DNA of 43,057 nt from Candidatus Gastranaerophilales bacterium (GTDB lineage: Bacteria; Cyanobacteriota; Vampirovibrionia; Gastranaerophilales; Gastranaerophilaceae). The notes beneath the pieces are model-generated. The model made no database searches, was not told the origin of the DNA, and saw nothing but the letters and a program-made list of their open reading frames with translations. Location of the stretch: the NCBI GenBank assembly GCA_905236055.1, contig CAJOOA010000044.1, forward strand, positions 1 through 43,057, read 5' to 3'. Below, piece after piece: positions 1 to 43,057 of this stretch. Made by a program: the position numbers and the translations under genes. How positions within the stretch are numbered: position 1 is the first letter of the stretch; each line of letters begins with the position of its first letter.

Positions 1-215
1 ATCTCAAAGTGTTCACGAGATTTTTTATCAACGTGAGGTGAACGTAATACGCAATAAATACGTCTTTTTGTAGGTAAAGGAATCGGGCCTGCTACTTTAG
101 CGTCTGTTCTCTTTGCCGTTTCTACGATTTTTTCAGCAGAAGCGTCAACCAATCTGTGTTCGTAAGATCTCAAACAAACTCTGATTCTTTGTCTTTTTGA
201 ATCTGTTGCTGCCAT
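1..215 (-). CDS. rpsJ: 30S ribosomal protein S10 (3' end truncated by window edge)
   Basis: Reverse-strand translation [71 protein letters not shown]; typical S10, most like cyanobacterial S10. Confidence 0.97.
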
Positions 216-378
216 TTTCCATTCCTTTATATTTGTCTTTTACTGTTTTGCTATTTATCGAAAACCTTATACCAATGCCTTTTTAACGCATAAGTATACC
301 AATTCGGCTATCTAGCAAGCTCAATCGTAAAACAAACAAAAATCAGAGTCAACAGCGGATTTTAAGTTTAATTTAAAT

Positions 379-396
379 TTTACAAAAATTTACAAT
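379..396 (+). promoter_or_regulatory. HLR1-like (RpaB-type) direct-repeat element, perfect consensus match
   Basis: TTTACAAA-AA-TTTACAAT fits (G/T)TTACAWW N2 (G/T)TTACAWW. Confidence 0.6.
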
Positions 397-419
397 CCGG
401 GTAAAATTTTTCATAAAAA

Positions 420-437
420 TTTGTAAATTTTTGTAAA
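420..437 (-). promoter_or_regulatory. HLR1-like element, perfect consensus match on minus strand; inverted partner of 379-396
   Basis: Reverse complement TTTACAAA-AA-TTTACAAA; 379-395 and 421-437 form a perfect 17-bp inverted repeat; -10-like TATAAA at 446-451. Confidence 0.6.
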
Positions 438-514
438 GATTAACGTATAAATCCTAAAGTTTTCAAAAAAAAAGCCGTTATACATGCAAAGGGAAAACCG
501 AAAAGGAGTAATTA

Positions 515-3088
515 ATGGCATCAGGAATAAGCGCATTTTACTTATTTGTAACGAAACATGGCGGCTTTGAGCAATTCAAGCGTGATGCTGATACTAACAG
601 TAATGACACAGTGCAATTTAATGAGCTGTACAATTACGTAATGTCAAACAATCAATTATCAGGTATTGTATCTGCTGATGATATGTATAATATTTGGAGA
701 GGTCTTGATGTAGAAATTACCGGAAACAACCCTGACGCATCAAACAGTGTATCAGAAGACGGTTCATTAAACGGAACTGAAGAGGATAGATTTAAATTTA
801 GAGTTACAGTTTATGGCGAAATGTCAGCAAAAGTTGGTGATGTGGTCAGAGAAATTGCGGGAAATAGCGCGTTTTCTGGTTACAACCTGAATGAAGATGC
901 ACTCGAAGCATTGGTTATAGACAGCATATTAGATGCTTGTAACGGGAATATTGAACGTGTATCGAGATATTTAAATACTTCTCAGGCAAATTCAGATATC
1001 AGAAAATTCGTCTTACAAGGCGCACTCGTTATGGTATCGGAAAAATTGTATGAAAGTATGCAATCTTATGTTGCTTCATACAACAACTATGAATTAAAAA
1101 ATGATAATGATTTAAAATCATTGATAAAAGGTTATATAAATACTCAGACAACAACTCAGGGAGTTGACCTAAATCAGATAGTAAATAATCTTACCAATAT
1201 TATAGGTAAGTATATGAATACAGCCGGAATAACGACGGGACAAACCTATAGCGCTCCTGTTGAATGGGAAGGCAAAATGAATCAGCTTCAGTTAGCTGTT
1301 TTAGAAACTAATTGGCGAAATGCCATAAATAATATTCCGGAAGCTTCTCAGTATAATTCATTTTCTGCAGAATTATTTGAAAATGCAATAGACACATTTA
1401 TTGATGCACAGAAAGCAATATGGACAGAGGCATCTACTAATGAATTTAGTACATACAATATCTCTGCCTCAAGCATTCAATCTATGTTCAGAGATTCTGA
1501 TGAAATGAACATACTTGACCACATTGTTCAAATGGGCGAAGTTGCAGATGACGTAGCCGGTTACGAAGGCAATTGGTCAGATTTCTATGGTGATGGTTCT
1601 GCTTCTCCGAATAGTTGGATGGGTGAAAATGATCCGAGGAGAATTGCAGCTGTAATATTCTACTTTGGCGGTTTCAATATATTCAATAATGAAGAGTTTT
1701 CACAACTGTTTACTCAAGATGTATTTATGAAATATTTAAAACTTGCATTTAAAGATATAACAGGCAATTTAGAAGAATATGGAATATCTAATACCTCTAC
1801 ATGTACTCAACAGGATTTGCAGAATGCTGTATTGAAGTACTTTAAGAATAACCTAAGAAGTATATTGCGTGATATGGGTGTAACTGATGAATCTGTTATC
1901 ACAAATGCTTTGTATATGAACTTTAATGGTACATATGACATAATCCATAACGAAAAAACAGAAAATTACGGCAATTATGAAATTGATGAATTGAGAACAT
2001 ACGCTCAGACTCTTGTTGACTATATAGTTAGCAAATATGGTTCAAATTCTGAAGTTGCCGAGGTAATAAATGAATACTACTTGTATGAGATAGAAAACTT
2101 AGATATCGACGAATTAAAGGAAGGTATTGATGCCCTGATGGAGGCCGTGAGAACAAGTGTGTCAGAATACCACAGACTTGATCCTGATCAGGCAGCTGCA
2201 GCTATCACGTTAACAGTTACAAATTTTGTGGATGCGAAGAATCCGTCTCATAAGCAGACTGTAAGGGTATGGTTGCGGAGCATAGCTGACAGATATCTTG
2301 AAGACTTTACCGGATGGAGTATTAAAGACTTTAAGGCCGGGTTAGAAGCTGAGTTCGAAAAATGGTATAACAGTCCAAGGGCAGTTCTGATGGCCGGAAT
2401 TGAAAACCTGGATTCATATAAAGCATTAATTGAAGAGGACTGTGATAATTATAATGGCTGTACCGACGAACAACTCGCAATGTTAAGACAAGTTCTGATA
2501 GATATGATTGATTACGCTTCTGTAATTGGCGTAAGACTCCGAACATTTAGTAATGGCGAACTCGATCCTGTAACTTTAGGTAATAATTACGGTACTTCAA
2601 ATGCTCAGGATTTGTACAACTTGATTATTGCAATAAAAAGACAAATCAATTCTATAAACGGAGGTGATATGGATGCCCTTGCCGGCAAGTACGGAGACGG
2701 TACTATAGAGATATATGTTTCTTCAAATGGTAAATATGTCAGCACATCACGCAGTGTATCAGCCAGTGAAATTGGAAACGTAAGTGTTAACAGCGATAAC
2801 GATACAGGATATACGTTATATTCTAAATTAGATCACGCAAAAAACCGTGTAAAATGTGGAATGTACGGAAGAATAAGAGAACAAGCGCAAAATGTATTTA
2901 ACAGATACAAAATTACTGGTTGGGAATCATGGTTTGAAAGTACATTTGATGAGAATGTAGGTGCTGCCGTTTGGGATAACTGCTATAGCGTTACAGGTGG
3001 TTGGAGAGTACATTTAAGAGATTCATGTAAAGACCTGAGAAGTTATATGCAATCAAGTGTCGAAAACTATATACGACAACATTTATAA
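515..3088 (+). CDS. Uncharacterised 857-aa protein with EF-hand-like loops near the N-terminus
   Basis: Long ORF with AAGGAG RBS (aaaaggagtaattaATG); N-terminal DTNSNDTVQFNE fits the 12-residue EF-hand loop; followed by a terminator. Confidence 0.9.
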   Translation: MASGISAFYLFVTKHGGFEQFKRDADTNSNDTVQFNELYNYVMSNNQLSGIVSADDMYNIWRGLDVEITGNNPDASNSVSEDGSLNGTEEDRFKFRVTVYGEMSAKVGDVVREIAGNSAFSGYNLNEDALEALVIDSILDACNGNIERVSRYLNTSQANSDIRKFVLQGALVMVSEKLYESMQSYVASYNNYELKNDNDLKSLIKGYINTQTTTQGVDLNQIVNNLTNIIGKYMNTAGITTGQTYSAPVEWEGKMNQLQLAVLETNWRNAINNIPEASQYNSFSAELFENAIDTFIDAQKAIWTEASTNEFSTYNISASSIQSMFRDSDEMNILDHIVQMGEVADDVAGYEGNWSDFYGDGSASPNSWMGENDPRRIAAVIFYFGGFNIFNNEEFSQLFTQDVFMKYLKLAFKDITGNLEEYGISNTSTCTQQDLQNAVLKYFKNNLRSILRDMGVTDESVITNALYMNFNGTYDIIHNEKTENYGNYEIDELRTYAQTLVDYIVSKYGSNSEVAEVINEYYLYEIENLDIDELKEGIDALMEAVRTSVSEYHRLDPDQAAAAITLTVTNFVDAKNPSHKQTVRVWLRSIADRYLEDFTGWSIKDFKAGLEAEFEKWYNSPRAVLMAGIENLDSYKALIEEDCDNYNGCTDEQLAMLRQVLIDMIDYASVIGVRLRTFSNGELDPVTLGNNYGTSNAQDLYNLIIAIKRQINSINGGDMDALAGKYGDGTIEIYVSSNGKYVSTSRSVSASEIGNVSVNSDNDTGYTLYSKLDHAKNRVKCGMYGRIREQAQNVFNRYKITGWESWFESTFDENVGAAVWDNCYSVTGGWRVHLRDSCKDLRSYMQSSVENYIRQHL

Positions 3089-3093
3089 TCTTG

Positions 3094-3119
3094 ATAAGCC
3101 GCCCTTTTAGGCGGCTTAT
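3094..3119 (+). terminator. Rho-independent terminator after the 857-aa gene
   Basis: ATAAGCCGCC-cttttA-GGCGGCTTAT hairpin followed by tttat. Confidence 0.85.
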
Positions 3120-3126
3120 TTTATAC

Positions 3127-3340
3127 TCACTCACCTCAAAAGGAGAGGGTTGGGGTGAGACAAAAAGCAAAGCTCCTTCTCCTTTGAGGAGAAGGTAGGG
3201 ATGAGGTGATTATTTTTCATAACAAAATCATACCTCACCAAGATTTTTAGATATTCGCAATGCTCATATCAAAAATCTTTCCTCTCCTATTCTTGAGGAG
3301 AAGAAAATATTTACCTCTCCTCAAATGGGAGGACGATTGG
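3127..3340. repeat. Intergenic cluster of palindromic arms (degenerate REP/MITE-like element)
   Basis: Outer arms TCACCTCA (3131-3138) / TGAGGTGA (3202-3209); inner arms CCTTCTCC (3175-3182) / GGAGAAGG (3188-3195); further CTCTCC/GGGAG-type arms at 3281-3335. Confidence 0.6.
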
Positions 3341-3401
3341 TTAATTACTATCGCATCATCTTAAAATTTTGTGATAAAATTATCTCAGGAGCGAATGAAA
3401 T

Positions 3402-4154
3402 ATGATTAACAGAAAATCTCGTGATGAAATAAAAAGAATGCGCCATGCAGGGCATATAGTTGCGCTGGTTCATAAAAAAATGCGTGAAGTGGTTGAGCCG
3501 GGTATTTCTACGAAAGAGCTCGATGCAATTGCAATGGAAGTAATTAAGGAAAATAAAGCAATTCCGACATTTCTAGGTTATAACGGTTTCCCGGCATGTA
3601 TTTGCACTTCTATAAACGAAAAGGTTGTCCACGGTATCCCTAATGAAAAAGAAATCCTTAAAGACGGCGATATCATTGCAATAGATGTCGGTGCAACTTA
3701 TGGCGGCATGGTTGGCGACAGTGCTTGGTCTTATGCTGTCGGTAAGATTTCGGAAGAAAAACAAAAATTAATGAAAGCCACAGAGGAAGCCCTTTTTGCC
3801 GGAATATCAAAGATGCGTGCCGGAAATGTACTTGATGATATCTCAGGTGCGGTAGAAGACGTTGCAAATTCATACGGGATGGGAATAGTTCGTCAGTACG
3901 GCGGGCACGGAGTCGGTCATACCATGCACGAAGATCCATTTCTGTTTAATTACAGAGTCGGAAATAAAACCCCTATTAAATCCGGCTATGTTATAGCAAT
4001 TGAGCCGATGTTAAACCTCGGTTGCGACGAGGTGTTTGTAGAAGAAGACGATTGGGGCGTAGTAACAAAAGACCGAAAACCGTCTGCGCACTTCGAACAT
4101 ACTGTTCTCGCTACAGACGGTGAACCAATTCTTATGACTACGTTATTAGAATAA
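3402..4154 (+). CDS. map: Type I methionine aminopeptidase
   Basis: MINRKSRDEIKRMRHAG…VHGIPN…GDIIAIDVGATYGGMVGDSAWSY…GGHGVGHTMHEDP…IEPM; classic MetAP. Confidence 0.96.
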   Translation: MINRKSRDEIKRMRHAGHIVALVHKKMREVVEPGISTKELDAIAMEVIKENKAIPTFLGYNGFPACICTSINEKVVHGIPNEKEILKDGDIIAIDVGATYGGMVGDSAWSYAVGKISEEKQKLMKATEEALFAGISKMRAGNVLDDISGAVEDVANSYGMGIVRQYGGHGVGHTMHEDPFLFNYRVGNKTPIKSGYVIAIEPMLNLGCDEVFVEEDDWGVVTKDRKPSAHFEHTVLATDGEPILMTTLLE

Positions 4155-4649
4155 GTCTGCAAGACGTTCTAAAAAGCTTCTTTCATCGTGAGTATATCCA
4201 AGTTCGCTCACCGGAATTACTATAGTTTCATTTTGCATTGGTCCATCTTCGACATAACTTCCATTGTTCAATGTTCCGTACGTTTTATACTTTTCTTGAT
4301 CATTATATTGATAAATAATTCCGGCTCTAATGCCTAAATCTTTTTTTACGCCTTTTAAGTCAATATCTTTCTTTACTGTTATATAATACACCGGGATATC
4401 TTCGCCAGTGCTATAGTCACGTTTAGTTCCTTTTGTTATGGTGTATTCGTTTGCATACTTGCTGATAAGTTCACGCAAATATTGTTCTGATTTTTCTCCG
4501 ACTTTTTCTTTATCACGTACAGGATTTTGATTCCCTTCTTCAGGATTTTTTACAGTGTAAATAGAATTTGTATATTTTGTACCATCATCCAAAGTTACGG
4601 CTTTATTATAGGTGGTGTTACTAATGTTAGCGTCAATTTTAAAAGACAT
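4146..4649 (-). CDS. Uncharacterised 167-aa protein
   Basis: ORF with strong RBS (aaaaaggagagaaatATG on minus strand); convergent 9-bp overlap with map. Confidence 0.75.
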   Translation of the reverse strand: MSFKIDANISNTTYNKAVTLDDGTKYTNSIYTVKNPEEGNQNPVRDKEKVGEKSEQYLRELISKYANEYTITKGTKRDYSTGEDIPVYYITVKKDIDLKGVKKDLGIRAGIIYQYNDQEKYKTYGTLNNGSYVEDGPMQNETIVIPVSELGYTHDERSFLERLADLF

Positions 4650-4772
4650 ATTTCTCTCCTTTTTAAACTCGTATGTATATATAAAGTTTATATATATAAA
4701 ATAATTGCCTAAAAAATTTTTATACTTTTAATAGATGCGCTATAATTGTTGTCATTACTGGTTTTAATATAA

Positions 4773-4790
4773 TTAACAAAACTTTACAAA
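4773..4790 (+). promoter_or_regulatory. HLR1-like element (one mismatch)
   Basis: TTAACAAA-AC-TTTACAAA; identical 18-mer recurs at 32935-32952. Confidence 0.5.
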
Positions 4791-4800
4791 AGCCCTAAAA

Positions 4801-4818
4801 TTTGTAAACTTTTGTAAC
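4801..4818 (-). promoter_or_regulatory. HLR1-like element, perfect consensus match on minus strand
   Basis: Reverse complement GTTACAAA-AG-TTTACAAA; TATAAT at 4826-4831, 8 bp downstream. Confidence 0.6.
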
Positions 4819-4891
4819 ATTTTTATATAATATTGAAATACGCATCTTTAATTCGTTTTTATATATATAAGTAATAAGATGGTATAAAAAG

Positions 4892-5329
4892 ATGGCAATA
4901 GCAAATTTACAAGAATCATTAATATCATACACTTTACGGAAAAGTGACCTTCAGTACGAGATTTCAAAACTGTGGGATATGAAAAATCTCTATGCTATGC
5001 AGTCATTGGATACCAATTCATTATTCAGTGCAGGCAAAAATGAACTTATAAAAAAATATAAAAAATTGTATGAAAACAATCCTGAATATCAAGCTAAGTA
5101 CGATAGCTACAGAGACATGGATGACTATATAGAAGAACTTAATAAATTAGAAGCACACTTCCAAGAACAGTTGGAAGAATTGTCAAATTGCGAAACGGAA
5201 ATCGATAATTCTATAACCCAAAAAGATGCAGATATGAAAGAAATAGAAGCTTACGAAGAAGCAATGAAGGCAATGCTTAAGAGCAATATACAAGGAGATT
5301 TCAGCTTCGGGGTTGCAACAGGGGGTTAA
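4892..5329 (+). CDS. Uncharacterised 145-aa helical/coiled-coil protein
   Basis: ORF rich in K/E/L/Q heptad-like sequence; starts shortly after a -10 box; ends 3 bp before the convergent antiporter gene. Confidence 0.75.
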   Translation: MAIANLQESLISYTLRKSDLQYEISKLWDMKNLYAMQSLDTNSLFSAGKNELIKKYKKLYENNPEYQAKYDSYRDMDDYIEELNKLEAHFQEQLEELSNCETEIDNSITQKDADMKEIEAYEEAMKAMLKSNIQGDFSFGVATGG

Positions 5330-5332
5330 TAC

Positions 5333-6637
5333 TTAACCTAAAAGGTAAATCCCTATTAGAGCAAATATTATTAAGCATGTGTTGTAGTGTAGGAATGTTG
5401 GGATACAGGTATCATATATATGATTATGTTGTCCGTCTGCATTTAATCCGGATGTGGGGCCAAGTGTTGTATCTGATGCCGGTGAACCTGCATCTCCCAA
5501 TGCGGCAGCAGCAGCTATCAATACAATCATTTGTTGGGTATTGAAGCCCAATTTTATGCAAATTGGAACGAATAAAACCGCAAGAATCGGTATCGTTCCG
5601 AAAGAAGTCCCGATTCCTATAGTTATAAACAATCCAAGTATAAGTACAATAAAAGATACTGCAATAATGTTTTCGGGCATTATTGCAAGTGCCGATGAAA
5701 CGAGTGAATCTATTGCGCCTGTCTCCTTTAGCACTGCTGCAAATCCGGCTGCAACAAGCATAACAAAGGCAACATAACCCATAAGATAGATGCCTTCATT
5801 CATCATATTATCCATTTTATTTTTCGGAATAACTTTGAGTGAAAAAATTGTACCCAATCCGACCAATGCGCCTAATGGCAATGAATGGGTCAGTAATTGC
5901 ACCGCAAAGGTTAGTAATGCAGCAATTAAGACAACATAAATCGTATACTTGCTACATTCGACTTCGGTTGTATTAAATTGAAGCGGTTCTGCCTTGTATT
6001 CGCGCGGTTTTCTGTAGGTTATAAATATGGATATTAAAAGAGCAATAAACATACCTAAGCCGAGAATTAAAGTGGGTTTCCAAATTTCCCCTCTTGCTAC
6101 ATTTACGCCATTTTGCACCATATTATCAGCAATAAGATTTTGGAAAATCAAGCCGAAACCTACAGGAATCGTTATATACGGCATTTTTAACCCGAATGTA
6201 AGCGCTGATGCAACAGCTCTTCTGTCGAGCTTCAGCTTATTCATTATGCTCAAAAGCGGCGGAATTATAATAGGAATAAATGCTATGTGAATCGGTATAA
6301 TATTTTGGGATGCCATAGCAATTAGGGTTAATATCAAAAGCAACAAATATTTGTTACCTTTAATCAGTTGTGTAATTTTTTCCGATATAACTGCCGTAAA
6401 TCCGGAATGTGCCATAGTTGCGGCAAAAGTGCCAAGTAAAATATAGCTCAAGGCGGTTTCTGAATTTCCACCCATACCGGCAATAAATGTATCCATAACT
6501 TCTTTTATATTTATACCGGCAAGCAGTCCTGCTGTTATGGTTGATATAATTATTGACAGCAAAACATTTACTTTTTTTAGGCAAAGTACGCACAACAATA
6601 TTATTGATATTACGGCCGGATTTATTAAAATTGACAT
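5333..6637 (-). CDS. Na+/H+ antiporter family (YuiF/NhaC-like) membrane transporter
   Basis: 434 aa, many TM segments; GDAGSPASDTTLGPTSGLNADGQHNHIYDTC C-terminal motif typical of this family. Confidence 0.85.
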   Translation of the reverse strand: MSILINPAVISIILLCVLCLKKVNVLLSIIISTITAGLLAGINIKEVMDTFIAGMGGNSETALSYILLGTFAATMAHSGFTAVISEKITQLIKGNKYLLLLILTLIAMASQNIIPIHIAFIPIIIPPLLSIMNKLKLDRRAVASALTFGLKMPYITIPVGFGLIFQNLIADNMVQNGVNVARGEIWKPTLILGLGMFIALLISIFITYRKPREYKAEPLQFNTTEVECSKYTIYVVLIAALLTFAVQLLTHSLPLGALVGLGTIFSLKVIPKNKMDNMMNEGIYLMGYVAFVMLVAAGFAAVLKETGAIDSLVSSALAIMPENIIAVSFIVLILGLFITIGIGTSFGTIPILAVLFVPICIKLGFNTQQMIVLIAAAAALGDAGSPASDTTLGPTSGLNADGQHNHIYDTCIPTFLHYNTCLIIFALIGIYLLG

Positions 6638-6639
6638 TA

Positions 6640-6942
6640 CTACCTTGTTTCTTCTACCTGTAACAAGTTTATAATATCAAGAGCAGTTTCTTTTTGCAAA
6701 GTTTCCGGCATTAATTTTAAATATTCAAAAGACTCGGCAATTTTTTGGTCCGTGTCATACCATCTTCTCAAAACGTAGTTGAAAGCATCTGAAATTATAT
6801 TCTCTGATAAATCTAGTCCGTTGTTTTTTGATTTTGAAACAATTAGATCGGCGCATTTGTATTGAGTCATGATACCTGCATTTCTCATTAAACTCACTGC
6901 TAAACTCACTGTCGGATCAATATCATACCATCTTTTGTTCAT
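6640..6942 (-). CDS. Uncharacterised 100-aa protein with duplicated RWYDxD motif
   Basis: Tightly packed between DUF167 and transporter genes on the same strand; internal repeat RWYDIDPTV… / RWYDTDQKI…. Confidence 0.75.
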   Translation of the reverse strand: MNKRWYDIDPTVSLAVSLMRNAGIMTQYKCADLIVSKSKNNGLDLSENIISDAFNYVLRRWYDTDQKIAESFEYLKLMPETLQKETALDIINLLQVEETR

Positions 6943-7241
6943 TATGCACCTTCTTTTATGTTTAATATAGATTTTATTTCTTCTACTTTAGTTTTGTTTG
7001 ATGTTTTAATAAGTACCGTTTTTTCTTTTGAAGTTACCCCTTTTATGATTTCTATATTCGTTTTAGGAACTTTTATTTTTTTTGAAAGTATCTCTATAAG
7101 AGCTTTGTTTGCCTTATTTTCAATTGGCTGAGCTGTTACTTTTATTTTTAATGTGCCATTATCTGTAATTATATCATTTTTTGAAGAATTTGGTATGATT
7201 TTTACTTTTATTTGCAATTCGTTATTATTGCTTTCTGTCAA
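6942..7241 (-). CDS. DUF167 / YggU family protein
   Basis: LQIKVKIIPNSSKNDI…LKIKVTAQPIENKANKALIEILSKKIKVPKTNIEIIKGVTSKEKTVLI matches DUF167. Confidence 0.9.
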   Translation of the reverse strand: MTESNNNELQIKVKIIPNSSKNDIITDNGTLKIKVTAQPIENKANKALIEILSKKIKVPKTNIEIIKGVTSKEKTVLIKTSNKTKVEEIKSILNIKEGA

Positions 7242-7248
7242 AATTTCT

Positions 7249-8127
7249 CTACCCCTTCTTTTGGAATATCATAACATATTCGTGTTTAAAGATATAAAAA
7301 CCGCCGGCAAGAGCTCGGTATCTCCATAGATTTGCTGTTTTACCCTTTGCTCTTTCATTTCCTTGCATATCTTTTATAATAATTGCTTTTGTTAAAAATC
7401 CGATTTTGTTCATCCTTGCCATACACTCAAACCCAAGAGGAATGTGTTGAGAGTTCGCGTATTTATCACCTATTATGAGGCAAGCAAATCTTCCTTTTTC
7501 CAATAGGTCATATCCGTTTTTGGCAACTTTTTCAAACAAATCGTAAAACTCTTCCGTCGTTGCACAATTTGATAAATCTTCTTTCTTGTCGGAGAATTTT
7601 ATAATATCGTCATATGGCGGATGAAGCATTAATAACTGTGCTTTCTTTTCTCCCATAACTTCAAGACGAGTTTGTATTTTTTCTTTCGCAAGCTCGCTTG
7701 CTGAATCTGCACAAATAATATTAACATCCGTTACTAATTGTTTTGAAGTGAACTTTTCGGAAACGGATTCTGCCAAATCTTCTTTTAATTCAACACCTAT
7801 GCAGCGTCTTTTCATATTTACGGCTTCAATGCCGGAAGTGCCGGAGCCGAAGAATAAATCGAGTACGATATCACCTTTCTTGGTAAATCTTTCATACACC
7901 TGTTGAGCTATCTGCGGGATATAATTCCCGTGATACTCATTAGAATGCCCGCCTTCTTTTAATCTTGACGGAAATTCCCACAGGGTATCTGTTTTTACGT
8001 GGTCATATTTTTTCCACTGCTTGAGGTTAATGTCGCTGTAAGTTGTTGTTTTGATTTCACGGTCATCAACTACTTTAAGTTTTGCTGTTGATTGAGCTTT
8101 TTTTTCTTTTAAATTTGTTTTAGCCAT
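7249..8127 (-). CDS. DNA modification methylase (N4/N6, PF01555-like); ORF track start is 8139, start at 8127 preferred
   Basis: LDLFFGSGTSGIEAVNMKRRCIGVEL (SAM motif FxGxG) and LMLHPPYDD (PPY motif); GGGAAGA sits directly before the internal ATG at 8127. Confidence 0.85.
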   Translation of the reverse strand: MAKTNLKEKKAQSTAKLKVVDDREIKTTTYSDINLKQWKKYDHVKTDTLWEFPSRLKEGGHSNEYHGNYIPQIAQQVYERFTKKGDIVLDLFFGSGTSGIEAVNMKRRCIGVELKEDLAESVSEKFTSKQLVTDVNIICADSASELAKEKIQTRLEVMGEKKAQLLMLHPPYDDIIKFSDKKEDLSNCATTEEFYDLFEKVAKNGYDLLEKGRFACLIIGDKYANSQHIPLGFECMARMNKIGFLTKAIIIKDMQGNERAKGKTANLWRYRALAGGFYIFKHEYVMIFQKKG

Positions 8128-8163
8128 AATTCTTCCCATTTAACACTCTTTTAGTTTAAAAGA

Positions 8164-8181
8164 TTTGTTAAGTTTTGTAAT
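8164..8181 (-). promoter_or_regulatory. Weak HLR1-like element (two mismatches)
   Basis: Reverse complement ATTACAAA-AC-TTAACAAA, in the divergent intergenic region. Confidence 0.25.
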
Positions 8182-8295
8182 CAAATAAATAGAGGATTTT
8201 CAACAGTATCGGCTAACCGGATAGGATAGGTTCTAAAAGAACAATATTATGATTTTGGGTAATTTAACAAATTGAGTACAAGTTAGCATAAGGTT

Positions 8296-8472
8296 ATGAA
8301 GCTAAATTCTTTTTTTAAAATATTAAACAGAAAAATTAATAAATACGACAGAGTTGCAACGAATCCTTTTACCGATCCAAGACGAATGATTATTGTTTGG
8401 GTAGAGGATGATGCGATAAGTGATGCAAATGAAATGAGGTCAAATGAGGTAAATTCCGATTCTGATAATTAG
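8296..8472 (+). CDS. Short ORF, 58 aa, uncharacterised (below the ORF-track cutoff)
   Basis: MKLNSFFKILNRKINKYDRVATNPFTDPRRMIIVWVEDDAISDANEMRSNEVNSDSDN, followed 22 nt later by a strong terminator hairpin. Confidence 0.5.
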   Translation: MKLNSFFKILNRKINKYDRVATNPFTDPRRMIIVWVEDDAISDANEMRSNEVNSDSDN

Positions 8473-8494
8473 ATATAAAAAATAGCAAATATAG

Positions 8495-8521
8495 AAAGAC
8501 CGTCTGTGTGCGGTCTTTTGT
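8495..8521 (+). terminator. Rho-independent terminator after the 58-aa ORF
   Basis: AAAGACCG-tctgtgtg-CGGTCTTT then tgtttt. Confidence 0.8.
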
Positions 8522-8534
8522 TTTAAAAATGCAC

Positions 8535-8560
8535 AAAAAAAAAGAGTCTGAATCGACTCT
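8535..8560 (-). terminator. Rho-independent terminator for the 1121-aa gene
   Basis: On minus strand AGAGTC-gattca-GACTCT then TTTTTTT. Confidence 0.75.
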
Positions 8561-8698
8561 AAAAACTTAATGTGTGTGAAGTGTAGTAGAAATTTGTGTT
8601 AAATATCCTCTACTTATAATAAGTTTTTGGAACTCAAATAATTGCCTTTTCCCTTAATATTTCTTAACAAAGCTAATTAAAAGACAATTATATAGTGA

Positions 8699-11600
8699 TT
8701 AAACTTCTGCTTTACCGGGTTCAATGTCAGCATAATATCGATCGTCTTCAAGCGATTCAATAGCCTTCATTACACCTAAACGTCCTGCTTTTAATTGTAA
8801 ATCTGCCATCCAAGATTGGAATGCGTAGGTAATCAACAGCGTAAACGTTGTCCAAGATATGCCGGCTATTGCGAGTGCTTTTTTAACACCAGGTGTCACG
8901 AACATATTAGTAATTTTTCCGCTTGTAACGTATTTTATAAATTCGTCCGGATGTTCATTAAATTCTTTAATTAAAGCATCTTTAATTGATTTGAGTTCTT
9001 CTTTTGGTATATTATTTAGAATTGTTTTTAATTTTGGCAGACATTCCTCAACTGTAGCTTTGTCAATCTGGCAGATAAAGTTCGGCATTTTTGTCATAAA
9101 TTCTTCAAATTCTTGTTCTGACATAGTCTTAATCTTAGATTCAAGTTCATTCAACATTTTTTCCGGATTAAGTTTTAAAAGCTTGCCCCTTTCTTTTAAT
9201 GCTTTGACAATATCCGAAATTTTGATGGTTTTTACGTTCTTTATAGCTTCACTTACACCTGTAAGAACCGGTTTAAACTGTGCCACCAACGGCTTTATGC
9301 TATCTGCAAAACCTGTAATGGTTTCTTCGGAAATTTTAGTTTCAAGTATTGAATCGAGTTCACCTTTTAAGCCTGCAAATTCTTTGTTTTCAAAAATTGC
9401 CTGAAATTCTTTGTTTTCCAATAATTTTTTTATTTCAGGGATTTCTCTAATCTTTTTGTTTTTATATTTGTTCAGAATTCTATTAATTTTTTCTTCTGTG
9501 TCGGCTTTAGTAAATTCTTCAAGTTTTGAGGTAAATTTATTGAATAATTTTTTGCCTTCGGCGGATATTTTTTCTGTTAAGCTGAATGCTTTCAGATAAT
9601 TTTCTCTGGTTAACAAATTTTGTAAATCTATTTTTAAACCGAGTTCACTCTGGATTCCTTTAAGATTTATGCCAAGTTTTTCAAAATTAATGAATTTACC
9701 AAGTTCTTCCACAGCTATATTAAAGCTTTCATCTGTCATATTTTTGACTCCTTTAGGATTCAAAATGATTTCCAGCATATCGGCTTTTGTTTCTTTGCTT
9801 GTTGAATATAATTTACCCATAAATTCTCGTTTTAATTGGAGCGCATCGCCCTTATTTCCGATACCATACTTATTAAGCAGAGAATCAAGCTTGTACAATT
9901 CACCATTAAGCTCTGCCTCGCTGAGTTTGCGGATTTCAGACGGTACGGTTTCCATATTCTTGCCTATTTTTTCAAACAGCGTGTATATGGAATCATTCTG
10001 TAAGTCGGTGCCTTTCAATACGTGACCGAGCGGTTTTGTTTCAACCGTACACTTTTGAACTTTTACCGGAATATTATTCTCAACAGATTTTAAATATTTT
10101 TTGAACCATTTCTTATTGGCGATTTTACTGGATTTAGAAAGTTTATCCACAATTTTTTTGGTTATTGTTGATGGTGAAATCTTTCCGTTAGCTATTCTGA
10201 CTCCCAATACAACCAGCGGCGTAAGCAGTAAACCGATTGCACCGTAGGCAATGAAAGGTTGCGCTATTTCTGTAGCTGCTTCCATTGATTCTGAGTAGGT
10301 TTGGGATTTGTCGTCAACTTTTTCAAATGTATTAAATAATTTTCTTTGTAAATTCTTTGCATTTCTAAGCTGTTCTTCTGAAACCTCTTGTTCTACAAGA
10401 ATTTTATGGAGTTCCTGATTGTGTTTAAATTCGTGCTTTTTATACTTGCTGTATGCAAAGTACTGCTTGATTACTCTTGGTATAAATAAAGCATATCCTT
10501 TAAATTTAGATTCTTTTTTCTCATCATTTTTGATATCTGAAACACTATTGTACTCGGTATCGGTGTAACCTATAAAGTTTGACGGGTCTTTTTCAAGTTC
10601 TCGTTTAGCAGTATAACGGCCGGCTCTTGCGGCAGATTTTTGCAGTTTTAATCCTAAAAACATGCCTGTCAAACCGGTAATAATGGTGCCGATTCCGCCA
10701 ACTATGATTGCGGCGCCTTTTTTGTGTGCAAGAGCTCCGTTTAAGTAATATCTTATTTTTGTTTTCATATGACTGAAAGTTTCTTTAGCAGATTTTTTTA
10801 CTGCATTATCAACTTTCGGAATAGCTTGGTTTGCGTCATCAGAAATTGATTTGGCAAGTTCTACCCATTTCAGGTTGTATAAACCCTTATTTTTACCGTT
10901 TAATGCTTTTAATTCTTCGCTAAGATTTTTTGTATTTTCAGAGCATTTTGATTTGATGAAATTTCCAACCTTTTTATCAATAAATCCTGTTTTTTTGAAA
11001 ATCCAGCCTATAACACCGCCGACAGCTGCACCCAAAAATGGTGTGCCGCCAATAAGTACTCCTGCTGCGGTTTCCATGTTTTCAGAATATTTTTCCGCCT
11101 CATTATTTATGATTCTTACGGTTCTTTGGATAACATCTTTATCCCGCTGTGCTTGTTCGATTTCTTCTTGTGTAAGCTCACGCTGTACCATTTTTGATTC
11201 ATCGGTATCGTTTGCGATTGCATTTTTGTATTTTTTCTTATCTTTTAGTATTCCGACAATACTTCTAAAGAAGCCCTGATTAAGTTTTTTGTTTTTTCTT
11301 TTTTCTTTTAATCGTTCCGGATGTTCTCCGAGCTCTTTTTCAGCTTCGGAAATCTGTTCTGGAGTGTAGACTACAAAATTTTTGGGATCATCGAGTGATT
11401 CTCTGGCCTGAAAACGTGCTATTTTTGAGCTATTGACCTGTAAATTGGTTGCCCATATTTGCGCTCCCACAAATGAAGCGAGCAAAGTTGCCCCGACTCC
11501 GAGCCAGCCCAATTTGATTTTTGTATTTGCACCCTTAACCTTTGAGAGATATTTTTTATTTATGGCTAAAGCTTTATTTTTCAATTCGGGATCTTTAATA

Positions 11601-12064
11601 TTTTTTACTTTAAATTTGCTTTTTAAATCATCCGCATAAAACCTTCCTGAATTCTTGGTATATCTTTTATTATATTCATTTATTTTTTCTACGAGCTTTT
11701 GTGCTTCGTCGCTATTAGCTATCTCATTAAATTTTTCCGCTTTGATATTTGATTGCGGCGCATGAATGTATCTTGCATTCAGAAGCCCCGCAATGGCAGT
11801 TCCGATAAAGGGAATTGCTGCTACCAGCGGCTGAGTGGCTGTTTCAACGTTTTCAGCGACGCTTTCCGAATGGTTATCCATCACGTCAATAACTTTTATA
11901 ATGGTTTTTCCGTAATCAGAAGCAGCCTTTAATTCTTCTTCCGTCGGAGATTTTTCACTCATCAATTTATTACGACGTGCTTTGTCATCGTGTTGCTGCT
12001 GTTCCCATTTTTTAAAATTATGCCTGTTTTTTCTTACTTCATTGAGTGATTGAAAAAATTCCAT
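8699..12064 (-). CDS. Uncharacterised 1121-aa membrane protein with three copies of a helical/hydrophobic-hairpin module
   Basis: Repeated blocks: SESVAENVETATQPLVAAIPFIGTAIAG / YSENMETAAGVLIGGTPFLGAAVGG / YSESMEAATEIAQPFIAYGAIG, each followed by a TM segment and the motif ARESLDDPKNFVVYT / AKRELEKDPSNFIGYT / MKAIESLEDDRYYAD. Confidence 0.9.
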   Translation of the reverse strand: MEFFQSLNEVRKNRHNFKKWEQQQHDDKARRNKLMSEKSPTEEELKAASDYGKTIIKVIDVMDNHSESVAENVETATQPLVAAIPFIGTAIAGLLNARYIHAPQSNIKAEKFNEIANSDEAQKLVEKINEYNKRYTKNSGRFYADDLKSKFKVKNIKDPELKNKALAINKKYLSKVKGANTKIKLGWLGVGATLLASFVGAQIWATNLQVNSSKIARFQARESLDDPKNFVVYTPEQISEAEKELGEHPERLKEKRKNKKLNQGFFRSIVGILKDKKKYKNAIANDTDESKMVQRELTQEEIEQAQRDKDVIQRTVRIINNEAEKYSENMETAAGVLIGGTPFLGAAVGGVIGWIFKKTGFIDKKVGNFIKSKCSENTKNLSEELKALNGKNKGLYNLKWVELAKSISDDANQAIPKVDNAVKKSAKETFSHMKTKIRYYLNGALAHKKGAAIIVGGIGTIITGLTGMFLGLKLQKSAARAGRYTAKRELEKDPSNFIGYTDTEYNSVSDIKNDEKKESKFKGYALFIPRVIKQYFAYSKYKKHEFKHNQELHKILVEQEVSEEQLRNAKNLQRKLFNTFEKVDDKSQTYSESMEAATEIAQPFIAYGAIGLLLTPLVVLGVRIANGKISPSTITKKIVDKLSKSSKIANKKWFKKYLKSVENNIPVKVQKCTVETKPLGHVLKGTDLQNDSIYTLFEKIGKNMETVPSEIRKLSEAELNGELYKLDSLLNKYGIGNKGDALQLKREFMGKLYSTSKETKADMLEIILNPKGVKNMTDESFNIAVEELGKFINFEKLGINLKGIQSELGLKIDLQNLLTRENYLKAFSLTEKISAEGKKLFNKFTSKLEEFTKADTEEKINRILNKYKNKKIREIPEIKKLLENKEFQAIFENKEFAGLKGELDSILETKISEETITGFADSIKPLVAQFKPVLTGVSEAIKNVKTIKISDIVKALKERGKLLKLNPEKMLNELESKIKTMSEQEFEEFMTKMPNFICQIDKATVEECLPKLKTILNNIPKEELKSIKDALIKEFNEHPDEFIKYVTSGKITNMFVTPGVKKALAIAGISWTTFTLLITYAFQSWMADLQLKAGRLGVMKAIESLEDDRYYADIEPGKAEV

Positions 12065-12204
12065 TATTTCCCCCGGAAAAATTTATTCCCATATTATTAA
12101 AGTCTTCAAATAAATATTTTTTGCCTTTTTGTTTAACAAAACTTAATATTAGCTTGTCTTTTTGGGAGGAAACATTAAACAAGTACTATCTGTGAGGTAT
12201 TTAT

Positions 12205-12582
12205 ATGTTTCTGACAAATTTGTTTAACTTAAGGAAAGCTTGTTCACACGACAGTATTACACCGGATATGGAATCAGGATATTGTCCGGATTGCGGCAAG
12301 TTTATTAAAAATGAATGGTATATTACACGTTGTACTTGCTGTGGTGTAAAACTGAAAAGTGTTGTTATAAAGGGTGAGGTACAGCCGCTTCATAATTATT
12401 GCTCAAATTGCGGTGGGGAAGAGTATTCTGTCGAAAAATTAAGCAAGATAAATTTTATTGATATAAATTTTGCTGTTTTACAAAAGAAAGAGATTGAAAA
12501 CGGTGTTAAACCTTCAGATTCTACTATATGCTGGCAGGAAAGAACAGCTTCGCAGCCAAAATTGCTAGTACAATACCTGTAA
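12205..12582 (+). CDS. Zinc-ribbon-type small protein
   Basis: Paired cysteines CPDCG, CTCCG, CSNCGG; 3' end overlaps convergent spmB. Confidence 0.75.
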   Translation: MFLTNLFNLRKACSHDSITPDMESGYCPDCGKFIKNEWYITRCTCCGVKLKSVVIKGEVQPLHNYCSNCGGEEYSVEKLSKINFIDINFAVLQKKEIENGVKPSDSTICWQERTASQPKLLVQYL

Positions 12583-13057
12583 TATCGGCAATGATTCCTG
12601 TTAGTATGGCGTATCTGAATTTTTTAATCCCGACGGAGCCAAAATATACTGACAAAACATAAAAAGTAGTTTCAGAGCTTCCTACCATTATTGCTGCAAG
12701 AAAAGTTACAAAAGAATTTGCACCATTTGTGGCGGCAAGTTCTGAGAATAATCCTAGTGTGGCCGAGCCGGAAAGAGAACGGGTGAACATAATAGGTATG
12801 ATATCAGTGGGAATAGAAAACCTCTCAAGTACGAATCCGAATAAAGAGCCCAGCCAGTCAAGAGCTCCTGAGGCCCTAAACATTGATATTGCAACAATAA
12901 GTGCAACAAGATAAGGTATTACGGAAATAGATACTTTAAACCCGTCTTTTGCGCCCTCGACAAATTCTTCATATACAGGAACTTTTTTCACAATACCAAA
13001 GGTAAGAATTAAAAGTATTAAAACGGGAAGTATGGCCAATGATATTTTTTCAAACAT
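12524..13057 (-). CDS. spmB: Spore maturation protein B-like (nucleoside-recognition/gate domain); ORF track start is 13081
   Basis: VKKVPVYEEFVEGAKDGFKVSISVIPYLVALIVAISMFRASGALDW typical SpmB; GGAGGGG RBS before the internal ATG at 13057 and TAATG overlap with spmA. Confidence 0.9.
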   Translation of the reverse strand: MFEKISLAILPVLILLILTFGIVKKVPVYEEFVEGAKDGFKVSISVIPYLVALIVAISMFRASGALDWLGSLFGFVLERFSIPTDIIPIMFTRSLSGSATLGLFSELAATNGANSFVTFLAAIMVGSSETTFYVLSVYFGSVGIKKFRYAILTGIIADITGIVLAILAAKLFFPASI

Positions 13058-13647
13058 TATTCTGCCCCTCCGATTTTCCATACTTTTTTAAGAATTATTG
13101 CTGTTATAATTGCAGTAATAAAAGCCAATGTGGTTACAATTAGCGTCGGTATTATAATTTTGGTTGGATTATTGCAGCCAAGTCCGGCGAGAACAGCGAT
13201 AACGGTTGCCGGTATCAATTGAAAGCCGGCAGTATTCATGCCCAAAAACATGCACATGCTGTCTGTTGCGACATCTTTTTCCTTATTATCTTCCTGCAAT
13301 TCTTTCATAACCTTTAAGCCGATTGGAGTCGCCGCATTTGTCAGTCCGAGAGCATTAGCACTGATACTCATTGTTATGTCACCAATGGCAGGAGAATCTT
13401 TTTTTATATCGCTGAATAATGGTTTTATAAGCGGGTAAATTAATTTTGAAATATGTGTTATAAGTCCGGATTTTTCCGCAATCCTCATAATTCCAAGCCA
13501 AAAAGCCATAATTCCGATAAGAGAGAATGCTATTTTTACTGCGATGTCGCAGCCCGAAACTATTGCAGAAGTTATATCTCCGAGCTTGTTATTAACGGCT
13601 CCGGCAATTATTGAAATCCCTATCAAAAAGAAAAATATGTAATTCAT
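13057..13647 (-). CDS. spmA: Spore maturation protein A-like (nucleoside-recognition/gate domain)
   Basis: MNYIFFFLIGISIIAGAVNNKLGDITSAIVSG…GIMAFWLGIMRIAEKSGL…SANALGLTNAATPIGLKVMKELQ; typical SpmA. Confidence 0.92.
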   Translation of the reverse strand: MNYIFFFLIGISIIAGAVNNKLGDITSAIVSGCDIAVKIAFSLIGIMAFWLGIMRIAEKSGLITHISKLIYPLIKPLFSDIKKDSPAIGDITMSISANALGLTNAATPIGLKVMKELQEDNKEKDVATDSMCMFLGMNTAGFQLIPATVIAVLAGLGCNNPTKIIIPTLIVTTLAFITAIITAIILKKVWKIGGAE

Positions 13648-13723
13648 ATAACAATATTAAAAAAAAATTTACCATTTGTCACTATTTTTGTATTATTATA
13701 TAATTGTTGATGTATAAGATAAG

Positions 13724-16700
13724 ATGTGGGATAGTGGTTTTATGGCAGATATTGATAATTTGGCGGAGATTAATGAGAACTTTGACACAGTTAAAACCCT
13801 TTTAAACTCTATAAGAGCGCAGGGTATTTTGAATACTTCTGATGTTGATAAATTGCTCAGCGGCATAAATGCCAAGCTGGAAAAAATAAACACGGAAGAA
13901 GATATTGATTTAATCAAAGTTTTTCTTACAGAATTGAAGAAAAGCTTAGATGAAAGATATGGTGTTTTGGTTTCAAAGTTCGGGGCGATTGAGTCTTTAT
14001 TTTCGAATCTTTTGAAGAATAGCAATGAATTAACAAAAGCGTCTGAATTGAAAGAACTTTTTGACATTGTTGCAACAAACTTGTCAGTTTTTTCACGTGA
14101 AGTTGTTTCTCAAAAAGAAGCTCTAACAGATATAACACTGCGTTTAGATGCTTTGAGATCAGATGATTCTCAGAAAAAAGATATTATAAAAAATATAACA
14201 CTTCTAAAACCGGATTTAGACAGATTAAATAACGGTTTTGACACAATTGTCTTGAGCTTAAATGATAATTTCAAAACCCTTGCAAAAACCTTGTCCACTA
14301 TAGATAAAACAGAATATTTAGACAGATTTTCCGGCAGTCTAAATAATATCGAAACTTCTTCGGCCGCTTTATTATCTGCATTGCAAATGTTGGATAAAAA
14401 GACAGGTGATGTTGATAATTTGGTAAAAGAGTTGGCAACAAAATCAGATATTGAAGCTACGGGAAGAAATATATCCGAATTAAAACTCTTAAATCAGGGT
14501 ATTAGCGAATCTATAAACGGAATTAATAATCATTATTCAAAAATTGATGGCTTGGCAGATAAAATTGATGCGTCAGTCAATGTTATTGCCGGATTGAAAT
14601 CGCTCTTAGAAGAAGCAGAAGATAAAAATGAAAGGGTTGTCTTAGAAAATATTGAAAGATTAAACAATCTTGTGGATGAAATTAAAGATAACAGATCTTT
14701 TGAAGATTTTAAGGCAGCACTCGTTTTAGGTTTGAATGAAATTTCCGAAAACTTTGCCGCTGCAGATAAAAAGTTAAATTTAAATGCAGAAGTGGCTGAG
14801 TCTGTTCTTGAAATGCTAAGAACTCTCGATGTAAATACGAGTTTTAGTCGTATCTTATCAGCCATTGAGAGTGATAAATCTGAGATAAAAGGTCATATAG
14901 AAGATAAAATTCAGGATTTTAAATCACTGAGTGAATCGAACTTGTCTAAAATTGTTCAAAACATTTCTGTCAGCGCAGACGATTTAAGTGCAAAAATGGC
15001 ACAAAGTAAATCTGAAATCTCAGCAATATGTGCTGATGGTTTTGGTTCAATTGTCGGCGACATTACGGAATTAAAAAAGACAGTTACAGAGTTAGATGAA
15101 AATAATGTTTCTTCGAATAATGCAATGTTTTCAAATATTACTGACAGATTTAATTTGTTTGAATCTGCATTGAAGGAATCTTTGGAAACCCAAGAAAATG
15201 TTGCGAAAAACGCTGCAGAAAAGCTTTGCGAACAAGTTGAGAATATTAAAAACTTCTCAGGCGTTTTGGATTATAAAATGGATTCTTCTGTTGTTGAAAT
15301 TTCAAATATGAAGATGATGTTTGAATCGTTAAAAGCTTCTGTTGACGATGTGCTGGCGCTTAATTTCGTAGGAACGGTTAAAGATTTACGTGCTGATATA
15401 TATGCATCAAAGCAGGATTTATCAATAGCTTTAGATTCTTCTTGCAATAATGTATCAGAAAATGTAAAAAATGATATAAACAGTAAATATCAGCTAATTA
15501 TCGGTAAACTGGATTCTGTAGAGGACGAATTTACAAAAACACAAACGGCCGCTTTGAATTGTGTCAAAGACATATTGGATAAAGTTATGGCTTCATTGGT
15601 TGATATAACTTCCTACGTAAGTGAAGCAAAAGAATTTCCACTAGAAGAAATTGATAAAAAAATATCAGGCATTTCTGATGTGGTTAAGGATGCAAATCTT
15701 AACTATATAGATGCGGTTCGCGATATCGTTGAAGTTATTCGTGTTCAGATAGAAAATGACATAAAGAGCATTGAGGAAGATGCAAACAGACGCATGAGTT
15801 TGATGAGTGACAAGCTCGATAAAAATACTGAATATTTAAAAGATGAGATAAGAACATCCTGTGAAAAACTTCTTGAAAGCTCCAAGTTATATGAGGAAAT
15901 TAAAGATTTAATTAATTTAAATACAGTAGATAACAGCAACGGTTTTGAAAAAATGTTGCAAAACATCAATAATGTTAACTCGGAGTTTGATAACAAGTTA
16001 TCAGTTTTAAAATCCGCTTTGTTAGATAAAATTACGGATGTAAAAACAGAGTTCTTTAAAGATAGTGCTGATAAAATAAGTGAAGTTAAGCTCGAGTCGG
16101 AGGATTTGCTTAGCAAGAATGTTCAAAAAGTTTCCGATATTGCAGACGATTTAAAATCAAATATAATGAGTGTTGCATCTAAAAATGACAAAACGCGTGA
16201 GGCCGCTCTTGAACAGATGCAAGTGGAATTCAATGACATAAAAACAAAAATTGAAACATTGGCTGAGGATAATTCCGGATCAAGAACAGGTGCTTTGGCT
16301 AAAATACTTGAAAATTTTGTCAGCTTGAAAGATTATTTCCAATCGTTAAATTCTCAAACTTCAACAAATATCGATAATAAGATCGAAATGATAATTGAAT
16401 ATTTTGAATCGGTTAAGGCAATATTGAAAAAAGTCGATGAGAATGTTGATGGAGATATGACAAGACAACTTTCAATTATTGAAAGCAATTTCGAATCATT
16501 AATTTCTCAAATGACAATTTTAAATGAAAAGGCCGAACAATCTCTTGTCGAAAAGATTAATGACGAATATAAAAATATATCTTCGCAAATCGATGAAAAT
16601 GTTACACAAAAATTAGAAGAATATAAAACTAAGATTGAGTCTATATTTGGGGAACTACTTGAAAAGACACAGGATCAATCTTCATACATGCAAGAAAAGA

Positions 16701-19396
16701 TTTCCGATATCAATTCGGTAATGATATCTGTATGGAATTCTCAATCTGAGAAGAATCATAAACAAATTGATGAAATCGCCGATAGGTTAAAAGGCATTTT
16801 GGATAATAATATTGAGGCAACATCGGCTGATTATGCAGTTCTTAAGGAAAAACTTGAGGGATTTACCGAAGATTTGAAATCGACTAACGAATTAATGACA
16901 CAGAATCTTCGGGCACAATTAGAGGACATGATGAAGTACATGGATTCAATAATTGATGTACAGACTCAGGAATCAGATGCGCATATTGATGAATTTATCA
17001 AGTTAATAAATGAGCTGATGACCAAGAATAGTGAACTTGATGATAAGATACAAGCTTTGCAGGAAAGCACAGCTAATTTGAACCAAAATGTTGAAGAAAA
17101 GTCATCTGTTGGGGTTGAGGCGATAAATGCAGCGGCTGCAAAATTATGCGAACAGTTAGAACTGGAAAAAGAAGCAGTATCTGCGGTAAAGGATTTTGTA
17201 TCAAATGCAATGCAGAATAAATTAAAAAATATTTCTGCCGACATAGAAAAAGAAACTGACGCAATTATAGCAGAATTGATGGAACAGTTTGAAATTATTA
17301 AACAATCTCAACAAGACGTTGCCACTCAAATAACTGCCGGATTGGAATCAGTAGTAGAAACGCACGTATATAACAATATCGAGGATTTAAAATCATATCT
17401 TGATATAAAAACCGATAATTCCGTATTGACGGAAAAAATGGATAATTTAAAGGTGGAAATAACTGCATTGATGGATAATGCGGTTACGGATTTGGATAAA
17501 ATGTTGAATGCGGATGTTTTCACTTCTGCGCTTTCGGATTACAGAGTCGCAAATGAAATTCTTATAAATTCTGCTGTGGATCGGATTAATGAAAAAATTG
17601 CAAACTTCATTGGCGAAACTGCAATGCATACTTCTGAAGAGCTTGGGACAGAATTAAAGAGCATTGAAAATAAACTCGCCATGTTTGATAAGGGCTTTGT
17701 AGATACAATTGTTGATAAATATGAAGAAATAAAACTTGAGTCTAACAAGTGCAATGCTTATCTTGATGAAGTTAATAAATTGGTTAAGAGTGTATTTACT
17801 GAATTTCAAGATATTAAAGGCGATTTGAGTTCTACTATAGGCAGATTGTCCGATAATATTAAGATTCTTTCAGATAATACAAATTCCGGACTTAAACAGT
17901 TAAATGATTGCTTTGAACGTTTACGTGCTCAGATTTCAAATCGAGCTTTGGATGAAGCATTCCAAGCATCAATAAATAAACAAATTAATTCATTAGAAGA
18001 TTTAATTAAAGAGCAATCTTCATACATTGAAGATATAAATGACTTATGCGGTATCTCTTTGCCTGATCTTACAGAATTGGGAACTATAATAAAAGGTTCG
18101 GTACTTGAATCATTGGATAAGCTCAATCAAAAAACCGAAGATATTTCGGATATGATGGGTAAGCAAAAGTTAGCGGAATCAATTGAAGCTGCTTTAAAGA
18201 ATACTAAAGCAGATATTATAACCCAGTTCTTAAACATATTTAATCAAATATCTTTTGTTGCAGAGCAAGAGGAGATAATTGATTACATACAAGACAGACA
18301 CGATGAATTGATTACAATTCTGAGTCATATAGTAACAACAACATCTGATTTATCATCAGTAAAAGACAGTGTTTCTGTAATGAGCGACAAAATGGAATCG
18401 CTTCGCGATGAAATTGGTCAGATAAATGAAAAAATAACGAATATCATTTCGGCTGACGGAGATGTTGATTATGTATATAGTCTTCAGGATTTAGAGTCAG
18501 ATATCGCTAATTTCAGAATAGTTCTTAAAAATATGCAAGATAATACGCCTGAGTATGGAAATGAGCTTGAAAATTTAATGTCTTCAACAGAAAAAGTGTA
18601 TAAACTTGTTGAGTCAATTAAAGACGAATTACCAACCAAAGATGCTTTTGAAAATCTTACCGAAGATATAGTAAGCATAAGTTCTCGTACGAATAAGTTA
18701 ATACTAGCGTCTGATGAATCATATAAAGCATTACATGATAATTTGCAAGATTTTAAACTTGTAATCAATGACCTTGATGAAAGAACACGTAATTTCGCAC
18801 ACGAATCAGGTATGGACAGAATTGATTCCAAATTAAATGCTCTTAATACGATGGTTCAGAACGGGGCAAAGACTAATCAGGTATTTAATCAAGTATTTGA
18901 ATATATAGCAGAGTGGATTGATAGTGCCGGCTCTCAAATAAATGCTATATCTGACAGAGTTGAGATGCTTGACGATATAGGTCAGATAAAAGTTATGCTT
19001 GCCGATTTGAAATCCGAAGCAGAGGATAATTCTGAGAATGTTGAACTTATTGAATCTTTGGGAAATGTTTTCGATAAACAAGCCAGAAAAATTGCCTCTC
19101 TTGAAGCGAAATTGGATAAAATCATTGTTGAAAATACTATAAATAACAACAAGAACAAGATTGACATGAAGCCGATGGAAGATACTTTAAACAAGTTCTT
19201 GACGGCAATTGGAGATAAAATAACTTCACAACAGGAAAAAATTAATACCTTAGAGACGCAACTTGAAAGAGTTGCAGGCATGTTGGAAGAAAAAGACACT
19301 GCTCAATTGACGAAAAAGATGGGCGGTATGGACAGACAAATAGCCAAATTAAATAAAAGTATTGAAAAAATAGCATCTCATGTTGTTGAAAAATAA
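13724..19396 (+). CDS. Giant (1890-aa) coiled-coil protein of unknown function
   Basis: Single uninterrupted ORF, K/E/D/L/S/N-rich heptad-like sequence throughout; alternative start M at 13742. Confidence 0.92.
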   Translation: MWDSGFMADIDNLAEINENFDTVKTLLNSIRAQGILNTSDVDKLLSGINAKLEKINTEEDIDLIKVFLTELKKSLDERYGVLVSKFGAIESLFSNLLKNSNELTKASELKELFDIVATNLSVFSREVVSQKEALTDITLRLDALRSDDSQKKDIIKNITLLKPDLDRLNNGFDTIVLSLNDNFKTLAKTLSTIDKTEYLDRFSGSLNNIETSSAALLSALQMLDKKTGDVDNLVKELATKSDIEATGRNISELKLLNQGISESINGINNHYSKIDGLADKIDASVNVIAGLKSLLEEAEDKNERVVLENIERLNNLVDEIKDNRSFEDFKAALVLGLNEISENFAAADKKLNLNAEVAESVLEMLRTLDVNTSFSRILSAIESDKSEIKGHIEDKIQDFKSLSESNLSKIVQNISVSADDLSAKMAQSKSEISAICADGFGSIVGDITELKKTVTELDENNVSSNNAMFSNITDRFNLFESALKESLETQENVAKNAAEKLCEQVENIKNFSGVLDYKMDSSVVEISNMKMMFESLKASVDDVLALNFVGTVKDLRADIYASKQDLSIALDSSCNNVSENVKNDINSKYQLIIGKLDSVEDEFTKTQTAALNCVKDILDKVMASLVDITSYVSEAKEFPLEEIDKKISGISDVVKDANLNYIDAVRDIVEVIRVQIENDIKSIEEDANRRMSLMSDKLDKNTEYLKDEIRTSCEKLLESSKLYEEIKDLINLNTVDNSNGFEKMLQNINNVNSEFDNKLSVLKSALLDKITDVKTEFFKDSADKISEVKLESEDLLSKNVQKVSDIADDLKSNIMSVASKNDKTREAALEQMQVEFNDIKTKIETLAEDNSGSRTGALAKILENFVSLKDYFQSLNSQTSTNIDNKIEMIIEYFESVKAILKKVDENVDGDMTRQLSIIESNFESLISQMTILNEKAEQSLVEKINDEYKNISSQIDENVTQKLEEYKTKIESIFGELLEKTQDQSSYMQEKISDINSVMISVWNSQSEKNHKQIDEIADRLKGILDNNIEATSADYAVLKEKLEGFTEDLKSTNELMTQNLRAQLEDMMKYMDSIIDVQTQESDAHIDEFIKLINELMTKNSELDDKIQALQESTANLNQNVEEKSSVGVEAINAAAAKLCEQLELEKEAVSAVKDFVSNAMQNKLKNISADIEKETDAIIAELMEQFEIIKQSQQDVATQITAGLESVVETHVYNNIEDLKSYLDIKTDNSVLTEKMDNLKVEITALMDNAVTDLDKMLNADVFTSALSDYRVANEILINSAVDRINEKIANFIGETAMHTSEELGTELKSIENKLAMFDKGFVDTIVDKYEEIKLESNKCNAYLDEVNKLVKSVFTEFQDIKGDLSSTIGRLSDNIKILSDNTNSGLKQLNDCFERLRAQISNRALDEAFQASINKQINSLEDLIKEQSSYIEDINDLCGISLPDLTELGTIIKGSVLESLDKLNQKTEDISDMMGKQKLAESIEAALKNTKADIITQFLNIFNQISFVAEQEEIIDYIQDRHDELITILSHIVTTTSDLSSVKDSVSVMSDKMESLRDEIGQINEKITNIISADGDVDYVYSLQDLESDIANFRIVLKNMQDNTPEYGNELENLMSSTEKVYKLVESIKDELPTKDAFENLTEDIVSISSRTNKLILASDESYKALHDNLQDFKLVINDLDERTRNFAHESGMDRIDSKLNALNTMVQNGAKTNQVFNQVFEYIAEWIDSAGSQINAISDRVEMLDDIGQIKVMLADLKSEAEDNSENVELIESLGNVFDKQARKIASLEAKLDKIIVENTINNNKNKIDMKPMEDTLNKFLTAIGDKITSQQEKINTLETQLERVAGMLEEKDTAQLTKKMGGMDRQIAKLNKSIEKIASHVVEK

Positions 19397-20774
19397 ACTA
19401 CAAGAAATTAAAACGTTACTTAACAGCAATAACATTCTTACCTGCGAGGAGGAATGTTATTGTTATGCGGAAGATGCTTCAAATTTAATTAAACCGACAG
19501 CAAAGCCGGATTTGGTTGTATTTGCCGAAACGGTTGATGATGTTCGAAATATTTTAAAGTATTCATACGAACACGAAATACCTGTTATTTCCAGGGGCGC
19601 CGGAACAAATATGGTGGGTTCTTGCGTATGTGATACAGGCGGCATTGTTTTAAACTTTTCCAAGATGAATAAAATTCTAGAAATTGATTCTGTGAATATG
19701 ACGGCAAAGGTTCAGCCGGGAGTCGTTTTGGGAGATTTAAAAGCGGCAGCGGAAAAAGAGGGCTTATTTTTCCCGCCGGACCCCTCGAATTATTCGGTAT
19801 CAACTATTGGCGGGGCCATTGCCCAATCTTCCGGCGGGGCTTTAGGATTTAAATACGGAACAATAAAAGATTATGTGGTTTCTCTAAAGGTTGTTGTATC
19901 AGACGGACGGCTTATGACTTTGGGTGCGGATACTTCAAAGGATTCAGTAGGGTATCACTTAGCACAATTAATGGTGGGAAGCGAGGGAACTCTCGGTGTA
20001 ATTGTGGAGGCAACGCTGAAATTGATTCCAAAACCCGATGAAATAAAGGCAATTTCTGCATATTACGACGATATTGCTTGCTGTATGAATGCTGTAAATG
20101 CGGTTATTGCCGGTAGAGTCGCGCCTGCTGCAATCGACTTTATGGATAATAATGCAATAAAAGCCGTTGAAGATTATACAAAAGCCGGTCTAAATACAAA
20201 CAAAGAATGTTTGCTTTTGATTTCAATTGACGGCCAAAAATCTTCAGTGGAATATCAAACGGATATGGTAAAGGAAATACTTGAAAAATCTAATGCAACT
20301 GAGATAAGAATTTCTCAAAACCCTGATGAATATGATTTAATATGGAATGCCAGACGTTCTTCTTTTGCGGCTGCTGCGAGACTGGCGCCGGATGTTGTAA
20401 CTGATGACATAATAGTTCCAAAACAAAACTTGGCACAGATGGCAAATATTTGTAAATCGATTGCCGAAAAATATAACCTGAAGATGTGTTTGATAGGACA
20501 TGCCGGAGATGGTAATCTTCATCCGCAAATTGCCTTAAATCTCGAGAATGAAGCAGAGTTTAAAAATTGTGCTGATGCAAGGGCGGAAATGTACAAAGAA
20601 GTAATCGGGCTGGGCGGAACAATTTCTGCGGAACATGGTGTCGGACTTGAGAAAAAGGATTATATCAAGAACGTTGTTGACAGTACCGCTCTTGAGTATA
20701 TGATAATGATAAAACGGATTTTTGATCCGAAAAACATATTAAATCCGGGAAAAATTTTTAATATAGATAATTAA
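19380..20774 (+). CDS. glcD: FAD-linked oxidase, glycolate oxidase GlcD / D-lactate dehydrogenase-like
   Basis: PVISRGAGTNMVGSCV…GLFFPPDPSNYSVSTIGGAIAQSSGGALGFKYGTIKDYV…GHAGDGNLHP…SAEHGVGLEKKDY…ILNPGKIF. Confidence 0.93.
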   Translation: MLLKNKLQEIKTLLNSNNILTCEEECYCYAEDASNLIKPTAKPDLVVFAETVDDVRNILKYSYEHEIPVISRGAGTNMVGSCVCDTGGIVLNFSKMNKILEIDSVNMTAKVQPGVVLGDLKAAAEKEGLFFPPDPSNYSVSTIGGAIAQSSGGALGFKYGTIKDYVVSLKVVVSDGRLMTLGADTSKDSVGYHLAQLMVGSEGTLGVIVEATLKLIPKPDEIKAISAYYDDIACCMNAVNAVIAGRVAPAAIDFMDNNAIKAVEDYTKAGLNTNKECLLLISIDGQKSSVEYQTDMVKEILEKSNATEIRISQNPDEYDLIWNARRSSFAAAARLAPDVVTDDIIVPKQNLAQMANICKSIAEKYNLKMCLIGHAGDGNLHPQIALNLENEAEFKNCADARAEMYKEVIGLGGTISAEHGVGLEKKDYIKNVVDSTALEYMIMIKRIFDPKNILNPGKIFNIDN

Positions 20775-20791
20775 ATATAAGAGGTGGCTAT

Positions 20792-21109
20792 ATGGATATC
20801 GTTGTTGTTTATTGTACAGTGCCTAACAAGCAATTGGCTAAAGAGATTACAAAAGTTTTAATGAAGCACAAGCTTGCGGCGTGTGTATCTATGATAGAAA
20901 ATATTAAATCCACATTCTCTTGGGAAGGTGAGATTTGTAAAGAAACAGAAGTTTTAATGATGATAAAAACACGACGTGCAAATTACGGAAAAATAAAACT
21001 CGTAATTGAGGATATGCATTCTTATAATATCCCCGAAATTATAGCACTTCCTATAGTTGATTGTTCCGAGGATTACCTTAAATGGCTGATAAAAGAGACA
21101 GAATCTTAG
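20792..21109 (+). CDS. cutA: Divalent-cation tolerance protein CutA
   Basis: VVYCTVPNKQLAKEITKVLMKHKLAACVSMIENIKSTFSWEGEICKETEVLMMIKTRR…YNIPEIIALPI. Confidence 0.95.
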   Translation: MDIVVVYCTVPNKQLAKEITKVLMKHKLAACVSMIENIKSTFSWEGEICKETEVLMMIKTRRANYGKIKLVIEDMHSYNIPEIIALPIVDCSEDYLKWLIKETES

Positions 21110-21879
21110 AATTATCAGATTATGCAAAATCACTCGGAATAGCCGTCAACATAGGTAAAAATAAAGCGCGTGGGAATAAGGGTTTTTTTAAAACCAACGA
21201 TCGCTTTTACAGAATTGATATAGCGGAAAATTTGCCTGAAGATGAGGTTTTGCGAGTTCTTGTTCACGAGCTTGTCCACTATGCACATTATAACCATGAT
21301 AAGAGCTTAAAATCTTTGGATTTTGTATTTAATGACAGATTTTCTGATTTCGAAGATGATTTGCTTACCCTTACAGTAGATGCAGTTCCCAAATATATGG
21401 CTGACAAGCTTTTTTCAGAAAGAAATTCTTTAAAAAATAGTATAAATGAATATTCAAAACTAATAAAAAGCATATATCCGGATATAAAATTAAGCGATAA
21501 AAATAACAAAATCGAAAAACAGATAAAAAAATCCCCATATAAATATTTACTAAAATATGACAAAGTAAAGGTTTTATCCGGTTTTTCATTTAAAATATTT
21601 TCAATTGATTCAATAAAGAAAGATTTTTCTGATATTAGTCAAGAACATATAAATTATTTAAAATTAAATTCTTTAAAACGATGCCTGAACCGTGTTAACG
21701 CTAAAATATCAAAACTAAACCGCTATTACAATTCACCTTCCGAATTATTAGCTCGTTCTTTCGAATATTTTATTTTTAAACCGGAATATATGAAGCAAAA
21801 AACACCCAAGCTCTTTGAATATTATGTGGAAAAAACCAATAAAATCAATATTATTTCTGATTTAATAAAATTTTTTTAA
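21082..21879 (+). CDS. Putative zinc metallopeptidase (HELVH motif), otherwise uncharacterised
   Basis: VLRVLVHELVHYAHYNHDK contains HExxH; downstream SPSELLARSFEYF could supply the third ligand; overlaps cutA by 28 nt. Confidence 0.75.
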   Translation: MADKRDRILELSDYAKSLGIAVNIGKNKARGNKGFFKTNDRFYRIDIAENLPEDEVLRVLVHELVHYAHYNHDKSLKSLDFVFNDRFSDFEDDLLTLTVDAVPKYMADKLFSERNSLKNSINEYSKLIKSIYPDIKLSDKNNKIEKQIKKSPYKYLLKYDKVKVLSGFSFKIFSIDSIKKDFSDISQEHINYLKLNSLKRCLNRVNAKISKLNRYYNSPSELLARSFEYFIFKPEYMKQKTPKLFEYYVEKTNKINIISDLIKFF

Positions 21880-21969
21880 ATTTTGTAAACTTTTATTGAA
21901 TATCCAGCAAAAAATCTTTTTATTTGTTTTAATTTGTGTATAATAGAACAAGGAAGAAAAAAGATTAAC

Positions 21970-22830
21970 ATGTTACAAGACATATTAAATATAAATAAGA
22001 CCTCCAACAATACAAGATACATGTCAAAAACGTCAGAATTAACTGACGCGCTTGAGGATTATTTATTTAATATTTTTGATAAAGAACTGAATGAACCAAA
22101 TTCAGTTCTTTTGTCATATAAACCATTCGTAATAAAGAAGATTGCGGCATATATATCAGGTAAAATACAAATGCCCGCATCTATTGGTATTACGGGCGAA
22201 ACAGCAAGCGGAAAGTCCACTATCACAATGGATTTGATTGAAACTATAGAATCTTTCGGGGCTGAATTCGGCATACCGGATATCATAACAAGGGTTAATA
22301 CTGATGATTATTACTATGATCGTTCCGACATGGTAAAAGCCGCAGGAAGTTTTTCGGAGTTTGCTAAGCATTATGATCTAGACAGCCCCGATGCGTTAGA
22401 GCTTGAGCTTATGAAAGAGCATATAACAGAGCTTCTTTCCGGCAAAGAGGTTTATCTTCCTAAGTATGATATGAGCGGTACGGCTATACGATATGATAAT
22501 CATACTTTAGCAAGACCTTCCCAAGTTATCATTTCAGAGGGCTTGTTTACATTGACAAACAAAGTCAGAGATGCTTTTAATTTTAAAATTTATGTTGATA
22601 TACCCGAAAATATTAAGAAAGACAGATTCTTTATCAGGGCTAATGAAAGGGGTTTGGGCGATTCTGCAGAAATTATTTACGCAAATGCAAATAAAAAAGC
22701 AGATTTTTATATTAAGCCATGTAAGGATATTGCAGATATTGTTTTGTCGGGCGCAGCTGACAGAATTAAGTATAAAAACTTCTTAAATAAAATTATCGGA
22801 GTTATTCAGGAAATATACTTTTTTGAGTAA
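21970..22830 (+). CDS. Uridine kinase / phosphoribulokinase-like P-loop kinase (ORF track start 21934)
   Basis: GITGETASGKSTITMDLIETIESFG (Walker A), NTDDYYYDRSDMVKAAGSF, ISEGLFTL; ATG at 21970 preferred. Confidence 0.85.
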   Translation: MLQDILNINKTSNNTRYMSKTSELTDALEDYLFNIFDKELNEPNSVLLSYKPFVIKKIAAYISGKIQMPASIGITGETASGKSTITMDLIETIESFGAEFGIPDIITRVNTDDYYYDRSDMVKAAGSFSEFAKHYDLDSPDALELELMKEHITELLSGKEVYLPKYDMSGTAIRYDNHTLARPSQVIISEGLFTLTNKVRDAFNFKIYVDIPENIKKDRFFIRANERGLGDSAEIIYANANKKADFYIKPCKDIADIVLSGAADRIKYKNFLNKIIGVIQEIYFFE

Positions 22831-22836
22831 AAAGAT

Positions 22837-23655
22837 ATGATTAATTTACTTTTAGGAATCTCTGCAAGGATATTTTCAAACTCTTTTCTTAATGTTTTTC
22901 AGAAATTTCTGACAAATTCAGGTGAAAAATCTTCTGTTGTTAACTTTTACACATATTTAGGTTTGACGGTTTTTGGCTTTATAGTTTGTCCGACTTCGTT
23001 TTTCAGCCAAACGCTATGTATTAATGTTTTAATTATGGGTTTGTTAGGCGCATTGGGAAATTATTATATAATAAAGGCACTTTCCTTAGGCGATTTATCC
23101 GAATTGGCTCCTATAAATGCATATAAGCCGGTGGTTGCTTTAATTTTCGGAATCTTTATAGTAGACGAAATTCCCGGACTTAAAGAAATTTTAGGAATTA
23201 TATTAATAATTATGGGAACAATTATTTTGTTGAGTAAAAAATTATCCAATTCAAAAGCCGTATTTTACAGGATATTGGCACTATTATTTTCAGGGGCAGA
23301 GGCATTATTTATAAAAAAAGTTATTTTACTTTCTGATATAAATTCCGCATTTTTATACTGGGCAGTTGCGGGGCTTATTTTTTCAATGTTTATAGCATTT
23401 AAAAATCCGTTAAAAATATCATTGCCCAATATTAAATACCAACTTATATTAATCCTTATGGCAGGAATAATGCAATATTCAACAAATTATGTATTTGCAA
23501 GGATGAATGTAGCGTATGCTTTAGCGCTATTTCAGCTATCCGTTTTGCTCAGTGTGTTTTTGGGTGTAAATATATTTAAAGAAAAAGAACTTGTAAGAAA
23601 GCTCGCCGGCTCACTAATTATGATATTTGGGGCAGCCGTGATTATATTAAACTAA
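22837..23655 (+). CDS. EamA/DMT-family membrane transporter
   Basis: ~10 TM helices; LGNYYIIKALSLGDLSELAPINAYKPVVALIFGIFIVDE typical of the DMT superfamily. Confidence 0.85.
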   Translation: MINLLLGISARIFSNSFLNVFQKFLTNSGEKSSVVNFYTYLGLTVFGFIVCPTSFFSQTLCINVLIMGLLGALGNYYIIKALSLGDLSELAPINAYKPVVALIFGIFIVDEIPGLKEILGIILIIMGTIILLSKKLSNSKAVFYRILALLFSGAEALFIKKVILLSDINSAFLYWAVAGLIFSMFIAFKNPLKISLPNIKYQLILILMAGIMQYSTNYVFARMNVAYALALFQLSVLLSVFLGVNIFKEKELVRKLAGSLIMIFGAAVIILN

Positions 23656-23982
23656 TTGGAATTCTCTGTTAATCAGGCGTCTTGTTTGGTTCTGAAAATC
23701 ATTTTCTGAAACGTACAAATTCACAACCTTATCCAATTTCATAATATTGAACAGAGCAAAAATATCAGACGGTATATTAAAAATTGCAATTTGTTTCGTT
23801 TTGGCACTTGTTTTCAATGCCTCTATAAAATCAATAGTGCAGTCATAAACATACTTTAAGTCGATTCCGACCTGTCTTGTTTCTGCAGAAATTTCTTTTA
23901 ATAATCTTGCGGATTCCCTATAATCCAACTTACCGTCTAAAGGGGCAAATATACATATTTTTTCATTGTCTCGAATTTCCAT
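23647..23982 (-). CDS. STAS-domain-like protein (anti-sigma-factor-antagonist type fold)
   Basis: 111 aa, IFAPLDGKLDYRESARLLKEISAE…VYDCTIDFIEALKTSAKTKQIAIFNIPSDIFALFNIMKLDKVVNLYVSENDF pattern. Confidence 0.6.
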   Translation of the reverse strand: MEIRDNEKICIFAPLDGKLDYRESARLLKEISAETRQVGIDLKYVYDCTIDFIEALKTSAKTKQIAIFNIPSDIFALFNIMKLDKVVNLYVSENDFQNQTRRLINREFQLV

Positions 23983-24059
23983 AACAACATAATAACGGCA
24001 ATAATCTTTTAAGATAATTACCGTTAATTATGAATATTCTACAACTAAAGTTTAAAATG

Positions 24060-26729
24060 TTATTTTAAAGAATTAATTAAATCTGAAATAACAACTTCTT
24101 GTGCCGATATTTCTTCAATTCTCGCATTTGTTTGTTCAACGAGTTCTTTTGGCGCATTTGAAACAAATTTTTCATTTTTCATTCTGCCGAGAAGCGAATT
24201 TTTCTCATTTGTAAGTTTTTCGAGTTTCTTTTCCTGGCGTTTGATTTCCGAATCCAAGTCAATTAAATCTGCAAGCGGAACTATAAGCTTTGATGAAGAA
24301 ACCACTGCTGTTGCGCTCTTTGGCGGAACAGGTGCATTTATCCCGGCATAAGATATGTTGTTAACTTTTGCCAATCTGTGAATATAAGATTCAATGGCCT
24401 TAAAGATTTCGAGTTCTCTGCCTTCGGAACGAATTTCAACATCAACGGTTGCAGAAGTCGGAATATTAAAGCTTTGTCTTACGTTTCTGAGTGATGTTAT
24501 TGTATCAAATACAAGCTTCATTTCTTCCGCTTCGGTAGAATATACAAGCTCTTTCTTATAAGTCGGATATTCCGCAATTATCAACGCTTCCGGATTAGTA
24601 TCTCTGCCTAAACCATAACCACCTTTTACCCCCTGCCAAATTTGTTCGGTTATATGAGGCATAATCGGGTGGAATAATCTCAAGGATTCATCAAGAACAT
24701 ATCTCAAAACTCTTTGTGTATTGAGCTTTAATTCAGAGTCGGCCAATTGAATCTTAGCTATTTCAACATACCAATCGCAATACTCACTTCTGAAGAAATC
24801 ATATAGAGTATGTGCAATTTCGCCGATTCGGTATTCTTTCATATATTCGTTAACTGTTTTTGCAGTTTCATTAAGCTGATTAAGTATCCACTTATCAACC
24901 AAAGTTAATTTATCTTTATCAAATGGCTTATCGTCAACCCCCTCGAGATTCATTAGTACAAATCTTGAAGCATTCCAGAGTTTGTTTGCAAAGTTTCTTC
25001 CGTATTCAAACCTTTCGTCAGAAATTTTTATATCCTGACCGCCGTAGGTACAAAGTGAAGTCATAGTAAATCTCAAAGCATCGCAGCCGTATTTGTCAAT
25101 AATTTCAACAGGGTCAATTGTGTTTCCTTTTGATTTTGACATCTTTTGGCCTTTTTCATCACGAATAAGTCCGTGGATATAAACTGTGCTAAATGGCGGC
25201 TTTTTAGTGAATTCTAAGCCCATTGTAATCATTCTTGCGACCCAGAAGAAAATTATGTCAAAGCCGGTTACGAGAACGCTTGTCGGATAGAATTTCTTGT
25301 AATCATCGGTTTCGGAATTAGGAAATCCCATTGTCGAGAACGGCCATAATCCGGATGAAAACCAAGTGTCAAGACAATCCGAATCTTGAACGTAATTTTC
25401 CGGATCTGGATTTTCTTTGGCAACAACCATTTCTCCCGTAGTTTTATGATAATAAGCCGGAATCTGATGTCCCCACCAAATTTGGCGAGAAATACACCAA
25501 TCTCTGATATTTTCCATCCAGCCCAAATAATTTTTGGTCCATCTGTCCGGAATAAACTTGATTCTTCCGTCTTTAACGGCTACAATAGCTTCTTTTGCAA
25601 GCGGAGCCATTTTTACAAACCATTGTTCTGATAAAAGAGGTTCTATAGTTGTATTACATCTTTGGCACTTGCCGACATTGTGTTCGTGGTCTTTTACTCT
25701 TAGTAAGAAGCCCTTTAATTCAAGCATTTTTACTACTTTTTCACGAGCGTCATATCTGTCCAATCCCCAATATTCCTGAGGAACTTCTGCGCATTCTTTT
25801 AACTTACCCTCTCCGTCAATAACCCAAATTGGTTTAAAATTATGGCGATTGCCGACTTCAAAGTCATTCGGGTCGTGAGCCGGAGTAATCTTAACTGCGC
25901 CGGTACCGAAAGATTTATCAACATATTCATCAGAAATAATAGGTATGGTTCTGTTTGTCAAAGGTATGTATACATTTTTGCCTATGAGTTCGGAATATTT
26001 TTTGTCAGATGGGTGAACTGCGATAGCGACGTCGCCGAACATAGTTTCCGGACGCGTCGTATCAACAATTATTGCGCCGGGTTCATCAACCAGAGGATAA
26101 GAAATTTCCCATAAATGTCCTTGCTCGGTTTCGTATTCCGTTTCTATATCGGAAATAGCTGACTGGCATCTCGGACACCAGTTTACAATGTATGCGCCTT
26201 TATATATCAAACCCTTGTTATATAAGGTTACAAAGACTTCTTTAACTGCATCAGAACACCCCTTGTCAAAAGTAAATCTTTCTCTTGAACGGTCAAATGA
26301 TGCACCTAATCTTTTAAACTGATTTAAGATGGTTGATTTATGCTCATTTGCCCATTCCCAAGTTCTTTCAACAAATTTTTCTCTGCCCAAATCGTGGCGT
26401 GTAAGTCCTTCTTTAGCCAATTGTTTTTCAACAACGTTTTGGGTAGCAAGCCCTGCGTGGTCAGTTCCAGGAAGCCATAATGCCTCATAACCGCTCATCC
26501 TGTGGTATCGGGTTAATATATCCTGTAACGTTCCGTCAAGAGCGTGCCCCATATGTAAAACACCGGTAACATTTGGAGGCGGAATTACAATTGTGAAAGG
26601 CGGCTTATTTGAATGTGCGTTTGCTTCAAAATATTTGCCATCTTCCCAGAACTTGTACATTTTATCTTCAGTTGCCTTAGGGTCATAAACTGTAGGCAAA
26701 TCGTCTGTCTTTATCTTAGTTTCAACCAT
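24060..26729 (-). CDS. valS: Valyl-tRNA synthetase (ORF track start 26774; ATG at 26729 preferred)
   Basis: PPPNVTGVLHMGHAL (HIGH), GQKMSKSKGNTIDP (KMSKS), DTWFSSGLWPFSTMGFP; RBS GAGG just upstream of ATG at 26729. Confidence 0.97.
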   Translation of the reverse strand: MVETKIKTDDLPTVYDPKATEDKMYKFWEDGKYFEANAHSNKPPFTIVIPPPNVTGVLHMGHALDGTLQDILTRYHRMSGYEALWLPGTDHAGLATQNVVEKQLAKEGLTRHDLGREKFVERTWEWANEHKSTILNQFKRLGASFDRSRERFTFDKGCSDAVKEVFVTLYNKGLIYKGAYIVNWCPRCQSAISDIETEYETEQGHLWEISYPLVDEPGAIIVDTTRPETMFGDVAIAVHPSDKKYSELIGKNVYIPLTNRTIPIISDEYVDKSFGTGAVKITPAHDPNDFEVGNRHNFKPIWVIDGEGKLKECAEVPQEYWGLDRYDAREKVVKMLELKGFLLRVKDHEHNVGKCQRCNTTIEPLLSEQWFVKMAPLAKEAIVAVKDGRIKFIPDRWTKNYLGWMENIRDWCISRQIWWGHQIPAYYHKTTGEMVVAKENPDPENYVQDSDCLDTWFSSGLWPFSTMGFPNSETDDYKKFYPTSVLVTGFDIIFFWVARMITMGLEFTKKPPFSTVYIHGLIRDEKGQKMSKSKGNTIDPVEIIDKYGCDALRFTMTSLCTYGGQDIKISDERFEYGRNFANKLWNASRFVLMNLEGVDDKPFDKDKLTLVDKWILNQLNETAKTVNEYMKEYRIGEIAHTLYDFFRSEYCDWYVEIAKIQLADSELKLNTQRVLRYVLDESLRLFHPIMPHITEQIWQGVKGGYGLGRDTNPEALIIAEYPTYKKELVYSTEAEEMKLVFDTITSLRNVRQSFNIPTSATVDVEIRSEGRELEIFKAIESYIHRLAKVNNISYAGINAPVPPKSATAVVSSSKLIVPLADLIDLDSEIKRQEKKLEKLTNEKNSLLGRMKNEKFVSNAPKELVEQTNARIEEISAQEVVISDLINSLK

Positions 26730-26815
26730 ATCAATCCTCGCATTATATTTCGCTATGACTAAATCATAGCACAAACATAATAATTTATGTTTCTATACAA
26801 TTCGGGATATAAAGT

Positions 26816-27499
26816 TTAGTAAACAGGAACGTCAATCGGATTTAATAACTGAACTTCAAGAATGTCGCCGGCATTAATTTTGACTTCTTGTCCTTTTCTG
26901 AACATATCAGCAACGCTGTCGCCCAAGAAATAGCCAACTCCACCCAAAAATCCGCCTATTGCACAGAAAGGAGTGGTTAAGTATTGCAAGCCGTTATGAG
27001 TATCCTTAACACTTATTCCGTAGTTGGTAGCTCGTTTTGTTATATCAACAGCTTTATCATAATTACCTTTAACGGCTTCACCATATCCGAGGTTTTTATA
27101 CAAACCGCCATCATAGTATATTTTGTCAAATTTGCATACAGCCATATCTAAAGGTATTTGGCGGCCTGATGGTGTTACAACGTGGTCAAAGTCAAGGTAC
27201 AATTTAGCGCCTCTGGAAAATCTTTTTGATGTTTTCAAATCACCTATGCTACCTCTTACTACTGAGCCCATCGGCAGTATAACACCTGAATCGCCTGATT
27301 GTTCATTTGTTAATCTGGCAGTAAATGAGTCTCCGATTCCACCGGCATAAGTATCTACTTCTTGTAAAAATTCCAACTGAAATCTCGTTCCGGCAGGTAT
27401 TCTCTTGGTATTTGCATTTGCCTTAAACGGTCCCGCAAAAACAGTTGAGGCGGTAAACATAAGTAGTGTGAATAATATCAAAAATTTTTTATTAAGCAT
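26816..27499 (-). CDS. Secreted/periplasmic protein with signal peptide and glycine-zipper segment (ORF track start 27535)
   Basis: MLNKKFLILFTLLMFTASTVFAGPF signal peptide; FCAIGGFLGGVGYFLGDSVADMF; GGGAGAGAG RBS before the internal ATG near 27499. Confidence 0.75.
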   Translation of the reverse strand: MLNKKFLILFTLLMFTASTVFAGPFKANANTKRIPAGTRFQLEFLQEVDTYAGGIGDSFTARLTNEQSGDSGVILPMGSVVRGSIGDLKTSKRFSRGAKLYLDFDHVVTPSGRQIPLDMAVCKFDKIYYDGGLYKNLGYGEAVKGNYDKAVDITKRATNYGISVKDTHNGLQYLTTPFCAIGGFLGGVGYFLGDSVADMFRKGQEVKINAGDILEVQLLNPIDVPVY

Positions 27500-27555
27500 A
27501 AATCTCTCTCCCATAACTACAAAACAGTATACCACTATAAGTTTAACAGTGCAAT

Positions 27556-28659
27556 TTAGTTTTTGAACTTTGAAAAATCAAATTTTTCGGGCATCCTTTT
27601 TATAAGTTCTGAGCCAACAAATGCTGTAATCGGAACGCAAATTACAATTGCTGAGCTTCCGATAAGTGCGGAAGCGATTTCCGTAACTACCTGATTCAAG
27701 TTTATAAATTTATAAAAATCTATGTTTGATGATAACAGCAAAAGCGGCAGTGCTCCGCCAATATATACAAGAATCAAAGTATTTGCCATTGTTCCTATGA
27801 TATCTCTTCCGACATTCATTCCGCAGACAAAAAGTTCTTTTACTGTTTTAGAATTATCAACTGTATAAATTTCGTTTATAGTACTTGCAATAGACATACC
27901 AACATCCATTACGGCACCCAGTGTTGCAAGTATCATCATAGAAATCGTTATTGAAATAAAATTTAATTCGGGATGTGCAGAATATAAATAACTTGAATTT
28001 TCGTTGGCGAATCCTGTTAAATGTGCGAATTTAACTGTCAAAAATGCCATGAATCCGGCTAATATCAAGCTTAGTATACATCCAATCGTCGCAGAAGTGC
28101 TTTTTCTATTAAATCCGCCCACCAAATACATTGTTATTGCGGTGGATATAAGACATATCAAAATTGTTGCAATAACCGGATTTAGTCCAAATAAAATCAT
28201 TGGAGCAAGTCCCCAATATATAAGAGCGCAGGTTAAAACAATGGAAACTAAGCTGTAAAATCCCTTACGTCGCCCTACATAAATAAGTAATCCGCAAAAT
28301 ATAATAGACAACCAAAGCAATACATCAGATCGTTTTATATCTTCTATTGAATAAGATAATGTATCTTCGTCTTGTTCAACATGCAATATTACCTTAGCCC
28401 CCTTTTTAAGCTTTATATCATAGTAAGGGTTTCCTGTTAGCATGTTTTCAACAAAAATTGTGTTACCCTTGAATTCTCCGTTAATAAGTTTTATTTCAAC
28501 GGATTGCTTAGTTAAAATGTTATTATTTTCTTCATAATCAATATATTCAATGTTTTTGACAGTACCTACTTGCGAGGGCATAACTACCGGCTCATCACTT
28601 GCTCGGGCAGGTATGAGAAATAAGAATAGTGTAAGAATTATAAATAATATTTTTTTCAT
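27556..28659 (-). CDS. YibE/F family membrane protein
   Basis: Signal-like N-terminus, VLLWLSIIFCGLLIYVGRRKGFYSLVSIVLTCALIYWGLAPMIL…GAVMDVGMSIASTINEI…GRDIIGTMANTLILVYIGGALPLLLL. Confidence 0.92.
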   Translation of the reverse strand: MKKILFIILTLFLFLIPARASDEPVVMPSQVGTVKNIEYIDYEENNNILTKQSVEIKLINGEFKGNTIFVENMLTGNPYYDIKLKKGAKVILHVEQDEDTLSYSIEDIKRSDVLLWLSIIFCGLLIYVGRRKGFYSLVSIVLTCALIYWGLAPMILFGLNPVIATILICLISTAITMYLVGGFNRKSTSATIGCILSLILAGFMAFLTVKFAHLTGFANENSSYLYSAHPELNFISITISMMILATLGAVMDVGMSIASTINEIYTVDNSKTVKELFVCGMNVGRDIIGTMANTLILVYIGGALPLLLLSSNIDFYKFINLNQVVTEIASALIGSSAIVICVPITAFVGSELIKRMPEKFDFSKFKN

Positions 28660-28660
28660 A

Positions 28661-29734
28661 CTAGAATAATGTTTTTTGTTCTGAAGGTGCTTTTATTCCT
28701 AAATGTCTGTAGCCCTCCGGCGAAACCTTTCTCCCTCTCGGGGTTCTTTGGAGTAATCCCGCCTGAAGCAAATACGGTTCGCATACATCTTCTATCGTAC
28801 GAACGTCTTCGCTTAGGGCGGCAGCAATAGTTTCAATCCCCACCGGGCCTCCGTCATACTTTTCGATTATAAGATTTAATAATGCGCGGTCGGTATTATC
28901 AAGTCCGAATTCGTCAATTTTAAGAATGTCCAAAGATTCGTTTGCAACTTTTTCGTCAATAATACCGTCATACTTAACTATGGCAAAATCAGAAACCCTT
29001 TTTACCAATCTGTTCGCGATACGAGGTGTGCCTCTGGAACGTATTGCTATGGCTTTGGCTCCTGCTTCCGTAATATCAATTTGAAGAATTTTTGCGGTTC
29101 TTTCTACGACTTTGGTAAGCTCTTCTATTGTGTAAAATTCTAACCGATGAATTACCCCAAACCTATCTCTCAGCGGACTTGAAAGTTCGCCCGCCTTTGT
29201 TGTTGCGCCTATTAGAGTAAATTTCGGAATAGGAACCCGCAGTGTCTTAGCCGTTTGACTTTTACCGGTTGTCATATCAATAATAAAATCCTCCATCGCC
29301 GGATAAAGAATTTCTTCGGCAACTTTATTTAGACGGTGAATTTCATCAATAAAAAGTATTTCACCGCCTTTTAGGGACATTAGTATTCCGATTATATCTC
29401 TGGGCCTTTCAAGTGCGGGGGCAGCAGTTATTTTAATATCAACCCCCATTTGAGCTGCTATAACACCGGCAATTGTAGTTTTGCCAAGCCCCGGCGGACC
29501 ATAAAAAAGCATATGGTCAAGCGGTTTTTCGCGTTTTTTTGCTGCCTCAAGTATAACTTTTAATGTTTCTTTCAGCTCGCTTTGACCAATGTAATTATCA
29601 AAGTCTTTCGGCCGAATAGAGTTCTCAAAAGTTTGGTCATATTCAATAGATTCTGCTTTAATATTTGGATTCTTTAAAGCAGAATGTTTATTTTTAGTTT
29701 TAATCCCCGAATCATCATTAGATATAATTGTCAT
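28661..29734 (-). CDS. ruvB: Holliday junction branch migration DNA helicase RuvB
   Basis: [20 protein letters not shown]…[21 protein letters not shown]…[24 protein letters not shown]…[13 protein letters not shown]…[10 protein letters not shown]. Confidence 0.98.
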
Positions 29735-29838
29735 AACCTGATTATAGCATAATCTCTATTCTGATACAAAATTATTGACTTGATACTTTTATTATAATTA
29801 AATAATAGTTGTAATTTGGCAGTCATTGAGAGGCAAAA

Positions 29839-30768
29839 TTGAATATTACTGACGAAATAATAAAGCTTAAAAAAGAGAAAAATGCGGTTATTTTAGCACA
29901 CTGTTATCAGCCCGTCGAAATTGACGAGGTTGCGGATTTTGTCGGGGATTCTTTTTATTTAAGCAGAAAAGCTGCGGAAACAAATGCGGATATAATTATA
30001 TTTGCAGGAGTTCATTTTATGGCACAGAGTGCAAAACTTCTAAATCCGGAAAAGAAAGTTCTGCTTCCCAACCTTAACTCCGGCTGTTTCATGGCTGATA
30101 TGATTAATGTTGCCCAGCTAAGACAGTTTAAATCACAACATCCGAATATTCCTGTTGTTTGTTATATAAATTCAACAGCAGAAGTTAAGGCGGAATCTGA
30201 TATCTGTTGTACAAGTTCAAATGCGCTTGAGATAGTTAAAAGTTTGGGAGTGCCGGAGGTTCTGTTCATTCCCGATACTTATTTGGGAAAATGGGTTGAG
30301 CACAAGCTCGGGAATGTTAAGGTTACCACATACAACGGTTTTTGTCCGACACATTTAAGAATCAGGCCGGAAGATATTGAAAATGCGAGAAAACAATACC
30401 CTAATGCAAAAATATTAACCCATCCGGAGTGTCATTGGGAGGTTTGCAAGCTTTCTGATTTTGTTGGTTCAACAAAAGAAATAATGGAGTATGCTCAAAA
30501 ATCTGATGAAAAACGATTTGTAATCGCGACAGAAAAAGGTGTTGCAGACCGGCTTAACCGTGACAGCAAGTTATACGGTTGGGGTAAAGAATTTATCCTT
30601 ATCAAAGATAATATATTCTGTCAAAATATGAAATGGAATACCCTTGAAGATATATACAATTCTTTAAAAAATGAAGAACACGAAATAACTGTTGATGGTA
30701 AAACAGCCCAAAAAGCCCGCATTTGTGTTCAAAAAATGCTTAATGTAATGATGGGGGTAGGCGTATAA
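29839..30768 (+). CDS. nadA: Quinolinate synthase A
   Basis: AVILAHCYQPVEIDEVADFVGDSFYLSRKAAETNADIIIFAGVHFMAQSAKLLNPEKKVLLPNLNSGCFMADMI…HPECHWEVCKLSDFVGST. Confidence 0.97.
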   Translation: MNITDEIIKLKKEKNAVILAHCYQPVEIDEVADFVGDSFYLSRKAAETNADIIIFAGVHFMAQSAKLLNPEKKVLLPNLNSGCFMADMINVAQLRQFKSQHPNIPVVCYINSTAEVKAESDICCTSSNALEIVKSLGVPEVLFIPDTYLGKWVEHKLGNVKVTTYNGFCPTHLRIRPEDIENARKQYPNAKILTHPECHWEVCKLSDFVGSTKEIMEYAQKSDEKRFVIATEKGVADRLNRDSKLYGWGKEFILIKDNIFCQNMKWNTLEDIYNSLKNEEHEITVDGKTAQKARICVQKMLNVMMGVGV

Positions 30769-31842
30769 ATGAAAGTTTTGGTAGGGTTATCAGGAGGAGT
30801 TGACTCCACTGTTGCAGCATTATTATTGAGGCAGCAAGGTTATGAAGTAATCGGTGCTACCATGAAAATCTGGGGCAAAGACGGCATGGCTGCAAAATCC
30901 GGTCATAAGGATGCTTGTTACGGGCCGGATGAAAATGAAAGTATAGAAGAAGCGGCTAAGATAGCTGAGAAATTGGAGATTCCTTATCACGTTATTGATT
31001 GCGTGGAAAAATATGAATCCATAGTTTTAGAAAATTTTAAATCCGAATACAAAAATGGCAGAACTCCAAATCCTTGTGTTTGGTGTAATTCGTATGTGAA
31101 ATTTGGTGCACTTCCTGATATGGCAAATGCTATGGGCATTGAGTTTGATAAATTTGCAACCGGTCACTATGCAGGGGTAGAGGTTGGGGCAAACGGGAGA
31201 TACCAACTGGTAAGGGGAGTGAATCCGAAAAAAGATCAGTCCTATTTCTTGTATCGGCTTAAACAAGAACAGCTTGCTAAAGTAATTTTACCCCTCGGAA
31301 AATATACTAAAGAAGAAATACGCTCCATTGCAAAAGAAAATAAACTGGAAGTTGCAGATAAGCCCGATAGTCAGGATTTTTACGGCGGAGATTACAACGA
31401 ACTTCTCAATTTTGAAGAAAAAGAAGGTAATATAGTCGATTTAAATGGCAAAATATTGGGTAAACACAAGGGCTTTTGGAATTATACAATAGGTCAAAGA
31501 AAAGGGTTGGGAGTTTCAGCCGCAGAAGCACTTTACGTATTGGCGCTCAGAAAAGATACAAATGAAGTCGTTGTCGGATTTGCCGATAAGACGTTCAATA
31601 AGGGGCTTGTCGCAAATAATTTAAATTGGGTTTCAATAGATGGTTTGTCAGAACCGAGAAGAGCTCAGGCAAAAATACGCTCTACTCAACAACCCGTTGA
31701 TGTTGAACTCATTCCTCATGGCGATTCCGTGGAAGTAATTTTTGATGATTTGCAGAAATCAATTGCAATAGGACAATCTTCTGTATTTTATGACGGAAAT
31801 CTTGTCTTAGGTGGCGGAATTATAGATAGTGTGTTTGATTAA
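30769..31842 (+). CDS. mnmA: tRNA-specific 2-thiouridylase MnmA
   Basis: KVLVGLSGGVDSTVAALLLRQQGYEVIGATMKIW…RTPNPCVWCNSYVKFG…FATGHYAG…KKDQSYFLYRL…KPDSQDFYGG. Confidence 0.96.
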   Translation: MKVLVGLSGGVDSTVAALLLRQQGYEVIGATMKIWGKDGMAAKSGHKDACYGPDENESIEEAAKIAEKLEIPYHVIDCVEKYESIVLENFKSEYKNGRTPNPCVWCNSYVKFGALPDMANAMGIEFDKFATGHYAGVEVGANGRYQLVRGVNPKKDQSYFLYRLKQEQLAKVILPLGKYTKEEIRSIAKENKLEVADKPDSQDFYGGDYNELLNFEEKEGNIVDLNGKILGKHKGFWNYTIGQRKGLGVSAAEALYVLALRKDTNEVVVGFADKTFNKGLVANNLNWVSIDGLSEPRRAQAKIRSTQQPVDVELIPHGDSVEVIFDDLQKSIAIGQSSVFYDGNLVLGGGIIDSVFD

Positions 31843-32025
31843 CACATCATTTTTCTGTAAATTTATGGATATCCTATATATTTACCCACCTCCCCCACTT
31901 GATTCTGTATTATCTTTGTGGTTATCTATAGATGAGCGGTTCGTATCCTCTTAGAATTGTTCGGGATAAAAGACAGACGGCTGGTTTTTTATCAAGCGAA
32001 ATATAAATAAAAGAAGGAAAAAAGA

Positions 32026-32472
32026 ATGTTAAAAATCAGATTGAAAAGATTGGGTGCAAAGAAATCACCATCATACAGAGTTATTGTAATTAATTCAACT
32101 ACTAAGCGCGAAGGCAGACCTATTGAAGAATTAGGTTATTACAATCCTAAGACTAAAGATATGAAGCTGAATAAAGAAAGTGCTGAAGCATGGATTAAAA
32201 AAGGTGCACAACCTACAGATACAGTTAAATATTTGATAGCTAACTGCAATAAAGACGGTTCTTTAAACTATAAGAAAAAAGAAACCGTAAAATTGTCAAA
32301 GAAAGCAGCTGCTAAGAAAGCTGCCGAAGAAGAAGCAAAAGCTGCAGAAGCAGCTAAGGCGGCAGAAGAGGCAAAAGCGGCTGAAGAAGCTGCAAAAACT
32401 GAAGCAGAAGCTCCGGCAGAGGAAACTCCGGCTGAAGAAGCACCTGTAGAAGAAGCTGTTCCGGAATCTTAA
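32026..32472 (+). CDS. rpsP: 30S ribosomal protein S16 with long Ala/Glu-rich C-terminal extension
   Basis: [42 protein letters not shown]… then [57 protein letters not shown]. Confidence 0.97.
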
Positions 32473-32490
32473 TAGAAATTATATTGATAA

Positions 32491-32518
32491 AAAAGAGTAC
32501 CTTTCGGGGTACTCTTTT
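32491..32518. terminator. Bidirectional Rho-independent terminator (rpsP / convergent 79-aa ORF)
   Basis: AAAAGAGTACC-tttcgg-GGTACTCTTTT perfect 11-bp stem. Confidence 0.9.
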
Positions 32519-32757
32519 TATTTTACAAACAGATATGCATCTTTATTAAAATCTTTATTTACGTATTTTACAAAAATTTCCGACATATCTTCTTTTGGTT
32601 TTGTCATATAATTGCCTTTTTGCGGACTGGCTTTGTTTAGTGCCGCAATTTTTCGTTCTTCTCTTGCAAGCTGTTTTATCATGACTTTAGTGCCCCTCAG
32701 GATGGGAGGGACATCTTTGTTTTTTAAAATGTTTATAATGTCAAACAAATGCCACAT
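32518..32757 (-). CDS. Small uncharacterised ORF (79 aa), partly overlapping a palindromic repeat arm
   Basis: ORF ends at a bidirectional terminator; no convincing RBS at either M1 or M26. Confidence 0.45.
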   Translation of the reverse strand: MWHLFDIINILKNKDVPPILRGTKVMIKQLAREERKIAALNKASPQKGNYMTKPKEDMSEIFVKYVNKDFNKDAYLFVK

Positions 32758-32934
32758 AAGTATTATTGCCGTAACTTTTTATGGTTACAAACACCACGCT
32801 AAATATAACAGGTATGCTTAATTAACCTGATTATGTATTTTGTTTTGTACGGGCACACTCCTATCGTTTAGTTACACACATCTGTTGATATTAAAATAAA
32901 ACAGTGTTATTAATTGCCATTTTTTTGAAAGATA

Positions 32935-32952
32935 TTAACAAAACTTTACAAA
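32935..32952 (+). promoter_or_regulatory. HLR1-like element (one mismatch), identical 18-mer to 4773-4790
   Basis: TTAACAAA-AC-TTTACAAA. Confidence 0.5.
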
Positions 32953-33008
32953 CTAATTTTTGCACAATTATACTTATGAAAACCTTTGAAACATCAAATT
33001 TGCAAATT

Positions 33009-33026
33009 ATTATAAACTATTGTAAA
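33009..33026 (-). promoter_or_regulatory. HLR1-like element (one mismatch), inverted partner of 32935-32952
   Basis: Reverse complement TTTACAAT-AG-TTTATAAT; TATAAT at 33035-33040, 9 bp downstream. Confidence 0.45.
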
Positions 33027-33061
33027 ATGACAAATATAATTTTAAAGGTAATTTAAAGCTT

Positions 33062-34408
33062 ATGAACCCTGCTGACATATTTTTAAATATTTTCGTAATA
33101 GCATTTTTGCTATTTGTTAACGGTTTTTTTGTAGCTGCGGAATTTGCTCTTGTAAAAGTCAGAAAAACAAGATTAGAACAGCTTTGTAATGAGGGGAATT
33201 CTAATGCCAAAAGGGCCTTAAAATTAGTTAATCAAACGAACAAAATGCTTGCAGCGGCGCAGCTTGGGGTTACGATTGCAAGTATTGCATTAGGTTGGGT
33301 TGCAGAGTCCACTATGGTGCAACTAATTGAACCCTTGATAAAGTTGATACCCGTAGTAAATCCGACAGTTACAGCGCATGTTATTGCAGTTCCGATTTCA
33401 TTTATTTTGGTAACATATTTCCATGTTCTGTTAGGTGAACAGCTCCCAAAGTGCTTTGCTTTAAGGCATACAGACAGTTTAGCACTTGCTGTTGCGACTC
33501 CTATGGATATGTTTATATCCTTGATGAAACCTTTTGTTTGGCTTTTGATGGTCAGCGGTGATAAAATTTTGTGTGCATTCCACGTGTCAGCAGAAGATGC
33601 ATCTCTCGTTCATTCCACAGAAGAATTGGATATGCTTGTGGATGCAAGTTATAACGAGGGTGTTTTGAATGAGACCGAAACGGAAATGCTTCACAATATG
33701 TTTAAGTTTTCGGATTTAATGGCAAAACAGGCAATGACTCCGAGAACTGATATGATATGTATTCCAAATGACATAACTTATGATGAGTTGATTAAATTTG
33801 CGTTGGAAAATCAATATACGAGATATCCCGTTTATGAAGAGGAAAACATTGATAAAATATTGGGCTTTATTCATGTAAAAGATTTGTTCTCACTTGCTAT
33901 GAACAAAGAGGATTTTTCAATGGAAAAACTAATACGTCCATTGATGTTGGTTCCGGAAACAATGACGTTGGACAACTTGACCATTGAATTTAAGAAAACT
34001 CACGGCCAGATGGCGATTGTTATTGACGAATTTGGAGGAACTTCGGGTTTAATAACCTTGGAGGATGTTTTAGAGGAAATTATTGGCGAAGTTCAGGATG
34101 AATTTGACGAAGAAGAGGAATTAAATATAGAGAAAGTCGGCGAGGATACTTATATCGCTAACGGAATGATGAGAATAGATGAGTTTGTTGAATACTTCGA
34201 TTTGGACGAATCACAGTTCGAAGAAGATGATGTTGAAACGATTGCCGGCTTAGTTGTTAAATTATTGGGCCGTATTGCGGAAATCGGAGATTCTGTTTCC
34301 TTTAATGGTCTGACTTTCAAAGTTATTGAAGTCGATGGTGCAAGAATAACTAAACTTGAAGTCGTAAAAGAACCAGTAGAGGTTCAGCAAGAAAATTCGG
34401 AAAATTAA
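33062..34408 (+). CDS. Hemolysin-like CNNM/CorC (DUF21 + CBS + CorC_HlyC) transporter
   Basis: DUF21 TM domain; MTPRTDMICIP…YTRYPVYEEENIDKILGFIHVKDLF…VIDEFGGTSGLITLEDVLEEIIGEVQDEFDEE. Confidence 0.95.
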   Translation: MNPADIFLNIFVIAFLLFVNGFFVAAEFALVKVRKTRLEQLCNEGNSNAKRALKLVNQTNKMLAAAQLGVTIASIALGWVAESTMVQLIEPLIKLIPVVNPTVTAHVIAVPISFILVTYFHVLLGEQLPKCFALRHTDSLALAVATPMDMFISLMKPFVWLLMVSGDKILCAFHVSAEDASLVHSTEELDMLVDASYNEGVLNETETEMLHNMFKFSDLMAKQAMTPRTDMICIPNDITYDELIKFALENQYTRYPVYEEENIDKILGFIHVKDLFSLAMNKEDFSMEKLIRPLMLVPETMTLDNLTIEFKKTHGQMAIVIDEFGGTSGLITLEDVLEEIIGEVQDEFDEEEELNIEKVGEDTYIANGMMRIDEFVEYFDLDESQFEEDDVETIAGLVVKLLGRIAEIGDSVSFNGLTFKVIEVDGARITKLEVVKEPVEVQQENSEN

Positions 34409-34428
34409 TAAATTTTTTATGAAGAGAG

Positions 34429-34459
34429 GGGCGGTTTTGAATTAATTTCAAAATCGCCC
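34429..34459 (+). terminator. Rho-independent terminator after the CNNM/CorC gene
   Basis: GGGCGGTTTTGAA-ttaat-TTCAAAATCGCCC then ttttg. Confidence 0.8.
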
Positions 34460-34483
34460 TTTTGTTTGAATTTAATAATATTA

Positions 34484-35686
34484 TTAATGACACAAAGCAA
34501 GTAAAACACCTGCAGCTACGGCAGAACCGATAACACCTGATACATTCGGCCCCATTGCGTGCATTAATAAGAAGTTTTGCGGATTTGCCTCAAGCCCGAC
34601 TTTATTTGCAACACGAGCCGCCATTGGAACGGCAGACACACCTGCTGCACCGATAAGCGGATTAACTTTTGTTTTAGAGCATAAATTCATTAACTTAGCC
34701 ATCAAAACGCCCGCAGCAGTAGCAAGAGCAAATGCTAAAACACCAAGTATCAAAATGAATAGTGTTTGAACGGTCAAGAACTGACAAGCAGAAAGCTTTG
34801 AACCTACTGATAATCCTAAAAATATTGTTACAATATTAATTAATGCGTTTTGCATAGTGTCTGATAATCTTTCAACAACTCCGCATTCTTTACATAAATT
34901 ACCGAAACAAAGTGCGCCTAAAAGAGGACAAGCACTTGGTAAAAGAATTACGCAAAGAAGAAGAATCATAAGAGGGAACACAATTTTCTCTCTTTTGGAA
35001 ACTTCTCTCAATTGCTCCATCTGAATTTTTCTTTCTGCTTCGGTGGTTAAAAGTTTCATTATAGGCGGTTGAATAACAGGTACCAATGCCATATAAGAAT
35101 AAGCTGCAACTGCAATCGGGCCGAGAAGATTTTCTGCAAGCTTTGAAGTTACGTATATCGAAGTCGGACCGTCAGCACCACCTATAATACCAATAGACGC
35201 AGCTTCCGGAAGTGAAAAACCGAATAAGCAGTATGCCATCAACAATGCGCCAAATATGCCAAATTGGGCAGCCCCGCCTAAAAGTGCCATTTTGGGGTTT
35301 GCAATTAACGGGCCGAAATCGGTCATTGCACCAACACCCATAAAGATTATGAGCGGAAATAGACCTTTGTGAATACCTGCTTCAAATATGATGCCTAAAA
35401 ACCCGTTAGGTCCTGCTATTTCTTCTCCCAATGGCATAGGGATATTTGAAAGTAAACCGCCAAAAGCAATAGGAACCAAAAGTAACGGCTCAAATTGTTT
35501 TTTTATACCTAACCACAGCAAGAACAAGCATATTAAAATCATTATCCACTGCCCGTGTGCTGTCAGAATTTGTTCAAATCCTTGCAATTCAGTATTTGCG
35601 AAAGCATTCTGAGCGGAATGTACAAATCCCATTATACCGGTGGAGTCCCAGAGCGTTTGAAACCCGCTAGCTATATCAACATTCAT
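34484..35686 (-). CDS. oadB: Na+-translocating (oxaloacetate) decarboxylase beta subunit
   Basis: [27 protein letters not shown]…[19 protein letters not shown]…[23 protein letters not shown]…[20 protein letters not shown]. Confidence 0.96.
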
Positions 35687-35692
35687 TTACTC

Positions 35693-37501
35693 CTACCCTC
35701 CTATAATTATCATTACTTGACCGGTAACAACTTTGTCCCCTTGAGAAACAAGTATAGATTTAACGGTGCCTGATACAGGTGATTTAACTTCGGTTTCCAT
35801 TTTCATTGCTTCTACAACGAGTAATACATCACCCTCCGCAACGCTTTGTCCTTCAGAAACCTCTATTCTTAGAACATTTCCCGGAAGTCCTGCTTTAATT
35901 TCTTCGCCCTCACCTGATGAGCTTGATGATTTTTCTTCAATTCCGGATTTAACGTCAATTTCGTACGATTTTCCGTTAACCGTTGCCTTATTATCGCCAT
36001 CAAGTTTTACGGCATAAGCTTTACCGTTAACCTTGATTGTATATTCGCCGCTTGCATTTGCTGATGCGGCCTTCTGAGCATCTGGCTTAACTTTATTAAC
36101 CGATATTTGTCCCTTTCCGAGCAAGAAATCAATACCCTTGTCAACATTTCCGTCTTTACAAGCTGCTGCAATAAATAAGTTTTCGTCAGTAACAGGTAAT
36201 CCGGCTGCTTTTAATCTTTCTTCCGCTGCTTTAATACCTTTTTCCGGATCTTTATCATTTAAATCTACAACTTTTTCTGTTGTTGGTTTTAAACCGGTTT
36301 TTTCTTCCGCCCACTTAACCAATTCCGGATCCGGTTCGCAGGGAGTCTTACCGAAGTAACCCAAAAGCATCTTTGCGTAACCGGGGTTTGCTTGTTCCCA
36401 AGGTTCTGCAGTAATTGCATTTAAGAAAGATTGCTGTGCATAGAATTGTGAAACAGGTGTAACAGATGTAGCGAACCCGCCTCTTTCAACAACTTCTTTC
36501 ATATTTGCGATAAGTTTTGGAAACTTGTCGAGCATTCCCATATCTTTTAATTGGTTAACAGTTGTAGCGGTTGCGCCGCCCGGTAAAGGAGCTTGTATAA
36601 GTATAGGATTAACCGCAAGAGAAATGGGCGACAAAGGATAATCTTTCATGCATTCCTTAAAGATTTCTTCTGTTTCCATAATTTTCTTTATATCTAAGCC
36701 CAAATCGTATTCAGTACCTTTAAGAGCGTGCCACATAGAAATAATATCCGGCTGTCCTGTTCCGCCTGAAACCGGCTTCATAGCCAAATCGATTCCGTCA
36801 GCACCGCCTTCTAAAGCCGCAAGATAGGCAGCCAAACCTGTTCCGGCAGTTTCATGTGAATGGAAACGAATATGTGCGTCTTTCCCCAAAATTTCGCGAG
36901 CCATTTTAACTGTTGCATAGACTTTTCTTGGATTTGAAGTGCCTGATGCATCTTTAAATGCTAAGCTGTCAAAAGGCAATCCGCTGTCTAAAATATTTCT
37001 TAAAACTCTTTCATAGAAGGCAACATCGTGAGCACCTTCGCAACCATAAGGAAGTTCCATCATAGTAATTGTAACTTCATGGTCAAGTCCGTATTTTTTT
37101 ATGCTGTTTGCAGAATCAATCAAATTATTAACATCATTCAATGCGTCAAAGTTTCTGATTACATTTACTCCGTGCTTCGCAAAAGTTTTTGCGTGCAAGT
37201 CAATTACGTCGCGCGGCTGAGAATTCAAACCGACAACATTTACCCCTCTTGCGAGTGATTGTAATTTGATATCAGGACCTACGGCTGCTCTGATTTTATC
37301 CATTGTTTCAAACGCATTTTCGTTACAGAAAAATATAGGCGCCTGAAATCTTGCACCGCCTGCTGTTTCAAAGTGCTTAATTCCCGCACTTACGGCTGAT
37401 TGCAAAGCCGGAATAAAGTCTTCCACAAGGACTTTTGCCCCGAAAATTGATTGAAAACCGTCACGAAAAGACGTATCCATTACCTTGATTAATTTTGCCA
37501 T
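35693..37501 (-). CDS. oadA: Oxaloacetate decarboxylase alpha subunit (carboxyltransferase + biotin carrier)
   Basis: KVMDTSFRDGFQSIFGAKV…FHSHETAGTGLAAYLAALEGGADGIDLAMKPVSGGTGQPD…; C-terminal EAMKMETEVKSPVSGTV biotinyl motif. Confidence 0.95.
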   Translation of the reverse strand: MAKLIKVMDTSFRDGFQSIFGAKVLVEDFIPALQSAVSAGIKHFETAGGARFQAPIFFCNENAFETMDKIRAAVGPDIKLQSLARGVNVVGLNSQPRDVIDLHAKTFAKHGVNVIRNFDALNDVNNLIDSANSIKKYGLDHEVTITMMELPYGCEGAHDVAFYERVLRNILDSGLPFDSLAFKDASGTSNPRKVYATVKMAREILGKDAHIRFHSHETAGTGLAAYLAALEGGADGIDLAMKPVSGGTGQPDIISMWHALKGTEYDLGLDIKKIMETEEIFKECMKDYPLSPISLAVNPILIQAPLPGGATATTVNQLKDMGMLDKFPKLIANMKEVVERGGFATSVTPVSQFYAQQSFLNAITAEPWEQANPGYAKMLLGYFGKTPCEPDPELVKWAEEKTGLKPTTEKVVDLNDKDPEKGIKAAEERLKAAGLPVTDENLFIAAACKDGNVDKGIDFLLGKGQISVNKVKPDAQKAASANASGEYTIKVNGKAYAVKLDGDNKATVNGKSYEIDVKSGIEEKSSSSSGEGEEIKAGLPGNVLRIEVSEGQSVAEGDVLLVVEAMKMETEVKSPVSGTVKSILVSQGDKVVTGQVMIIIGG

Positions 37502-37531
37502 TTTTATTTCCTCTCTTAAAATTAGATTCCT

Positions 37532-37765
37532 TTATTTACCCCGGAACATTGCGGCAACAATTGCTGCAGCAACTTCCGAATCATCGTTTGATGTTGTGGT
37601 TTTTATTCCCGCACTGGCCGGAACGGCTTCAGGGAATATTTCATTCAGTTTTCTGACAATTTTTGACATAAAAAACATTGAAACTATCATTAAACATAAA
37701 AAAGAAAGCACTGTTCCCATACCTATAAGCATGGCGGATAAACCCTCTATTAACAATTCATTCAT
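37532..37765 (-). CDS. oadG: Oxaloacetate decarboxylase gamma subunit (OadG-like)
   Basis: 77 aa, single TM GMGTVLSFLCLMIVSMFFMSKIV; position between birA and oadA. Confidence 0.85.
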   Translation of the reverse strand: MNELLIEGLSAMLIGMGTVLSFLCLMIVSMFFMSKIVRKLNEIFPEAVPASAGIKTTTSNDDSEVAAAIVAAMFRGK

Positions 37766-38487
37766 AGAATATCTCCTATAAAAAGTATTTGTTCTTCATT
37801 ATTACTATCAACTATCTTTAAAGCACCGTTATCGGTTATGCCTGCTGCTTTGCCTGATACAACTCTGTCAAAAACCTTGACGGATACTTCTTTATTAAGG
37901 AAAGATGCTCTTTTAATATATTCTTCCTTTATTAATAAAAAGCCCTCCTCAATAAATCTATCATACAACAAACAAAACTTGTCCGAAACTTTTTTTAGAA
38001 ATTCTTCCTTATCCACAGAAACACCGGCTTCGATGTTCAAGGCAGTTGCCGGCTGATCAATTTTGTTTAAAATTTCCTTTGATGTATTTAAATTCACACC
38101 GAAGCCCAATACTATTCCGTCAAAATTTCCGTCTGAATTTGCGCCTTCAACTTCCGCAAGTATTCCGGAAATTTTTTTGTTATTAATTTGAATATCATTA
38201 GGCCATTTTATTTTCGGAACTGCGTTATATTCTTCAATAACTTGTGCAATGACCAAGCAAAGATATTGAGTAAGATTTGAATAAACATCTTCCATCTTAC
38301 CTGACGGTTTTAGGACAATGCTTGCATATATATTATCATTTCCGATATTTGTCCACTTTCTGTTTAAGCGTCCGCGCCCTGCTGTTTGGTTGAAAGTATA
38401 GACAATCGTTTTGTCCTCAATCTCTTTTATATGTGATTTCGCCCATTTGTTGGTAGAATCAACTCTCTCCAAGTACAAATAATTCAT
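37762..38487 (-). CDS. birA: Biotin-[acetyl-CoA-carboxylase] ligase
   Basis: RVDSTNKWAK…TAGRGRLNRKWTN…NIYASIVLKP…KIKWPNDIQINNKKISGILAE…GFGVNLN. Confidence 0.95.
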   Translation of the reverse strand: MNYLYLERVDSTNKWAKSHIKEIEDKTIVYTFNQTAGRGRLNRKWTNIGNDNIYASIVLKPSGKMEDVYSNLTQYLCLVIAQVIEEYNAVPKIKWPNDIQINNKKISGILAEVEGANSDGNFDGIVLGFGVNLNTSKEILNKIDQPATALNIEAGVSVDKEEFLKKVSDKFCLLYDRFIEEGFLLIKEEYIKRASFLNKEVSVKVFDRVVSGKAAGITDNGALKIVDSNNEEQILFIGDIL

Positions 38488-38648
38488 ATCACAATTATAT
38501 TATAAAAGTTGTTGATTGAGTATAATTAAGGGCTTTTGCAGTTAATAATTCTTTTGTACTAGGAATAATTTCTCAATGGTATACTAACTTTTTATTATTG
38601 AAATTAGAGAGTTATATATTAGAATTAGAATAACAGGGAAGGTTAATC

Positions 38649-39836
38649 ATGAAGTTTGATAAGAAGGCAGTATTTATACAAATTTTAGCAATACTTGGTT
38701 TAATAATTTCGATAAAATTATCGTTCATATATTATGATGCTAATTATAACAAGTATGCACTTTCAAGCTTTTGTTCAATAAATGATTTTATTGATTGTGA
38801 CGGCGTTGCCAAGACTATATATTCACAGTTCCTCGGGATTCCTTTGTCCTATTGGGGAATATTTCTGTATTTAACTCTATTTTTCTTAACCGTTGTCGAT
38901 AAGTTAAAACAGGTGCGTTTTTTAAAATTTTTAGAGGTTTTTAAAAATCCTTATGCATACATTACCATAATCGGAATAATTTCGTTTTGTTGTTCTATGG
39001 TTCTTGCAGGAATAAGCTTAAAAATTATTAAAAAACTCTGTATTTTATGTTTTATTACATATTTTATCGATTTATTTATTGCCCTGATATCATCAGACGG
39101 CAAGATAAGAGATATAATAAATTCGTTTAAAATAACATTCTTTGATTTTATTGACGGAGTTAAAAAATATACAAAGACGTTCATAGTGCTTGCTATTGCG
39201 GTAATTTCATTACTTGCATATTCAGGAATTACACTTAATTTTGTTCCTAATGTTAAAACGTCAAAATCGTTAATGAAATACAAAAAAATTAAGTATAATC
39301 CCTATCGCGTATCCGGAAACGAACTTGGGAATCCTGACGGAAATATTGTTATAGAGCTTTATTCCGACTATGTTTGTCCGTTGTGCTATATGAACAATAT
39401 TATGCTCCATCAGGCAGCGAAAGAATACAAGAATATAAAAGTTATTCATCACAATTATCCTTTTGACAAAGAATGCAACCCATATTTAACTTTTAATATG
39501 CATCCAAAGGCATGTTTTATGTCTAAAGCTGCCATTGCGGCAAAAAATCAGGGAAATTATTGGGAAATGAGCTCGCTTTTGTACGAAAACCAGCCCAAAA
39601 ATCAAGAGCAAGTGTTAAAACTCGCAGAAAAATTGAATTTTAACAGTGAGAAGTTTATTGCGGATATGAATTCCAAAGAAACGGCCGATATAATTGCAGA
39701 TGAACTTAAAGAAGGTCAAAAACTAGACATTGATGCAACACCTACGATGTTTATAAATGGTGATAAGATTGTCGGGGTTAAGCCGTATTACAAACTCAAG
39801 GAAATACTGGAAGAACATGGAGCAACAAAAAAATAG
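38649..39836 (+). CDS. VKOR-DsbA fusion: vitamin K epoxide reductase domain plus thioredoxin-like domain
   Basis: FCSINDFIDCDGVAKTIYSQFLGIPLSYWG and KKLCILCFITY (VKOR Cys pairs), followed by ELYSDYVCPLCYMNN…DIDATPTMFINGDKIVG (DsbA-like). Confidence 0.92.
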   Translation: MKFDKKAVFIQILAILGLIISIKLSFIYYDANYNKYALSSFCSINDFIDCDGVAKTIYSQFLGIPLSYWGIFLYLTLFFLTVVDKLKQVRFLKFLEVFKNPYAYITIIGIISFCCSMVLAGISLKIIKKLCILCFITYFIDLFIALISSDGKIRDIINSFKITFFDFIDGVKKYTKTFIVLAIAVISLLAYSGITLNFVPNVKTSKSLMKYKKIKYNPYRVSGNELGNPDGNIVIELYSDYVCPLCYMNNIMLHQAAKEYKNIKVIHHNYPFDKECNPYLTFNMHPKACFMSKAAIAAKNQGNYWEMSSLLYENQPKNQEQVLKLAEKLNFNSEKFIADMNSKETADIIADELKEGQKLDIDATPTMFINGDKIVGVKPYYKLKEILEEHGATKK

Positions 39837-40365
39837 CAAAATACTGATTCATGCCTGCTGCGGTATATGTTCCGGTTATCCTATATCTCTGTTAAAAGAT
39901 ATGGGCTATGATGTTACGGTTTATTTTTGTAATCCGAATTTGGATACCGAAGAAGAATTTAATCGCAGATTAGAAGCGCAAAAAACAGTATGTAAATCTT
40001 CAGGAGTTGAGCTTATTGTTGAGCCGTATAATCACAAAGAATATTTGGAATATGTAAAAGGCCTTGAAAACGAGCCCGAACGCGGTAAAAGATGCGAGAA
40101 GTGTATTGAACTCCGATTAAAACACGCAGCTAAAAAAGCGCAAGAGCTTGGGATAGATTTGTTTACGACCTCTCTTGTAATAAGTCCGCACAAAGATTTT
40201 AAAATGATATCTGATATTGGTGAATTGATGGCGTCAGAATTTTCTGTAAAATATTTATCCCAAAATTTCAGGAAACAGGACGGATTTTTAAAAACAAACA
40301 ATATTTCAAAAGCATTGGGAATCTATCGCCAAAATTATTGCGGGTGTGAGTTTGCCAAAGGATAA
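39817..40365 (+). CDS. queH: Epoxyqueuosine reductase QueH (ORF track start 39757; ATG at 39817 preferred)
   Basis: ILIHACCGICSGYPISLLKDMGYDVTVYFCNPNLDTEEEFNRRLEAQK…RGKRCEKCIELRL…TTSLVISPHKD…RQNYCGCEFA. Confidence 0.92.
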   Translation: MEQQKNSKILIHACCGICSGYPISLLKDMGYDVTVYFCNPNLDTEEEFNRRLEAQKTVCKSSGVELIVEPYNHKEYLEYVKGLENEPERGKRCEKCIELRLKHAAKKAQELGIDLFTTSLVISPHKDFKMISDIGELMASEFSVKYLSQNFRKQDGFLKTNNISKALGIYRQNYCGCEFAKG

Positions 40366-40426
40366 GTTTTAGTTGTATACATTTAATCCGTATTATGATA
40401 TTATAAGGTCTGTCGAGGAAGTATGA

Positions 40427-41263
40427 ATGAGCTATAAGATATTATCAAAGAAAGAGCTTTGTGCAAATCAATATGAATTGGTTATTGATGCGCCTTATGT
40501 AGTTAGAAATGCTAAAGCAGGCCAATTTATTATTCTTCGTGCCGAAGAAAACGGTGAAAGAATTCCGCTTACAATAGCCGACGTTAACAAAGAAAAGGGT
40601 GAACTCACAATAGTATTTATGGCTGTCGGGTATACGACGAAAAAACTTGCTGAATATAATGTTGGTGATGAGCTTGTTGATTTGGCAGGACCTTTAGGTA
40701 AACCTACAGAGATAAAGAAATACGGAACGGTTGTATGTCTTGCGGGCGGTTACGGTGCGGCTCCATGTTACCTTATTTCTAAGGCGTTTAAAGATGCCGG
40801 GAATAAAGTCTATATGATTATGGGTGCAAGAAATAAGGACCTTATTTTCTGGCAGGATAAGATGAAATCTGCCTGTGATGAATTATTTATAACAACCGAT
40901 GACGGTTCTTTGGGTGAAAAAGGGTTTGTAACACAAGTTCTTGAAAGAATTATGAATCAGGAAAAGGTAGACTATGCAATTGCAGTTGGACCGATGCCTA
41001 TGATGCGTGCTGTTGCAAACATGACAAGGGATAAAGAAATTTATACCGAAGCAAGCATGAACCCTATTATGGTTGACGGAACCGGCATGTGCGGGGCTTG
41101 CAGACTTACAGTCGGCGGAGAAACAAAGTTTGCATGTGTTGACGGTCCGGATTTCGATGCCCATAAAATTGACTTTGACGAAGTTATAAACAGGTGTAAG
41201 ATATATAAAGAAGAAGAAAAAAGACGCAGCGAAAATTGTAATTTACTTAAAATGACTTTATGA
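40427..41263 (+). CDS. Ferredoxin-NADP reductase subunit alpha-like (NfnA / SudB / PyrK-type FAD/NAD-binding protein)
   Basis: AGQFIILRAEENGERIPLTIADVNKEKGELTIVFMAVGYTTKKLAEYNVGDELVDLAGPLGKPTE…GYGAAPCYLISKAFK…GTGMCGACRLTVGGETKFACVDGPDFDAHKIDFDE. Confidence 0.92.
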   Translation: MSYKILSKKELCANQYELVIDAPYVVRNAKAGQFIILRAEENGERIPLTIADVNKEKGELTIVFMAVGYTTKKLAEYNVGDELVDLAGPLGKPTEIKKYGTVVCLAGGYGAAPCYLISKAFKDAGNKVYMIMGARNKDLIFWQDKMKSACDELFITTDDGSLGEKGFVTQVLERIMNQEKVDYAIAVGPMPMMRAVANMTRDKEIYTEASMNPIMVDGTGMCGACRLTVGGETKFACVDGPDFDAHKIDFDEVINRCKIYKEEEKRRSENCNLLKMTL

Positions 41264-41293
41264 TAAAATATTTAATATAAGGAGAAAGTTGTA

Positions 41294-41479
41294 ATGCCGC
41301 AAGAAAAATTTATACCATTATGTCCTTTGATGAGTGTTGGCTCTCAAGTCGAGATAGTTTGTATGCAAGAAAATTGTGCTTGGTATCTTAAGAATTACAA
41401 GATTTGTTCCGTTTATATGATGGCGCACAATTCAATGTTGGATGTTCAAGCCAAACAAAAAGCCGCAAAACAGGGATAA
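41294..41479 (+). CDS. Small Cys-rich protein (CPLM…C….CAWY…C)
   Basis: MPQEKFIPLCPLMSVGSQVEIVCMQENCAWYLKNYKICSVYMMAHNSMLDVQAKQKAAKQG; RBS aaggaga, followed by a terminator. Confidence 0.75.
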   Translation: MPQEKFIPLCPLMSVGSQVEIVCMQENCAWYLKNYKICSVYMMAHNSMLDVQAKQKAAKQG

Positions 41480-41498
41480 AGTGGTAAATACATTTAAG

Positions 41499-41524
41499 AC
41501 CGGTTATAAATAACCGGTTTTTTA
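41499..41524 (+). terminator. Rho-independent terminator
   Basis: ACCGGTTA-taaa-TAACCGGT then TTTTTA. Confidence 0.85.
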
Positions 41525-41543
41525 GTTTAAGGGAGATTTTGAT

Positions 41544-42821
41544 ATGAAAAACACTGTCGTTATCGGTGCTCAGTGGGGAGATGAGGGCAAGGCGAAAATT
41601 ACGGATTTGCTATCACAAAATGCAGATTTAATAATAAGGTATCAAGGCGGATGCAATGCGGGCCATACTGTCGTAGCAAATGGTCAGACGTATAAATTCC
41701 ATCTCATTCCGTCAGGTATTTTGTATGATAAAACGACATGCTTTATTGGTGCGGGTACGGTTATTCATCCCGAATCTTTTGAAAAAGAATTAAATGAATT
41801 GAAAAATCAGGGCGTGGATTTCAAAAATCTTAAAATTTCTCCTTTGGCTACGATTACAATGCCTTATCATATAGAAGTTGACGGCTGGAGTGAAGCAAAT
41901 TCCGGTAAGGGTAAAATAGGCACAACTAAGAGAGGAATCGGCCCGACTTATACGGATAAAATGGCTCGATGTGCTTTTAAAATACAAGATTTGTATTCCT
42001 ACGAGGCATTAAACGCTAAAATTGAGATGATGCTTTCATTAAAGAACAAAACTTTAGAAAAAGTGTACGGTCTTGAACCTTATACGAAGGACTGTATTAT
42101 TTCTTTATGCGAAACTTATGCAGAGTTATTTAAGCCCTATGTATGCTTTGAATGGCAAGACATGCTCAATCGCTTCAAAGATAAAACTATTCTGTTTGAA
42201 GGTGCTCAAGGCGTTATGCTTGATATAGATTACGGAACTTATCCATTTGTAACGAGTTCGAATCCCATAGGTGGCGGAGCTGCAACGGGAAGCGGATACG
42301 GACCGACAATGATTCAGGATGTTATAGGAGTTTCAAAAGCTTACGTTACAAGAGTTGGGGAGGGTCCTTTCGTTACGGAATTGACTGATGAAATCGGTAA
42401 AAAAATCCAAGAAGTAGGGCATGAATTCGGTGTAACTACGGGAAGGCCGAGAAGATGCGGATGGTTTGATGCTGTTACTATGAAATATGCTGTCCTTGTT
42501 GGCGGTGTAACTCACGTTGCACTTACTAAAATGGACGTGTTTGATGATTTTGATGAAATAAAAATCTGTACAGCATACAAAGATTGCAGAAACGATAAAT
42601 TTTATACTTTGTATCCGACAGATGTATTTATCCACAAGTATTTAGAACCAGTATATGAAACGTTACCGGGATGGAAAACTTCTATTTCCGGGATAAAACG
42701 ATATGAAGATTTGCCCGAGAATGCAAAAAAATATATCGCCAGAGTGGAAGACTTAATAGGCGCCCCAATTTCTATTCTTTCAGTCGGCCCCGACAGAGAA
42801 CAAACAATATTTATATCTTAA
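41544..42821 (+). CDS. purA: Adenylosuccinate synthetase
   Basis: VVIGAQWGDEGKAKITDLLSQNADLIIRYQGGCNAGHTV…GIGPTYTDKMAR…FEGAQGVMLDIDYGTYPFVTSSNP…TTGRPRRCGWFDAV. Confidence 0.98.
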   Translation: MKNTVVIGAQWGDEGKAKITDLLSQNADLIIRYQGGCNAGHTVVANGQTYKFHLIPSGILYDKTTCFIGAGTVIHPESFEKELNELKNQGVDFKNLKISPLATITMPYHIEVDGWSEANSGKGKIGTTKRGIGPTYTDKMARCAFKIQDLYSYEALNAKIEMMLSLKNKTLEKVYGLEPYTKDCIISLCETYAELFKPYVCFEWQDMLNRFKDKTILFEGAQGVMLDIDYGTYPFVTSSNPIGGGAATGSGYGPTMIQDVIGVSKAYVTRVGEGPFVTELTDEIGKKIQEVGHEFGVTTGRPRRCGWFDAVTMKYAVLVGGVTHVALTKMDVFDDFDEIKICTAYKDCRNDKFYTLYPTDVFIHKYLEPVYETLPGWKTSISGIKRYEDLPENAKKYIARVEDLIGAPISILSVGPDREQTIFIS

Positions 42822-42844
42822 TGAATTATTTAAAAACAATAAAA

Positions 42845-42878
42845 AACGAGGGTATCCGACAATTCGAATACCCTCGTT
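42845..42878. terminator. Rho-independent terminator hairpin between convergent purA and HU
   Basis: AACGAGGGTAT…ATACCCTCGTT 11-bp stem; A-tract upstream provides U-tract on the minus strand. Confidence 0.85.
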
Positions 42879-42891
42879 AAATCTTCTAAAA

Positions 42892-43057
42892 CTACTTGAT
42901 AAGTTCTTTGAAAGATTTGCCAGCTGACCAAGCAGGTACAGTTTTAGCAGCAATCTTCAATTCTTTACCGGTTTGAGGATTTCTGCCGATTCTAGCAGCT
43001 CTCTTGCGAGCTTCCCAAGTACCAAAACCAACTAAAGTAACTTTTTTGCCTTTAGCA
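42892..43057 (-). CDS. hup: HU-family DNA-binding protein (5' part truncated by window edge)
   Basis: …[53 protein letters not shown]. Confidence 0.95.

Follow-up and report, generated by a model that had tools for sequence, protein, structure and literature searches.

The window analysed here, 43,057 nucleotides of contig 44 of a Candidatus Gastranaerophilales assembly, opens with two divergently read genes. The 5' part of rpsJ, which encodes ribosomal protein S10 (1-215, minus strand; Pfam PF00338), has a candidate sigma-70 promoter, TTGACT-N17-TACGAT, at 352-324 on the minus strand, and its neighbour encodes an 857-residue protein (515-3088, plus strand). Between them lie two predicted operators of the HLR1/RpaB type in opposite orientations: TTTACAAAAATTTACAAT at 379-396 on the plus strand and TTTACAAAAATTTACAAA at 420-437 on the minus strand. 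Both match the consensus KTTACAWW-N2-KTTACAWW with 0 mismatches, and 379-395 is the reverse complement of 421-437 at 17 of 17 positions, which confirms both sites, their coordinates and the 17-bp inverted repeat as originally predicted. Read toward the gene, an HLR1 site becomes WWTGTAAM-NN-WWTGTAAM, and 420-437, the putative proximal activator site of the 857-residue protein's gene, reads TTTGTAAA-TT-TTTGTAAA.

Exactly 17 bp beyond this proximal site (spacer 438-454), a near-perfect promoter of the sigma-28 type, TAAAGTTT-N11-GCCGTTAT, occupies positions 455-481. Its -35 element TAAAGTTT (455-462) is separated by 11 bp from its -10 element GCCGTTAT (474-481), and a ribosome-binding site, AAGGAG, follows at 503-508. 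We take TAAAGTTT-N11-GCCGATAA to be the consensus of sigma-28 (FliA) promoters and presume, from FliA promoters in general, that transcription starts at about position 488. The length of the spacer between operator and -35 element is fixed across promoters and species.

What role could be assigned to the distal site at 379-396? It may be an auxiliary site or serve the control of the divergent rpsJ. The inverted pair was considered as a general functional unit and rejected: an opposite-oriented partner at a distance of at most 120 bp accompanies only 10 of the 53 exact sites in the genome, and the homologous promoter of a sister species (G188) has a single site, with no counterpart of 379-396. 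Other such arrangements are found in the window. A third exact site (4801-4818, minus strand) stands 73 bp before a gene for a 145-residue protein (4892-5329, plus strand) and has an inverted HLR1-like partner with one mismatch at 4773-4790 (plus strand). Inverted HLR1-like sites with one mismatch each (32935-32952, plus strand, and 33009-33026, minus strand) also precede a gene for a CNNM/CorC-type membrane protein (33062-34408). Altogether the window holds 18 HLR1 matches with at most two mismatches against 7.2 +/- 2.7 in shuffled sequence, and none of 100 shuffles reaches 18. Rfam gave no match in the window, and a 1890-residue open reading frame (13724-19396, plus strand) has only a sub-threshold, apolipoprotein-like Pfam match.

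The motif is strongly enriched in the genome as a whole, for which counts were obtained from pattern searches together with retrieved stretches of its sequence. Its 1.76 Mb contain 53 exact HLR1 matches compared with 4 for the reversed-pattern control (Poisson probability about 4e-40), and the motif thus stands out over controls, as had been proposed for checking the prediction. All 53 sites are intergenic by our gene calls, even though coding sequence makes up about 87% of these loci. The first 100 TTACA pairs listed for the genome include about 21 that are separated by 5 bp, as in HLR1, and about 3 for each other spacing. The sites are typically read antisense to a gene whose start is 65-110 bp away. 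Four of them (L008:1501, L025:3012, L028:7592 and L033:3952) share near-identical flanks, TATTAAGCAA-site-TGCCCAAAACC, have no in-register promoter of either class described below, and possibly represent a repeated element or a promoter type of their own. Two further sites lie near regulatory genes. An HLR1-like sequence (15/16) immediately upstream of the rpaB start codon (L048:2177-2194) makes autoregulation of rpaB possible. Another site (L209:1334-1351) is located 170 bp upstream of a gene for a group 2 sigma factor (L209:270-1163, minus strand), which is reminiscent of the control of rpoD3/sigD by cyanobacterial RpaB (PMC13421787). No operator matching at 14 or more of 16 positions was found before fliA, rpoD or the gene of a SigF-like protein in the stretches examined.

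The arrangement seen at the 857-residue protein's gene recurs at many sites of this set. Downstream of the 53 exact sites, TAAAG is found at an offset of 17 bp in 18 cases and of 16 bp in two, with otherwise three scattered matches. The 18 aligned promoters give the consensus ttTGTAAA.ttTTGTAAcaATt...t..AaAa..cTAAAGTTTT...aaAAaaTGCCGttATAcatg. The same association emerges when the search starts from the promoter. Strict sigma-28 promoters were picked by TAAAGTTT-N9..13-GCCG alone, and 36 of the 37 were covered by the stretches examined; 25 of these 36 have an operator matching at 14 or more of 16 positions 16-17 bp upstream, whereas shuffled upstream regions yield a mean of 0.04 and a maximum of 1 in 300. 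In a few other sigma-28 promoters the operator stands at 7 bp, closer by one turn of the helix, and some promoters from the strict search have none. Neither a sigma-28 promoter nor one of a second type is in register with about a third of the 53 sites.

This second type is characterized by ACTT(T/A)ATATAT, of which 11 of 17 occurrences have an operator (at least 14/16) 37-40 bp before the ACTT, a fraction that describes stretches fetched largely for their operators and not the whole genome. The -35 element of these promoters is CAATT- or AAATT-like and again lies about 17-19 bp from the operator. A SigF-like protein (L210), which scores below all subfamily cut-offs, is a candidate for the corresponding sigma factor. 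For the first type, the genome encodes a sigma factor of the FliA family (L212) that exceeds the cut-offs of both TIGR02479 (226.9 against 189.6) and NF005413 (214.6 against 201).

Which protein would read the operator? The RpaB orthologue whose presence the original prediction had made a point to check is found in the genome (L021:961-1749), scoring 353.2 bits with NF045944 against the NCBI equivalog cut-off of 330. It shares 86-94% of its residues with counterparts in the family and about 70-74% with the RpaB proteins of photosynthetic genomes, next to which it groups in a tree of regulators that was used for this grouping only, given its long branches among distant rows. Its nearest named matches are RpaB proteins of Candidatus Gastranaerophilales metagenome assemblies. 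The recognition helix, DTRVVDVHISRLRSKLE, that is DTRVVDVHISRLR(S/A)KLE, is the same as in photosynthetic RpaB. Three OmpR-family regulators are encoded in all, and the two others differ in the recognition helix and have RpaA as their nearest relative among solved structures. The partner kinase is less clear-cut: the search for an NblS orthologue returned L055 as a candidate by best hit, but its 325.6 bits are far below the NCBIfam equivalog cut-off of 1000. An NblS homologue has been called in relatives by other authors (PMC3787301), and an NblS-like kinase such as L055 may act upstream of RpaB here as well.

The genome lacks PsaA and PsaB, and all 88 genomes of our phylum sample that have them lie outside its family. 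The source is a non-photosynthetic, gut-type relative of the cyanobacteria, in line with the expectation of a genome without photosynthesis from this lineage. Among 196 genomes of the phylum, the excess of HLR1 over the reversed control is found in nearly all members of the family and also in many photosynthetic genomes; in the genus it amounts to about 48 sites against 2 for the reversed control. The composite, defined as operator-N14..18-TAAAG, occurs in 108 of 118 family genomes with 8 reversed-control matches in all, and the motif accordingly recurs in related genomes. The richest genera have 14-28 composites per genome. In photosynthetic genomes the number falls to 0-2, and most of these few either are spaced differently or lack the CTAAAGTTTT context. 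Two sister species together have 37 composites, 35 of them with a 17-bp spacer and the other two with one of 16 bp, and the start codons concentrate 70-100 bp further downstream. The HLR1 excess is absent from three genomes (G077, G097 and G107) that belong to the same class but to a different family: their RpaB has the same recognition helix, yet each genome has only 0-1 exact sites. The orientation of HLR1 in photosynthetic genomes is suggestive at most, because a TTGACA-like box lies 5-6 bp past the antisense-read site in only 5 of 41 cases.

The proteins behind these promoters are mostly orphans without a Pfam family. A Pfam search with 30 of the 36 target proteins called, including the two of the window, returned only a flagellin, SurE, an ABC transporter, sub-threshold EF-hands and other sub-threshold matches; the flagellin gene has the operator without a strict sigma-28 match. 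The 857-residue protein matches no Pfam or NCBIfam family, and its residues 26-37, DTNSNDTVQFNE, make up an EF-hand-like loop. A close-relative scan of the genome contigs found no relatives, and a protein search at 1e-5 through 118 family genomes detected nothing beyond a weak paralogue encoded in the same genome (L051:3157-6180). It was only through the shared composite promoter that a divergent homologue came to light in the sister species G188 (L315:33-2570, minus strand): a collinear protein of 845 residues, about 25% identical overall, with a BLASTP value of 2e-8 in a single comparison and an alignment z of 14. Its promoter has one operator, matching 16/16, at 17 bp, and no rpsJ-like gene occurs in the 2.4 kb upstream. 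The 857-residue protein is thus not the only one of its kind, since a homologue with the same promoter exists in a sister species.

Several target families are shared between species, and several small proteins are among them. One small family has an N-terminal EF-hand-like loop and is linked to the 857-residue protein via the weak paralogue. Another, whose members start with MG(L/M)AxSQAR, forms a cluster of 13 without a Pfam match. Composite promoters precede this family (L015, L019, L042 and L045:9754-11112; relatives also in G147 and G188) more often than any other. By eye no signal peptide is evident in it, and export by the flagellar apparatus is therefore worth testing.

How could these elements work together? 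We consider it likely that 420-437 is the operator of a promoter dependent on both RpaB and sigma-28 (FliA). In this model, which is built on sequence comparisons, a dimer of RpaB would bind the two TGTAA half-sites, 10 bp apart, and contact FliA-carrying RNA polymerase from a set position 17 bp before TAAAGTTT; the fixed spacing with its helical phase points to such a contact. RpaB would thereby activate the gene of the 857-residue protein and roughly two dozen others with a composite promoter, and a further group of genes would combine this operator, similarly spaced, with the second promoter type. We infer both that RpaB is the binder and that binding activates. Four observations speak against the model: the near-absence of exact sites from the other family of the class despite its RpaB with the same helix, the third of the sites that lack a promoter in register, the low NblS score of L055 and the strict sigma-28 promoters that have no operator. 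In photosynthetic cyanobacteria, activation by RpaB goes with sites at about -66 to -45 and repression with sites at -38 to +23 (PMC13421787). Relative to the presumed start at about 488, the site 420-437 spans about -68 to -51, and activation is likelier than repression at this promoter because this position is close to the published activation window.

The original prediction had favoured the opposite sign, with RpaB as a repressor and the minus-strand site overlapping the -35 region of a promoter whose -10 element would be TATAAA at 446-451. That hexamer is indeed present, and HLR1 sites near the core promoter do repress in cyanobacteria. However, TATAAA at this position is not common to the other promoters, and we discarded it as the -10 element in favour of the near-perfect sigma-28 promoter at 455-481, which recurs in register at many other sites and places the operator upstream of the core promoter. 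Repression of this kind now appears quite improbable. The AT-rich repeats could also be thought of as an UP element read by the alpha subunit of RNA polymerase, with no regulator site at all, and their composition and fixed position upstream of the -35 element would suit this; the strict TGTAA direct repeat with its 10-bp period, the enrichment of the exact consensus over an equally AT-rich reversed pattern and the match to a known operator make it very improbable.

We give next to no credence to the idea that a mobile or repetitive element was copied to these places in the genome. It could draw on the near-identical flanks mentioned above, but these are shared by only 4 of the 53 sites and the others are unrelated; moreover, the positions of the sites follow promoters that differ in sequence outside the elements. 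That another DNA-binding protein reads the sites, for example an RpaA orthologue or the third OmpR-family regulator, is unlikely. Both other regulators are closest to solved RpaA, and RpaA and RpaB have some promoters in common in S. elongatus (PMC13421787). Against this stand the recognition helices of the two, which are unlike that of RpaB, the identity of the motif with the published RpaB consensus and the strong conservation of the RpaB orthologue across the phylum. The operator code by which photosynthetic cyanobacteria tune photosynthesis to light is thus present in these gut bacteria too, where RpaB probably switches on genes behind sigma-28-type promoters.

Reports of 2013 and 2014 described homologues of RpaA, RpaB and NblS in Melainabacteria, and regulators of photosynthesis in organisms without photosynthesis have been a noted puzzle since 2013 (PMC3787301, PMC4040986). 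Among the open-access papers searched, we found no paper that joins HLR1 with Melainabacteria or Gastranaerophilales, and no published RpaB site, regulon or function in this lineage. With a specific candidate regulon, a candidate operator and a candidate promoter architecture, the function of RpaB in Melainabacteria becomes directly testable. An operator code of photosynthesis would here be in use without photosynthesis and joined to another sigma factor, and co-regulation opens a way to study dozens of orphan genes of gut bacteria. A more far-reaching interpretation, which we voice tentatively and think rather doubtful, is that RpaB and FliA run a dedicated programme of fast-evolving surface or exported proteins in Gastranaerophilales, and that this motility-type coupling goes back to a function that RpaB had before photosynthesis arose, from which the light regulon of cyanobacteria is derived.

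The individual parts of this system are of known kinds, and what appears to be new is the way in which they are combined in this lineage and for these targets. The closest parallel is the NblS-RpaB/HLR1 regulon of Synechocystis PCC 6803 and Synechococcus elongatus PCC 7942, with which it shares the 18-bp operator KTTACAWW-N2-KTTACAWW, an orthologous regulator with the same recognition helix and, going by the presumed start, an upstream, activator-like position. The differences concern the targets and the promoters: photosynthesis genes are absent here and the targets are mostly orphan proteins, and sigma-28 and a second non-standard promoter take the place of sigma-70-type promoters. The class 3 flagellar promoters of enterobacteria likewise combine a promoter of the TAAAGTTT-N11-GCCGATAA type with a sigma factor of the FliA family, whereas most of those described here have an OmpR-family operator in fixed register and most targets are not recognisable flagellar genes. 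A third precedent are the class II promoters of Escherichia coli controlled by PhoB through the Pho box, at which an OmpR-family activator binds direct repeats oriented toward the promoter and in fixed phase to RNA polymerase. The HLR1 composites would share the type of activator and have the promoter-ward direct repeats and the fixed phase, but their operator has a different sequence and, instead of replacing the -35 element, is positioned 17 bp upstream of it.

Follow-up and report, generated by a model that had tools for sequence, protein, structure and literature searches.

A reverse-oriented HLR1 site at a fixed distance from a conserved promoter points to probable activation by RpaB in non-photosynthetic Gastranaerophilales

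Results

An HLR1 site upstream of the 145-aa gene

A perfect HLR1 site at positions 4801-4818 (minus strand) is probably an RpaB operator from which the phosphorylated regulator would activate, through a fixed 15-bp geometry, the promoter of a gene encoding a 145-aa protein (4892-5329, plus strand). The site belongs to the window, i.e. the whole stretch of 43,057 nucleotides that was analysed, which comes from a Gastranaerophilales-type MAG, a non-photosynthetic member of the Cyanobacteria with an RpaB gene. The unit is one operator with one promoter and not an element common to two genes, because the second, plus-strand site, the divergent 167-aa ORF and the upstream neighbour are all unconserved.

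The initial annotation had placed an inverted pair of HLR1-like elements between two divergently transcribed genes, and its coordinates were all found again. The minus-strand site reads GTTACAAA-AG-TTTACAAA and matches the 18-bp direct-repeat consensus KTTACAWWNNKTTACAWW at every base, while the plus-strand site at 4773-4790, TTAACAAA-AC-TTTACAAA, misses it by one base in its TTAACAAA half. A spacer of 10 bp (4791-4800) separates the two, a TATAAT lies at 4826-4831, and the pair is intergenic, the ATG of the 167-aa ORF being at 4649 (minus strand) and that of the 145-aa ORF at 4892 (plus strand). The perfect site is reverse-oriented with respect to the 145-aa gene, with TTTTGTAAC as its proximal half and TTTGTAAA as its distal half.

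Chance is an unlikely source of these HLR1 sites. The consensus was taken from the cyanobacterial literature with no fitting to this genome, and seven sites with at most one mismatch are present in the window vs 0.36 expected from dinucleotide shuffles. When the 242-bp intergenic region (19% GC) was shuffled 20,000 times with its dinucleotides preserved, a perfect HLR1 arose in 0.06% of cases and a perfect HLR1 accompanied by a second site with at most one mismatch in 0.015%. Furthermore, the 1.76-Mb genome displays 53 perfect sites vs 4 for the reversed-pattern control, and 13 congeners display 614 vs 45; the motif is enriched in photosynthetic cyanobacteria too.

RpaB and the other regulators encoded in the genome

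Three OmpR-type regulators are encoded in the genome. One of them is assigned to RpaB by the NCBIfam equivalog NF045944 (353.2 bits for a cut-off of 330), the two others scoring 217 and 203 with the same model. The closest relatives of this RpaB are found in Candidatus Gastranaerophilales MAGs, with up to 93% identity, and it shows 72% identity with a Vampirovibrio MAG and 67% with the Synechococcus homolog. Upon alignment, no difference from the Synechococcus RpaB homolog is seen in the segment DTRVVDVHISRLRSKLE, which should hold the recognition helix in regulators of the OmpR family. Hence the HLR1-type identity first proposed for the elements is backed by a genome that both encodes RpaB and is enriched in the consensus.

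Given the two further OmpR-type regulators, another member of this family, e.g. on C96 or C78, could bind the sites with the same rigid activator geometry, and direct repeats of the TTTACA/TGTAA type serve several OmpR-family regulators such as PhoP and WalR. We regard this as unlikely, since the motif corresponds letter for letter to the cyanobacterial HLR1, 10-bp period included, and since RpaB is the known HLR1 binder, the only regulator above the equivalog cut-off and unchanged in its putative recognition segment.

RpaB thus remains the preferred candidate for the binder. For the L198 protein, found on C42, NblS is the best NCBIfam model with 325.6 bits, far under the cut-off of 1000, and its domains follow the order HAMP-PAS-HisKA-HATPase, the HAMP match being sub-threshold; this NblS-like protein may be the kinase of RpaB. 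The genome also encodes a FliA-type sigma factor (FliA_WhiG, 226.9 bits for a cut-off of 189.6). The rpaB start codon is closely preceded by a one-mismatch HLR1-like site (L009:924-941); this site is weak and could be due to chance, but would be compatible with a possible autoregulation of rpaB.

The promoter of the 145-aa gene across orthologs

The upstream DNA of 30 orthologs of the 145-aa gene, sampled with no selection for the motif, was read; these promoters share ancestry and do not represent 30 independent events. In all 30 of them a reverse-oriented HLR1-type site is found exactly 15 bp upstream of TGAAAT. An alignment across related genomes had been suggested as a check of the pair, and its perfect half is indeed kept at a fixed place. 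The proximal half-site TGTAA is retained in 29 of the 30 promoters while the distal half is intact in only 10, TGTAA being replaced by TATTA or TGTTA in the other 20. The spacer itself (4819-4833) is invariant in length in 30/30 orthologs and poorly conserved in sequence, a feature shared by both promoter spacers, which combine a near-constant length with mean column identities of 0.54 and 0.57 respectively. The -35-like element TGAAAT (4834-4839) is invariant in 30/30 orthologs. It is followed 18 bp further by a -10-like region, TTTATATATA (4858-4867), and TTTATA is observed at exactly +18 from TGAAAT in 28 orthologs, the two exceptions being one at +19 and one TTTACA. The core is therefore TGAAAT-N18-TTTATATA, and the sigma-28 core TAAAGTTT-N11-GCCGATAA is not found there. 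In contrast, the TATAAT at 4826-4831, which had been pointed out in the initial annotation, is present in only one of the 30 orthologous promoters, the conserved core lying further downstream.

Based on these promoter boxes, the start site of the 145-aa gene would be near 4870. Because of this position of the conserved core, the HLR1 site would extend from about -70 to -52, which is nearer to an activating than to a repressing range. Indeed, in cyanobacteria RpaB acts as an activator at HLR1 positions of about -66 to -45 and as a repressor at positions of -38 to +23, over the start region (PMC13421787), and RpaB has been found to activate from 50-100 nt upstream (PMC11633204); the putative position of -70 to -52 is thus at the upstream edge of the first activating range and inside the second. 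It is on this comparison that activation is our best guess.

The repressing range is nevertheless relevant to a different arrangement of the same region. TATAAT (4826-4831) is preceded at 17 bp by TTGTAA (4803-4808), and RpaB bound to both sites of the pair (4773-4818) would cover the -35 of such a promoter and block one or both divergent genes. This two-operator repression seems quite unlikely, given that the TATAAT is not shared by the orthologs and that the plus-strand site was not seen in the other sampled promoters of the 145-aa gene. Moreover, the 167-aa partner (4146-4649, minus strand) is an orphan with no detectable relative in the 145 other family genomes, out of 146 in all, and the gene preceding the 145-aa gene is not the same in all relatives and in many cases is not divergent. 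Activation of the 145-aa gene from the perfect site alone is hence retained. The inverted pair as one unit serving two divergent genes, as the initial annotation had it, does not hold, and an operator common to both genes was rejected since both genes and both sites are not conserved together. The plus-strand copy can be considered as accessory or neutral, and is left unassigned.

Two promoter classes at the same spacing

The sites of the whole genome were obtained by pattern searches, together with the stretches around each match, all 53 sites being read with the gene to the right and the promoter classes sorted by a loose rule. Two promoter classes follow HLR1 at the same spacing. In class A (20 sites), HLR1 is located 14-15 bp upstream of a sigma-28 (FliA) promoter of the form nnTAAAGTTTT-N10-TGCCGWTATA, with the consensus cTAAAGTTTT...TGCCGttATA (cTAAAGTTTT...aAAAaaTGCCGttATAcAtg), in which the core TAAAGTTT-N11-GCCGATAA is present. 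Class B, to which the 145-aa gene belongs, shows TGAAAT, GTCAAT or GCAAT, then N18 and TTTATATATATG; it comprises about 14 clear sites, the loose rule having called 17 of the 53, some of them weak, while 16 of the 53 fit neither class. The sigma factor at C102 (L112), whose closest models are SigB/SigF/SigG below cut-off, is a candidate for the class-B promoters. Regarding orientation, the start of an ORF of 90 aa or more was found at a distance of 60-100 bp from the site in 28 cases on the reverse-oriented side and in 8 on the other side, the divergent arrangement of intergenic regions accounting for part of the latter.

The spacing was examined by a search from the second TGTAA to TAAAGTTT in which any gap of 8-36 was allowed. 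In the genome under study 21 such matches were obtained, 19 with a gap of 18 and 2 with a gap of 17, compared to 0 in the control; the 13 congeners together gave 231 vs 2, and matches are almost nil in photosynthetic members of the phylum. Among the 125 matches listed for 18 relatives, the gap is 18 in 94, 17 in 9 and 19 in 1, i.e. 104 at gaps 17-19, whereas it is 28-29 in 16, 8 in 4 and 22 in 1, so that 20 of the 21 others are about one helical turn off. Gaps of 18, 17, 19, 28-29, 8 and 22 correspond to site-to-nnTAAA spacers of 15, 14, 16, 25-26, 5 and 19 bp respectively. That these peaks are separated by roughly a helical turn speaks for a protein that contacts the DNA on a single face. In the case of the TGAAAT class, both gaps are exact in 27 of the 39 matches listed for four congeners. 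That the TGTAA repeats are instead an extended core promoter, an UP-like AT-rich element for the polymerase alpha subunits or the sigma factor, would agree with the rigid spacing to the -35 and the adjoining A/T tracts, but is very improbable in view of the near-invariant proximal TGTAA, G included, in orthologs not chosen by motif, of the sites found one helical turn away and of the enrichment of the motif in photosynthetic cyanobacteria, where it is RpaB's.

The plus-strand site at 4773-4790 does not follow the spacing rule. On the side of the 167-aa ORF, a -35-like GGCAAT (4704-4709, minus strand) was read from the sequence and, by analogy with L005 and others, it would form with TTTATATATAC at 4675-4685 (minus strand) a class-B core with no HLR1 at 15 bp. 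The plus-strand site lies 63 bp upstream of this putative core, outside the observed set (not 15 or 25-26 bp), and its coupling to the 167-aa promoter was rejected.

Other sites of the window and the genes behind HLR1

A sister HLR1 site is found at 420-437 (minus strand), upstream of an 857-aa gene (515-3088), where it follows the 15-bp rule with a sigma-28 (FliA) type promoter, TAAAGTTT-N11-GCCGTTAT, at 455-481 (plus strand). This site is part of another inverted pair, 379-437, whose plus-strand member (379-396) faces the start, at about 216, of an rpsJ-like gene and could be placed in no promoter class. The pair at 379-437 is the only exact inverted pair (gap 2-30) of the genome, and the pair at 4773-4818 is unconserved; the inverted pair as a unit was therefore discarded. 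Two one-mismatch HLR1-like sites, 32935-32952 and 33009-33026, are located between an S16-like gene and that of a 448-aa membrane protein. The 18-mer of the first is identical to that at 4773-4790. In the leftward direction, TGGCAA follows this site after 15 bp and might serve a 79-aa ORF (32518-32757, minus strand).

The genes of the regulon are mostly devoid of Pfam matches. They include flagellins, a family whose sequences start with MGMAASQARLL and proteins in which EF-hand matches stay sub-threshold. The flagellin sites depart from the 15-bp rule: at L029, L077, L078 and L081, HLR1 is upstream and the sequence that follows it resembles neither class A nor class B; GAATTANGGAAC-like letters are shared by L029 and L078. 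The MGMAASQARLL family, which has no Pfam match, ends in a coiled coil and its members (e.g. L025:83-1420, L080:413-1447, L084:57-1412 and L002:471-1421, all on the minus strand) stand behind HLR1/sigma-28 promoters; our guess is that these proteins could leave the cell via the flagellar apparatus. A perfect HLR1 is also present at L026:1334-1351 (C25) upstream of a sigma-70-family gene (sigma factor in L111), with no 15-bp promoter recognised at this site.

Relatives of the 145-aa gene were found in 81 of the 146 family genomes sampled. The protein itself has no Pfam or NCBIfam match, and its AF2 model (pLDDT 89.6) predicts a hairpin of two long antiparallel helices, residues 2-62 and 77-142. 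With this model Foldseek returned no solved structure at E <= 0.001; YscO (4mh6; TM 0.73, E 0.17) is no more than a lead, as helical hairpins match freely. By profile comparison, a 58-residue C-terminal stretch resembles the C-terminus of the MGMAASQ family (probability 93%, E 2.6e-7). At least two regulon families thus seem to have a part in common, which is a lead only as coiled coils can match by composition.

Discussion

In the mechanism that we propose, RpaB would bind two direct half-sites, spaced by 10 bp and oriented against the 145-aa gene. The 15 bp between this operator and the -35-like element downstream would keep the regulator on a single face of the helix, where it could contact RNA polymerase. 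From about -70 to -52, phosphorylated RpaB would activate promoters of both the sigma-28 and the TGAAAT class, under the presumed control of an NblS-type kinase. We infer RpaB as the binder, activation as its effect and the kinase control from sequence.

OmpR/PhoB-family activators (PhoB; RpaA, chains 9dvt/9dvu) similarly use direct repeats at a short fixed distance to the -35. As opposed to the PhoB operator, which overlaps the -35, a 15-bp gap is observed here, the other spacings being offset by roughly one turn of the helix. Sigma-28 promoters are usually read without an activator, and the class III flagellar promoters of FliA resemble those described here by their TAAAGTTTT-N10-TGCCGWTA core and by the FliA-type sigma factor encoded in the genome. 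They differ by the OmpR-family operator, which is found here 14-15 bp ahead of the core at about 20 promoters of a single genome, and we know of no other coupling between an operator of this family and sigma-28. An operator at fixed phase upstream of sigma-28 promoters would be an uncommon type of control.

The high-light regulon of Synechococcus and Synechocystis, governed by HLR1 and RpaB-NblS, resembles the present system in several respects: the same 18-bp consensus, an RpaB equivalog, an NblS-like kinase, a predicted position close to its activating range, and HLR1 upstream of a sigma-70-family gene (C25), as for cyanobacterial rpoD3/sigD. Unlike in that regulon, the targets are mostly uncharacterised genes, some of them flagellar, many of the promoters are of the sigma-28 type, and the sites share, for the most part, a single orientation and a single fixed spacing to the promoter. 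Homologs of rpaA, rpaB and nblS have been reported earlier in this lineage (PMC3787301, PMC4040986, PMC5877343). Indeed, those of RpaA, RpaB and NblS were described in Melainabacteria as early as 2013, when it was remarked that they 'may have another function', and no photosynthesis was reported for these bacteria (PMC3787301). In the open-access literature we found no paper linking HLR1 to Melainabacteria or to genes of the flagellum, nor any description of this architecture.

Since HLR1 is found at a fixed promoter distance across a non-photosynthetic family, the HLR1 switch of these gut relatives probably has a use unrelated to photosynthesis. More tentatively, RpaB of the Gastranaerophilales may be devoted to the co-activation of sigma-28 promoters and of those of a second class, acting on flagellins and on a large set of lineage-specific, possibly exported, surface or secreted proteins. 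The predicted targets and the promoter rule make the role of RpaB in Melainabacteria directly testable. The finding bears on the role of the RpaB circuit before, or apart from, oxygenic photosynthesis: if the co-activator role is ancestral, the HLR1 circuit would predate its photosynthetic use and would have been recruited later to light control.
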